DNA of 64,000 bases from Periplaneta americana (lineage: Eukaryota; Arthropoda; Insecta; Blattodea; Blattidae), in NCBI RefSeq assembly GCF_040183065.1, contig NC_091123.1:9101001-9165000 (forward strand). Direction: 5' to 3'. Below are positions 1 to 64,000 of this stretch, piece after piece. The notes beneath the pieces are model-generated. The model was given only the letters and a program-made list of their open reading frames with translations, did no database searches and was not told where the DNA came from. The position numbers and the translations under genes were made by a program. Position 1 is the stretch's first letter; every line of letters begins with the position of its first letter.

Positions 1-117
1 GAAATTATTGTTTATAAAAATTCCTTGTTCCTTACTTCACTTCACATTCCACCATAATAGTGATAATGGAATATGATTTATGTTACCGGTACTGAACTCA
101 AAAAATAAACTAAACAA

Positions 118-1072
118 GAGGTGAGTACTGCCTCCCACCCACAGGACTGACTTAGGAAATGCCAGACTCAAATTCTACTGAACATTGTATTTCAGTTCAT
201 ACTAAATGGTAATTTAAACTGAGATTCTGTGAATTTAAGAATCATGTTATCAACATAAAAAAAATGTCACAAATATAAAGCAATGACTATGTGAATTTGG
301 AAAAACTTGAAATTTAAAATGGAGGACAAACAGATCTATAATTCGTTTTCTCTAGGACTCATCACAAAATTTGTATTTGCACCTTAGGAAAACACAAAGG
401 CAGGATGATGAGAGTGCGCTGTCTGACTATTCCTGGTAATTAATAAAGAATTAATCATGTTTATGAAGCCATGACGGGGTATTCTATGTAAAAATGGGAA
501 AGTAACACTAGCCAGGGAGGAGAGGCAGTGGAGTCCTGGCTGAGAGAGACACTAGTGGGTGAGGGCGATTGCAATACCTTCGGTCTGAATTTAGCATATC
601 AGTCACTGGTAGCATCATCTATCACACTGGACATTGGGCTGCCAGAATCCCAGTCCAACCACATCGGTCTCTCCCGGTGAGGTGAAGGAAGGATAAAGAA
701 CCGGAACCCTGGCTTTATGGAGAATAGTATAGGGAACAGAGAACACCTGGGATGGGTGAAGTTAGGTCTGGCTTGGTTGAGATGACAGTGGGTCATGGAT
801 AAAGGCACAAGTGAACTGTTGCTGCACTCATCATTCTCCATGTTGAACACCAGTAACCAAGTTCAGTCCATCAGCCTAATCAAATGGGTAACAGAACCAA
901 AGGTAGAATGATGAATCCTACCTAAACTATCTTCATGCCTCATGATTTTGCCTAAAGGTGCATATTGATAATTCCTCCATTCCCTAGTCTCATACCAGAT
1001 ACAGGCAGATTGGGATTCATACCAACAGTTGCATACAGATTCCGAGTCTGTTGAGCAAAGAATTTATCAACA
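118..1072. repeat. dispersed 0.95 kb repeat, copy A
   Basis: This stretch reappears in the same orientation at 7190-8162 with scattered substitutions and small indels. The core at 496-726 is nearly identical between copies (one single-base indel and one substitution seen), while the flanks diverge more. No convincing coding frame, terminal inverted repeat or target duplication was found, so the class is unknown. It may be a low-copy segmental duplication or an unclassified transposon. Confidence 0.85.
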
Positions 1073-1731
1073 ATCTGTGAATTTAATTTAACAGAAGTAT
1101 TCTTTCTCAAAGAAACTCAGCAGAGATTTAGGAAAACTTAAATCTGACTTTGGATAAGCTGGAGCTTATGGAGAACGAAATATGTTTCGAATTTTTCAAG
1201 TGTGAGTAGCACAGGTAATGAGGTAGCAAATAGGGACATCCCAGTTTAGAGCAGTGCATAGTCTCATATGCAGTGGTTTCTTTCGAATGATAAATTCTGA
1301 TCGTGTTCCTAATTCATTTGCGTCTTCATTAATTCTCGTTGGAGTTGTTGCATGTTCTGTTTGCACTCTTTACCTCACTATTTGACCTTTTCTGTATCTT
1401 TTCATTGTAAGAATTCAAATACATATGCCCTACTATGTATATAGTTTTTTATGGAGCTGTCTTCTGAGCTAGATGCCCAACATTTGTCAAGATTTACCGG
1501 ATGTTTTTCATTGTTTTGTTTTTCATACCAATGTCCCATTTTTTTATTTGTCTATTGTTACTAATGCCATCTGCAATAATTCTTGATTTACTTATTTCAA
1601 TATTCTATTTATTACTTCCAATATTATTTCAGATATTCAGGTTGATTTTTTTTTTTCTTTTTTTACTGTCTGAATATCCCAGACTAGGCATGATAGAGTT
1701 GATTAGACATGCACTTACTAGCTTGTGCACC

Positions 1732-1778
<47 letters not shown>

Positions 1779-1871
1779 TAATAATATAATAATAAATATT
1801 TTTAATAGATATTTTCCTTAATATATAGGTTTCTCTTCAACAAAACCAATTTGCTATCTTAAATTGGCTCT
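1073..1871. other. AT-rich, no gene seen
   Basis: No supported coding sequence. Contains an (AAT)n microsatellite at about 1732-1775. The open frame through it is pyrimidine-rich low-complexity sequence plus an Asn run and is not considered real. Confidence 0.6.
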
Positions 1872-2146
1872 CTAAACATTCCTATCTTGTGCATCTTCTT
1901 TTGACAGATTAAAATTTTGTAGAGAATATTTAACATTGTCTGTCCAAGTAGTCACTGGTCTTCCTTGTTGTCTTCTTTCTTCTACTTCCCAGTTGTATAT
2001 TAATTTAGGAATCCTCTCCATTCCCATTCGTTGTACATGTCCATACCACCGTAATCTTTTTTCCACTATTGTAGATATATCTTTTTCCAACTTCATTATT
2101 CTTCGAATCTCTGTATTGCGTATTTTCTCTATTCTTGATTTTCTTT

Positions 2147-2153
<7 letters not shown>
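1872..2153 (-). pseudogene. LINE reverse transcriptase C-terminal tail (relic)
   Basis: The minus strand reads an approximately 90-residue segment with the order EIRRIMKLE, RLRWYGHVQRM, RQQGRPVTTWTDNV. This is typical of the C-terminus of insect non-LTR endonuclease-reverse transcriptases (the 'WYGHV.RM ... GRP..W.D' pattern). The catalytic RT domain is absent. It is a dead fragment abutting an (AAT)n run at 2149-2182. Its sequence differs from the LINE family at 3440-5885, so it is probably a different element. Confidence 0.75.
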
Positions 2154-2186
<33 letters not shown>

Positions 2187-3439
2187 CCATCATCACAATA
2201 ATGTTTCCATACATCATACTGAATAATGATTGCTCTTTGAGGGCACAAAGAATTTACAAATTCTACAGTGCATTTCAAATTTATTTAAAATGATTGCATA
2301 TATTTTCATTGTTAGCAATGATATTTCAGCTTCACAAAGCAAGGCTATTTTCTTAGACAAAGCTGGATGAATTTCTGTGTAATATTTAAATTTAGTAGCT
2401 TTCAAGTGGAGTGGACATGTTACCTTTGCATACCAGTGACATGAGTTCAAATCTTTGCTAGTTCATGATTGGCGGTGGAGAAAGATGGTGGTAGGGTAGG
2501 TTTTCAGAGGTTATGTTTGCAACATCTGATCTACAACATTGGCACACTGCTACTAGAGGGGAATGCTCAACCATCTGCCATTGGGTATTAAAAGTTTCTG
2601 TCACGGAATATGCTTTTGTACCTATATCCCATTACTGGTTGAATTGTGACATTGTAGGTTGAGCGTCACTTTACTTACACATGATTTATTTGTATTTGTT
2701 TCAAATAATTTCTGGATGCAATGCATACCGCATTGTGGATGCTTAGTGATTTGAAATGATGATTCTTTAAATAAATATACATTGAGTTTCACATATCAGT
2801 ATACCCTCATATTGTCATCTGTCAGCTTTTATCTGATGCTTTCATTACTGTCATTCTCAGTGGTTAGTGGTCACCATGGATATAAAGTTGGTAGGTTCAA
2901 TGATGATAAAATCCTTCTCCTATATAAAAGTAAAGGTGAGGGTCCTGTTTCGTAGATTTACAACATGTCTTGTAAGAGGGATTGAGGCAAAATTTGTCGA
3001 CCATGTCTCGTTCACTGAACTCTGACTCTGCAGTTCAAAGCATTATTTAATAAAATACTGCTACTACTATTTTCGGTACTACATAATATGCTGCCTCATA
3101 AGAAAAGTAATTATTTTCTCTGTGAACTCTACCAATATAAGATTCTCAAGATATGTATCTATAGACCAGTGATTCCCTAATTTTTTGAAGACACAGCTCA
3201 CTTTTGAGTGAGATAATTGTTTGCAACACCCACTACAGTACTTCAAAAAATACAAATCTCTGTAAAATCGAAAATGATAGTTTTACTCAGAACCTTTGGA
3301 TATTACCCAAAGAGTGACGAAAATAGAAGTACGATATATGACGTGGAATATTATGTAAACATCATTTCCTGCACTTCGAACTATTATCGCTGCAGAAATA
3401 CTTCAATGCAAATCAAAAATGATACTTATGCTATCTGTT
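2187..3439. other. non-coding, unassigned
   Basis: No gene, terminal repeats or RNA gene recognised. It is moderately AT-rich, and all frames are short and lack any recognisable motif. Confidence 0.5.
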
Positions 3440-3595
3440 ACCGACTATTCCAATTAATCGAACTAGTTTCTTAGGAATACCAAATTCAATAAGAATATTA
3501 TATAAAACCTCTCTTAACCGAGTCATATGTCTTTTTGATATTCATGAATAACAGATGTGCTGTACCCTTATACTCCCGCTTTTTCTCCAATATCT

Positions 3596-3858
3596 TTTTT
3601 TTGTTTAGTTGATTATTTAACGACGCTGTATCAACTACTAGATTATTTAGTGTTGATGAGAATGGTGATAGCGAGATGGTATTTGGCAAAATGTGGCCGA
3701 GGATTTACCATAGATTACCTGGCATTCACCTTACAGTTGGGGAAAACCTCGGAAAAAACCCAACCAGGTAATCAGTGCAAGCGGGGATCGAACCCGTGCT
3801 TGAGCGCAATTGCAGACTGTTAGGCAAGCTCCTTAACCAACTGAGCCATGTCGGTGGC
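3596..3858 (-). mobile_element. tRNA-derived SINE nested in LINE, with 13-bp target duplication
   Basis: The minus strand starts GCCACCGACATGGCTCAGTT (A-box-like), carries a B-box-like GGGTTCGATCC near 3788, and ends in the family tail 'cgacgctg...ttaaataa' complement plus an A-rich end. It is flanked by ttctccaatatct at 3583-3595 and ttctccagtatct at 3859-3871, a 13-bp duplication with one mismatch. It interrupts the LINE reverse transcriptase reading frame exactly at these repeats. Related copies lie at 6571, 44025 and 61032. Confidence 0.92.
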
Positions 3859-5105
3859 TTCTCCAGTATCTGTCAAATACAACAAATCTTATCAATAGTT
3901 GATCTATTACGTCTAAAACCACACTGATGAGTCCAATAATTTCATCTACATGTGGAGTTAATCTTCTCAAAAGAATATTGGATAACATTTTTTGTATGAC
4001 ATCAACAAAAGTGATATTTCTGGAAAGTTACTACAGTTAGTCTTTTCAACATTCCTAAAGATATGTACAATTATGAACTCCTTTCATTGTTCTGGTTCAA
4101 TTTCCTTTTTCCAAACAGAAAGTACAAGCTTATAAGTTTTACTAGATAATGCATTTCCACCCTCTTGTATTAATTCTGCTGAAATTTGATAGATACCTGG
4201 AGACTTGTACTTTTTCAGCTTTTCTATCGCAATTTCGACATCAGAAAGTGTGGGTTTGGGTATAAATAGCTCAATAGTTTGTATTTGAATATCATCCCGA
4301 TCATTTCTATTTGGCCTATGTACATTTAGTAGTTGCCCAAAATAGTTTTTTCATCTGTTCAGAATGGAATAAGCAACTGCAAGCAAGTCACCATTCTCAT
4401 CCTTTATGACGTTAATCCTGCCTAATACCTTTCCTCAAATTCCTTTATGGCCTTATATAAATCTCTAATATTTTTTGTTTTTATTCTTACTATTTGTTTC
4501 TACCTCATTCAGTTTTTCCTTCAAATAAACTCTAATTTTGTTTCTAAGTGTATGACTTGCTTCCTGTCTTTCAATGAAATAATAATCTCTTTTCTCAACT
4601 GGATCCTGTAAGAATTTCAATTTTGCTCATTTTCTTCTTTCTACTACAATGCAACAATCTTCATCGAACCATGGTTTCTTTTTCTTAGTTTCAAAATAGC
4701 CTATGCTCTGCTCAGCTGGAATTTTGATGTTATATCTGATACTTTCTCACTCATTATTAATTTTTAATTCCTCCTCAACTTCACCGGAACTTTCTAAAGT
4801 TGCAAAGCTGATAATGTTGCTTAGTTTCATTGTCTATCAATTTCAGAATATTGAATCTCCTAATATTAACTTGTTGCTTTACTCGCTTGGCTACTGATAG
4901 TCTTTCTCTTAGTTCATCAATTATCAAATAATGATCGGAATCAGTCTGCCCTTCTGAAGGATCAAATATCTATTATATAAGTATGTCTTCGTTCATCTAT
5001 CGAGTTGTGATCTATTTGGTTGTGTGTCAATCTATCTGGAGAAGTCCAAGTATATTCATGTATACCCTTGTGCAGGAATATTGAACTTTTCACAAATAAA
5101 TTTTT

Positions 5106-5693
5106 TTATGTAGCAAAGTTGACTAACCTAACTCCATTATCATTAGAAGTTATGTGTAGACTCTCTTTTCCAATAGTCAGTTTAAAAATATCTTCCCATC
5201 CTACTTTAGCATTGAAATCCTCCAATAAAATGTTCATGTGATATCTAGAAAACTGATCAAAAGTGTTTTCTAATTCCTCACAGAAGCTTTCTATTCTATT
5301 AGGGCGTGTGCATTTATCACTAGATACTGCACCATCTATCCTCAAGTACTAAATACGATAACCTGTCACTGATAAATTGGACCTTTTTTATTGCTGATTT
5401 TATTATTTTATGAATAAAGAATTCTGATCCTAATTGGTGATTACTGTTTCCATTCTCATAGTAAAAGTACAGTAATTGCCTATTGGTGATATGCCATTCC
5501 CATCTAACCTAACCTGCTGTAATCTCATAAAGTCTATTCTATATCCAGCTAGTTCTTTTGCTACTAATGTTACCCCTCCTGTTCTATAAGGACTCATGAC
5601 ATTCCAAGCACTAAATTTCATAACCTTACTCCTTTGCTGTGGTGGTCGCACCAAAGAATCAGTCCCATTCCAAGGCTTATTTTGGTGTTTCAT
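5106..5693 (-). pseudogene. LINE apurinic-type endonuclease domain remnant
   Basis: Two overlapping frame pieces (5430-5693 and 5106-5345) resemble the N-terminal endonuclease of insect LINEs. The upstream piece starts with 'KFSAWNVMSPYR' and includes 'RLQQVRLDGNG', where intact relatives have an active-site Q-E pair ('VQEVRWD'). Here the acidic residue is replaced by Gln (QQ), consistent with decay. The downstream piece has the 'DFNAKVG' motif. A frame disruption lies between about 5345 and 5430. Confidence 0.8.
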
Positions 5694-5886
5694 AACAAGT
5701 TTTTTTTATAGTGATGGGTTGTTAGCCCTTCGCCCAACCCCCAAGCTGGAGGATCATCCCTTATTGGCTGTCCGCGACTGCTTATTCAATATATTCGCAG
5801 CTACCCTCCATATTTGGAAGCCGTCTACTCTATCTGCAACCTGAGGATTCACCATGCTGTGGTGATAGGGACCCATAATTCACGGG

Positions 5887-6570
5887 ATTTGACATCTATC
5901 ACATTAATTATTTTTTTATTTCATAAGTACTAAAACATGTTGCTTTATGTTTCTAAATAGAAAATAAATGTATGTTAATAAGACATTTTTTTTGTTTCAT
6001 TTGTAAATCATCTTGCGACCTTCTTCAGCTCTTTACAGCAATTAAAATAGTGAACTGTAAAATGGTGGATGATAAGCTTGCAATGTCAGAAATTCCAATT
6101 TTATGGTACTGGGAAATACCCATAGTACTCAACAATAGAATATCAGCACAGATAGCAGCAAGAACAAATGAACATTGCATTGTCATGAACGAGACATGAT
6201 TGGCAATTTGCATCCTGAAAAATTTAATTCACTTATCATTTACATCACTTACCTCTGAAAGAAAGCTTTGTTGCTGGCTCTTATCTGTCCTGTTCTTGGA
6301 ATTTGTGCTCAGTGGCTGGAAGCTAATTCTGGGGGGGGGGGGGGCTTGACTCTAATGCAAGTGTGATACTCTAACATATAAATTGATAATCTACAAATCT
6401 GAGACGAATTTAGTGTAAATTAAGCTTTTTGGGCAAAACTGATTTTCACGAATACATATCTCCAGAAATTACAAATGACCAATACCCACAGCAAGTCATT
6501 TTAGAGTAATCAATAACTTAAAATCCAGATTTCACAATTTAAAGTGTACGGATACCAGACCTGTATTTCC
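5887..6570. other. no gene seen; G14 homopolymer
   Basis: Unassigned AT-rich sequence. A 14-base G run lies at 6331-6344, unusual for this region. Confidence 0.5.
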
Positions 6571-6775
6571 TTTTTTTTTCTTGGTTATTTAATGACGCTC
6601 TATCAACTACTGGGTTAATTAGCATTGATGGAATTGGTGATAGCAAGATGGTATTTGGTGAGATGAGGCCCAGGATTCGCCATAGATTACCTGTCATTTG
6701 CCCTACGATTGGGGGAAAAAAAAGTAATAGCTCAAGTGGGAATTGAACCCATGCCCAAATGTAACTAAGGATCAG
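6571..6775 (-). mobile_element. SINE relic, same family as 3596-3858
   Basis: This shares the 3' part of the SINE (tail complement 'ttatttaatgacgctctatcaac', the 'gatagcaagatggtatttgg' block) and a degraded B-box-like segment. The 5' tRNA-like head is eroded. It is more diverged than the nested copy. Confidence 0.8.
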
Positions 6776-7189
6776 CAGGTAAACCAGATCTATACTATAA
6801 TTAGTTTTGTGTACTGAAAATATTCATAATAGATACTGCACGCTTCAAATTCGATTGAAATAAATCTGACATGCAGACAGTTATATAATATGGACTTGTA
6901 CAGTACCAAAGAAACCTGTTTGGAAAATGTCTCAGATGAGCGATGTCAAAGGCAACTGACAAGAACTAATTGGACTTCAATTCCTGCACGAATCAAGAAC
7001 TCAATATTAAATCCAGAGTTGCTTCTCTGGGATCCACTCCTGCTAACTCGGGGCATCTCCTCTTATGCTGGTCATGCTCTCATATGTGGAAACCTGTAAT
7101 AAATTCCAATGCATCATATCACCACATTCTCTCGAATCTGTGAACACAAAGAAGAAATCATACATTTATATCTGTGCAAAAATAGACAT
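6776..7189. other. no gene seen
   Basis: Unassigned AT-rich sequence between a SINE relic and the second copy of the 0.95 kb repeat. Confidence 0.5.
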
Positions 7190-8162
7190 GAAGCAAGTAC
7201 TGCCTGCTGCCACACAACTGATTTAGAAAATGCCAATCTCATGTCGCACTGAACACACTATTGGAGTTCTGTCCATAGTGAGTGGTGATCTGAACTGCAA
7301 TTCTGTGAGATTAAGATTCATGTCACCAACGCAAAAAATTTTATATATATGAAGAAACGACTATGTGAATTTGGAAGAACTTTAAATTTAAAGTGGAGGA
7401 CAAAGAGATCCATAACTCATTTTCTTTAGGGCTCATCACAAAATTTGTATTTGCACCTTAGAAAAACCATAGGCAGGATGATAAGAGAGTGTGTTGTTTG
7501 ACTATTTCTGATGATTAATAAAGAATGAATCATGTTTATGAAGCCATGACGGGGTAGTTATGTAGAAATGGGAAAGTAACACTAGCCAGGGAGGAGAGGG
7601 CAGTGGAGTCCTGGCTGAGAGAGACACTAGTGGGTGAGGGCGATTGCAATACCTTCGGTCTGAATTTAGCATATCAGTCACTGGTAGCATCATCTATCAC
7701 ACTGGACATTGGGCTGCCAGAATCCCAGTCCAACCGCATCGGTCTCTCCCGGTGAGGTGAAGGAAGGATAAAGAACCGGAACCCTGGCTTTATGGAGAAT
7801 AGAACAGAGAACAACTAGGATGGGTGAGGTTAGGTTTGGCTTGTATGAGATGACAGTGGGTCATGGATAAAGGCTTCAGTGAACCATTTAACTGTTCACT
7901 GCTGCACTCATCATCCTTCATGTTGCACACCAGGCCACCAGTAACCAAATTTAGCCCATCAGCTTAATCAAATGGGGGAACAGAAGCAAAGGCAGAATGA
8001 TGAATCCTACCTAAACTATCTTCCTGCCTCATGGTTTTGCCTAAAGGTGCATATTGATAATTCCTCCATTCCCTAGTCTCATATCAGATACAGACAGATT
8101 GGAATTCATACCAAAAGATGCATACAGATTCCGAGTCTGTTGAGCAATGAATTTATCAACAA
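7190..8162. repeat. dispersed 0.95 kb repeat, copy B
   Basis: Second copy of the repeat at 118-1072, same orientation. The near-identical core lies at 7570-7801. Identity stops near 8162, where both copies leave the shared 'gaatttatcaacaat' segment. Confidence 0.85.
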
Positions 8163-8724
8163 TTTACAAAGAGATGTCGTCTCTAGCAGAAACCGTAGAA
8201 GTAATGTTACCAACGTTTTAATAGTAGTATAATTGGAAGGAAGTGCACGCTCCTATCTCTTTATCTAATCCATCCTAACCTTGCCACAGTCCTCAACTTC
8301 CTGTATTTTGGTCAAGGGTAAATACTAGTTTTTATTCACATGCAGTGTTTCTGCACTTTGGTCCAGCGAAAATGCTCGTCTTTATTGACAACTAGTTTTA
8401 CAGTGTCGCCATTTATAATGTTGGGAGATCGAATGAAAGGAAATGTCTAAAAAGAATGTTGCCAGCATTACAACAGTAGTTTCTCATTGGCTATGTTAAC
8501 AGACGATCATTTACTGCATCGTGGCATTGATAGTTACAGTGAAGGCAAAGGTAGATTGACAGAATAATTCTAGAAGTAAAGCACATGGTAATAGAGGACA
8601 ATATGCTGAGTTCTTGGCAATGAAGCCATCAGCTCTCTTGCTCTCCAATATAGGAGAGTGATGTAGCAAAAAGTATAACCGTTTTAATGTAGGCACCATA
8701 TTTTTATGTTATGGCGGTTATATC
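8163..8724. other. no gene seen; short internal repeat
   Basis: Contains two related segments near 8310-8345 and 8350-8395 (each roughly 'tttggtc...aaatactagt/aatgctcgtc...tttatt'). No coding support. Confidence 0.45.
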
Positions 8725-8965
8725 ACCTACACACAACCTGCCGTTGGTTAGCGGGTCAATATGACCTAGCCGGGAGGACTGTCAGACAACTCCACCGACC
8801 ATATCCCCTCTGCACCACTTAGGGGACGCTTATGCATGCCATGGCAGGTCAGCATGCTAAAATGGCATTTCCTCCATTTTGATGGAACAGTTATACCGCT
8901 GTGATTCGGTCCCCAGAGCCTCGTTTGTTAAAAACAGGTTGCACCACGGGAAGGTGAGGATGGGT
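8725..8965 (+). repeat. GC-richer block ahead of a LINE RT relic
   Basis: This 240-bp stretch is richer in GC than its surroundings and ends shortly before the LINE RT relic that begins near 9060. It looks like the 5' leader of a retroelement whose middle has been lost. That link is an inference from position only. Confidence 0.4.
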
Positions 8966-9059
8966 TTTGAGTAGGAGAGGTATGAAATGCACTTCACTAC
9001 TCCTTGCAACCCTAGAGGACGACATAAGCTCTTCAAAAACTGTTATGTTGAACAAATGG

Positions 9060-9680
9060 ACTGCTGCAGGGAGATCCTCTAATTCCTCTCTTAGTCAATA
9101 TTGTAACAGCAACATATACCAAAGACAGCTGATGAGACAGTCCAGAAGCAATATTATATATACAGTGATGATAAGATGCTGCTACCAAAGACACCAGAAG
9201 ACTTACAAGAAATATTTAATAGTTGTGTAGGCTGGACAGATAGAAATGGACTAATAAATAAGGAGAAAATAGTCCAAGTGGTTTTCCAAAGAGAGAGAAA
9301 CTTCTCTCCGAAGAGAAAATAACATATGGAACCGAAGAATTGGATGCTAGGGAGTGACTTTTCAATCTTCGGGAAAGGTTTTCAATATATATGTGAGAGA
9401 GAAGGCAACTACTGCAACCCAAGCTACTAGTGATATTTTACATTTAAAAAAGCTATGATTAGAGACAGCCATGAAATTGTCTGAAACGAAAATAATAACC
9501 ACTCTGACGTATGGCATCTGTATCATATAAGGAAGGATACCTAAAGAAGAAGGACCTAATAATATGAGAAGGCTAAAGGGCACGTTCCTAACAAGAGTGC
9601 TGGCAGTTTTAAAATTCACCTGACCCAGTTTAGTGTATTTACTCACAAGAAAAGAATTCTTGATAATTATGTAGGCCTAG
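9060..9680 (+). pseudogene. LINE reverse transcriptase relic (frameshifted)
   Basis: Joining frames shows YSDDKMLLPKTPEDLQ, where the YSDD stands at the position of the RT catalytic YADD motif. This is followed by WTDRNGL, TYGTEELDA, AMKLSETKI, TLTYGI and a C-terminal PSLVYLLTRKEFL, the usual order for an insect LINE C-terminal RT segment. Several stops and frame changes make it non-functional. It belongs to a different subfamily from the 55.7 kb and 57.3 kb elements. Confidence 0.75.
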
Positions 9681-9756
9681 TAGGCATTGGCCAGGGTGTA
9701 TTTCGGCAATAAAGGTCCAGGCCACATACATTACCATTTAAGTTACATTTTGAAAG

Positions 9757-9801
<45 letters not shown>

Positions 9802-12800
9802 TTTTCACAGTGACTGACATAATATTGCCAGTGTCTTTACACTGTAATGGGAAATTATCTGGACCTTTTTTGGGTGATGGTTTTACTAATTACTAAACGT
9901 TTTGTTAAGGAGCTATGGTACTTGCTGCTGCTGCTACCTACTGACGGTTACCAACTTGTAATGGAGAATCACTTCAATGGGACAGACGTTGACTAGTTTA
10001 CACCACCATTGCTATCACAGGCAGAAGCTGGATTGGAAATGTGGAAATCACTCATCGGGCATCTGTAATTATTACAAAAATAAATAAAAGCATTTCCAAT
10101 GGCAAAGTATTAACTGTAAACATATATGTACCTATAATAAAATTCGTTATTAAAACTGTTGTTGAATAATTTTTCCTTACTTTCTTAAATGAAAACGTTC
10201 ATGTAGGCCTAAATATTTTTTTAATAATGCCACCAGGTTGTCCTTCGACATTTCTGGTCTCCACTCCTGGTAGTAGCTTAGATGCAACTCACATCTGAAC
10301 TTGGGGGAGTTACACTACCCCGATGATATGATAGAATGATCATTATTAGGCTATGTGGTGCCAGGAGAGGTCTTAAATCTAAACTTAACCTAAATTCCAG
10401 ACAATGAACTAACATAGGAATAATACCATTTCAAGAAAAAATTCTTATGCTGTAACCGGAAAAAGCGACTTCAGAATTCAGCATAAGTACATATGTCGTT
10501 ATTGTTTTATTGAATTATTTATTTTTGGTCTAGGGGACATATCTTTTTTATGTACTTGTTTATTTATCTACCCTTGTGTCATCTATAAAAAAACATGTGT
10601 TTTAATTATTTGGTCTTCATTTATCTACCCTTGTGCCATCAATATAAAACACGTTTTTTTTAATTATTTTTAATTTGCTGTCTTTGTATACAGGTACTTA
10701 CGCCGTACTCCGAAGTATAGTTTGCGGAAATCGCTTTCCGCACCGATCACCTCATGAACTGTAGCCAGATGCTCCGACTACTTTGACCATGACGCAGACC
10801 TAGGCCTAAATATGTACTATTACATTCTCACTGACAATGCACGCATAGCTTCAATAATTGCTGTTAAATGCAGTCAGTAGATCTATTACTCCCTGAGCAT
10901 CTGTAAATAGAAATACACACATGAAAGATTATCTCACTCATTTTATTTTGTGTCTTTTCGTTGACATACCTAAAACGTACATAATGATTCCAATGCATAA
11001 TTGTTACCACAAGTACAACCACAATTAGTAATATTATGGACTAATTATTTCTGATTGTGTAAATATTACGTATCCACAAAATACCATGTTTATTTTAAAT
11101 TTAGACAAACGACGCAACGAGATAACAACAGCTCTGATCTCTCCATTCAGTGCTGCCAACTGCGGTGTACGGAAAGTCGCCGAACAGTAGTTCAGAAATC
11201 GCTAGATTCCTTATTATCAATAGAGAAAGTGTTACTTTCGTCACTGTAGGGTGCTGAAAAAGTCGTTAAATCCCTATTTAAGCAATGGAAAAATTAAAGA
11301 ATATTGTCTCCATAAAAGAGTTAAAAATCTCCATATTTAGCGCCAAAGTCGCTACATTGGCGACACTGGTTCTAGTCAGAGTCACCACCCTTCAATACAA
11401 AATTATGGAAATTTAGTCTAGAATTTATCAGATTTTCCATTGAATTAACGCATCGAAAATGTAAAATAAAATATTAATAATAATTTCATACTAATAAATC
11501 TTTGTACAACACTAAATATAAATAAATAAGCACTCAATCACTTCTCACATAGAAGGAGATGAATTTCACAGCCTGACAGCATGTACACCTTCACCTGTTC
11601 ATTACGACATACCAACATGACTGATCGCTATTGTAGGCGGGAACTTTGAAACAATAGTAAGAATGTAGTTATTATTTCTACTGTGGACATCGCCGTTTCT
11701 GTTTTTCAGCACATATTCTAGTACGTAAGGCAGAACTGCTTGCGTCTGAACCGAAATTCTTTCCACATCTAAATAGGAGACGTCAATATCATCAAATTCG
11801 TTGTTCCACGAGATGAATGATTTTTAATGCGATATGTTGTCAGCATTGCTGTGTGTGACGTCACTGTAATGGCTGAAAAATGAACGTTCCTCCTTCCCAC
11901 CCCCCGGGCATTTCGAAAACCTCGTTATATTTTTATTTTTTGTTTCGCACTACTTTTCATTGTTTTTCATTACTGTAATTTCAAAATACTTTGTACTACA
12001 TGTTTTCATATAACTATGTTGCTCTTGTTTTGTAAAAACCTGTAATTACTTAAGAACATGATCGTGCATCTTACAATTCTACCAATTCTACTTCACAAAA
12101 TGTATAGCTTATTAAATCCTTAATATTAAACTTCATCTCCACCAAAAACGTCCATATATTCGACCATAGGCGATGACTCTATGGATGTTCAAGGGCGAAG
12201 AATCCACAAGATAATGTGTGATCTGCACCAGGGGTGGTGCCAGAAGGGGAGCTTTGGTGGGCTGGAGCTTTCTCTTAAACCCCTTAACATGAAAATGAAT
12301 ATTATGTGAATAGTCAATATGTATTGTTCAGCAATTTCACGAAAAAGTAATTGCTTAAAATAATGCGTAATAATGACTGCATGATGAACTTTCCAAGAGT
12401 AGGCCTCTATTATGAACTAATTTGATTCAACCCAATGGTATAAAGAACGTTATAATTAAAAATTATTGAGTCAGTTTTTATCGCCTTTCTTCCCGTTGGG
12501 CAATTATTGTACATGCGTATGTATGTATATTTAGTCAGCAGTCCAAAAACTGGTTGGAACCTAATAAGTGACACCAACGAAGCATCACTTATGAGGCAAC
12601 TAAGTCACGAGATAAGAGGGTAGGGTGGTCAGTTCCTTTCCCCCTCCATTGCATGCATTGTTGACTATATCATCAGCCCTCCATATTAATTTTTGGGTCA
12701 GGTACCACAGATAATAATGGACCCTTTCCATGTTAAAAATGTCAAAATCGCTATTTTTAGAATGAAAATAGAAACATGTTTTAACTTACTCTAGCTAGAA

Positions 12801-13071
12801 CCAGAAATAGTTTTCTTCCACAGTTGCTATGCACTTAATCGTATTATATAAAAAAAATTATGATTTTTGAAAATTAAAATCAAAATCAATGATTTTTTTT
12901 TAATTTAAATCAGATTTTTTGTTTCAATAATTTTTTTACTGGTATTTAAAACTTTTAATTCATTTTTTTTAATTGGATTTATTGAAGGAAACAAGGTATT
13001 GCTAATAAAAAATCACACCAATGATCAAAAAGGAGTTAATTTTTTTCCAATTTTAAGTTAAAAGAACATAC
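9681..13071. other. long non-coding stretch with minor repeats
   Basis: No supported gene. It holds an (AT)n microsatellite at 9759-9795, a short direct duplication at about 10545-10665 around 'tttatctacccttgtg', and a weak possible MITE at 11148-11368 (see rejected items). The rest is unassigned AT-rich sequence. Confidence 0.5.
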
Positions 13072-13410
13072 TTGAAACAAATGAAACCAGAAGCTCCAGA
13101 TCTGAATGCTCAACCTAAAATACACAAGGCTAATATACCAATCAGCCTCCTAGTTAATTACATGTCTACACTAGCATACAAGCTAACTCAGTACATGGAA
13201 AATAGCTCAGGAAACAACATACAATTCACCAATCACACTGCAGTCAAGAACAACACAGACTTGGTCAACCACATCAAGGACAAACACATATCCCACAATT
13301 CAACACTAGCATCGTTTGACATCATCAATCTATACACTCACTAACATACCCATAAGTAAAACAATAAAAATATTAGAACATGTTAAAATAGATGAAAACT
13401 CAGCAAATTA
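13072..13410 (+). pseudogene. Penelope-like reverse transcriptase fragment
   Basis: The frame reads 'APDLNAQPKIHKANIPIS' (the 'LPKIHK...PIRP' block of Penelope-type RTs), then LAYKLTQYM, and 'STLASFDIINLYTH' (the 'LLSFDVVNLFT' block containing the first catalytic Asp). A frame change follows, after which 'NIPISKTIKIL' continues the homology. Only about 110 residues of the finger/palm remain. Assignment rests on motif order alone; another RT class with 'PKIHK' is possible. Confidence 0.65.
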
Positions 13411-13810
13411 TTTTCAAATAGTTTCTTCATCTTGGGTTGTGTTTAATGGTGTCTGCTTATTCAAATGTTTGTGTAGGAACACAAGTGTTGATGCTTTGTC
13501 TGTACCAAGCCTGTTGCGTAATGTAGAATGCACAACACCAAATGTAGAGAAAACACGTTCTATACCAGCAGAAGATGCTCTTGAAGTTAGCAGGTGACTG
13601 TCTTCATAACATCTTTGCCATTAGCCTACTAATGATAGGTTCTTGTGACTTCCACCGCTGCAATGCAGACACACCAACTAAAATGTCATCTGTGGACATA
13701 ATTTTTGAAAATGGGCAAGAATTTATTTCATATTTCACTATTATAGGTAAAAATGAGGATTCACTATAGATAGTTTGAGCAAACTGAAGTGAAAGTGAGG
13801 CCAGCAACTG
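13411..13810 (-). pseudogene. hAT transposase C-terminal (dimerisation) relic
   Basis: The minus strand reads 'RASSAGIERVFSTFG', 'VHSTLRNRLGTDKAS' and 'TLVFLHKHLNKQ'. This matches the hAT C-terminal dimerisation pattern 'SS...ERVFS..G..HS..RNRLG..KA..LV'. The preceding frame (13604-13807) reads on upstream in another phase, showing a frameshift near 13600. No terminal repeats were found, so the element is truncated. Confidence 0.75.
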
Positions 13811-14290
13811 GTTGGCCAGTCTGGGCCCTTCAAGGGCTGTGGTGCCACGGATATATTATATATTGTATTGCTGTTGTCTGAATTACAAGTTCATTAAAGT
13901 TGTACATGTAGAACTACAGTACCAGTACATAAATTATTATTTTAACAAAATGTTCCCAGCAATACAAGCTGTACACCTTATTTCATAATTCGGAATGTCT
14001 TTACTTACTACTTCCCAGCAGTTTTCTTTAATTAGCTGTAGTTCCAGTTTGTACTTCCAGATACTGTAGTTATTGCTATTTAACTTTGTAACTTGTGTAC
14101 TTATTAAATTTGACACCTTTATCTTGACTCTTTAGTGCGACAATTAAAATACATAAAATCCTTATTATGACACAAATATTATTGTCTTTATTCCCTTTAT
14201 CATTATAAGTCCTAAACCTCTTTGCAAGTTGAGCTGGACACATAACCAGTTAGAAAAATAATTTCTGTACTGTAGTTCTAAATGTAAAAC
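13811..14290. other. no gene seen
   Basis: Unassigned AT-rich sequence between two transposon relics. Confidence 0.5.
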
Positions 14291-14295
14291 TTTAA

Positions 14296-14468
14296 TGGGT
14301 AAAAACGTAATACGGCAAACGCTAAGCTCTGCCCACGACCCCTTTCCACTTTTCCCCTACAAGCTCACCACACACTTTACGTGATAGGCTAGTGTTGTGT
14401 CGAATGCACATTTCATGTGGGTGGGGATAAGTTCCCCTACTGGCGTTCGCCATATTACGTTTTTGCCC
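14296..14468. mobile_element. 173-bp MITE with TTTAA flanks
   Basis: The ends are inverted repeats of about 30 bp: GGGTAAAAACGTAATACGGC on the left and, reversed, GGGCAAAAACGTAATATGGC on the right. TTTAA flanks both sides (14291-14295 and 14469-14473). A TTAA-containing duplication suggests a piggyBac-type non-autonomous element, but the termini are not diagnostic. No coding capacity. Confidence 0.85.
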
Positions 14469-14473
14469 TTTAA

Positions 14474-15872
14474 TGAAATTGAGAATAACAACAATACAGA
14501 GAAATACATAGATAGCCAGGCATGGCCACCAACTAAAATAAGACAACCTCCACATTCTAGTGTTGTATAGGCCTACCCAACAGGGCTTGTTAATATGATG
14601 TTACAATATTTCTAAACACTATTAAACATTGTGAAAGTAATTTTTTTAATATTAGTTTGCTACAAATCACAAAATTAGAATTTAAAAAATTCACAATTCC
14701 GAAAACTTTCTTTATGTAGGCGAATATATTTTCTTTTAGAATGAAGAGAAATATTCTGACATTAAGCATAATAAAATGTAATCAAAACAATGCTTAAGGA
14801 TATGGTGGAATAAAATTTATAACAAGAATATATATTTTAAGGGTGGAAGGTGTAGGTAACCCCTTAATGGGGTCCAGAAAGGTCCTATCTTAACAATGTT
14901 AAAAATGCATACATATAATTTTATTGTTCTCAGAAAATGTTATGATTACAATCTTGAAAGAAAATATGAGTTGTATAATGTACCTTTCTGATTGCTTTAA
15001 CACAGGGATTTTTTTTAAATATTAATTATTTTCAAAATTAATTTCTTTTTTTTTTCTTCAAAAAGTGGAAATTTTTGCAACATTTTCCAATGTTTATGAC
15101 CCTAACTCCTTTGAAAAAAAAAATCCATATTTAAATATGCTCAAAATCTCAATAATTCTATCCTGTAAGTTTGAATCAATTCAGACAAATAAATTTTGAG
15201 AAAAAGAAAATTCGATATAAAAAATATACAACTTGCAGAAAACGAGCTTCAAAATTTGTCAGTGCATTCCAGCACCATACGGAGGGTTGTCAGCATCCTC
15301 CTCATCTTCATCTTGCAGTTTTCTTTTTGCTGTCCTATGATATCTTGCCCTTGATTCAATGTCTCTTACAGCATTTTCATAGACACTGCACCCTTCTAAC
15401 CCTTTCAGCTTATTACAAATCATTATGCCACATCCCTGCACGTCTTTTATAAACAATGAAATAAAAAAAAATTATGAGCATAGTAATATATATGCATCAT
15501 ATATCATTGGAAAGGAAGAATTCTACAGATTATGAATAAAACAAAAATAAAAAATTGAAAAATGTGAAGATTTTCACCTTTTCATACCTCCTTAAAGACT
15601 AAATTAAATTAAAACATTATAAAAAATTGGTGATAAAATAGCTATGTTTATTTATTTATTTATTTATTCATTTACTGGTATCTGTAATTTTGTACTTTCA
15701 CTTCATTGCATAGGTGCTTTCATACATATCTCCACATACTCCATACTCCATATGTAATCTTAAATAATTACGAGTAAATAGAGTGTATGTAAGTAAATGA
15801 ATGCTGTGTTGTCTTCACGACAGTTCCATTTATAATTGAAATGAAAATGGGGTAAAATGAGATTCTTGTCTA
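14474..15872. other. no gene seen
   Basis: AT-rich non-coding sequence with a short (TTTA)n run near 15650-15668. The frames at 15171-15456 on both strands lack recognisable motifs. Confidence 0.5.
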
Positions 15873-16060
15873 CTGCTGTGGTGTCATGGTAGCGTCTTTG
15901 CTCCCGAACTCAGTGGGCTATGGTTCGATTCCCCGCGTGGAACGAATTGCCTGGGAGAGGTTTTTTCGGGGTTTTTCCCTCACACCTATGGATGAATATC
16001 AGGTAACTTTATCAGGCGTATGAAACTCCACTCATTCTCGCCACTTTTTTTCCTTCCTCA
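15873..16060 (+). mobile_element. tRNA-derived SINE, second family
   Basis: The A-box-like segment 'tgtcatggtagcgtc' and B-box 'ggttcgattcc' (15922-15932) are spaced as in a tRNA head. They are followed by 'ggggtttttccctcacacc', a body element shared in pattern with insect SINEs. No cloverleaf 3' half or CCA-like end suggests a real tRNA gene. Boundaries are approximate. Confidence 0.65.
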
Positions 16061-17292
16061 TCATCCTTTTCTTATCATTCTGGTTGTCTTACTTGGTATC
16101 CAGATCACGCCTGCGGCAGCCCTCTGAAGCAGCTGACTCTCTCGGCCGGCCTCCTTGGATATGTCAAGCTATGGTAGCTGGTGGCCAGCTGTGGAACCCA
16201 CTCTCCTCCCAACGGGAAAGGGGGCTTACACCTCAGACTGTTGAGGAGACGGGAGAGGGGGCTTACATCTCAGACTGTTTGAGGGGGGAATGTGGGGAGG
16301 CTGTTGGCATGAAATGGTACACGGATTTGGTACGATGGCGGGACTGGTCGTCAGCTTGTTAGTGGTTAGGTCGGTTCGGTCGGTCGGTGGGCTTGCAACT
16401 CATCCCAGGGATTCACAATAGACCTCAGGTCGTGGTGCACAGGGATGAGATCCTTGAGTCTAATTGACGGGATGGCAGGGAAACACTGTAACACAGGATG
16501 TACGGTCACCATACCAGAAGGATTCCAGCTACCTCTATCCTCAAATAAAAAGTTACATGAAGAGGCATTCAATATAATTTTATTAGCACAAGTAATATTG
16601 CATATTAATGTCATGTTAAACACTTCCAATGAATGACCAAACTCCAATATCCATACATAACAAAGTCCATGAAATCTGTTCCACACATCACAAACACAAA
16701 TTACGTGTTTCCTTAACAGTAATATGAAAACCTCCATGTGGATTAACATGTATAATCGATTTTACAAAGTTATTTACAAAATTGGTAACAAACTGGTATT
16801 ACAAACGTCATATCTCATTATTTAACTACAGTCTCTTATCCACTCCATCCACAAATTTGTATATTCTCTCGTTTCTGTTGTTTTATTAACTGTTACAACC
16901 ATTTCAAAGGATAATACTATCGAGCATGGTGCTTTCGTCTTATGCTTTCTTTTTTCTTCGTACTAACAATTAGAAAATCATTGTTAGATCTTATAAACAG
17001 AAATAACCAGCAGATCTCGGAGTGGTTCGTTGGAAGCAATGTTTCTGCATTTAGAAACATTGATTTTGCCAGTAGCATTCATTTCAAGCAAGGCCGTGAA
17101 TCATTGAGAATAATAATGCAAATTAAATACAACCGTTTAAAATAGTCATCACATATTAATATTTTGTGACATTGTGAAGAGAACAGCAGCCAACATTCCG
17201 GATCGTTTTACTGATCCTGTCTTCACTTTACATAGCTGTGCACATACAGGGTGATTCACTGAACATTGTGTTTCAAATTAATTAACATATTA
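16061..17292. other. no gene seen; one GC-richer patch
   Basis: 16120-16400 is GC-richer with an imperfect direct repeat around 'gggcttacacctcagactgtt' and 'gggcttacatctcagactgtt' (16209-16280). No protein match was recognised in either frame. Confidence 0.45.
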
Positions 17293-17496
17293 AGGTAGTA
17301 CCACAGTCTAACATATACAGTTACGAAGCTTGAGGTGATGAGGGTCCTAGGAACAATAGACTGTGCCGGTACTATTTCACATTGTCTGTGATGAAGCGAT
17401 AGTAGTGATTCTAGTGGTTAGCAACTATCTATGGTTGAATATTCCCTATGTATTGAGCTTCGTGACTGTGTATACTAGACTGTGGTAGTACTATGG
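17293..17496. mobile_element. 205-bp MITE with ~40-bp terminal inverted repeats
   Basis: The left arm 'taccacagtctaacatatac' is mirrored on the right by 'taccacagtctagtatacac' (reverse strand). Both continue into 'agt(t/c)acgaagct'. There is no coding capacity. The TA/TTA-type target duplication could not be fixed because the extreme ends differ slightly. Confidence 0.85.
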
Positions 17497-19209
17497 AATA
17501 TTTATATATACATTTAAACTCTTGAAGGAACATGCAAAATAACATGTTATAAACTCTCAACGAATCGAATAAATATCACTGTAAAATAAGGAAAATAACA
17601 TTTTTTGTGTATCGAGTAGTGTGAAACATAGCCAGGCTGACATCTATAACTTAAACAATCATATCTCGTCAACTATTCCATGGATTTTCATCAACAGTAT
17701 TATACATGATCTTAGAACTGAAGAAATTAAACATTCAACTTTTCAAGTGACTAGTAATAGGTTGTTTAAAATATAGGCTATATATTAAATATGAAAAATA
17801 TAATGAAAAAATTAACACATATTGTAAGTTCCTCTTTTTGTCAGAAATTGTCAAAGGTTCAGAATCAAAATTTGTACGCAATTCTTCCCGTGCTTCTATC
17901 TTTCTTGATAAGGTTTAGTTCATTTACTTTACGAGTTTTGATATAAAAAATTAACATCTACCATGTGAAGACTAAAACTAAAATTTTTACATAGTAATTT
18001 AATCATATCTGAATAAATATTTGCATTATATTAACGCAAATTTATCCAACTATGTACTACAGTACTTGGAAGAAATGTGCAAAATTTAAGAACTGTAGTT
18101 TAAACCATTTCTGAGAAAACGTTTGTAAAGTTATATTGGGTTGATGTATTTTAGATCCTGTAATTAGCATATTTGGAAACGATTTTATTTGGACATATGC
18201 TTATAAAAATTTTAAGTGAAAACTGTAGAATTGTAGGGCCTAAAAATGCTCTTGGTAATATAAATCCATATATATTTTTAATCTACAGAAAATGCTGATT
18301 TTTTTTAAAAAAGCCAAAAACCCAAATTTAATTATTGGCCATTCATACAACTCAGTTTCCTTAAATGAAGTGTACAAACATTGGACACACCGCAATGATG
18401 CAATTAAATTATAACATCTCTATACATTGAGGTTTATGGAATTTATTTTTCAGAGACTGTGTTTGATGACTGAAGAACAATTTTCTCATGAGCATAAAAT
18501 GAATAAAAAAACATCATAAAAATTCTGTTTAGGCGAAGGAAGTGTGTAAATAAAAATACAATACGAAATGCGTTTGAATCAAAGTCCTAATGTGGTTTTC
18601 TGCAGAAAAAAGAAGTCTTGGTGCTTTGAATGCAGACAATGTTAATATTTCTGAAAGTATCACAAAATTGAGACGGATATAAACATTTACTTCACAATTT
18701 CGTTTTTAAAAAGTGCCTTTTCCTCTTAGATGAGACTGTGAGGAACTATATATGAAAAATCAATTCATGAAACACTTCTGGCCATCTGTCAGGATGTCAC
18801 ATGCTAACAACAATGATGAACTCTAATATTAGTTCACTTTCCATCCACTATCGAGAAATTTATAAGCAGTTACAATAAGGAAGAATGCTCTCTTCATGAA
18901 GGAGATTTGAAATGGGACTTAACTATCATAATGATTGTTAATGTTAAGAATCAATAAATAAAGAACATACCGGTATTTGCAGTACCATACTCTTAAGTCC
19001 GTGAAAATTTATTAGGCCACATATACAGTATATTATATGTATCAGTACTGGTACTCAAGGAAACGTCACTTTAGTGAATTAAATGACGTAAGTTCCAAAT
19101 ATCGAGACAATTACCATCCTGACTGACATCACGGTGAAACAAAGGACAACAAGAGTCAAAATCTGGATGGGTGACAACCTTGTATATAATGGTGTAAGTA
19201 CATATCATC
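17497..19209. other. no gene seen
   Basis: AT-rich sequence with short frames only and no recognised repeat ends. Confidence 0.5.
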
Positions 19210-19451
19210 ATTGTTCCTGCAATAACTTGTATGTGACATATTTATCGATTTTCAGATTTTTGCTCTATAAAAATAACCAAATAGTGATACAGCAAATAAT
19301 AAAATCTCCTATATGTAATTATATTTCTTTGTTTCGAAAATGTAAGAATTCACAGTGTCCTATGTACGGCTGCCATAGGAGGAATAAATGTTTTTTTCTT
19401 CTTACTGAAAAATTTTATATTTTGCACATAGGAGTTATTGCAGGAACAACT
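19210..19451. mobile_element. 242-bp MITE with ~26-bp inverted ends
   Basis: The left end 'ttgttcctgcaataact' at 19211-19227 matches the right end read in reverse (19425-19451), each followed by '.tatgtg'. The open frame across it is incidental. Confidence 0.8.
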
Positions 19452-20769
19452 GCGATATACAAATATACATACATACACATATATCGGATATCACCTGTGC
19501 CTTCTTTATAGTAAGTTAGGAAATATCACACACTATTAGTTGATTTCGTAAACACAGCATCCATTATCAAATATGAAATTCGAAAGGCAATAGTCTTCCA
19601 GACACATTAGCTCAGTTTTTTAAATTTATCAGTAAAACACAACAGGTGCTTTTTCCATTAACATTTTAAAGCATACAAGAAGGGTCTAATACGAGTATCA
19701 ACTGGTGTTAACATTCCTTGGTTATGTAATAAAATTCAGAATTACCTGTTTTCAGCAAGGAAGGCGCAGATGATAGTTATAAAAGCTTCACATGTAACCT
19801 AGCATTGAAATCTCCTAGAAACACTTCAGCTTTGAGATATGCCATGAAATGGAGACTAATTATATTAAACTGAAACTGAAGGTTCAAATGAATCACTCTG
19901 AATATGCTCTGGGCATGTTTCTAACTCTTCTTGAAATATTCCTGTACAGAGGAACAGACCCCATCAGATACGGTACGAGTTGTTTTCTGCGACTCCAGTA
20001 GCAGTAGTATCCATTAATGTATAAATAAAGTGCAAAACTTGTCCTGCTTCCAGATAAACGTGGTCCACTTAAGTAGGACTAAGTTTTCCTTAGTAGTAAG
20101 TGAGCTGTCTTTATTTCCCTGACCAGTAAGGAGTTCAGAAACTTTGGCGAAATTTCCTTCCACAACGTGGCTCAAATACGCCACAGAAAAATCGCTGTGA
20201 GACAGTAAATTCTCCTATTATATTTCTCTGTGTAGAGTGTGATTTCTTACGTGTTTATTTATGATGAATAACAAGTTTTCTATATATTCTGACTAATTGC
20301 TCACCAGCCAATGACATCTAATGGTGATCTGTAATAACAGTTAACCAATTGAATGACACAGTGACAGTGTGGACTAGCCCATAACCGAAATGAAAGATGA
20401 GTCGATCATTGCTGAAAATTAACGAACTTTTTAATTCATTAAAAGGATGGAGCAATGCAAGGTGGAATGGAATAAGACTGGTTTGAAATTGTACTGATAT
20501 TGGTTCAAATTTTAACAACTGTTTTGAAGATAATATTCAAAGCATCTTTCTTATTTCGGCAATAAGTGGATACTTAAATGAACTGTGTGAGAGATTCTGA
20601 GTTAGTCCCTTCACGATGTTGCCAACACTCTTTTATTTCCTGGGATCTCCCGTATTTGGCTCTAAATTTTAACAGTCTTCTGCCTCCCATACTTTTTTTC
20701 TCTTCGAGCCTTTTTCTCCTTTATTTTTGCATATGTAAAAATATTTATTTCAAACACTTAATTTAGCCG
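19452..20769. other. no gene seen
   Basis: Unassigned AT-rich sequence. Confidence 0.5.
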
Positions 20770-21055
20770 TGAATGAAGATGGTTTACATGATGAATTTTG
20801 TTGTTCCAGAGGTGCATTAAAGTGTACAATTTCTGTAGAAGGTAATACTAGCCAGAAATGGGTTTTAGTGCTTGCCAATTTAAAATGAAATAATGTTAAT
20901 GCTACAAATTTGGTAAAGCAGGTAATAATGCTCATACAGAAAGAGTGTTTTCTGTTATGAACAATAAGTGGACAAATGTTCGAAACAGAAGTGTAACACA
21001 TATAATCAAATCAGAACTGCAAATTGTAGTCAATTTCAATTACTCATATAGGGAA
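20770..21055 (+). pseudogene. hAT transposase C-terminal relic
   Basis: The plus strand reads 'NNAHTERVFSVMNNKW' and 'TNVRNRSVTHIIKSELQ', closely fitting the hAT dimerisation pattern 'AHVERVFS.M...WT..RN....IKSEL'. Upstream residues (NEDGLHDEF..) are in another frame. No start, no terminal repeats; an inactive fragment. Confidence 0.75.
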
Positions 21056-21464
21056 CTCTTTTGTTAAAAATGATGAGAAACTATTGAATGAATGAATGAG
21101 CCTATTTTATCCCGTAAAGGGCTAAGGACTCCTAAAAAGGGAGAGCTTGATTTAGAACTCATGTGGTGATCTAGTCCACAAAAGTTGTAAGTTTAGTTCA
21201 CACCTGTAGTAGTTTCCTTTCTTATACTACAATTTCCTACGGTCTTTGAACTATCGCTACAACCTTTCCTGCTAAAGCATACCTATAATTATTTCGGCGC
21301 TGTCACCTATTCTTCTTGCACACTCGCTTCTACACTGTCACCTATTCTATTAGCACAGTCACTTATTTACGCAGGGCAAAATCTACCTGACAAAGTGTAG
21401 TAACTGAAATGAATAATATGTCAATTTTATATATGAAATTTTATAGATTCTTTAGTGTCCAGTA

Positions 21465-22255
21465 CAGGACCAGCCTTAAGAGTTGTGGGGCTCGATTGGG
21501 AACATTATTCGCGGCCCCATGTTCGCAGACAAGTTCTCTTGACTTTATACCGGAAAATGTAATTTATTATACACTTATATCTCTATTAAAATTAAAGAAT
21601 TTTACCCTTGGCGCAACAGCCCATAAAGGACCAAGGCTGACCAGCTGGCTGCTGATTCATGTTCAGCATAGATAAACGATCGTCCAACCAGTATGGAGGT
21701 ATCGTATGGTTACCATGATGATCTGTTATAGCTGGTTTCCTTAATTGGAATTTGCTATCTATCACAGCTCTGCAAATTCACAGATTCCTCCAGCCATTAA
21801 AGTTGGTTTCCGTAACCCACTATTGTAGCTTCCCAAATCCATCATGTTACTGAGTAGCACCGGTCCCATACACTGGCCAAAATTTCATAAGGACTCGAGC
21901 CAGCACTCATTCTGTAACTCGAGTTCAGGCATGATGCCTCAGATCATGGTGCAGGACTTATATCTCTATTATTCAATGAAAATCAATCAATATGCATTTA
22001 GAAAGCTAATGTGACTTAATGGAAATTAAACATTTAAATAAACAAATAACATAATTATGTTGATTACCTTTAGATAGTCTAAATAGGTAGAAAATCACCT
22101 ATTCTATTCACTGTGAAATAACTGAGTGAAAATATTACAATATTTTGTACACTTCTTTTCAATAAAAATGTAAGGTAACATTACTAGAAAATTATTTATG
22201 GTTTTGTGGGATCCAATTGGGATAAATAGGTCCAACCGGCTTAAAGCTGGCCCTG
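21465..22255. mobile_element. hAT-like non-autonomous element, weak target duplication
   Basis: The left end CAGGACCAGCCTTAAG is mirrored by the right end CAGGGCCAGCTTTAAG (reverse). The flanking octamers gtccagta and ctacagta agree at 5 of 8 positions, weaker than expected of a fresh insertion. Internal sequence has no recognisable transposase. Confidence 0.65.
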
Positions 22256-22263
22256 CTACAGTA

Positions 22264-22842
22264 TTTTCTTCAAAACAAATTGGCAACCCTAGGTTCCTGA
22301 ATTCGGCGTAAGTGTATACATATCACACATCAACCGTAGAACTACAGTAAGTTGAGAAAAGAGTTAGTGAAGGCCTGGGCAATGGCAATGAGGGACAAGA
22401 AGGGGAAAAACAACTGTTAACTATGCGAGTGCTCGTTATTACAGGGAAATTTGGTACTTCAGTTAAAAAATTATCTGAGTTCCAAGACTGTAGGCCACTT
22501 GTCTCACTCTGTCGCTATTCACTGAAGGAAAAATTTAGAAAAGCTGAAGGATAAACGTAACTATTAGTTACCACAATATAGAGGGAAAGAGGCTAGTGCG
22601 TGCAAGTCTAGTTTTCTGTTTGTGGAAGTTTTTGTTTGTTAAAATGTCAAGTGAAAGGAAAGTTACTGAAAGTTCACTGCAATATGGCTGCCCCACTCTC
22701 ACTGAATCATTCTGTTGATTTACATCATTCAACTTACTAGCTGTTACAGAAGCCATAATTCTATTTATTTCAATGCTACTTTCACCTCTTAAAGATGGCT
22801 GCATTAATCTGTGAAAGAGTAATAGTAGTAGTAGTAGTAGTA

Positions 22843-22919
<77 letters not shown>

Positions 22920-23983
22920 TATTCCTTTCTGTATTCAATTTTAACTCTCACAAGGAGAACTTGTGATGCCGATGATATAGATTTGTTTGGGATTTTTTTG
23001 TTTTTGGTGGAAGTATGTAGTCCTACATCGAATGTCCCAGCTTCCTCTCGCTTAGGCTATGTTTCTCCTTAAATAAAATAACTTCGGGTTATGTTTTCGA
23101 ATTTAACCATGTCCAAAATGGTATTTTCTTTAGTCCCGAATATCCAGCCTTTTTTTTTTTTTTTTTTTGGGAGAGTAATTATGTTCAATAGGATTGAAAA
23201 GTGTGTTCGCTAAGGCAATTTAGATCGGGAAAAATAGTTCCTGTATTTAAAATATTCCTGGGATCTTTGACTATTTTACGGGGATTCTTAAGGAAACAAA
23301 AGATAGACAGTACATATGTACCGGAGAAATTAATATTCATTTATTGAAATAAAGAAGAGCTTTGTAAATTCTGGTGTTTTTATAGCCTAATACCGGCCTA
23401 AACGTAATGAATTATTATTTATTTTATTCGTAACCTTTGGAAATAAACTCCATATCCAGGCTGCAACAATAGAAAAAATTGATCACTGCCTCCTTGAATG
23501 TCAATATCGTTAGGATGAATGGAAATCCCATGTGCCTTTTTAATGACTCTCTATGTGAATATTCACAGCCTGAGCGGAACATCTTGGTTGTTATGGTTTA
23601 TGAGCCACAGCGCAGTTAGATGACGTCACTGTATTAACAAAAAGTGTGACCAGATTTCTCGAATGTAAAATGCAGAAGCGTAAGAAACGCAGATATATGT
23701 TAAAATCTAACATATTTTATTTTTTACGGCTAAACTAAGACCTGTGGGAGAGAAAACCGTGACACGTTTTTATATTTTCGATTTAGTTTTTCCAAGAAAA
23801 TTCCCAAATAAATCTGTAGCATAAAGTGACTACTCTTTTCGAGTAAAATTCCTCAATTCTGGAAGTTTTGTCAAGATGAAAAATTACGATTTTCTTGGGG
23901 ATGAATCCATGCTCATATTTATTTATATGCTAACCAACTTAATGTAACTAGCCAATAGAAGGTTACCACAAAATAATAGTAGC

Positions 23984-24044
<61 letters not shown>

Positions 24045-25039
24045 TAATACCAGTCAGCCATCTTTTACCTCATAAAGTAAAGGCATGAAGCTACAGGCAA
24101 ATCTTGCTTGTTGACATACAACAAAACATCTGTAGTATAAATCGGTTACAAAAGAGATACAAAAGCACTTCACAATTGTCATTTTCATATGGGGAATTGG
24201 GAGCCAGCGAAGTCCTTTACAAATATTGTGACATATAAAATAAACAGCTTATCAAAACCATTTGCCCTCTAGATGTACAACATCGAAACAGACACTCAGC
24301 TTGGGGCTGAAGAGGCCATTTTGATTAGGCCCGATTACACTATCCCATCTGAAATAATATGTCACAAACAACAAATACATTAATCAACGAGGATTAGGCA
24401 AATGATGACCACACTGAAAGCCCGACATGTCACAACACTGGGGGTAGCGTGTAACACATTGCCTTATGAAGAATATTGTTCTGCTGCCTTTACACTCAAC
24501 AGATGGCGTGGTCGAACACATGAGACAGTTGTAAGCGAATGGTAAATCAGGACATGTTCAAAGCGAAAGAAATTCATAAGGCAATGGTTTGATGTAACAA
24601 AAGGACACTCTTTTGATGTGTGCAGTCCACAAGTGCAATCCATTTAAGTCTTACCAGTTTTTTGTGCAATTTTTATGGCATATAATATATGCAAGTGTTT
24701 TTTTTACCTTCGTTTTGGTGCGAACTATATTGCTTTTCATGTTCCTACAGTTGTGTTTGTGCATATTATATTTTATTATTTTTATATATTTTTTTAGACA
24801 CATCGTTTCTCAGTTTGCAATCTTGTCTTGTAATATTGTATGCCCAGTTTAATTACAATTTGCAGTCTTTAATAATGTAAGGCATCTGTGTAGTGTAATT
24901 TTTTAGTAAGAAATTGCTATGTTAAATTTTTAAGTGAATGAAACACTGAAATGCCTAACTTTAAAGGCAAAATGATGCGATACAATGCAGATGGGTGGAA
25001 GGTGACTAAGTAATGCAGCATGTCAGATAATGTTCGCCA
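22264..25039. other. no gene; three simple-repeat runs
   Basis: Contains (AGT)n/(AAT)n at 22821-22918, a T19 run at 23150-23168, and (AAT)n at about 23974-24043. Remaining sequence is unassigned. Confidence 0.5.
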
Positions 25040-25047
25040 AACTAAAC

Positions 25048-26298
25048 CAGGGGTTTTCAAACTTTGTGGCATTATGGCAGCACATCGTTTATGTAGAAGC
25101 AACCCTGTCTACTTTAGAGAAATTTATAACAAATCATTCTAATAGGAAGCAATTCCGAAAGATCGCAGCATAGAAGACATGTCAGCTGACACTAAAAAAA
25201 AAATAGCGGAAAAATTGCATGATGCTAAAAAATTTGCACTTAAACTTGACTGATCAACAGACATAAGCAAAAATTGCCAATTAATGAACTACAAAAGATT
25301 TTTAAACGAAGAATTACGTGCTGAACATTTGCTATCCTGTAAAAAATTACCTCTGACATCAACAGGAACAGCTACTACATTGAAAACAATGAACTGTGTT
25401 GGAAAAATTGTATTTCAATGTGCACTGATGGCACACCAGCAATGAAAGTCTTTACTTCAAGAGTTAAACAAGATTTTCCTCACATCGGATCCATACATTG
25501 TTTGTTCCATCAGGAAGCTTTGGTGGCAAACACCATACCTTCAGCCCTAAGTAACGTAATGAGTTCAATTATTGAAATAGTTAATTAAATTAAAAGTAGA
25601 GCTCTAAAAGCTAGATTTCTCAAAGTCATGTAACAGGAAGCAGGAGCTGTTCATGAAACTGTGGACCTTCATGGCGAAATGTGCTGGCTGTCAAGAGGAA
25701 ATGCACTCTCCAGATTTTATGAACTTAAATGTGCTGGGAAAGGGTTCACAATCTCTTTGCCGTTACTACTGAGGACACAAAATACCGTACCTAACATTAG
25801 AAGAGGCAGAAGACTTGGCTGAACTTCAGACTGTTCGAACTTTGCAGCTCAAATGTAGAGAAGAAACACTACTTCAATTCTGGATTTTAGTAAAAAGAGA
25901 GTTCTGTGTTATCAGAACATGCCACATCTACTTCAGTTTTCAACAACATATCTGTGCAAACAGAGATTTTCAGCACTAACTCACATTAAAAATAAGAAAC
26001 GCGCGTGGCTTCTTTCTGTATACCAAGAATCACTAGTGTGTGTGTCTGTGATTCTTCCCAGCATTGGAAACCTGTGTAAAAGTGAACAAGCCAACATTTC
26101 CCACTGAATTGCAACGTTAGTGTAATATTATTGACAGAACATTTTTTATTTTTAAGTTTGTTACATGTTTGGATTTTTCTAAAAATAATAAATAACATTC
26201 CACAAATATTTAATACACAAGCCTGATTTTCTCTGTTAATGTATTTTTTTTCTCGGCATTGTCAAGCAATTTCGCGGCACACCCTTTGAGAACCCCTG
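25048..26298 (+). mobile_element. hAT DNA transposon relic with perfect 8-bp target duplication
   Basis: Terminal inverted repeats begin CAGGGGTTTTCAAACTTT on the left and CAGGGGTTCTCAAAGGGT on the right (reverse). AACTAAAC flanks both ends (25040-25047 and 26299-26306), a perfect 8-bp duplication diagnostic of hAT. The interior reads hAT transposase pieces on the plus strand interrupted by stops. At 1251 bp it is shorter than a full autonomous element. Confidence 0.95.
25150..26106 (+). pseudogene. hAT transposase, degraded
   Basis: Segments in order: KIAEKLHDAKKFALKLD followed by a stop and STDIS (the 'LDESTDV' catalytic region, with the Glu codon changed to a stop). Next are 'CTDGTPAMK', 'IGSIHCLFHQEAL' and, near the end, 'LLQFSTTYLCKQRFSALTHI' (the C-terminal dimerisation region). 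Several stops and frame changes separate them. The catalytic core is therefore broken. Confidence 0.85.
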
Positions 26299-26306
26299 AA
26301 CTAAAC

Positions 26307-29300
26307 ACTTAGATGACGGCGAAAAAGAAAAGATTTGAGATGAAGACAATTGCGGATCTCGAAATTCCTTGCAGTATGGACTGCTGCGAAAATCATTTCA
26401 TATGATATTATGTTATAGTGATTATGTAAGCCAGTCACTTTATGTTACAGTGAATACTGTAAGCCATTCACAATTTAATGGCAATAAAGTTGAGAAAAAT
26501 GTATATAAAAGAGTAAATAATAAAATAATTTATTTTTAATTTGTCTTCTCTTATTGACAGGATCATAAGTGTTTAAAAATACAAATTCATTTAAGTTTCT
26601 GCGACAGGAAACATGAAATAATGTCCTTCAGAAGGGACGTGAACACGGGAGTTCCAAATTGTAACAAATAAAATGAACATTAAAGCTACCGGTATATATT
26701 GTGATTTAACATGTGAAATCAATTATTATTTGTAAATACTGTCTTCTCCTTTGGAATATGTTTCATAAGCAAATTTTATATGAAAAAATGTTAAGGGACT
26801 AAAATACATCGAAATACATAAATAACTACTTCATTTTCTTAATATATGCAGAGGAATTAAATAACATTTTAAAATGAACTTCATTATTTGCTTTATTTAA
26901 CATATTGCATTTGTTTCTCCTACAGTCAATTGTTTTTTTATTCCTGTCGAATTTAACATCGTGGGACCCTGGCAGAAATAACACAAAATTAAATACCATT
27001 GTTGATACATGAGGAAAGGCAAAATACAGAAGCAATAAAATGAATGAAGTTACATTTTAGAATTTAATTAAATTATTTCCTGTGAACATATTGATAAAAT
27101 AAAGTACTTGTTAATGCATATCGATGCATTTTTAAACTGTCAACATTTTCCTGTGAAACATACAGGGAAGAAAGTATTTGCAAGTAATAATAATGTTATT
27201 AATTTCTTATGTTAAATCTCTATAATAATTTGTCTAGTAAACTGTGTCAGGCTACATAATAAATGAAAACATTGTAAAATTAATATTCTGTGAATTCTTG
27301 GATATTGACATAGGAGAGTACGAAATGGTGCTTTTGGTAATGAAAAAGTCTTCAATCTCCATTTGATCAGAACTCTTTAGTGTTCTTCTCGCAAATGTTC
27401 GAATAATCACAGCAGTATTTAATTTAACTAGGCCCATGATTTTAACTGCAGAGGTTTTTAAAAGTCGAAATTCATTGTGAGCAAAAAATGGCCAACAAAT
27501 TTTGCTGTAAATCTACTACACGGGACCCACAGATTTGCTTCCCTCCATGCTAAGGATTTTATCGTCCTTTAAAAATCATCTTCCTTTCGCAAAATTAGGA
27601 CTTAACGGTTAACTGAAGACAACAATATAATCGCGATAAAAACCAGTTTGTTCATCTCAGCCTCTCAGGAAAAGAGGAGAAATACATTTTAGACATCACG
27701 TGGAAATTAATACCCGCTAATGCTGTCTATAATTTGGAAAAAAAAACAAATACAACAATTGAAATCCGCCCACATATTATGAAACTGTTACTGAGCCAAA
27801 ATGACGTCAGTCAAATGAGAGGTAGAGAAATGACATTGAAGAAAACGAGAAGCGTTATCTGACGTGCTGCATCATGTGTTGATGACGTTATTCCAGTACT
27901 AACCATGTGTCTTATAACTGTAGATAGTGTAAAATCGTGCTTTGTTTAACGCTGAGTTTCACTAATTGAAATCTACACTGAAGTATTCCACAACTCCTGT
28001 CAGCTATTATTATTTAAATATTTATATTCATGTCAAAATTATGAAAATAGACAATTAGGCAAGACTTTTAATTCTGCTGAAAAAGAGACACGCATTCTGT
28101 ATAAAACGCTTCATTGTCCTGTTGTTTCGCAGAAGTAAATGGAAACAGACAAATAAAAAAAAAAGGTACATGTGTTAAAATTTGTCCAATCTGCTTGCTA
28201 CGCTTATGATTAATAATATCCTAACCAAGTACTGGTGGCGCCACTGCGTCCAGAATCTGCACTACTCGCTGCGGTAGGAACACTACTTCTTCCACACATA
28301 CGAATCCTCTTCGTGTTTTGCTTGCACGTTGTGATCCATAAAAAAAAAAGCTCTTGTGAACAATGTCGCATATCCAACTTCATTAAAAATGTAAAAAACG
28401 TCTTCTTTTAGTCATGGAAATGAAATGCAGTCATTTTACCCGAGTTACATAACATTCGACTTACATAACACCATGCAGGCGCACTAAGAAAATTAAACTT
28501 ATCTGTTTTATCAAATTTTGTTGTCTGTAATGTCCAAAATATGATTGATGTACGCACTATTTTCTATTTTATGCAATAATTTCCTTTACATTAACTCGGG
28601 GATCGTCTGTATGCTGGGAGACCAATGAAATTAAAGTAGCACACACTGCACAAGTTTGTTTCAGCGTGGGCTCCAGAGAAGTTTGTCCAGCACTTGATTA
28701 TTCCAGGAATCTGGAAAGGGTTGTTTATGAACACATCTTCATCACTTGCTAGAGAGATGTCCCAGCGTTTGAACCTATGCTCCACTGAGGGAAGCCTTAC
28801 ATCTCAAATGAGTGCAATCAAAATGACGCAGTTGTGGCAATCTTTCTTCCCGGAACTATTTCTCCAAAACAGCGATAACCTAATCTAATTTTATGTTTTT
28901 CGCTTCAAAATTCCTGCTTACTTTCGTAAGAGTTTGTTTTTTTACGAACAAGAGTCTCAGCTCGATCAAACCAACAATTACATCACTTACTGCGTGGATA
29001 CAGTTTCCGGTAAGATATGCGGATAATAAAGGTTTTATTTTAAATAAAAATGTTGAACATATTTTTGTTTAATAAACATAGCTGTTAGCTTATACGGAGT
29101 GTAAATGATACAAACTGCCAAAATTATATAGATAGTAATATCGATCTACTGAACAAAATGTCTAGTGAAATTTAATTATTTTTTATACTGTAGTTGTTTT
29201 TTTAATTTGTAAAAAGGCCTATCATGTTTTTAAGTTATCTAATATTTGTTTTTGCACGATCGTGTTTTTTATTCACAGCAATTGTTGTTAGGCCTTGAAA

Positions 29301-29587
29301 GTTAGAATTCCCACACAGAAACTTGTTGCTAGGGAAACAATTCTTCACAACATAAAACTATACTGAAATAGACCCATTACAGTGCACTTATTGTTACTTA
29401 GTTACCATTACAGTATAGTTTTGCGAAGGCTTTGGCATAATGTTGCTCCAAATTTTCAATGCAAAATATATTATATTTGCAATTTTAAAAATATGATCGT
29501 GAAAAAAAGTTGTACAATACACTTTTATGAAGTGCATTACAAAATCCCGGAAACTGAAAAACTAGCTCTGCTCGTTTATAAAAAAAA
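26307..29587. other. no gene seen
   Basis: Three kilobases of AT-rich sequence without supported genes or clear element ends. A short duplicated segment around 'gtaagccagtcac/gtaagccattcac' lies near 26427-26470. A minus-strand AATAAA at 29268-29273 could in principle serve the upstream Popeye gene but is more than 1.2 kb past its stop. Confidence 0.45.
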
Positions 29588-29825
29588 AAACGAGAATACA
29601 TGAGAACAAGGTGAATACAACAGGAAGAGGAAAATGTGACGAGAACAAGGGGAATATAAGTAGAACCAGGGGAATAAAAACAAAGAGAAGACAGGGAGAA
29701 CAAGAGGAATACAAGGATAACAGGGGAATACAATGATAACAAGGGGAATACAAGGAGAATAAAGGGAAGACAAAGAGAAGAAGGGGAAATAAGGAGAAAA
29801 GGGAAATACATGGAGAACAAGGAGA
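29588..29825. repeat. purine-rich ~20-bp minisatellite (first locus)
   Basis: Degenerate tandem units of the type 'aggggaatacaaggagaaca'. The same unit forms a much longer array at 41110-42040 inside the Popeye gene. Long frames on the minus strand here (Leu/Pro/Ser-rich) come purely from the strand asymmetry. Confidence 0.85.
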
Positions 29826-30532
29826 AGAGATTGCATTTTTACGTGGCGGTCAATTCCTAAATTATCCCCTCCATACCTAGTGAGGAGAGGGATGCAATCT
29901 ACTTCAAGAATTTCCTTAAAGCGAGCTTTAAGCACATTTTCATTCCATCTAAATTTGATATTAGAGCCTCAAGCAACCTTACGTTGATTCTAGAGTAGAA
30001 GCTATATTCCACGTACAGCATTCTCCATGAGCTCTTTTTTACAGAACTGTCTTGGTAACAGATCCAAGAGACAGGATTTCCTTCATTTGTTTTTTTTCCA
30101 ACGTTATACATTTCTGAAAGTGTAATGCTGAGCAAAAATCCCAAACATAGATATTTCTCACCGCAAATGTGTACTGCTGATGTATTTAACCTGACATTTA
30201 AGCTTAAAATCGCATAATTTTGTAAGTGCCTTCTTTTCCGTCATTGTAATTTTGCTGAAATCGTTGTACACAGAACGTCAACTTTTTTATGTATAAGAAA
30301 TGACAAAAACATGCAAATCCAAGAATAATCCGAAATTGATATCTTTTTGTATCATCTATTCTGTAAATCGCGTAATAGGAACATAAAAATAGACAGCGAC
30401 CAAGCTTACCGGTACGTCTTGATATGGCGACCAAATAATTATTATTCGTTTCTAGGAATAATATATTTTCCACACTCCTGCCCTTGCCACAACTGCTCAT
30501 TCTCCCTGCCACTCACTTGTACACGTTTTCGT
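29826..30532. other. 3' flank of the Popeye gene
   Basis: Downstream of the last exon on the minus strand. No AATAAA or ATTAAA hexamer was found in this interval on the minus strand (only AATAAT near 30436), so the polyadenylation site is not assigned. Confidence 0.4.
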
Positions 30533-30640
30533 TCAGATGACGCGGGGGAAGGTGAACAGCTGAACGTCGGTCTGCACGGCGTTGCTGCTCGTGTAGGGGA
30601 CGCCGCCCGCGTCGTCGTCGTCCCCATCGTACAGCTGACG
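30533..30640 (-). CDS. possible readthrough extension of the Popeye protein (35 codons)
   Basis: After the TGA the same frame reads RQLYDGDDDDAGGVPYTSSN then AVQTDVQLFTFPRVI and stops at TGA 30533-30535. G/C is present at 14, 24 and 32 of 35 codons at positions 1, 2 and 3, the pattern expected of a selected coding frame. The first stop has a leaky UGA-C context. Either translation reads through, or this copy carries a CGA-to-TGA (CpG) nonsense change. Whether it is translated cannot be told from this window. Confidence 0.5.
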   Translation of the reverse strand, partial: RQLYDGDDDDAGGVPYTSSNAVQTDVQLFTFPRVI

Positions 30641-30764
30641 TCAGACGGGCGTCTCGAACTTGACTTCCCGGCCGCCGGGACGCCGGACGGACCTGGCCAC
30701 AGAGTAGACATTTATAAGGCCAGGATAGCAATCATACTCACCCCAGCCGGCCCCCGGATACGCC
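30641..30764 (-). CDS. Popeye gene, coding exon 6 to first stop
   Basis: This 124-bp segment joins as AG|G GCG and encodes AYPGAGWGEYDCYPGLINVY then SVARSVRRPGGREVKFETPV, ending at TGA (30641-30643). The acceptor is preceded by a pyrimidine-rich tract ending ccctgag. An internal GTGAGT at about 30738-30743 could act as a donor but would leave only a 23-bp exon. The frame carries on openly beyond the TGA (see the extension entry). Confidence 0.78.
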
Positions 30765-33700
30765 CTCAGGGCCAGGAGGCCAATAGTCAAAGCAAAGAGT
30801 TTTTGTGACTATTTCGCTCATGTACCGATGCACCAATAGAGTGTAAGGATCTATTGAGTTCTAACCAATCAAAGCCAACTATCAACTGCAATCTTGTCAC
30901 ACCTGACACGCATTTGTTTAAGCGACACTAGAACTGTATTATTGGTCAAAATGGTAAAATATATACAGTACAGCATATAGTCTATATAGATATTTTTTAC
31001 ATAAATAATTACCTTATAGGCCTACATTTGTTTAACATTCTGTCCTATATTTAGCCACCGTCTTCTACGTTTAAATGTCTGGCGAAAATTTTTTAAAATG
31101 CCACACCCACTAAAAATAGCGTTAACTTAAAACTACGTTTTTTGGTCAATAATAAAGTTCCTAGCGGCTTCCATTTGGTCCGATTTACATGAAACTTTGC
31201 AAGAATACTCAGCACATTGCAATACACAAAGCTGTGCAGGGAATCAGATCTTCACTGAAACTTATTCATGATATGAATTTTTAACTTCTAAAAATTAAAG
31301 AAAATTATCAAGCAAAAATTATAATTTATAAGAAAATTTTTATCTCATGAACCAATTCTAGAATTAAAAAATCCATACGCAGTTTTTTATACCGTGAAGT
31401 GTAAGTCCCTCACAGAAGAGTTTTAAAAGCAAAAACAATTCTGAAACCGTCAGGGATGTTTTGACTTTACGCATAATTTAATATCATTAAAATACATGAA
31501 AATTAATATCTAAGGAACTAATGAATGAAACTTAATGAAATTTGGCACTGTTATTTAAACGTACAGACACAACAAACCCGCCGAATTTGAAAGAAATTAA
31601 TAAAAAACTTTAAAAGTTTCAAAACTCAGTCCCAGTGTCCCTTAATATCTTGTCGCATCTGATGTTCAGATGTTAAATATTTTCATTGTTTCCTTAACAA
31701 TACAGTGGGCCATGATATTGCGTGATGGCCGTGCTAGCAAATTTAAGCATTAAGCATCTTAATTTATAATGGAATCTGTTTCTGTATGTTATAAATTATT
31801 TATTCATATAGGCTATTTAGGAAATGTTATTATTCAAATATCACAAGGTTCCCATCTTGTTGATATTTCACTAAATGAAAACACCTAGTTCAAAATGAAA
31901 TGTTGTAATCTCAAATATTTACTTCAATACCGTATTTACTCACTTTTAAGACCTCGCTCTACTTTAAGAATAAATTATAAATACGAGTATATATAATATG
32001 TACAATACTAGGTTCTAAATTCTGAATTTCTGCTTAAGACTTTTGCACAGTAGTGTAGGGGCATCGTCAATCATAAATGCTCTTGGAAAGATTGCAAGGT
32101 GAAACTCGTTTCTAAAACCATCCTCTCTCCCATTGTTCCGTTTCTTTTCCAATTATCTCTGCACTGACAAAGAACAACATCTCTCTTTGTCTGTTTATCC
32201 TCAAATTACATACCGTACTCTCTGCCTCGTTATTTCTTGCGTTGTCACAACACAGACAGAGAGACAAATTCTCTTTCTTCTTCTACTGATGGAATCAGTT
32301 TTCGCATACCGTACTTTCAAAGTCAGTCATTCAGAGAAAGAGATTAGTATCAGGTGTGAATGTAAAAATGAGCAACAAGCGAGAAAGTTATTCTGTGCAT
32401 TTTAAATTGATTGTGATCGACTTCGCTGAAAAAATGTTTTGGCATTTTAAACTAATTTCTATACTTAGGCCTACTGTTACTTAACTTAAAAAACTTGATT
32501 CCCTTACTGTCTTTTTACGGTGCTCATAAAGACCCCCATACTCTTTTGCATTAAAAAAGAGAGAAAAAAGGAGGTCTAATATGCGAGTAAATATGATATA
32601 TTTACATTTTGTTTTTCAAGTTAGAAGATAGAAATATACTAAAATAATTCCATTAATTAAGTATAACTCATCTGAACATACAATGCCTGTAAAGTGACAA
32701 AGACCATAGCTAAAATTTATTGTTCATGTTGCTGAGATGTTAAAAACTGAATGTAATTTTTTTCAGCTGTCAGGCAAAACAAATTGAAATGTTACAGATT
32801 CGGAAAACGACCAACAAAAAGTAAATTTAAAGGTACACTGGAGTTCAAAGCTACCTGACCCCACTAATAATCGTGTAGACTAAGTGTAGCATCTATAGTT
32901 CTCTGAATAGATGGCGAAGGTAACAGTTAGTGTTGCCAATAGTACATAAATATACCCGCATCATAAAATTAAGAATTTCATCCCCCTCTAATAATAGTAA
33001 AAAAAAAAAAAAAAAAACACTGGATTTAGCGGGAAACCGCTGATACTGTAAATTATGAGAATAATTTATACTTAATCTGCATCAACATTTTCCCAAATAC
33101 TTTTTACCCATTCCAATATTAGGGTCACCTATTGAGAAGTAGCGGAACTATTTCAAAATTTGTCAATTTGTTATGTATTTGGTTTTAACTTTTCCCGTGA
33201 TTAGAAAGTTCGCATACACGATCGGAAAATTGGAGGTCAGTGTACACTGACGTTCAATGATATCTGGCCCTACTAATCGATAGTAATCGATAATTTGTGG
33301 GTAAGTGTGGCTTCTTTAGTTATTACTTCTATGAATAGATGGCGAAGATAATAGTCAGTGTTGCCAATTGTACATACATATACCCGCATTATATAATTAA
33401 ATTTTTCATACCACTCTACTGATTGTAAAACAACACTGGGTTTAGCTGGAAACCGCTGATATTGTCCATTTTGAGAATAATTTATGCTTAATCTACAAAA
33501 TAATTTTCCCTGACACTTTTTTAACCGCCCCAATAATGGTGTCACCTATTGAGAACTAGCGGAACTCTTTCAAAGTTTGTCAATTTTTTTATATCTTTGG
33601 TTCTGTCTTATCAACAGGGCTAGATTCTAGCCATCTCGTGTCTTATTCCTTGGTTGGAAAGTTCGCTTACACGATCATAAAATCGTAAGTCAGATATTTT

Positions 33701-36700
33701 TGAATACCAGTGTACAAGTCAAGTAACATGCTTTTATGTTAAAGGGCATATCTCGGGCATTATCAGAAATATCGAAATAATTCTTTCACCAAGAGAAACA
33801 GAAAAGTGTATTCTAAAAATAAAAGCAAATAAATTGAAAAATGTAATTTTTGACCCATAAAATGCGGACACTGTGTATAGTTCGTTTATGGATGGGGTCT
33901 TTTGGAACACTGTCTATAGTCTATACCCATACTCGTCGGCAGGGACTGACCTGGACCTAGTTTGTGTGTGGGGTGGTGGCGGCGCTATGACCGGAACAAT
34001 GACCGGCACCAGCGCCACTGGCGGCGATGCCGTGAACTGCTGCGCCGCAACAGTGGTGGCTGCGGTAACGACGGCCGCGGCGGCTGTGGTGGTGGCGGTG
34101 ATGACGGCCTGCGGGTACGCCGCGAAGGGCGACGTAGGGGGGAAGTGGTTCGCCACCACAGGCACCCAGCACTGGTGCTGCTGCAGCCGTGAGGGCGACG
34201 TGGACCCTGCGTATAAGGAAATGGGTGAGAGGCACAATCATCCCGAGTTTTCACGTAGAATACGACTTTGTCTGCACCAAGTATGGACACCAGTTCTGGG
34301 ATCCGTGGTGAAAAAAAAAATAACAGACTCACAGGAACGTAGTTGGTGTACTACCTCAGAATCTTCGTGTCAGTAAGTGCCGCATGTTGAAACTCCCGAC
34401 TGAAGGCACGCTGAACTCTTACTATACCGTACTCCGTGTGCTATGGTATTCCAATACATTCCAACTACGTTTCTGTGGGTTTGCTATAATTCTCTAAATG
34501 CTGAAGAATTCACACTGAGTTGAAATGTAAACATCCACACAATTTAACACAATTTTTTCTATCAAACAATGCCACAATGACAAGCGAAAGAGCTGGAAAA
34601 GCATCTTTTTTATGGTGCCACCTAATGTTTTCCGCCAACAATTACAATTAAAAATCCCCTGAAATTTTTGAGCCGTTCTTTCTAATGACATCGTAAGAAT
34701 TTCGCAATACGCATAGTTACAAAATTATAGCAGTTTATAATCAGGGATATTTCTATGGTCACAGTATTAGTGCAGCACCTGTACTGCTCCCAGTTCTCTC
34801 ACACACAGAGAATGAAGTAATAAGCGTGCACTGACTGTCGGAGTAGGTGGCGGAGGTGCGCCGCTGCTGCTGGGTCCGCCATGCCAGGGACCGCACGTGG
34901 CCCCGGGTGCCGGTGTGCACGGCGTCCACGCTCAGGCTGCGGTTCATGGTGCGCCAGTGGTCGGAGGGACGGCCCAGCGCTGCCGACGCCGCGGCCTCGC
35001 TGTTGGCCAGCGCCCCCAGGTGCTCGTTCAGCGAGTACAGCTTGTGTGTGATGTCCTTCCCTGCAACAGCGAGGATCCGAGGATATAGCGCCATTTTCAG
35101 GTTACATGTATCTTTAGCTCGCTCGCTCACTCACTCACTAAATCAGTCATTCAGTCATTCACTCAATAAGTCACTCTCTCATAACTTACACACTCAATAA
35201 GTCACACAGTCGTTCACTCACTAAATAATTCAGTCACTCATTAAGTAACTCATTTAGACAATCTCTCACTAAGTCACTTACTCAGTCACTCTTTAAATCA
35301 TTCAGTCACTCACTCATTAAGTCATTCATTTAGTCATTTACTCACTAAGTCGCTCCGTCACTCTCTCATTCACTCACTAAGTCAATAAGTCAATCACTCT
35401 CAATAAATCACTCACTAAGTTAATCACTCAATCACTGTCAATCACTCAGTTACTCTCTCATTAAATCACTCACTCACTAAGTTATCCATTCACTTAGTCA
35501 CTAAGTCACTCACTTTCATAAAGTCACTCACTCACTAAGTTATCCATTCACTTAGTCACTAAGTCACTCACTTTCATAAAGTCACTCACTCACTAAGTTA
35601 TTCATTCACTCAGTCACGAAGTCACTCACTCAGTCACTCTCTAACACTGTCAGTCACTCTCACTAAGTCACTCACTTTCCTAATGTCACTCACTCACTAA
35701 GTCATTCATTCACTCTCTCACTAACTCAGTCACTCTCATTAAGTGACTGACTCACTAAGTCAATCACTCACTCACTAAGTTATTCATTCACTCTCTCACC
35801 AATTCAGTCACTCTCATTAAGTGACTGACTCACTAAGTCAATCACTCACTCACTAAGTTATTCATTCACTCTCTCACTAACTCAGTCACTCTCATTAAGT
35901 GACTGACTCACTAAGTCAATCACTCACTCACTAAGTTATTCATTCACTCTCTCACTAACTCAGTCACTCTCATTAAGTGACTGACTCACTAAGTCAATCA
36001 CTCACTCACTAAGTTATTCATTCACTCTCTCACTAACTCAGTCACTCTCATTAAGTGACTGACTCACTAAGTCAATCACTCACTCACTAAGTCATTCATT
36101 CACTCTCTCACTAACTCAGTCACTCTCATTAAGTGACTGACTCACTAAGTCAATCACTCACTCATTAAGTTATTCATTCACTCAGTCACTCTCTCACTAA
36201 GTCAATTCACTCAGTCAGTCACCTTCTCACTAAATCACTCTCACTCATTTATTAAGTCAAATTAATTAATTAATTAATTCATTCATTCATTCATCCATTC
36301 ATTCATTCACTCATTCATTCATTCACTCATTCATTCATTCGTTCGTCCATTCGTTTGTCGGTTCATTAATTAATTAATTCATTCATTCATTCATTCGTTC
36401 GTTCGTCCATTTGTTTGTCGGTTCATTAATTAATTAATTAATTCATTCATTCATTCGTTCGTTCGTCCATTCGTTTGTCGGTTCATTAATTAATTCATTC
36501 TAATGATGCTTCGTCATAATATTATATTTTTGCAAAATATACAGTATATTCGCAGATGCTGGAACTGGCCTCCGTTTATGAAACTTTAAAGCGATGAATA
36601 AAATATTTTACTCTCATTCACTAAATCTAAGGAGTTTTGTTGCATAAACAGCGAAATAAGGTAGCCGTATAGCCCTTATTCATGATCTTAGTGTCCCACA

Positions 36701-38408
36701 AACTTATCAGTACAAGCTGGAAATATGTAGGTTGAATTCTCTTGGAATTATCGTGACTACAAGACAGAATACTGTTTGCAGGCAGACAGATAATTGGATA
36801 CGTCGCGTCGTTACCTATGATGTTGGACAGCACCACCTTGAGCAGCGGCCGGTGCCTCAGCACCCGCTCCAGCTTCAGGCGTGACCAGCACATGTACAGG
36901 CACTCTTGTTCAGCCGTTATTGTTACCTGGAACAGTGATCACGCCGTTAATCACTTCCAGCTTCAACAGACGCTTTACAGCCAGGTACTGTTGTCTCAAA
37001 ACAGGACTCAAGATATTCTAAGTGTTTATTAATCTATGTACTACGACAATAATATCAGAACTAATGCTCTCTGAAGGACAGACATTATTTTTTCCAAAAG
37101 CATCAATGACCAATAAAAATTAATACTAAATTAAATTGTCATTCTTAAAACTTTGTTGTTTGAAATAATGTTGAAATGATAACATGTGACTGTTCATCCA
37201 CAAAAGTAATCAGATCAATCTGTCATATGCAATATCTGTTCATTTAAGCTGTAACTATTATTCTTGTAACACTATTGAAGCGAGTGAAAGTGATCATTTT
37301 TCTCACAAAATTATGACGCTATATCCTGTTGATTTTAATATTTATATTGATACCGGTATCAATGCTAAAGTGACTAGTAGTCATTATTTATTTTGTAATG
37401 AAGTTAATCTCTCAGTTACAATAAAATGAACTTAATCTTTCACTTACAATAACTGTTACTTTAGACAGTGACATAAGACCACTGTTGTTTGAAACAAAAT
37501 TAAAGTGATTAACAGTGATTATTTGTAACAAAGTTATTATTTCACGATTTCACGTATAATAACTCTTACTTTAGAAAGCGATATTAAATCATTTTTGTTT
37601 GAAAAAATGTTAAAGAGTTTAGCAGTAACTATTTGTAATGAAATTAATATTTCACTTATAATAATACTTTAGTTAGTGATATTATGTCATTGTTATTTCA
37701 AACAATTTTAAAGTGATTAGTAGTGATTATTTGTAACACAGTTAATCTTTCACTTATAATAGCTGTTACTTTAGGCAGTAATATTATGACCGTTATTGTT
37801 TGAAAATATGTTAAAGTGATTAACGATGAGTATTGTATTGAAGTTAATATTTAACTTAATATAACTGTTACTTTAAATGAAATGAGACCTTTGCCGTTTG
37901 AAACAATATTGAATTGGTTAGCAGTTATTATTTGCAACGAAGTTAATACTTAAGTTATAATAAATGACCTTTAGATTGTAACATAAACAATTGTTGTTTG
38001 AAATTATATTATGTTAAAGTGAATAGCAATCATTACTTGTACCGAAGTTAATATATCACCTATAATAGCTGTTACTTTAGAGAGTGACACAAGACCATTG
38101 TTGTTTACAACAATAAGTGATTAGCAGTGAATATGTATAATTAAGTTAATATCACTCATAATTATTACTTTATTCAGTAATATAATATATTCAGTAAGTT
38201 GTTTGCTACAATGTTAAAGTTATCGAAAGTGGTTATTTTTCCGCAGAAATAGAGTAAAATTCATTTTAAAGGATTATTAAAATCAGTGAATTATATTTTT
38301 CGTCTATAATTACTATTATTTTTTACAGTGATTTTAAGGCAATTGTGTTTGAAATGTTGTTATAGTGGTTACTTTCTCGCCCACAGTAATAAGATTAAAA
38401 ATTTGGCT

Positions 38409-38460
<52 letters not shown>

Positions 38461-38973
38461 AACCACTATTTTTCAAACAAAGTTAAATTGATTAGAAGAG
38501 TCTATAAGTGTCTTTCTTTCCACAGAAGTAACCTTATCATGTTCTTTAATAATTACCAAATGAAAAATTTCTAAACATGGGTTCCTATATGAAAGTTGTT
38601 CACAATGATCTCTTCTATCATCCCTAAAAGTTTGTAACAAAGTTACAAAATCATCCTTTATGAAAGGGATACCATTTAGACCAGCGATGACCAAAGCGGG
38701 TGTCATGATTACATCGTGTAATCACAGACATACGAGGAGTTTCCTGTACATTGCTGTATGTTTCATTCATGTATTGAAGACAAGAAATGGCGGTATCATG
38801 TCGCTCTACAAACTCTGTCTCTACAAGCAGTAAGAGGTGGTTTCGTAAAGAATGAGAAGGAGAACTTCTTTGTTGTTCTTTCGGACTAAATGTAATGTAT
38901 TTACTTTGCTCAACGATTCAATTAGGAGTAAATAGAAACATTAATTGCCATGCTGAATAATGTATTATCATCA

Positions 38974-39013
<40 letters not shown>

Positions 39014-40913
39014 TGACCACTAAGTATATGATTCTATAATTATTCTGTACGTGCATGAATATTGATATGTTTACTTCTCCCTAGAAGGATAAAATTATTA
39101 GGTTTTATCTCAATTTTAATCTTCTTAATTTTTTGATGAGGGTAACTATTTGTTAGTCATTCGTGTAATAATAACATTGTAGAAAAACTGATTCAATATT
39201 ATGTGCCAACGAACTGTTAAACGCCAGGAATTGACATGATTTTCTTAAATCATAGCCAGGAAGAGAAAGATGACATAAATAAATGTACCTAACGGGGATA
39301 ATGGGGATTGAAATACCTCGTGCTCTAAAGTCTTTTAATGGAACAGAATTTCTCAAAAGAGTAATGATTAAAATAGCTTAAATAACTTGTCCATAAGAAA
39401 TTTTTATTTTGAAAAACTATTAATTTCTCCACCAAGTATCGAGAGAAGAATTTAGAAAATTCCTGATTATATTCAAGAGGAAGGTTAGAAAAAAGAAGCA
39501 AGAAAAATCGTACATTATTCACTGGCTCTTGATGACAGCAGTGACATTACTGATTGAGCAAAGCTTGAGATTTTCATCCGCGGGATTGATCAAGATGTTA
39601 GTACAGGAACCACCACTGGTTGTAGTTTTCATGCCAAGTACCTTTCCTCCGTCTGATTAGCCTACTTCATAGACTGTCTGTCGCATGTAATCACTGCAGC
39701 TCGAGTTTTGATCACCGCTGATTTAGACATTATGAAGACGCGTGGCGGGCTTAGAAAGGTAGAGCTGCATACTCTCCTGACATGCCACTCTGTCCGTCTT
39801 TACCCCCAGGAAAGACCCGGTACTCAATTTAATGGGAGGCTGAGTGAACCTCGAGGCTGTTGTGGAAGTTTGGCAACGAGAAAATCCGATCTCTACCTGG
39901 AATTGAACCCATGTCCTTCCAGTCCGTAGCCAGTGCTCTACCAATTGAACTATTATTTTAGTTAGTGTTATTAAGCAGTATTAAGAATCCCCACTAAGAG
40001 GTGTACCTGAAAGACGTCGTCGCTGTTGTTCTGGTTCGCCTCCCACTCGGGTGAGTCGATGAACTGGTGAGGCTGGATGTAGTGCAGGTGCATGTCATCG
40101 CACGTCACCCGCAACCTGCCGTGAGACACAGTCCACCGGTGAGCAACCTTACTACAGAACTCAGAAGATGGCAGATCACAACTTATTACAAACACTTCTG
40201 ACATGAATACTTCTTTGTCCAAAATATAACTGATGAGACAATCTAACATTGTTAGCGTAATATGAAGTTCAAGAAGTCTCCACCAGATGCTGCACCAACC
40301 AACCAACATCATGTTTAACTGAAGTTCTGTTTCTGTGAAAACCAAGCAATAAGTCTTAGGTCTATTTTGATTTTGATTCCTACTCTATTTTTTCATTGAT
40401 GTTATAAATATGTCTTCCTCTTCAATTTGGCGTTTTCCCTTGAAAATACAAAATGAAAAGATGCGGTTGGTTTTCGTTTCTTGACTGCTTGTGCCTAATT
40501 TGTAATTTTATAAAGTAGGCCTAATGGATTTGGGAGGTTCTTGATTGATTGCGTAAACTGTTGTTGAATTTTGTGGGAGAATTCTTCTATGAATGCAATA
40601 TTTAGTACGGATTGTAAAAACGTGTTTATTTTTCTATAATCTGCTCCAGTTTTTGCACGTAGAACTAATTTCTGTACGTCACGCAATTTACTTAACAGAG
40701 TTTCATTGTGAGATGACGAGGCTGGATATGCCAAAGTATCCGCGTGGGTAAAAGACCTTTGGGGTGGCCGAAACGTAGATGGGAGGATAATATTAAAATA
40801 GATTTGAGGGAGGTGAGATATGATGATAAGGAATGGATTAATCTTGCTCAGGACAGGGACCGATGGTGGGTTTATGTGAGGGCGGCAATGAATCTTCGGG
40901 GTCTCTGAAAGCC

Positions 40914-40983
<70 letters not shown>

Positions 40984-42901
40984 GGGTGAGTAAGTAAGAA
41001 AGGAAGCACACAAGTAAGCAAGTAATTAAGTATTAAGTTATCTGTGTACAAGGGGTTAAACTAAAAACGTATTAATTGAATTAGTAAGTTCGTATTGTTT
41101 TATCACTATGAAAAGAAGTGCAATACAAGGAGAACAATGGGAACACAAGGAGAACAAAGGAGAATATAAACAGAATAAGGCAACGCAAGACGAACAAGAC
41201 GAATACAAGAAGAAGAAAGGAAACACAAGGAGAACCAGAGGAATGCAAAGCGAATAAAGGAAACAGAACAAGAACAAAGGGAAATACAAAGGGAACACAA
41301 GAAGAACAAGGAGAAGACAAGGAGAATAGTGGGAAATGCAAGAACAACAGAAGGAGAACAAGGGGAACAGGAAGAAAACAAGAGGAATATAGGAGAACAA
41401 AGATGAATGAAAGGGGAACACAAAGAGAAGAAGTGGAACACAAGGAGAACAAGAATACAAGGAGAATAAGGGGAATACAAAGAGAGTGAGGGGAATGCAA
41501 GGAGAACGAGGGAAACATAAAGAGAACGAGGGGGATGAAGAAGAACGAGAGAATACAAGGATAATGAGGGGAACACGAGGATAACACAAGAAGAACTAAG
41601 GGGAATATACAAGGAGATCATGGAGAACACAATAAGAGCAAGAGGAATACAAGGAGAACAAGGGAAATGCAAGGAGAACAAAGGGAACACAATAAAAGTA
41701 AAGGAGAATACAGGGGGAACGCAAAGAGAGCAAGGGGAATAGAAAGAGAACAATGGGAATACAAGGAGAACAATGGGAATACAAGGAGAACAAGGGGAAT
41801 ACAAGGACAGCAAGGGCAATACAAAGAGAACAATGGGAATACAAGGAGAAAGAAACACATGAAGAATAAAGGGAACACAAGGAAATCATGGGGAATATAA
41901 GGAGAATAAATGGAACACAAGAAGAAGAAAGGGAAATACAAGGAGAAGGAGGAGAAAACAAGGAGAACAAAGGAAGCACAAGGAGAACAAAGAAAACACA
42001 AGGAGAACAAGAGGCATAAGAGAGAACACGGGGAAAGGGGTAGGAATTCAGTTTATGTGGCTGTTAGTTCTCAAGTTGGAGATAAAGACACAGTTGAGGT
42101 CAAGATCGGGGCTGACACTCACTTGCCCTTGAGCAGCACGGAGAGGCGCTCGTCGGCAGGCGTGACCTCCTCCACGGCGTACGTCTCGCCCGGCTCCAGG
42201 CGCAGCAGCTGTCCCTCGCGCGTCAGCTCCTTGAAGTGCTTCTTGCTGACGCGCAGCGGCTTGAACAGCTTCAGGTACAGCTCGGTGAGCTCCAGGGACA
42301 GGGGCGGCGGCAGGAAGCGGCAGGCCAGCAGCACCGTGTGGATGGCGTTGAGCAGCACGAGCCCCACGCTCCAGGCGAAGGCGTCGGGCGCGCACACGTG
42401 GATGCCGGCCCACAGCGCCGACAGGAAGAAGCCCACGCACAGGCTGGCGCGCAGCAGCAGCAGGCTCTGCTTGAAGCTGCGCGGCACGATGAAGGCGGCC
42501 GCGAAGAACAGGTTGGCCGTCTGGAACAGGTTGTGCTGCGCCGCCTCCCACTCCACGCAGTGCTCCGGCAGGCCGCTGCCCCCGCCGCCGCCGCCGACGA
42601 CCACGGTGTCGTTGACGAGGCTCAGGTTCGACACCAGCAGGCCCAGCGCCGACGGCGTCGAGTTCCAGAAGTCCTCGGTCCACGTCGTGAAGTTGTCCGC
42701 CGCCGCGACGACGGGCGTCGGGGCGCCCGAGGAGGAGCCCATGTCGGCCGGCGTGCTGGCGGTGCCGGCGGCCCCCGCCTCCCGGTCCACGCCGTCGGCG
42801 TCCGCCGGCAGGAAGACGCTCGAACTGAAGACTCTGCTGGCTGTCACGTCACTGCTACTGCCTACGTCCGTCGCTGCAGTCGGGTTTGGAAGCTTCTCCA
42901 T
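30641..42901 (-). CDS. Popeye domain-containing protein (POPDC/BVES-like), six coding exons
   Basis: The gene joins complement exons 42123-42901, 40007-40115, 36815-36926, 34836-35060, 33951-34206 and 30641-30764, giving 534 residues. Residues 1-120 are Ser/Ala/Gly-rich with NxS/T sites at 70, 80, 92 and 97, consistent with an extracellular N-terminus. Helices lie near 125-141, 146-169 and 174-197. The Popeye domain follows, with FIDSPEW (278-284) and FQVT (295-298), the two conserved motifs of its cAMP-binding fold, and GKDITHKLYSLNE at 334-346. The tail is Gln/Ala/Pro-rich. The family consists of plasma-membrane cAMP effectors of muscle and epithelia. All five junctions are GT-AG with matching phases (2, 0, 1, 1, 2). 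The ATG at 42901 is the first in frame; a GTG lies just before it. No promoter was seen. Confidence 0.93.
30765..31929. other. Popeye intron 5, unassigned part
   Basis: AT-rich intronic sequence without recognised exons or element ends. Confidence 0.5.
31930..32596 (+). mobile_element. pogo/Tigger-like deletion derivative in Popeye intron 5
   Basis: Ends CCGTATTTACTCACTTTTAA and, reversed, TCATATTTACTCGCATATTA form inverted repeats, with TA on both sides (31928-31929, 32597-32598). This fits the pogo/Tigger branch of Tc1/mariner. The interior keeps the start of a transposase (separate entry). At 667 bp the catalytic domain is gone. Confidence 0.88.
32368..32432 (+). pseudogene. pogo/Tigger transposase N-terminal stub (CENP-B-type HTH)
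   Basis: ATG at 32368 opens MSNKRESYSVHFKLIVIDFA-EK, resembling the start of CENP-B-like HTH domains ('K R.SYTV.FKL.VV..AE'). The frame is lost after about 22 residues. This is the only part of the transposase left within the MITE. Confidence 0.75.
32833..33697. repeat. ~410-bp tandem duplication in Popeye intron 5
   Basis: Copy 1 (32833-33241) and copy 2 (33242-33697) share 'gtacactg', 'atagatggcgaag', 'aaaccgctgat', 'cacctattgagaa' and 'tacacgatc' in the same order. Copy 1 carries an A18-20 run near 33000-33018. Copy 2 has about 36 extra bases near 33607-33655. Confidence 0.88.
33951..34206 (-). CDS. Popeye gene, coding exon 5 (Pro/Ala-rich cytoplasmic tail)
   Basis: This 256-bp exon encodes residues 410-493 plus two bases: STSPSRLQQHQCWVPVV, then an Ala/Thr/Val/Pro-rich stretch ending in PPPPHTQTRS. 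Its acceptor has a strong pyrimidine tract (ctctcacccatttccttatacgcag); donor TCCAG|GTCAGT. Of the three open minus-strand frames only this one has strong third-position GC bias and joins exons 4 and 6 in phase. Low-complexity tails vary among family members, so support is from splicing and codon use rather than homology. Confidence 0.78.
34207..34835. other. Popeye intron 4, nothing recognised
   Basis: 629-bp intron with no repeat or exon identified. Confidence 0.55.
34836..35060 (-). CDS. Popeye gene, coding exon 4 (end of Popeye domain, Ser/Arg-rich tail)
   Basis: This 225-bp exon begins by completing Gly334 and reads KDITHKLYSLNEHLGAL, the conserved end of the Popeye domain. It continues through a Ser/Arg-rich segment (MNRSLSVDAV .. 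RTQQQRRTSATYSD) that may be phosphorylated, though this is only inferred from composition. Acceptor cgctgttgcag|GG, donor GACA|GTCAGT. Phase 1 to phase 1. A non-spliced read-through would add residues SQCTLITS.., which look non-coding. Confidence 0.9.
35110..36256. repeat. CACTCACTAAGT minisatellite with 78-bp higher-order units (Popeye intron 3)
   Basis: Composed of short 'cactcactaagt' and 'gtcattcatt' blocks. From 35725 the pattern becomes regular: the marker 'c/ttcagtcactctcatt' occurs at 35725, 35803, 35881, 35959, 36037 and 36115, each exactly 78 bp apart. This is a higher-order repeat of six units. Confidence 0.93.
36257..36500. repeat. 60-bp repeat of TTAA/TTCA tetramers (Popeye intron 3)
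   Basis: Units of about 60 bp, each ending 'cgtttgtcggttcattaatt', begin near 36301, 36361 and 36421. They follow directly on from the CACT array and use a different tetramer. Confidence 0.88.
36815..36926 (-). CDS. Popeye gene, coding exon 3 (VTI..CWSR segment)
   Basis: This 112-bp exon encodes residues 297-333 plus one base: VTITAEQECLYMCWSRLKLE and on to VVLSNII. It follows exon 2 to create FQVTITAE, the second Popeye signature. Acceptor ctgttccag|GTA, donor ATAG|GTAACG. Phase 0 to phase 1. Confidence 0.95.
37100..38400. repeat. degenerate ~100-112-bp satellite (Popeye intron 2)
   Basis: About ten diverged units share 'ctgttactttagacagtg', 'accattgttgtttgaaacaa', 'gtgattagcagtgattattt' and 'gttaat.tttcacttataat' in fixed order. 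The marker 'gttactttag' recurs near 37454, 37565, 37665, 37764, 37866, 37965 and 38071. Confidence 0.88.
38405..39012. repeat. TAA/ATT microsatellites in Popeye intron 2
   Basis: (AAT)n at 38411-38458 and (ATT)n at about 38980-39012, separated by unassigned sequence. Confidence 0.85.
39738..39955 (-). mobile_element. tRNA-derived SINE, third family (Popeye intron 2)
   Basis: On the minus strand the head 'agttcaattggtagagcac' is a clean A-box region and 'gggttcaattcc' a B-box. The body includes complements of 'gaaagacccggtactcaatt' and 'ctgagtgaacctcg', which recur at 62622-62855. The head is tRNA-like, but there is no intact acceptor pairing with a 3' half, so it is not a tRNA gene. Confidence 0.85.
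40007..40115 (-). CDS. Popeye gene, coding exon 2 (FIDSPEW motif)
   Basis: This 109-bp exon encodes residues 260 (shared) to 296, LRVTCDDMHLHYIQPHQFID then SPEWEAN and ending DDVFQ. Acceptor cggcag|G, donor CAG|GTACAC. It enters at phase 2 and leaves at phase 0. The FIDSPEW motif is one of the two most conserved Popeye signatures and belongs to the cyclic-nucleotide pocket in the family. Confidence 0.95.
40116..40747. other. Popeye intron 1, 3' part, nothing recognised
   Basis: No exon-like or repeat sequence identified. The minus frame at 39971-40345 continues open past the exon 2 acceptor but loses homology there. Confidence 0.5.
40748..40983 (+). mobile_element. LINE 3' end with (AAGT)n tail (Popeye intron 1)
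   Basis: The plus strand carries 'gggaggataatattaaaata', 'gatttgagggaggtgagata' and 'gtgagggcggcaatgaatct', the 3' end of the LINE family also at 55737-56640 and 58010-58450. An (AAGT)n tract follows at 40914-40983. Only about the last 170 bp of the element remains. Confidence 0.9.
41110..42040. repeat. purine-rich ~20-bp minisatellite (second locus, Popeye intron 1)
   Basis: Tandem units such as 'tgggaatacaaggagaacaa' run for over 900 bp with strong strand asymmetry. It shares its unit with 29588-29825. The long minus-strand frames (Leu/Phe/Ser/Pro) and plus-strand frames (Lys/Glu/Arg/Asn) are artefacts of its composition. Confidence 0.93.
42123..42901 (-). CDS. Popeye gene, coding exon 1 (N-terminus, membrane helices, start of Popeye domain)
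   Basis: Encodes residues 1-259 plus two bases of codon 260. GC-rich and strongly coding, ending LLKGK at the donor AAGGGCAA|GTGAGT. The ATG lies at 42899-42901. A possible acceptor (gttgcag) at 42924-42930 would place a 22-base 5' UTR ahead of it and an unseen upstream exon beyond. Residues 208-260 (TELYLKLFKPLRVSKKHF..) match the segment after the third helix in vertebrate POPDC proteins. Long plus-strand frames here (384 and 278 codons) are antisense shadows. Confidence 0.92.
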
Positions 42902-42945
42902 CACAGACGGGATGTTGCTCCACCTGCAACGACCAACATATCAAT

Positions 42946-43832
42946 ACTGTTATTCATTTATTTACTTATTTATTTATTTACTTACTCATTTATTTATTTA
43001 CTTATTTATTTATGTACTTACTCATTTATTTATTTACTTATTTATTTACTTATTCACTTATTAATTAATTAATTAATTTCCTTATTTATTATTTATTTAT
43101 TTACTCATTTACTTATGTATTTATTCATGTACTTATTTACTCATTTATTTACTTACTTATTTATTTACTTATTTACTTATTTGTTAATTAATTTATTTAT
43201 TTCCTTATTTACTTATTTATTTATTCATGTACTCATTTACTCATTTATTTATTTATTTACTTATTTACTTATTTACTTATTTACTTATTAATTAATTTAT
43301 TTTCTTATTTATTTATTCATGTATTTACTTATTTATTTATTCATGTACTTATTTACTCATTTATTTATTTACTTATTTATTCATTTATTTATTTATTTTC
43401 TTATTTATTTATTTATTTATTTATTCATGTACTTATTTACTCATTTATTTATTTGTTTACTTATTTCTTTACTTATTTACTTATTAATTTATTAATTAAT
43501 TTATTTACTTATTTAATTATTTATTTATTCATGTACCTATTTATTTATTTACTTATTTATTTATTTACTTATTTATTTATTTCCTTGTTCATTTATTTAC
43601 TTATTTAATTATTTATTTATTCATGTACCTATTTATTTATTTACTTATTTATTTATTTATTTATTTAATCACTCATTTATTTGTTTATTTATTTATGTAC
43701 CTATTTACTTATTTTCTTACTTTTTTATTTACTTATTTACTTATTTATTTATTCATGTACCTACTTATTTATTTACTTATTTATTTATTTATTTATTTAT
43801 TTACTTATTCACTTATTCATTCATTCATTCAT

Positions 43833-43867
<35 letters not shown>

Positions 43868-43870
43868 TTA
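42946..43870. repeat. TTTA/TTAC tetramer array upstream of the Popeye gene
   Basis: About 0.9 kb of (ATTT)n with ACTT and ACTC variants. The marker 'attcatgtac' recurs at intervals of roughly 90-130 bp (near 43133, 43222, 43338, 43422, 43528, 43619, 43751), showing loose higher-order structure. The tyrosine/leucine/isoleucine frames through it are not genes. Confidence 0.92.
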
Positions 43871-44024
43871 TTTATATTAGTATAAATATAAATGTAAGTA
43901 CAAATACAAAACTAGTGAGTAAAATATCTATAACAAACCAAAAGAAAATCAATACAAGGCACAATCAAGATATTTATGAAATGCACTTGTATTAATTGTG
44001 CAGATAAACATACAGTACATGCGA

Positions 44025-44288
44025 GCCACCGGCATGACTCAGTTAAGGCGCTTGTCTGCCGGTCTGAAGTTGCGCTCGGGCGCTGGTACTATTCCCGCTT
44101 GGGTTGATTACCTGGTTAATTTTTTCCGAGGTTTTCTCCCAACCGTAAGATGAATGCCAGGTAATCTATGGCGAATCCTCGGCCTCATCTCGCCAAATAC
44201 CATCTCGCTATCACCAATCTCATCGACACTAATTAACCTAGTAGTTGATACAACGTCGTTAAATAACCAATTATATATAAAAAAACAT
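44025..44288 (+). mobile_element. tRNA-derived SINE, first family, near full length
   Basis: Starts GCCACCGGCATGACTCAGTT (A-box region), with B-box-like 'ggtactattcc', then 'ccaggtaatctatggcgaat', and ends 'cgtcgttaaataacc' plus an A-rich tail. TACATGCG at 44016-44023 recurs at 44289-44296 as a probable target duplication. Same family as 3596, 6571 and 61032. Confidence 0.9.
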
Positions 44289-44353
44289 ACATGCGCATGT
44301 CACTGAAGATTGCTTCCATGCCCGTTGAGTCACTCTATCAAACAGCGTCAGAT

Positions 44354-44572
44354 TGTCTATAAGAACTGAGCTTATACACGTGATTTTCTGCAAATTTGGA
44401 TTTTTCCTGCTCCTCTCCATAAACGCCTAACGGCTAGTCTTCTTCTCTGCCTTTTAAGTGACACATTTAGTATAGACTCCAGGCGTTACTCTAGTTTCTC
44501 CGTTTCCTGTGTTACATACATTCAGGGCAGTCAGGAAACTTAAGGATTGCCCCTTGTACAAAATGTTAGTAG
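44354..44572. repeat. dispersed repeat pair, member 1
   Basis: Similar to 46447-46672: shared 'aagaactgagctt.tacacg', 'ctagtcttcttctctgcctt' and 'agggcagtc.ggaaactta'. On the minus strand both begin with a 'YKG(E/Q)S(I/L)SF.TALN' reading, but this member then has a stop. Origin not recognised. Confidence 0.75.
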
Positions 44573-44576
44573 CCTA

Positions 44577-44578
<2 letters not shown>

Positions 44579-44614
<36 letters not shown>

Positions 44615-44895
44615 AAACATGTATTAGATCAGGTGCCTTTGTTACGGTCTCACATCAGTCGATCTCTTAGCCGGGCGGCCAACGGATTTGTTTCGGGATG
44701 CGTGTTCTATCCATGATTTTCCCGGTAGTTCCTTTGGTTATTCACATATTGTAATATTGGTTAGGGTGTGAGTTCTCTCAGGATATTATCATTTCTTTTG
44801 TGGTGCCATTTTATGATTCCAGCAGTGCATCTCATGAACTTCATATCGGCAGCGGTTATTCTTGAGGAGTCAGATGTTTTTCCGAGAAGGTGCAC
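44579..44895 (-). pseudogene. LINE RT C-terminal relic plus (CAT)n
   Basis: The minus strand reads ITAADMKFMRCTAGI, KRNDNILREL and a degraded GRP-like region. This is the 'AAEMRFMRRTAGY.L.DH.RNE.IL.EL' tail found at the end of some insect LINE RTs. It ends against a (CAT)n microsatellite at 44579-44612. Confidence 0.7.
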
Positions 44896-44899
44896 AGAT

Positions 44900-44975
44900 T
44901 AGGGACCGATTGCGAGCTTATGTGAGGGTGGCAGCCGGGTTCCTTAAAAGTCATTTGTAAGTTAGCAAGTAAATC
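44900..44975 (+). mobile_element. short LINE 3' end relic
   Basis: 'agggaccgattgcgagctta' and 'tgtgagggtggcagccggg' followed by 'taagttagcaagtaa' match the last bases of the LINE family with an (AAGT)n tail, here eroded. Confidence 0.7.
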
Positions 44976-45329
44976 AGGCGCTTTTACGTCCAAGCTTCGC
45001 ATCCGTAAGATAAAACTTGTCGGGCAAAAGTTTTATAAATATTGATTCTTGTATTCCTCTGAACTAATCAAGGTTTGCAATCTGAATTTATTGTACATAA
45101 GTGACTTTATTTATGACTTTGATAATTTTATTTTGTATGTCAAAGTCATGTGTAAATGACAACGAATATCAAAGGTAGTTATAATTGTTCACTCTTTCTA
45201 ATAATATGTTATTGAGGCATATTTTGCTGGGTGTAGGATCTTTTCCTTTTAATTGCAAATACTTTGGTTTTATCATATGACATTTTCGTATCATAATTTT
45301 TGTTTATTCTCTCTAAATTATCTAATGAT

Positions 45330-45510
45330 ATTTGGAGTGTTAGTAATAATAATAAAAATCACCATGATAATAATATTTGTTTCCTTGTCGATTTAACCTC
45401 ACCTTTTCCGTCTTACATGCCGCAGCGGTTAGAGGAGGAAGAATCACTGAATCACACACTAGGCATCTCACAAGTGGGGGTCTCCTGGTCACGTGATTAG
45501 CATGGCACAG

Positions 45511-45568
<58 letters not shown>

Positions 45569-45651
45569 TTTCAATTTTTTTTCTTTGTTGATTTAACTTT
45601 CCGTTTTCCGTCCTTAGCATGGCACAGGAATAACAGTGATGATAATAATAG

Positions 45652-45718
<67 letters not shown>

Positions 45719-45791
45719 TTTCAATTTTTTTTCTTTGTTGAATTAACTTTCCGTTTTCCGTCATTAGCATGGCACAGGAATAACAGTGATG

Positions 45792-45829
<38 letters not shown>

Positions 45830-46022
45830 TTCCAATCTTTTTTCTTTGTTGATTTAACTTTCCGTTTTCCGTCATTAGCATGGTACAGGAATAACAGTAA
45901 TAATAATAATAATAATAATAATAGTAGTAATAATAATAATAATAATAATAATTTTCAATTTTTTTTCTTTGTTGATTTAACTTTCCGTTTTCCGTCATTA
46001 GCATGGCACAGGAGTAACAGTG

Positions 46023-46088
<66 letters not shown>

Positions 46089-46090
46089 GC
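45330..46090. repeat. composite minisatellite: ~75-bp unit alternating with (TAA)n
   Basis: A unit reading 'tcaattttttttctttgttg', 'atttaactttccgttttccg' and 'tcattagcatggcacaggaa' alternates with TAA runs of varying length. Clear units start near 45570, 45720, 45829 and 45953; more diverged pieces are at 45378 and 45490. The frame it produces repeats [15 protein letters not shown] plus Tyr runs and is not a gene. Confidence 0.93.
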
Positions 46091-47860
46091 AATAATAATA
46101 GTAATAAATAAAATTTATATGTCTCAGAAAAAGAACTCAAGAAATGAGACAGTGAAAAAATAACAGTGACATATTTTACAAATAAGTGTTCAAGGGATAA
46201 TATTGAAGCACTAAAAATGACCTAGCACCTATGTCCAAAGACAACGTCACTAGGTAAAGAATTCCACAAACGAGGTAACGCAACACTGTAAAAAGTTTTT
46301 GTGTTCTCGTAGGTTCTTCAGCCCAGCATTCAGTACTTGATAACATCAACCATATGTCATACTTATTTCAGGATACTTGATTTGCTCTACACAGTGTCTT
46401 TGATACAATTTGGAAAACATATAAATAAAAGGCTACAGTTTCAGATTTTCTTTTTAAGAACTGAGCTTCTACACGTGATTTCTTGAAAATTGCAATTTTT
46501 CCTGGTTGTCGCCATAAACGCCTAATAGCTAGTCTTCTTCTCTGCCTTTCAAGTGACGCATTTAGTATAGATTCCAGGCGTTGCCCTAGTTCTAGATAAA
46601 TTCTCCATTTGCTATGCCCTGCGTCGTCTATATTAAGGGCAGTCCGGAAACTTATCGATTCCCCCTTGTATGTCAGAGATGCTGTACAACTCTTTTCAGG
46701 CCTGTAACTTACATTTTGTGGTACCTGACACATTTTGAAAAAGTCAAGGCAACTTGAGGAGTATTAATAGATACTACTAAATAGATGTTGTATGCAAGAA
46801 ATTAAGTCTGTAGCTTAAAAATATGATAAATGGAAATTCCACCCATCCTATTCTTTAGACATACATGCATGGTGCATAAAAAAGGAAACTCGATGACGCG
46901 AGAAACAAATGACATTAAGTTATTCTTCTTTGTCACGGTTCTCATACTTATTATCGATCTACGATACGGAAATCCAATTTTACCTCCCTTCGAAAAAAAA
47001 AAAACCAGTACGTGGCTATAATGATAACGTTTGTGAAGACAAGATCAATAATAGTCTGGTGCCCGCGGTTTCGATGAAAGTGAAGATAGTTCAGCTAGGA
47101 GTCGCCTGTCACCCGTTTGTTGACCCTCTGAGTGGACAGACAACAAGCTCTAATTAAGAGCGGAGCACCGATCAGATAGACCTCCCGCACGACACCAGGC
47201 CTGGTCGTCTTTTTCTGCAACTCCAGCAGGAAAGGTCAGCACGAGGGAAGAGACTTGATCGTTGAAAGAGGTCAACAGTCTAAAAATTACGATGAGGTTG
47301 TTGACACCTTGATGAAAAAGCAAAACGTTTGAACGTGTAGGGAGTTAAAAGAATGGAAAGGGCAAAGAACAGGAAAATAGGATAAGAAAACAGAGAAAAG
47401 AAAGGGGAAGAAAATATAAAACGGAAAAAAGGAAAGGACAAAGAAGAGGAAAATGAAATAAGAAAAGACAAAAAATGAAAGGGAAGAAGGGGTCAGAATT
47501 AACTCTAAAAATTTTGAAGAAAGTATTTGTCTTCGTAACTTTTCATGATAGAAACGCGAAACTTGATAGGCCTACTCTTACTTCTGAATATACTGTACCC
47601 CAAGCATATCCTGAAGATCACTTTAAAATTGCCCTAATAGGAAAAAGACAAAACTTTACGAACTGAATGACTGGGGAAAATGGGATGAGAAACATTTAAA
47701 AGGCGCGCAAAATGAGGCCTTGCAAGGGAAATTGGGGCTGAGGAGAAGTGTCTGTGTCATTTCCACGCCTGTTGGTCATTTGTTTTCACTTCGATTTTCG
47801 TCGTTCCATATGAAGACACACTTCTGAATTTTAAAAACTGCATAGTATCCCCTTAAATAT
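46091..47860. other. no supported gene; contains repeat-pair member 2
   Basis: 46447-46672 is the second member of the pair with 44354-44572. A 121-codon minus frame (46368-46733) covers it. The frame is intact and reads YKGESISFRTALN and RRRLAIRRLWR; I do not recognise the protein. It could be the last piece of a retroelement. The rest is unassigned. Confidence 0.45.
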
Positions 47861-48705
47861 ACAGGTTGTTTCAGTAATAGCGTGCAAAAATTAAACAGGA
47901 CATAAGGGAACATTTTGACACACGAAACCTAGGGTCTGAAAAGCCAACTTAAGGAGATATAAGCCTAAACATGTACATCACTATTACTGTTTTCCGGATT
48001 ATTTACAGTTAATTTTTACATGTATTTATTTATATTTAGTTTTACATTATTTACAGTTATAACTGTACAGTACCATATCATTGACAAACCTGAGGTAACG
48101 TACCGTTTTGTACCTCAAAACAGTTGCTCAAAATGACAGCCACCAATCTCAATGCAAGCATAACAGCAGCGTACGATATTCTGCCGCACACTTTCAAATA
48201 ACTCTGTCGTGTTCCGAATCACATCACGGGCGACTATAATTCTGGCAACTAATTCCATGTCCGCGTTCACTGAGCTCTTATACACAAATGATTTTAAATA
48301 TCCACATACGAAATAATCGAGTGGATACAGGTCGGGTGACGTTGCAGGCCATAGAATAGGGCCTCATCTTCCAATCCAACGACCTGGAAATGTAGCATCC
48401 AGATCCACCGATACTGCGTCAACGTACTGATCGACTCTTCAAATGGTATGAAAGGGGTCTGTTGTGATTCATAGTATGTTCTGTCATGTGACAATGTAAA
48501 TAAGATAAGACTGAGTCATCTTGTGTGCGAAAGGTAAACAAAAAATGCATCACGGATTGCCTAGCCTTCAGGCTCTTCCCCACATGTTTAAACCTATATC
48601 TCCTTAAGCTGGCTCCGTAGACCACAAGTCCTTATCTCAGAATATTCAGTATTCATCATCCACCCCATATTTCCTGTTTAATTTTTGCTTAGAAAACCAC
48701 GACAC
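47861..48705 (-). mobile_element. mariner/IS630-type DNA transposon relic
   Basis: Exact 17-bp inverted repeats GCAAAAATTAAACAGGA at 47884-47900 and (reverse) 48672-48688 bracket a minus-strand transposase fragment. Outer boundaries are approximate. The left end reads 'acaggttgtttcagtaatag'. Confidence 0.85.
48103..48430 (-). pseudogene. mariner-type transposase C-terminus, with in-frame TGA
   Basis: The minus strand reads LDATFPGRWIGR, an in-frame TGA, then GPILWPATSPDLYPLDYFV, CGYLKSFVYKSSVN and, at the end, ACIEIGGCHFEQLF followed by a stop. WPA.SPDL.PLDYF contains the last catalytic Asp (SPD) of the mariner DDD/E triad. The TGA and upstream frame changes make it inactive. Confidence 0.87.
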
Positions 48706-49296
48706 ACTTCACACCACAAGTGACGCCAGGGTAAACTTTCTATGTGAAAACGTTACAATTTTTTTGTCTTGTAGCTTAAACATAATAGTTTTGCGTCAAA
48801 AGAAACAAGAATAAGATGGCAGAAACAGCGTTTTTACTGACATATCTACAACAATAAATGAATAATACATTTATACGCACATACTTAATGTTTTCATAAC
48901 GTGTCACGTATATTGTGTGCTGAATCTGCCCATAAGAGCATCCAACTCCACCCCTTTGCAAATGGTGGAGTTCACAAACGTCGATGTAGCGTTCATCCCT
49001 TGATCACAGGGATTAATAGACAGATGAAATAATTAGGGACAGAGCCCCGATATGCTATCGCAGTTGAATGTGTTTCCATCTGACGGTGACCTCCATGCAC
49101 ACAGAGAACGTGCCTGTATCACGGTCTGAATTTCATAAACGAACAACACACACACATTTTGTACAGCCTTCGTGCTCTTCCATCATTTCAGACAGTGAGA
49201 CTACACAGAACATGTCTGGTGCAAGCTCAGCCATAAGTTAAAAATTGGCGTTTCATTGTTCTGGTGGTGGTGTTAACTAGTGTTAGTTGAAGTGGC
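48706..49296. other. no gene seen
   Basis: Unassigned sequence between the mariner relic and a long microsatellite. Confidence 0.5.
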
Positions 49297-49384
<88 letters not shown>

Positions 49385-49423
49385 ATAATAATAATAATAA
49401 TAATAATAATAGGAATAATAATA

Positions 49424-49486
<63 letters not shown>

Positions 49487-49500
49487 GAAGTAGTAGTAGT
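49297..49500. repeat. (AGT)n(AAT)n(AGT)n compound microsatellite
   Basis: About 29 AGT units, then roughly 35 AAT-type units with few interruptions, then a short AGT run. This gives a spurious Val/Ile frame. Confidence 0.95.
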
Positions 49501-49889
49501 TGATTTAAATTCGATTTTAGCTCGAGAGGTTTTATGGCAGAATTGTCATTTTAAAGAACTCTTTGAATACAAAAGATCAACTAAAACTGTGTTAAAATAT
49601 CAGCTTCCTGTAGGTGGAGCTCATGGCCGAGATAATCTCGTTCAGATGTTAGATTCGTAAAACAAATACGCCAGAGCGCGACGCCCCGTATGGAAATGAG
49701 GAGTTCAACCTCCGCCCTCACTGGCGAGATGGAAAAATGAAATCGATGCATGACGTCATGAAGCAGATTTCAGACAAGATTTGAGGCTCTTGTGTTTTAT
49801 TTACACCTACATCATTGGGTTTAACGACCAACATAACCACGAAAAGGGACACAGTTCTACAGAAGGAGACGGCTGAAAATGAGTTACGG

Positions 49890-50007
49890 AAATTACTGTT
49901 GTGCATAATTAGTTACAATTGAACCTTAGAGTCAGTCTTGTTATGTGGCGTTAACACAATCTATGTCAACTATATGTGCTTGCTAGGATACGAAAACGTG
50001 ATAATAC
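49890..50007. repeat. direct repeat flanking a hAT element, left copy
   Basis: Shares 'gtgcataattagttacaatt', 'gttatgtggcgtt' and 'ctaggatacgaaaacgtg' in order with 51226-51345. The hAT element at 50008 lies between the two copies, inserted at the end of the left one. Confidence 0.8.
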
Positions 50008-51177
50008 TATGCTGTTGATCGATCAAAATATTTAATCGATTAACTATTTGAATTTAATCGAATTTTGATCGAGTTGAAAAAATTTTTAAATATACTGTAA
50101 TGCACAATTATTGTTAAATTGAACTTGTGTTCGGTGATAAGCATAAATATTAAATGTTGTATATCTGTATAGTAGGGCCTATATCATATTACAAAACAAC
50201 TATTTTAATTACTTAGTAACATATTTATTATGAGGCTTATAATTTATTGTGTCAATTTCTCCGGGAATTTTTGAGACAAACATAAATAACAAAAAGTATA
50301 AAGACTCATCTAGTTAATACTGCTTCATCCATGATTTTAAACATGTGAGTGCATTCACATGTTCCGAATCAAGCGCCGCTCTACGTTTAATAACAATGTT
50401 TCCTGCATCGCTAAACACGAAAAACTTTTTTTCTGTCAAGCACTTCTCCACGATCGTTCAATTTAAATCCAAACGTTTCACCGAGTTTACCTCTCAAATT
50501 CTCATATGACATAATAGAGTTTGCACTTTTCACAGACCACAGAAAATTGATTTTTTTCCTTATCAAACTAAACACACAACCTTCATATACAAACTCAGTA
50601 CTGAACTGCAACTGCAAAACTACAGCGGTCGAAACAGAAGACTGGCCCCTAATGTAATCGAATTACCAGATTTTAGAAAAACAAGAAGATAGTTACGCTC
50701 TCACTTGTACACAGTGAAGTCATGGCTATTTTGTAAGGGATGAGGAGGACGAATCCCAGAAAAGTAGTCTATGTATTTCATATGCTAGGAAGATGAGCTG
50801 ACAACACGCTGGAAGTTTTTTTGGAAAACCATTAAAACTTAATAAGGATTTCGCATTGTGTTTCATCTTTTCATAGAGGTAGACTAGGTCACTGTGCTCA
50901 TATCTCCATCTCTTTCTGAAGTGTTTGTGCGAAGATTTTCCCTTCGCTAATTGGTTTACAGTTAGAAAATAACAGTACTATTGTGCTTTTAAGTAAGAAA
51001 TTTCCGAGAAAGAAATATTGTCGGAATTTTTAGTATGAGTTTGTATTAACAAAATAATAATTAATTTCAACTACAACCGTTTAATTTTAATCGACTCGAG
51101 TATTCGATGAAATATTTTTGATCGATAAATCTTACAACAGAAATTGATCGATTAATCGATTAAATCCCACAACACTA
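50008..51177 (-). mobile_element. hAT element relic with perfect 8-bp target duplication
   Basis: GATAATAC lies on both sides (50000-50007 and 51178-51185). The ends are imperfect inverted repeats rich in 'atttaatcgattaa' and 'atcgatcaa', starting TATGCTGTTG and TAGTGTTGTG. The minus strand near 50280-50440 reads SDAGNIVIKRRAALDSEHVN and ALTCLKSW, the hAT C-terminal pattern. No complete transposase remains. Confidence 0.9.
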
Positions 51178-51225
51178 GATAATACTAAAACTCACATAAG
51201 GAAATCGCTGTTAATTTCATTTTAT

Positions 51226-51345
51226 GTGCATTATTAATTATAATTGAACTTTAGAGCCAGTGGTTGTTATGTGACGTTGGCACAATGCTTGGTTACTATT
51301 TGTGGCTGCTAGGTTCTAGGATACGAAAGCGTGTTAATATTAAAA
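51226..51345. repeat. direct repeat flanking a hAT element, right copy
   Basis: Partner of 49890-50007. It diverges by substitutions and a small insertion near 'ctaggttctaggatacg'. Confidence 0.8.
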
Positions 51346-53280
51346 ATGATGTAAGGGAATTACACTTGAAATGCTTTATTAATGAGAGGGATGCTGCGCC
51401 TTACGTCAGTGTTGCTGTGCTTGTTCCCACGACAAGTCAGCATGCAGCGAGGTGACGTTGCTGTGCCTGATGAATATTCAATTGCCACGCTCTCTCCCCC
51501 GGGGTTCGAAGGCGCACGCCACAGCGTCCGAGCCCCAGCACGTCAACTATGGCGAGGCCTTGAAAAATTAAGTGTGAGCGACCAAATTTCTTAGTCTTTG
51601 GGGGTTTACGAATGTGGAGCAACGAGACTCGTGACGTCAGGACATTCCGTGGCGGAGTCTGACTCGCATTGTGGTTTGTTTCCGTTCGTGTCCAGCTAGG
51701 CAGCGAGTTCCGACCTCACATTACGCGAGTGCTGCAATGTATCTGAGTGGAGGAATGTTACCTGTCCAAAACTGCAGTTAGGACAGGGTCTCTAGATGGC
51801 AGCACGAGTCGTAGATAAGATAGAAAGAAAAAGGACGAAAGGAAAACATAAATAATAGAAACGAAAGGAGTCAAAGAAGATCCGGTAGGAAGAGAAATGA
51901 AAAAGATATAAAGAGCCAGAAGAACGGAAAGTAAAATAAAAGAAGATATGGAAAAAATAAAATTTGAAAAGGAAACAAAAGAAGGAAACACAGGAAATAA
52001 AAGTAAGGGGGAATTTAGATATGTAATTGTACAGAAGAACTAAACCGTGTTTATCAGTCATTCTGATTATGAGGCCGTCTTTTTCTCACATTACATTTTA
52101 GTTTTTTCCTTTAAATATGTAGAAATTTTATCAGAACAAATGTAACATTTTAAAATTTCTTTGCAGAGTGAAAAGTTACATTTCTTCGGATCTAATTTCT
52201 GCACATTTAAAGGAAAAATTAAAATTCTTTCAATCTTTTATTATCATAATACACTGCTCTCTTAAATTGACTGAGCATATTGGGAATTAAATCAATGGCT
52301 TTCCCAAAACACGCTATGAAATGTTTCATATAAACCATTTTTATTCTAGAAAAGGAAGCAAAAACGAGCAAAATTGTATTACACTTTTTTTGTTTAAAAT
52401 ATCTTAAATAATAGTCCCCTCAAATTAATAACATTACTTACTGTTCACTCAGCATAACTGAGACACAGAGAACAACAGAAGATACTTTATAGGATTGGAG
52501 GGAAGAAAGGCAAACAGAGCCATCTAGTAATAACATTTTAAATCTAATATCTTCTGGTTCTTTCATTTCACTACCGATGTGGCGCTGTGACATATAACAT
52601 TGGAGCAAGATCTTGTCAGCCATCTCGACTTAAAAGGAAACTCCCTCAAGACATCCTTCTTAGTGATACTGACGACTCTTCATAATTTAACACAGAAAAT
52701 CATCATATTTTTGTTCACATAATTCACAAAAATGTTTAATTAATTAATTTAAATTAATTAGAGGAGCCTTTAGAGCCAACCTCAGCATGATATTCTGCAT
52801 GTGATATTCCATAATTTAACAGTGGTCTGTATAGCAAGTTTGCTGGTCGACCAATATTAAACATAAAAAAAAACTACCGATGTGGGCAATATGGCGATGA
52901 TACACTCAACTGAGAGGCTGGCAGAAAACAGGAAAGATTGGAGAATGCTGGGTTTGCAATGAAGAATCTCCCCTTGAGTAGAAAACTATGAACGAAATGA
53001 AAAATGAAATATTTAATTTTGACATGAGTAGCGTCACAGCAGAAAGCCTTGCTCTTCGAATACCGGCATGTTTGTAGCTAGTACCTCATCAATCCGCTAG
53101 GAGGTTCCCAGACTCTTTGCTTATCTGAGCGTCACATCCCCCTTCCAAAGTGGAACAATGACTAAAAGCACTCTGCCGCGGGCTCGGAAGTCCGGACATC
53201 GACTTCCAATAAGTGACTTCTCTAATGTCGCCAAGACTACACGCATGCGCGACCATACCACGTGACAGTCTACAAAGAAA
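51346..53280. other. no supported gene; GC-richer patch
   Basis: 51380-51740 is GC-richer with several CpGs and could be a promoter or first exon of a gene outside the window. No protein match was recognised. 51800-52010 is purine-rich. The remainder is AT-rich and unassigned. Confidence 0.4.
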
Positions 53281-53288
53281 CTGATAAC

Positions 53289-54098
53289 TAGATACCGGAG
53301 GTTTAGGCAGTTTGAATTATTAAAATATACAGGCAAAAAGGCATAATAAATAGTTAAAATAGGCAGGCAAAAAGGCATTATAAATAATTAAAATAGGCAG
53401 GCAAAAAGGCATTATAAATAGCTAAAATACGCAATAAAAGGCAATTATTACAAAAACCTTGCACTAGACCCACAACCTTGCACTTTCCACAAAGGGATTT
53501 CGGCAGCAAGAAAAGCTTTACATAAGTCGAATGCAAATTGAGATTTTCGACTCCATGTTGCAATTACAGTTGGAAGCAAAGAAATGTTCTTCCTAGTAGT
53601 GTTGGAAAATGCATTTTTGTATTTAGTTGTACTGATATGTTGCGATATGAAATATTTAGCTAGCTACAACAACGTCGCAATGAAAACTGAAAGAAAAATA
53701 ACGTTAGACCCGCACTCATTGTTGCGATAATTAAAACGCTTACTGTTATACATTTTTGCACGGCAGCACTCATTGTTGCAAAGAGAATATGAACTGACTG
53801 AAAGACAAAAATATACATTCGGTGAAGTCACTTTCATTGTAGCGGTTATAGAAATAAATTAAAATATACCTGTAGGAAATGTTTAATAATAAATTAATAA
53901 ATAATGGATAAATAATCAAATAAAGGCAAAAAAGTATTTTTTTTTTGTAAATTAGGAATTTATATTAAAAAGGCAGAAAAGGGCAACATAAAACTGTGAC
54001 GTTTCAATCACAAAGGCATAATTCGTACAGATTTACTTTCTAAATGAAGATAGATTTAACACATTTAAAAAGGCATTCTGCCAAAGTTACGGTCTCTG
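53289..54098 (-). mobile_element. hAT element relic with perfect 8-bp target duplication
   Basis: CTGATAAC occurs at 53281-53288 and 54099-54106. The ends TAGATACCGGAGGTTTAGGC and (reverse) CAGAGACCGTAACTTTGGCA form imperfect inverted repeats. The minus strand at about 53450-53580 reads ATWSRKSQFAFDLCKAFLAA then EIPLWKVQ, like the region after the BED finger in hAT transposases ('F..DLC.AL..A.IPL.KL'). Confidence 0.9.
53321..53456. repeat. 34-bp tandem repeat inside the hAT element
   Basis: Units start 'taaaat' at 53321, 53355, 53389 and 53423, exactly 34 bp apart, each with 'ggcaggcaaaaaggcat' or a variant. It occupies the subterminal region of the hAT element. Confidence 0.93.
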
Positions 54099-54106
54099 CT
54101 GATAAC

Positions 54107-54231
54107 ATTAAAAGAATAGACATTAGGTTTGTTCCAGCATGGTTCAGAATCGATTCATTTGCTCATACGCAGTAGCTCAGTGTATGTTCCAACAAGACTT
54201 GAACTGTAGTTTCAGAGCTTGGCTGCACATT

Positions 54232-54286
<55 letters not shown>

Positions 54287-54950
54287 TCTATCTATCAAAT
54301 GTTCCATTTAAGCTGTACGAAGTTTACATAACACCTCTATTCATGGAATTTTGTGACACACTGTACAGAAAACAAAACGACTCTTTAAGCTGACAAATGG
54401 TGTTCGACTGCAAGGAGCTAAGCCACGAACATGGTGGCGTGATACTGAATTACATTGTCGCCTGGAAGACCTCGAAGATCGATAATAAGGGCAGAGATGC
54501 AGTCCAGCGCCCCCGTGTAACATGATGAATGAGGAGGCGCGCATCATTAATCACGGCGCTGTATTGTGGGACGGCGAATATAGACTGGAGGCTTTGATGG
54601 TAATAAACATCCTTCATACACAGACAGACAGACAGACAGTTTTGAGTTGGGCGGAGGTTGATGAGAGCGCTACGAGAAGGGGAAATTAAACAAGTCGTGG
54701 AAAAAACTCACCAGTGAAGACTGAGTGAAAGACCACAAATGAGATATAGCGATAACGTTGAAGAAGACCTTAAACTAATCAGTTTAAATGCTTGTCGACT
54801 CCTACGCAATAATACAAAAATTGGCATAACCTAATTTTTTCTGTCTCAGTCACCCCTACAGTTTAATATTGTTATTATTGTTAGGCTATTATTATTATTA
54901 TTATTATTAAAATAGCTATTATTATCGTTAATATTATTATTATTTTATTA

Positions 54951-55002
<52 letters not shown>

Positions 55003-55009
55003 TTATACC
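54107..55009. other. no gene; TTTA and ATT runs
   Basis: (TTTA)n at 54231-54290 and (ATT)n at about 54888-54998. Otherwise unassigned. Confidence 0.55.
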
Positions 55010-55700
55010 CATTCATTGAGAATGTTTGGTCTAATTAGATCTATAACTTATTCTTTTTCTACTCCTATGTGTCTATTAAATTTATACTATACGTTGGTTA
55101 GATCCAAGCTTGAATATGCATCTGTTGTATAGAACTCCATTACTTCCACTGACTAGGCTAATTTGGAGACTATTCAAAGAAAATTCATTTCCTTGTGTTC
55201 TTGTAGATTTTTACCAAATTCCGATGATTATAAATACGAAATTAAGTGCAAATATTTTAATTGCTGTAGTTAATTTGCCATACGTTAAGATCTTAATTAT
55301 TTATTTTTTTGTAAAGTCATTAAGGGTGATATTCATTGTGAATTCTTCTTAAGCAATATCAGTCTTCGTATCGCCGCTAAGGGTTTAAAACTTCATACAA
55401 TTTTTTACAATATAAGTTCGAAATCTCTCTCTCCGGTCTGGAGATGTATAAAATATGCAAATTTGCATGGATTGAACTTGAATCCATTTAATGTGTAGTA
55501 TATACTTCTTGGAGTTTTATGTCAGTTATTAATTTATGTCTTTATTATTTTAAATAATTATTCAAATGTACATTTATTGTAATTTATAGTCTATATATAG
55601 TCTAGTTAATATTTTTGTAATGAATTGTCTTGTGCTGAACTGTTATTGGCCCCTAGCTGTTGTACACCACATTAAATGTTAGTAAATAAATAAATAATTA
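55010..55700 (+). pseudogene. LINE (jockey-like) RT C-terminal relic with 3' end
   Basis: The plus strand reads YTLVRSKLEYASVV, a stop, NSITSTD, then ANLETIQRKFISLCSCRFLP. This is the 'LVRS.LEYAS.VW.P' and 'IE.IQRKF' region that follows the palm in jockey-type RTs. The TGG of 'VVWN' has become TAG. The 3' end 'gtaaataaataaataa' resembles a LINE tail. The fragment is 5' truncated. Confidence 0.8.
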
Positions 55701-55736
55701 TTGCTTTTATTATTATTATTATTATTATTATTGTTA

Positions 55737-56640
55737 TTCTTACTTACTTACATACTGGCTTTTAAGGAACCCGAGGTTCATTGCCGCCCTCACATAAGCC
55801 CGCCATTGGTTCCTATCCTGAGCAAGATTAATCCATTCTCTATCATCATATCCCACCTCCCTCAAATCCATTTTAATATTATCCTCCCATCTACGTCTCG
55901 GCCTCCCCAAAGGTCTTTTTCCCTCCGGCCTCCCAACTAACACTCTATGCATTTCTGGATTCGCCCATACGTGCTACATGCCCTGTCCATCTCAAACGTA
56001 TGGATTTAATGTTCCTAATTATGTCACGTGAAGAATACAATGCGTGTAGTTCTATGTTGTGTAACTTTCTCCATTCTCCTGTAACTTCATCCCTCTTAGC
56101 CCCAAATATTTTCCTAAGCACCTTATTCTCAAACACCCTTAACCTATGTTCCTCTCTCAAAGTGAGAGTCCAAGTTTCACAACCATACAGAACAACCGGT
56201 AATATAACTGTTTTATAAATTCTAACTTTCAGATTTTTTGACAGCAGACTGGATGATAAAAACTTCTCAACCGAATAATAACAGGCATTTCCCATATTTA
56301 TTCTGTGCTTAATTTCCTCCCGAGTATCATTTATATTTGTTACTGTTGCTCCAAGATATTTGAACTTCTCCACCTCTTCAAAAGAGAAATTTCCAATTTT
56401 TATATTTTCATTTCGTACAATATTCTCATCACGAGGCATAATCATATACTTTGTCTTTTCGGGAATTACTTCCAAACCTATCTCTTTACTTGTTTCAAGT
56501 AAAATTCCCATGTTTTCCCTAATCGTTTGTGGATTTTCTCCTAACATATTCACGTCATCCGCATAGACAAGGAGCTGATGTAACCCGGTCAATTCCAAAC
56601 CCTCTCTGTAATCCTGGACTTTCCTAATGGCATACTCTAG
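55737..56640 (-). mobile_element. LINE RT domain to 3' end, 5'-truncated, 2-bp frameshift
   Basis: The minus strand reads YAIRKVQDYREGLELTG, LLVYADDVNMLGE (YADD catalytic motif), EKFKYLGATVTNIND, VLYGCETWTLTLREEHRLRV, RWTGHVARMG, then VLVGRPEGKRPLGRPRRRW and ends in (AAGT)n. A 2-bp loss ('gcatagagtg' where the sister copy has 'acatatagagtg') shifts the frame near 55950. The 5' side is cut by an (ATT)n run at 56643-56693. Enough of the palm and thumb remains to assign this confidently. Confidence 0.93.
55945..56640 (-). pseudogene. reverse transcriptase palm/thumb fragment
   Basis: This about 230-codon frame is open from the (ATT)n boundary to a stop caused by the 2-bp deletion. YADD is intact, so decay is recent compared with other LINE copies here. 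The N-terminal endonuclease and fingers are missing. The continuing C-terminus (55740-55952) is in the next frame. Confidence 0.9.
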
Positions 56641-56642
56641 AG

Positions 56643-56693
<51 letters not shown>

Positions 56694-56695
<2 letters not shown>

Positions 56696-57315
56696 GAGTC
56701 AAAATAGTTCTCGTTCTAGTCTCTGGCTCGCATGCCAGACAGATTCTGGTATTCTCTGCCCACTTGCACTTCAAGAAGCAAACAAACAAACAAACAGTCA
56801 AACAAAGCTGTGATTGAAGGAGTTGGAATATGCAGAGCACGTCATCCGTGCATGCTGAGGGACGATCAATCTTGCTGCAGACCGGCCTGCCGGAGTTATC
56901 AGCGTGACCTCCTTAACCACAATGAGTAGCAGTCCATTTGCTGCTCCTGCTGCGATGAATCTCCGCCTGCATCCTTTTACTTTATTTACCATTCTCTTTA
57001 TTTCTCATGTCTTTTTTAAATGATTCTTTTTCCCTTTTATTCTTCCCATTTACTCGTATTATTCCTCCAATACTTTTTTCTTTCTCTCCTCTTTCCATTC
57101 ATTCATCCTTTTTTTCTCTCTCTATTCCCCTTCTCTTCCTCATTTGTTTAGCTGTTTTCACGTTCCCATCTAATTTCCTCTTTCTATTAATGTAGATACT
57201 TTTTCTGCGTATTGCTCGAGAAAGATTATAACAAAATTACTACATTGCTTCTTATGGGCTGCATCGATACCACACACAATGAATTCATAGTTTCCTACCC
57301 AACAGAAGGTTGAAA
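56694..57315. other. no gene; (CAAA)n run
   Basis: Short (CAAA)n at about 56777-56800; pyrimidine-rich 57007-57190. Nothing recognised. Confidence 0.5.
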
Positions 57316-58450
57316 TAAAATATAAATGACACTCGGGAGGAAATTAAACACAAAATAAACATGAGAAATGCCTGTTATTATTCGGTTGAAAAGCTTTTGT
57401 CATCCAATCTGCTCTCAAAAAACCTCTAAGTTAGAATTTATAAAACAGTTATATTACCGGTTGTTCTGTATGGTTGTGAAACTTGGACTATCACTTTAAT
57501 AGCGTATTCCTAATCTCACTGGACCGCTGGACAACAATGATGTCACGCTGCAGCGAAATAGGAACAAAACTGCTGAAAGGTTCGATGGCTATCATGGCGG
57601 CTGTACAAGTTGTTGTCTGTGCTACGCTAGCAAGATTTTGCAAAATTTCCGTACTGTCATTCGTTCAAAGAAAAGAGAACATAAACAACTTATTTCTTGA
57701 ACCAGTAATAATAACTGGTCCGTTGACATGTTCGCTCATAAGCCATTAACATATTGTTTTTACGTTGTGCTCATTACAAACAATACAGCAGAACACACCG
57801 CCATGACACAACAGTGCACGATGTCATTCGTCTGCTAATTCCCGCCATATACAAGAACCAATCAGATTCACTGATGGAGACTGCCACCACCTCTGCAAGC
57901 TGATGGAACCGGTGCGACACCGGTGGACCATCTGTGACGTCATCGTTGAAATTCGAAACACCGTGATGTCATCAGATTGCTCAGCGCTGAGATTCGGAAT
58001 ACGCTGTAAGAGAGGAACAGAGGTTAAGGGTGTTCGAGAATAAGGTGCTTAGGAAAATATTTGGAGCTAAGAGGGATAAAGTTACAGGAGAATAGAGAAA
58101 GTTACACAACACAGAACTACACCCATAATATTCATCTGACTAATTAGGAACATTAAATCCAGACGTTTGAGATGGTCAGGGCATGTAGCACGTATGGACA
58201 AATACAGAAATACATATAGAGTGTTAGTTGGGAGGCCGGAGGGAAAAAGACCTTTGGGGAGGTCTAGACATAGATGGGAGGATAATATTAAAATGGATTT
58301 GAGGGAGGTGGGGTATGATGATGTAGACTGGATTAATATTGCTCAGGATAGGGACCGATGGCAGGCTTATGTGAGGGCGGCAATGAACTTCCGGGTTCTC
58401 TAAAAGCCATACGTAAGTAAGTAAGTAAGTAAGTAAGTAAGCAAGTAAGT
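57316..58450 (+). mobile_element. LINE RT tail, split by a MITE
   Basis: The same family as 55737-56640, on the plus strand. 57316-57499 covers 'NDTREEIKHKINMRNACYYS' to 'VLYGCETWTI'. 58010-58410 continues 'REEQRLRVFENKVLRKIFGA' to 'VRAAMNF', then (AAGT)n at 58414-58450. Removing 57500-58006 plus one TAA rejoins the element without gain or loss. Confidence 0.92.
57500..58006. mobile_element. 507-bp MITE with TAA target duplication, inserted in a LINE
   Basis: The ends TAGCGTATTCCTAATCTCA and (reverse) CAGCGTATTCCGAATCTCA are inverted repeats. TAA flanks both sides (57497-57499, 58007-58009). A 3-bp TWA duplication is typical of PIF/Harbinger, but no transposase remains, so that assignment is tentative. 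Confidence 0.92.
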
Positions 58451-58466
58451 ACTAATTAAGTAAGTC

Positions 58467-58690
58467 CACCGCTGTGAAGTGTTGGTCAGCGAGTCTGGCT
58501 ATGAAACGAGTGAGCTAGGGTTTAAATCCTGGTTGGGAGAAAATTATCTCATTGATGTTTTTTCCTGGGGTTTTCCTCAAGCAATTGAAGCAGAATTGTT
58601 GGGTAATTTTCGATGTTGGACCTCGGACACATTTCGCCATCATTAATTGACATATCATCATTATCCATACAATAGCTCGGGTTAAATTCA
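58467..58690 (+). mobile_element. tRNA-derived SINE, fourth family
   Basis: 'gtccaccgctgtgaagtg', 'gtcagcgagtctggc', B-box-like 'gggtttaaatcc', then 'cctggggttttcctcaagca'. It matches 62308-62533 through the body. It starts directly after the LINE (AAGT)n tail. Confidence 0.85.
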
Positions 58691-58949
58691 CAGTGCGGCG
58701 TGCTGTACTCGTACAAGAGCGCGGCCGTTCGGCTATCCAATCATTGACAAGAATAGGAGTGGTAAGCACAATAAGCCTCAGACTGCAGTGTACGCCTTCG
58801 CGTCCCTCCTCCATACAAGAGAGAAAAAATCTAAGTAACCTCAATATTAGCCAACACGTGTGATTTGCTACGATGGTATGGAAGGTGATTAAACTCTACC
58901 CTTTTTCTTATCTGGCATTCGGTAGAGTCGTTTCTCTTCACTTCGTTTT

Positions 58950-60560
58950 AAGCGTACTGGAATATGACTGCCTGTTTTAGCTCTTGAACTTGCAAATGAG
59001 ATATAGCCCCTACTGAAGTATTTCTGTGTCACAGGTTTACGAAATTTGTACCATGCATTAAAACAATGCTTATATTAATCTTTTGATAAAAAATTAAATC
59101 ACTTAACCCCAACAGAATATTTGTAGGGTACCCCCAAATGCGGTAATTAGAATTTCCCGTAATCTTGATTTTCCAAAACTTAGGTACACTTATCTCATAA
59201 ACTAATGAAGCTAGAGTCATGACATTTTTGTGGCAGATACATATTAATTAGCTCTGTAAAATGAATGGAGTGGTTTCTTTTTAAACTTCATCACTGAATT
59301 TTTAAAAAGTCATAGTTAAGGAAATTTTTAGAAAATAAAAATAATGTTCATATCCCTATATATGAACATTTTTAATTTTGTACATATGTGGTGTTTAGTT
59401 AAGGATATAGTGCGTTCATTTTGTCATGTGATATATTCTCATTATACCAGAAAAAAACTAGAGAGGTTTAACTAAAATTCTATGAGATATGTGTACCTAA
59501 CTGATGAACCATGCGTAACAATTTATTTTGTGCGAGATCGTGCGTACGTATTTGCTTGTTTTCCGCACAGAACCAATACGCGGTAAGTGTGAAATACCAC
59601 ATTCAGTATTCCCAACGTAACACACATAACAATTTCCCTCTTCTTACCGCTTAAGCGCCATATTCATTTTACTGCTTTAGGCTTTTAACATATTATTTTT
59701 AGAGACGTTTAACATAGTAATAATTATAAATTGGAAACTTACCACTGCAATTTCACCTAAATTGCAATGTTAATTATTGTTTTTAAATATTTGCAAAAAT
59801 TAAGTAAAGTCTACTACTCCACGAAACTTATTGCATTCCTGATACAAGTAACATTAAGGAAGCCGTGAAAAAATCAACAAGATTCCACATACCGATGTTA
59901 TTACTGCAATATGTTATATAAATAATATTGTTAAAATATTAAAATGAAAAATAAATCATTACATAACCTTACCGTTTGTTTTAAGTTCGCATTTATAGAC
60001 TGGGGGAAAAAAAAGACAGACGTATATCACGGCCTGCTGGAGTATAGTAAACACAGAAAACATTTTATAGCAACAATGTTGAAGAAAGATATTTTGGTTT
60101 TCCGAAGTTGCCGTCATTAAACAGAAACCAACATGGAGGTTTCATTGCAACTAATTAGAAATTCGTCTTTCAGGTATGTAATAAACGATCTTCGCACAAA
60201 ATTATGTACGATACACGAGCGGTATGTTTGTTTTTATGTTCTCGGAAATTAAAAAAGCTCAACTACGATTCGCTTTTTCAATCTTTTCCTCGACCATGAA
60301 AACGTCAACATACCGCTCTTGTAACGTATATTACTATTCTAATTACCGTATTTGAGGGCACCTTATAAATATTCTGTTGGGGAGAAGTAACTTAAATTTT
60401 CATCAAAAGATAACCTACTATAAGCATTGCTTAACGCATGGTATACATTTCGTTAACCTGTGACTTAGGACTGTTTCAATAGGGCCTATATGTCATTTAC
60501 AAATTCAAGAGCTAAAATAGACAAATCGTCATGTCTCAGCACCCTCATGTTTCTGCCCGT
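58950..60560. mobile_element. long inverted-repeat (foldback-like) element, ~1.6 kb
   Basis: The left arm (about 58950-59157) and right arm (about 60335-60560) are inverted copies over some 200 bp. Shared segments include 'ttttagctcttgaa.ttg.aaatga', 'gtcacaggtt.acgaaat', 'ccaacagaatattt' and 'ggtaattagaat'. The spacer of nearly 1.2 kb has no recognisable gene. No clear target duplication was identified. Arms carry moderate divergence, so it is old. Confidence 0.85.
59181..59497. mobile_element. small MITE nested in the long inverted-repeat element
   Basis: The short ends 'aggtacacttatctcata' and (reverse) 'aggtacacatatctcata' enclose about 317 bp. It is the only inner inverted pair found in the spacer. 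Target duplication was not determined. Confidence 0.55.
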
Positions 60561-61031
60561 ACAGTGCCACACTCCACACAAAGCAGAACTCAGTTTTCAC
60601 AAAATCATCGCTCTATCATTGCTTCGTTATTTGTTTGCGGTGCAGGTTTCCTGCGAGTACTTCGGCTATAATTTATAATACGCTTTTGTTTCCATTTATC
60701 AAGTCAGATTTGCTGACTTAGTTCGATTGAATACTGAATACTTGTTACATTGAAAATGTGTCCCAATATGAAACTGGCCGCTCTGCTGTTCTTGCTACCA
60801 GGAGTCCGCGTGTTCGTGTGTAGCTTATGTGTTACAAGGTTTGTGCATGGGCAGCACTCCAGAGGACAGATGTGATATCCGAGGTACATGCAGTTCGTGA
60901 CTCTGAGATTTAATTCACTTCTGTCGTGCATGCTCGTGGGTATGTACCACGCCACGATACGCACACACACACTGGAGAATAATGTTATCCTTGAAATTAT
61001 TCCACTAATTAAATTAATTAATTAATTAATT
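60561..61031. other. no gene seen
   Basis: Unassigned sequence ending in a (TTAA)n run around 61008-61030. Confidence 0.5.
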
Positions 61032-61276
61032 GACCACTGGCGTAGTTCAGGTCGTAGTGCGTTTGCCTGTTGATCCGAGTTGTGCTTGAGCGTGGGTTCG
61101 ATTCCCGTTTGGGCTTGGGTTGGATTTTTTTCTGAGGTTTTCCCTAACTGTAAGGTTAATGTCAGGTAATCTATGACGAATCCTCGGTCTCATCTCGCCA
61201 AATACCGTCTCGCTATAGCCAATTCCATAAACGCTAAATAGCCCAGTAGTTGATACAGCGTCGTTAAATAATCAAG
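61032..61276 (+). mobile_element. tRNA-derived SINE, first family
   Basis: A-box region 'ggcgtagttcaggtcgtag', B-box 'gggttcgattccc', then 'gtcaggtaatctatgacgaa' and tail 'cgtcgttaaataatc'. Flanked by AATTAATTA-rich sequence on both sides, which may be its duplication but is too simple to prove it. Confidence 0.9.
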
Positions 61277-62307
61277 TAAAAAGTATAATTAATTAAATTA
61301 CAGTATCTTAGCCTATATAGTAACAATTTGAAATATAACTGGGACTGCGATGTAACGAGCGGTTAAGGAGCAGTTTTAACACCACTCAGGAGTATAAGGG
61401 TGTTTAATATTGATGTGCAACATCCTGAGTCTGTTTTGTCACTGAGACTAATGAATTTTACGTAAGAAAAGTTTCTCTTTCAGAAATAAAATAACAAGAC
61501 GAAAACATGACAAAAACTGGGATATTAATTTGGTTTCGACATTAAAATGAGGGTTTTTGAATTTTCAAATTCATCACTTTGGATTTACAAAATGTATGCA
61601 TAGACTTCATATAAGTTAGCACTTAGACTTAACAAATTTAGTACTTTGAATATATTAATTTAGTACTTTGAATATAAAAATTTAATATTTTGAATATATA
61701 AATTTAGTACTTTGAATATATGTATATACATTTAATATTTTGGATATACAAATTTAGTGGTTTGAATATATAAATGTAATATTTTGAATATATAAATTAA
61801 TATTTTGAATATGCAAATTTAGTGCTTTGAATATATAAATTTACTATTTTGAATATATAAATTAGTAGTTCGAATAAATTAATTTAGTACTTTGAGTATA
61901 TAAATTTAATATTTTGAATATATAAATTAGTATTTTGAATATATAAATTTAGTGCTCTGAATGTATAAATTTACTATTTTGAATATATAAATTAGTAGTT
62001 CGAATAAATTAATTTAGTACTTTGAGTATATAAATTTAATATCTTGAATATATAAATTTAGTATTCTGAATATAGAAATTTAATATTCTGAATATAGAAA
62101 TTTAGTGCTTTAAATATATAAATTTAGTATTTGGAATGAATTAATTTAGTATTTTGAGTTCATAAATTTAATATTTTGAATATATTAACTTAATATTTTG
62201 AATATATAAATTTATTAATTTGAATATGTAAATCTAGTATTTGGATATATAAATTTAATATCTTGAATATACTTTATATATTTTGTACTTGGAATATATA
62301 AATTTAA

Positions 62308-62533
62308 GTCCACACCTGTGAAGTAACGGTCAGCACGTCTGGCCGCGAAACCAGGTAGCCCGGGTTCGAATCCCGGTCGGGGAAAGTTACCCGGTTGAGG
62401 CTTTTCCCGGGGTTTTCCCACAGCCAAATACGAACAAATGCTATGTAACTTTCGATGCTGGACTCCGGATTCATTTCACCGGCATTATCACCTTCAATAA
62501 CCTGAGATGTTGAGACAGCGACGTAAATAACCC
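62308..62533 (+). mobile_element. tRNA-derived SINE, fourth family, well preserved
   Basis: 'gtccacacctgtgaagtaac', 'gtctggccgcgaaaccag', B-box 'gggttcgaatccc' (62362-62374), 'ggcttttcccggggttttcc' and tail 'cgacgtaaataaccc'. 'tataaattta' flanks both sides, but the host array consists of the same word. Confidence 0.92.
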
Positions 62534-62621
62534 AATAAAATAAAAATATATAAATTTAATATTTTAAATATATAAATTTAACATTTTGAGTACCGGTATA
62601 TAATCATTATTTTTAATATAT

Positions 62622-62855
62622 AAAGGTAAAAGGTATCCCCGTAACATGCCATGAAGGCATTTGGGGGCATGGAGGTAGAGCCCCATGCTTTCCATGACCT
62701 CGGCATGGTGTGGTCGGCACCACGCTCTGACCGCCTTTTACCCCCGGGAAAGACCCGGTACTCAATTTTAGAGGAGGCTGAGTGAACCTCGGGGCCGTTC
62801 TGAAAGTTTGGCAACGAGAAAAAATCCTGTCACCACCTGAGATCGAACCCCGAAC
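62622..62855 (-). mobile_element. tRNA-derived SINE, third family, head lost
   Basis: Shares 'gaaagacccggtactcaatt' and 'ggctgagtgaacctcg' with 39738-39955. On the minus strand it begins at the B-box 'ggggttcgatctc'; the A-box region is missing. The additional body at 62622-62720 extends beyond the intronic copy. Confidence 0.88.
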
Positions 62856-63040
62856 CTATTTTTGATATATAAATTTAGTATTTTTGAATAGGCCTATATA
62901 AATTTAATATTTTGAATATAAAAATGTATTAGTTTGAATATATAAATTTATTATTTTGATTATTTAAATTTCGTATTTTGAATATATAAATTAATTATTT
63001 TAAAACTATAAATTTAGTGCTTCGAATATATATATTTGAC

Positions 63041-64000
63041 GATGAATTTTGTGCTCTACTTGTACTCTTTGCATTTCTTCATGGATGCAGAAGGCCATAT
63101 ATGAGTACTACTTCGTTTCGTAGATACTGTATCACATGGGTGTCCAAACGCCTATAGAACCAGGAGATATTGCACGTCCAAGCATGCTCTGCTAAGGTTA
63201 ATAACTTTCCATATAATATAACAAAAACGACCTTAAAGAACATGTGCTGCGGGTTGCTTACACCAGGGATTACCTCGTACGAGTTACAATTGGACATCTA
63301 CAGTATGCTGTATCACTTACAGCGCACATGAAATGTCCCCCTTATGCTTATGTCTCACACAACGCTGAAGAACGAACATGAATCCCATTGCTCAAGCTGC
63401 AGAACTCTCTATTCATTGGTCAGCGCGTTTCACCCAATTTTACATTTTTTTGTCATCTCCATTTCGTTTATCTCTTCCATTCTCTTCCCTGCTCCCCTCT
63501 CCCACATCCACCAACTATTTTCACGCCTCGTAAAACGAATCGATTGGTGCTACTCTGGAGGCAACACTGTTGCCAAATTGCACAGCGCTCTAAGATTCAC
63601 GAATGAAAACTGCTTCAGTTCTCATTGCCATGGAAACGTGGGTCAATGTCTGAGATCACACACCAGCAGCACGCACGTAGTCCAGGTGCGTTCTCTCTCA
63701 TGTGGCGGTGTTTACATGCGGGGATGCTACAGTGAAAAGGGCGGGTCTCTGAACCCCTTCGTTGTCCTTGTGAAGAGAAAAGTCTGTTTTTGGAAAATCA
63801 AAATAACCATTTTTTTTAATTTGCCGGCCTCTACCGTCCATATGCCTGGGGGCAGAGGGTTGTTCTTTGCACTACAGATAGAGTTAGAGGAGCTCTATTC
63901 GCTTATTAACTTTGTTCTCACTACACTACGGCGAAGTTATGGCAGCGAGAATGTTGGCCTTGGCATTTTTTTTCTCGAAAATCAGCTTGTGTTCGGGATT
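63041..64000. other. no gene seen to the end of the window
   Basis: No supported coding sequence or element end. 63630-63760 is slightly richer in GC. Confidence 0.5.

Follow-up and report, generated by a model that had tools for sequence, protein, structure and literature searches.

Stop-codon readthrough has been charted well in flies and mosquitoes, and the Popeye gene examined here, if our reading of it is true, would be a cockroach case that comes with a clear functional guess. Since the insect genes subject to readthrough number in the hundreds (PMC5100048), such a case would add to a known class. Readthrough has been estimated to be abundant in most of the insects tested, Tribolium and Apis falling below the level called abundant (PMC5100048); a first-pass annotation of the locus had stated that readthrough is frequent in insects. 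The same annotation described UGA-C as a leaky context, which agrees with the finding that readthrough candidates of flies and mosquitoes tend to have a TGA stop and a C as the next base, features that increase leakage (PMC5100048; PMC8417969). The readthrough genes of Drosophila and Anopheles share with Popeye a TGA-C context and a second open reading frame that looks coding in frame 0 alone, and they have a conserved first stop where Popeye has a stop position common to several insect orders; they differ in resting on multi-species alignment scores or ribosome profiling, whereas the Popeye case is known here from the sequence of one genome (PMC5100048, PMC3840789).

A parallel from mammals is AQP4 with its extended form AQP4ex, a membrane protein that normally ends in Ser-Ser-Val, the partner of a PDZ domain, and whose UGA-C stop is read through into a tail of about 28 residues (PMC4132726, PMC6444679). 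The two systems are nevertheless distinct: the signal is UGA-CUAG in AQP4 and UGA-CGUC in Popeye, the extended AQP4 protein has been detected whereas that of Popeye is predicted, the tails are unrelated, and the AQP4 extension is needed for anchoring, which is the reverse of the unanchoring that we guess for Popeye (PMC4132726, PMC6444679). Within the Popeye family, POPDC1 of vertebrates interacts with ZO-1, a PDZ scaffold, and is an example of a Popeye protein working with a PDZ protein (PMC4918794); the FETPV end of the insect protein is a putative PDZ ligand. Fly readthrough tails have been argued to tend towards disorder and to contain many motifs, PDZ sites included (PMC4999894). A literature search yielded no paper on readthrough of Popeye in insects, on stop-codon readthrough in cockroaches or Periplaneta, or on CG32513, and the combination of bves with stop-codon readthrough retrieved one unrelated paper on muscular dystrophy. 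The words Popeye, bves and CG32513 do not occur in the main texts of PMC5100048 and PMC3840789, the supplements of which may list Drosophila bves.

The Popeye gene and the age of its stop codon

The POPDC (Popeye/bves) gene of Periplaneta americana lies on the minus strand of the window, that is, of the whole 64-kb stretch of DNA that was analysed. Its assignment in the first-pass annotation is confirmed by a Pfam POPDC1-3 domain in the open reading frame 42119-42940 (E=1.1e-33, 116.7 bits against a gathering score of 28.1) and by the NCBI Periplaneta americana protein P0001, which was found at 100% identity in the protein search and equals six joined exons letter for letter. Exons 1-3 were fixed, and the donor of exon 4, exon 5 and the last acceptor were scanned, a single combination in the scanned ranges giving P0001. 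All on the minus strand, coding exon 1 (42123-42901) starts at the ATG and leaves through a gtgagt donor in phase 2, exon 2 (40007-40115) exits in phase 0 and exon 3 (36815-36926) in phase 1, these three matching P0001; they are followed by exon 4 (34836-35060), with the donor ACA/GTCAGT, and by exon 5 (33951-34206), which exits in phase 2. The last coding exon, given here as far as the second stop (30533-30692, minus strand), reads ...VRRPGGREVKFETPV, TGA, a 35-codon post-stop open reading frame and a second TGA. The acceptor of this exon in P0001 is gccag/GTCC, so that the exon begins at 30692 and not at 30764, from where it had previously been drawn. The last exon has one match in the 3.2 Gb genome, at 100%, and a second copy or a haplotig was rejected on this ground.

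An acceptor-like AG stands just before 30764 on the minus strand (tgag/GGC), in the same phase as the acceptor used, and would add 24 residues ahead of the last exon; a donor-like GGG/GTGAGT follows 30742 on the same strand, inside this optional 30764-30693 stretch. Another donor-like motif, ACAA/GTGAGT (30516-30511, minus strand), lies 16 bases past the second stop and may belong to a 3'UTR intron. Divergent Popeye domains occur elsewhere, at G000:C7:9273303-9275220 (L003, L004) and at G000:C8:140778154-140778411 (L002), one of these loci being about 130 kb from the gene in the window, on the same contig. Most insects have two POPDC genes (PMC4918794); these paralogues were left out of the comparison as divergent.

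P0001 ends in REVKFETPV, directly before a TGA on the minus strand (30643-30641), whose next base is C (TGA CGT CAG CTG). The position of this stop was followed in a homologue search, the query being the joined Popeye exons without exon 5 and with another exon-4 donor; 8,000 candidates were scored, giving 169 matches, 120 of which were listed. The comparison is one of proteins, in which the position of the stop can be read and the type of stop codon cannot. Among the matches listed, FETPV is the exact end of 30 of 120 (P0001 among them), and a block of the EV[KTS]F/GVKF type is present near the C-terminus in 100 of 120, in which the stop follows the block within about 20 residues. The pattern missed a further block in P0018; by eye, the 20 of 120 without a block by pattern comprise four crustaceans, P0018 itself and models whose ends look truncated, mis-framed or different in some other way. 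The FETPV set includes the termites P0002 and P0004, the katydid P0005, the stick insect P0086 and many Hymenoptera, its orders being those that we take from the species names (two rows are nameless). The comparison with orthologues suggested in the first-pass annotation, run here on proteins, places the stop at a residue common to several insect orders, and these protein ends indicate that translation of insect Popeye normally stops at the TGA at 30643-30641 and has probably done so since ancient times.

The open frame behind the stop codon

After the TGA-C, the same frame stays open for 35 sense codons (30640-30536, minus strand) up to a second in-frame TGA (30535-30533), just as had been described in the first-pass annotation, and its translation, RQLYDGDDDDAGGVPYTSSNAVQTDVQLFTFPRVI, is the tail peptide given there. 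G/C occupies 24, 14 and 32 of the 35 codons at positions 1, 2 and 3; the earlier count of 14, 24 and 32 was right for the third position and had the other two swapped. In percentages, the post-stop codons carry 69, 40 and 91% G/C at the three positions and the 510 codons upstream 64, 50 and 91%, with a GC3 of 0.914 in the tail against 0.906 upstream. The third-position signature is present in both parts of the tail, in 17 of the first 19 codons and in 15 of the last 16.

The open frame as such has little weight, since 56% of dinucleotide shuffles are open too and even longer open stretches occur in the two remaining sense frames (65 codons in frame +1 and 41 in frame +2). Its composition is another matter. 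Indeed, a GC3 of at least 32/35 was reached by 3 and 6 of 20,000 dinucleotide shuffles in two runs, at least 32/35 G/C at any codon position by 12 and 14 of 20,000, and the codon-usage score of the tail, computed with the gene's own table, by none of 20,000, figures that are all somewhat optimistic because the region was chosen for its coding look and the codon table was derived from Popeye itself. Removal of the (GAC)4 run leaves a GC3 of 28/31, matched in 13 of 20,000 shuffles (33 of 20,000 for any position), and a codon score again matched by none of 20,000. The score is +0.34 per codon in frame 0, against -0.56 and -0.79 in frames +1 and +2, and is negative in all three antisense frames. 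The 64 kb also contain 46 noncoding, GC-rich segments of the same length (they overlap one another), and none of these reaches the count in any frame. Tetraspanin stops of the same genome served as a further control, a panel of 10 picked by hand from 36 matches, near the profile end and without inner stops; none of the 10 has a positive-scoring open reading frame behind it, but the control is weak because these genes have a lower GC3 (0.33-0.71) than Popeye, and two of its members, L013 and L022, may extend into an intron. The coding signature claimed in the first-pass annotation is confirmed and confined to frame 0, its codon score is unmatched by the shuffles, and base composition does not account for it. 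A TGA followed by C proves little when taken alone: the stop of the tetraspanin at L009 is also TGA-C, yet its second open reading frame scores negative, and UGA makes up only 25% of the readthrough events reported from fly ribosome profiling (PMC3840789).

In other species, a protein search with the tail gave two candidates, none at E<=10. The model P0010 from the locust Schistocerca cancellata continues, in a shifted frame, past the point at which P0009 of the sister species S. gregaria ends in REVKFEL. Provided that P0009 and P0010 share their stop, back-translation of P0010 makes this locust stop either TAA or TGA, with C as the next base, and the next shifted residues, TSA, are those of the cockroach tail; the chance of sharing TSA and the stop context is 0.0015-0.004 in random sequence of 50-75% GC. 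This one locust model suggests that the stop context may be conserved between locust and cockroach. The shifted locust tail as a whole and the cockroach tail are no more alike than shuffles (0.30; 0.47 for the post-stop part). A chimeric query for frame-shifted models returned only P0010 and P0099, both of them sources of parts of the query. P0099, from Vespula germanica, runs past the usual stop into a tail unlike that of the cockroach; 31% of shuffles match as well, and it was rejected as a counterpart. Odd C-termini also occur in other public Popeye models, P0003 (Diploptera punctata) looking, like P0010, out of frame in the late exons.

Probable readthrough and the other explanations

We consider functional readthrough of UGA-C to be probably the best explanation of the post-stop frame, because it fits a stop position common to insect orders, a signature in frame 0 only, the UGA-C context and an exon that matches the genome once and offers exon 5 no in-frame splice route to the whole tail. 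A fraction of ribosomes would read the UGA-C with a near-cognate tRNA and continue for 35 codons to the second UGA, and the product would be a minor isoform with an acidic, presumably flexible tail of 36 residues. That such readthrough occurs, at what rate and to what effect, we infer. The first-pass annotation had likewise favoured readthrough, which stands as the best-supported reading, next to a nonsense allele or an assembly error, in which this animal would have TGA where most others have CGA or another sense codon. The CGA-to-TGA transition is a frequent CpG change, but the termites, katydid and stick insect named above (P0002, P0004, P0005, P0086) and many Hymenoptera end at the same residue; a stop position common to homologues of several orders does not support a recent CGA-to-TGA change, nor a fault of the assembly, and this alternative appears barely credible. 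Ordinary termination, in which the stop is fully used and what follows is GC-rich 3'UTR with a triplet run or the relic of a longer C-terminus, is a more serious competitor that we nonetheless judge unlikely. GC-rich stretches often open by chance, as more than half of the shuffles did, the tail contains a GAC repeat, the protein search yielded no matching tail, the locust tail is not similar, and no stable RNA structure is predicted after the stop (z -0.38 against shuffles), so that no RNA stimulator of readthrough was seen; such a structure is found in 9-10% of readthrough candidates and is thus not required (PMC5100048). This explanation has to contend with a signature that survives removal of the GAC run and that is reached neither in the overlapping GC-rich noncoding windows nor behind the tetraspanin stops, though the tetraspanin genes have a lower GC3, and a relic ought to have decayed, given that the stop position is common to insect orders.

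The tail could also be coding in another transcript that avoids the TGA through splicing or a different promoter, which we hold to be improbable. An AG lies directly before the tail (cgtcag/CTG), to which exon 2, exiting in phase 0, would join in frame, and another AG inside the tail would allow exon 5 to reach the last 16 codons in frame. The join from exon 2 would, however, delete exons 3-5, the AG of cgtcag/CTG has no pyrimidine tract, and entry within the tail leaves the first 19 codons, with their own high GC3, unexplained. Exon 5 exits in phase 2 where cgtcag/CTG needs phase 0, so that their junction gives a wrong frame without the coding signature, and this acceptor just after the TGA was rejected on phase. 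A scan of the last intron (blind to microexons and to distant promoters) gave no convincing cassette exon among 236 candidates of at least 24 bases without a stop. The top score was 3.4, or -2.7 among candidates with exit phase 0, whereas the four known internal exons that were scored reach 20.6-86.5 and the tail reaches 33.7; cassette exons were rejected on score and phase. Recoding of the UGA by A-to-I editing to UGI, read as Trp, or by selenocysteine would give the same coding signature, but we regard it as very improbable. No SECIS family was found among Rfam matches at E<=1 within 29800-31000 (1.2 kb), where the only match was a bacterial sRNA, below threshold and on the opposite strand, and selenocysteine is left without Rfam support in this interval.

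A putative PDZ ligand and other features of the window

If readthrough takes place, it would decide the exposure of an end that resembles a PDZ ligand, as the stop comes directly after it. We take ETPV, in the FETPV end, to fit the class I pattern S/T-x-hydrophobic, and the readthrough end PRVI is not known to fit any of the PDZ classes. The class I pattern is present in 43 of 100 block-carrying homologues among the matches listed, mainly in the FETPV set, Hemiptera, a thrips and mayflies, beetle and moth tails not fitting it. The likeliest effect of readthrough would be a switch, which moves ETPV inside the chain and lets the protein end in PRVI, and we infer such a PDZ switch at the Popeye C-terminus with ETPV as a putative ligand. 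It is conceivable, and put forward here tentatively, that this is an old polyneopteran switch, predating the split between cockroaches and locusts, between a PDZ-anchored and a free, acid-tailed form of a cAMP-binding membrane protein.

The sequence TGACGTCA, presumably the CRE palindrome, occurs at seven places in the window (7 observed against 0.6 expected), with flanks unlike one another, and one copy, at 30636-30643, overlaps the Popeye stop codon itself. Elsewhere in the window, long purine-rich, minisatellite-like stretches at 41056-42063 and 29485-29968 translate as repeats in several frames. Finally, an open frame on the minus strand at 55945-56643 resembles a LINE reverse transcriptase and contains a YADD-like motif that we assume to be that of such an enzyme.
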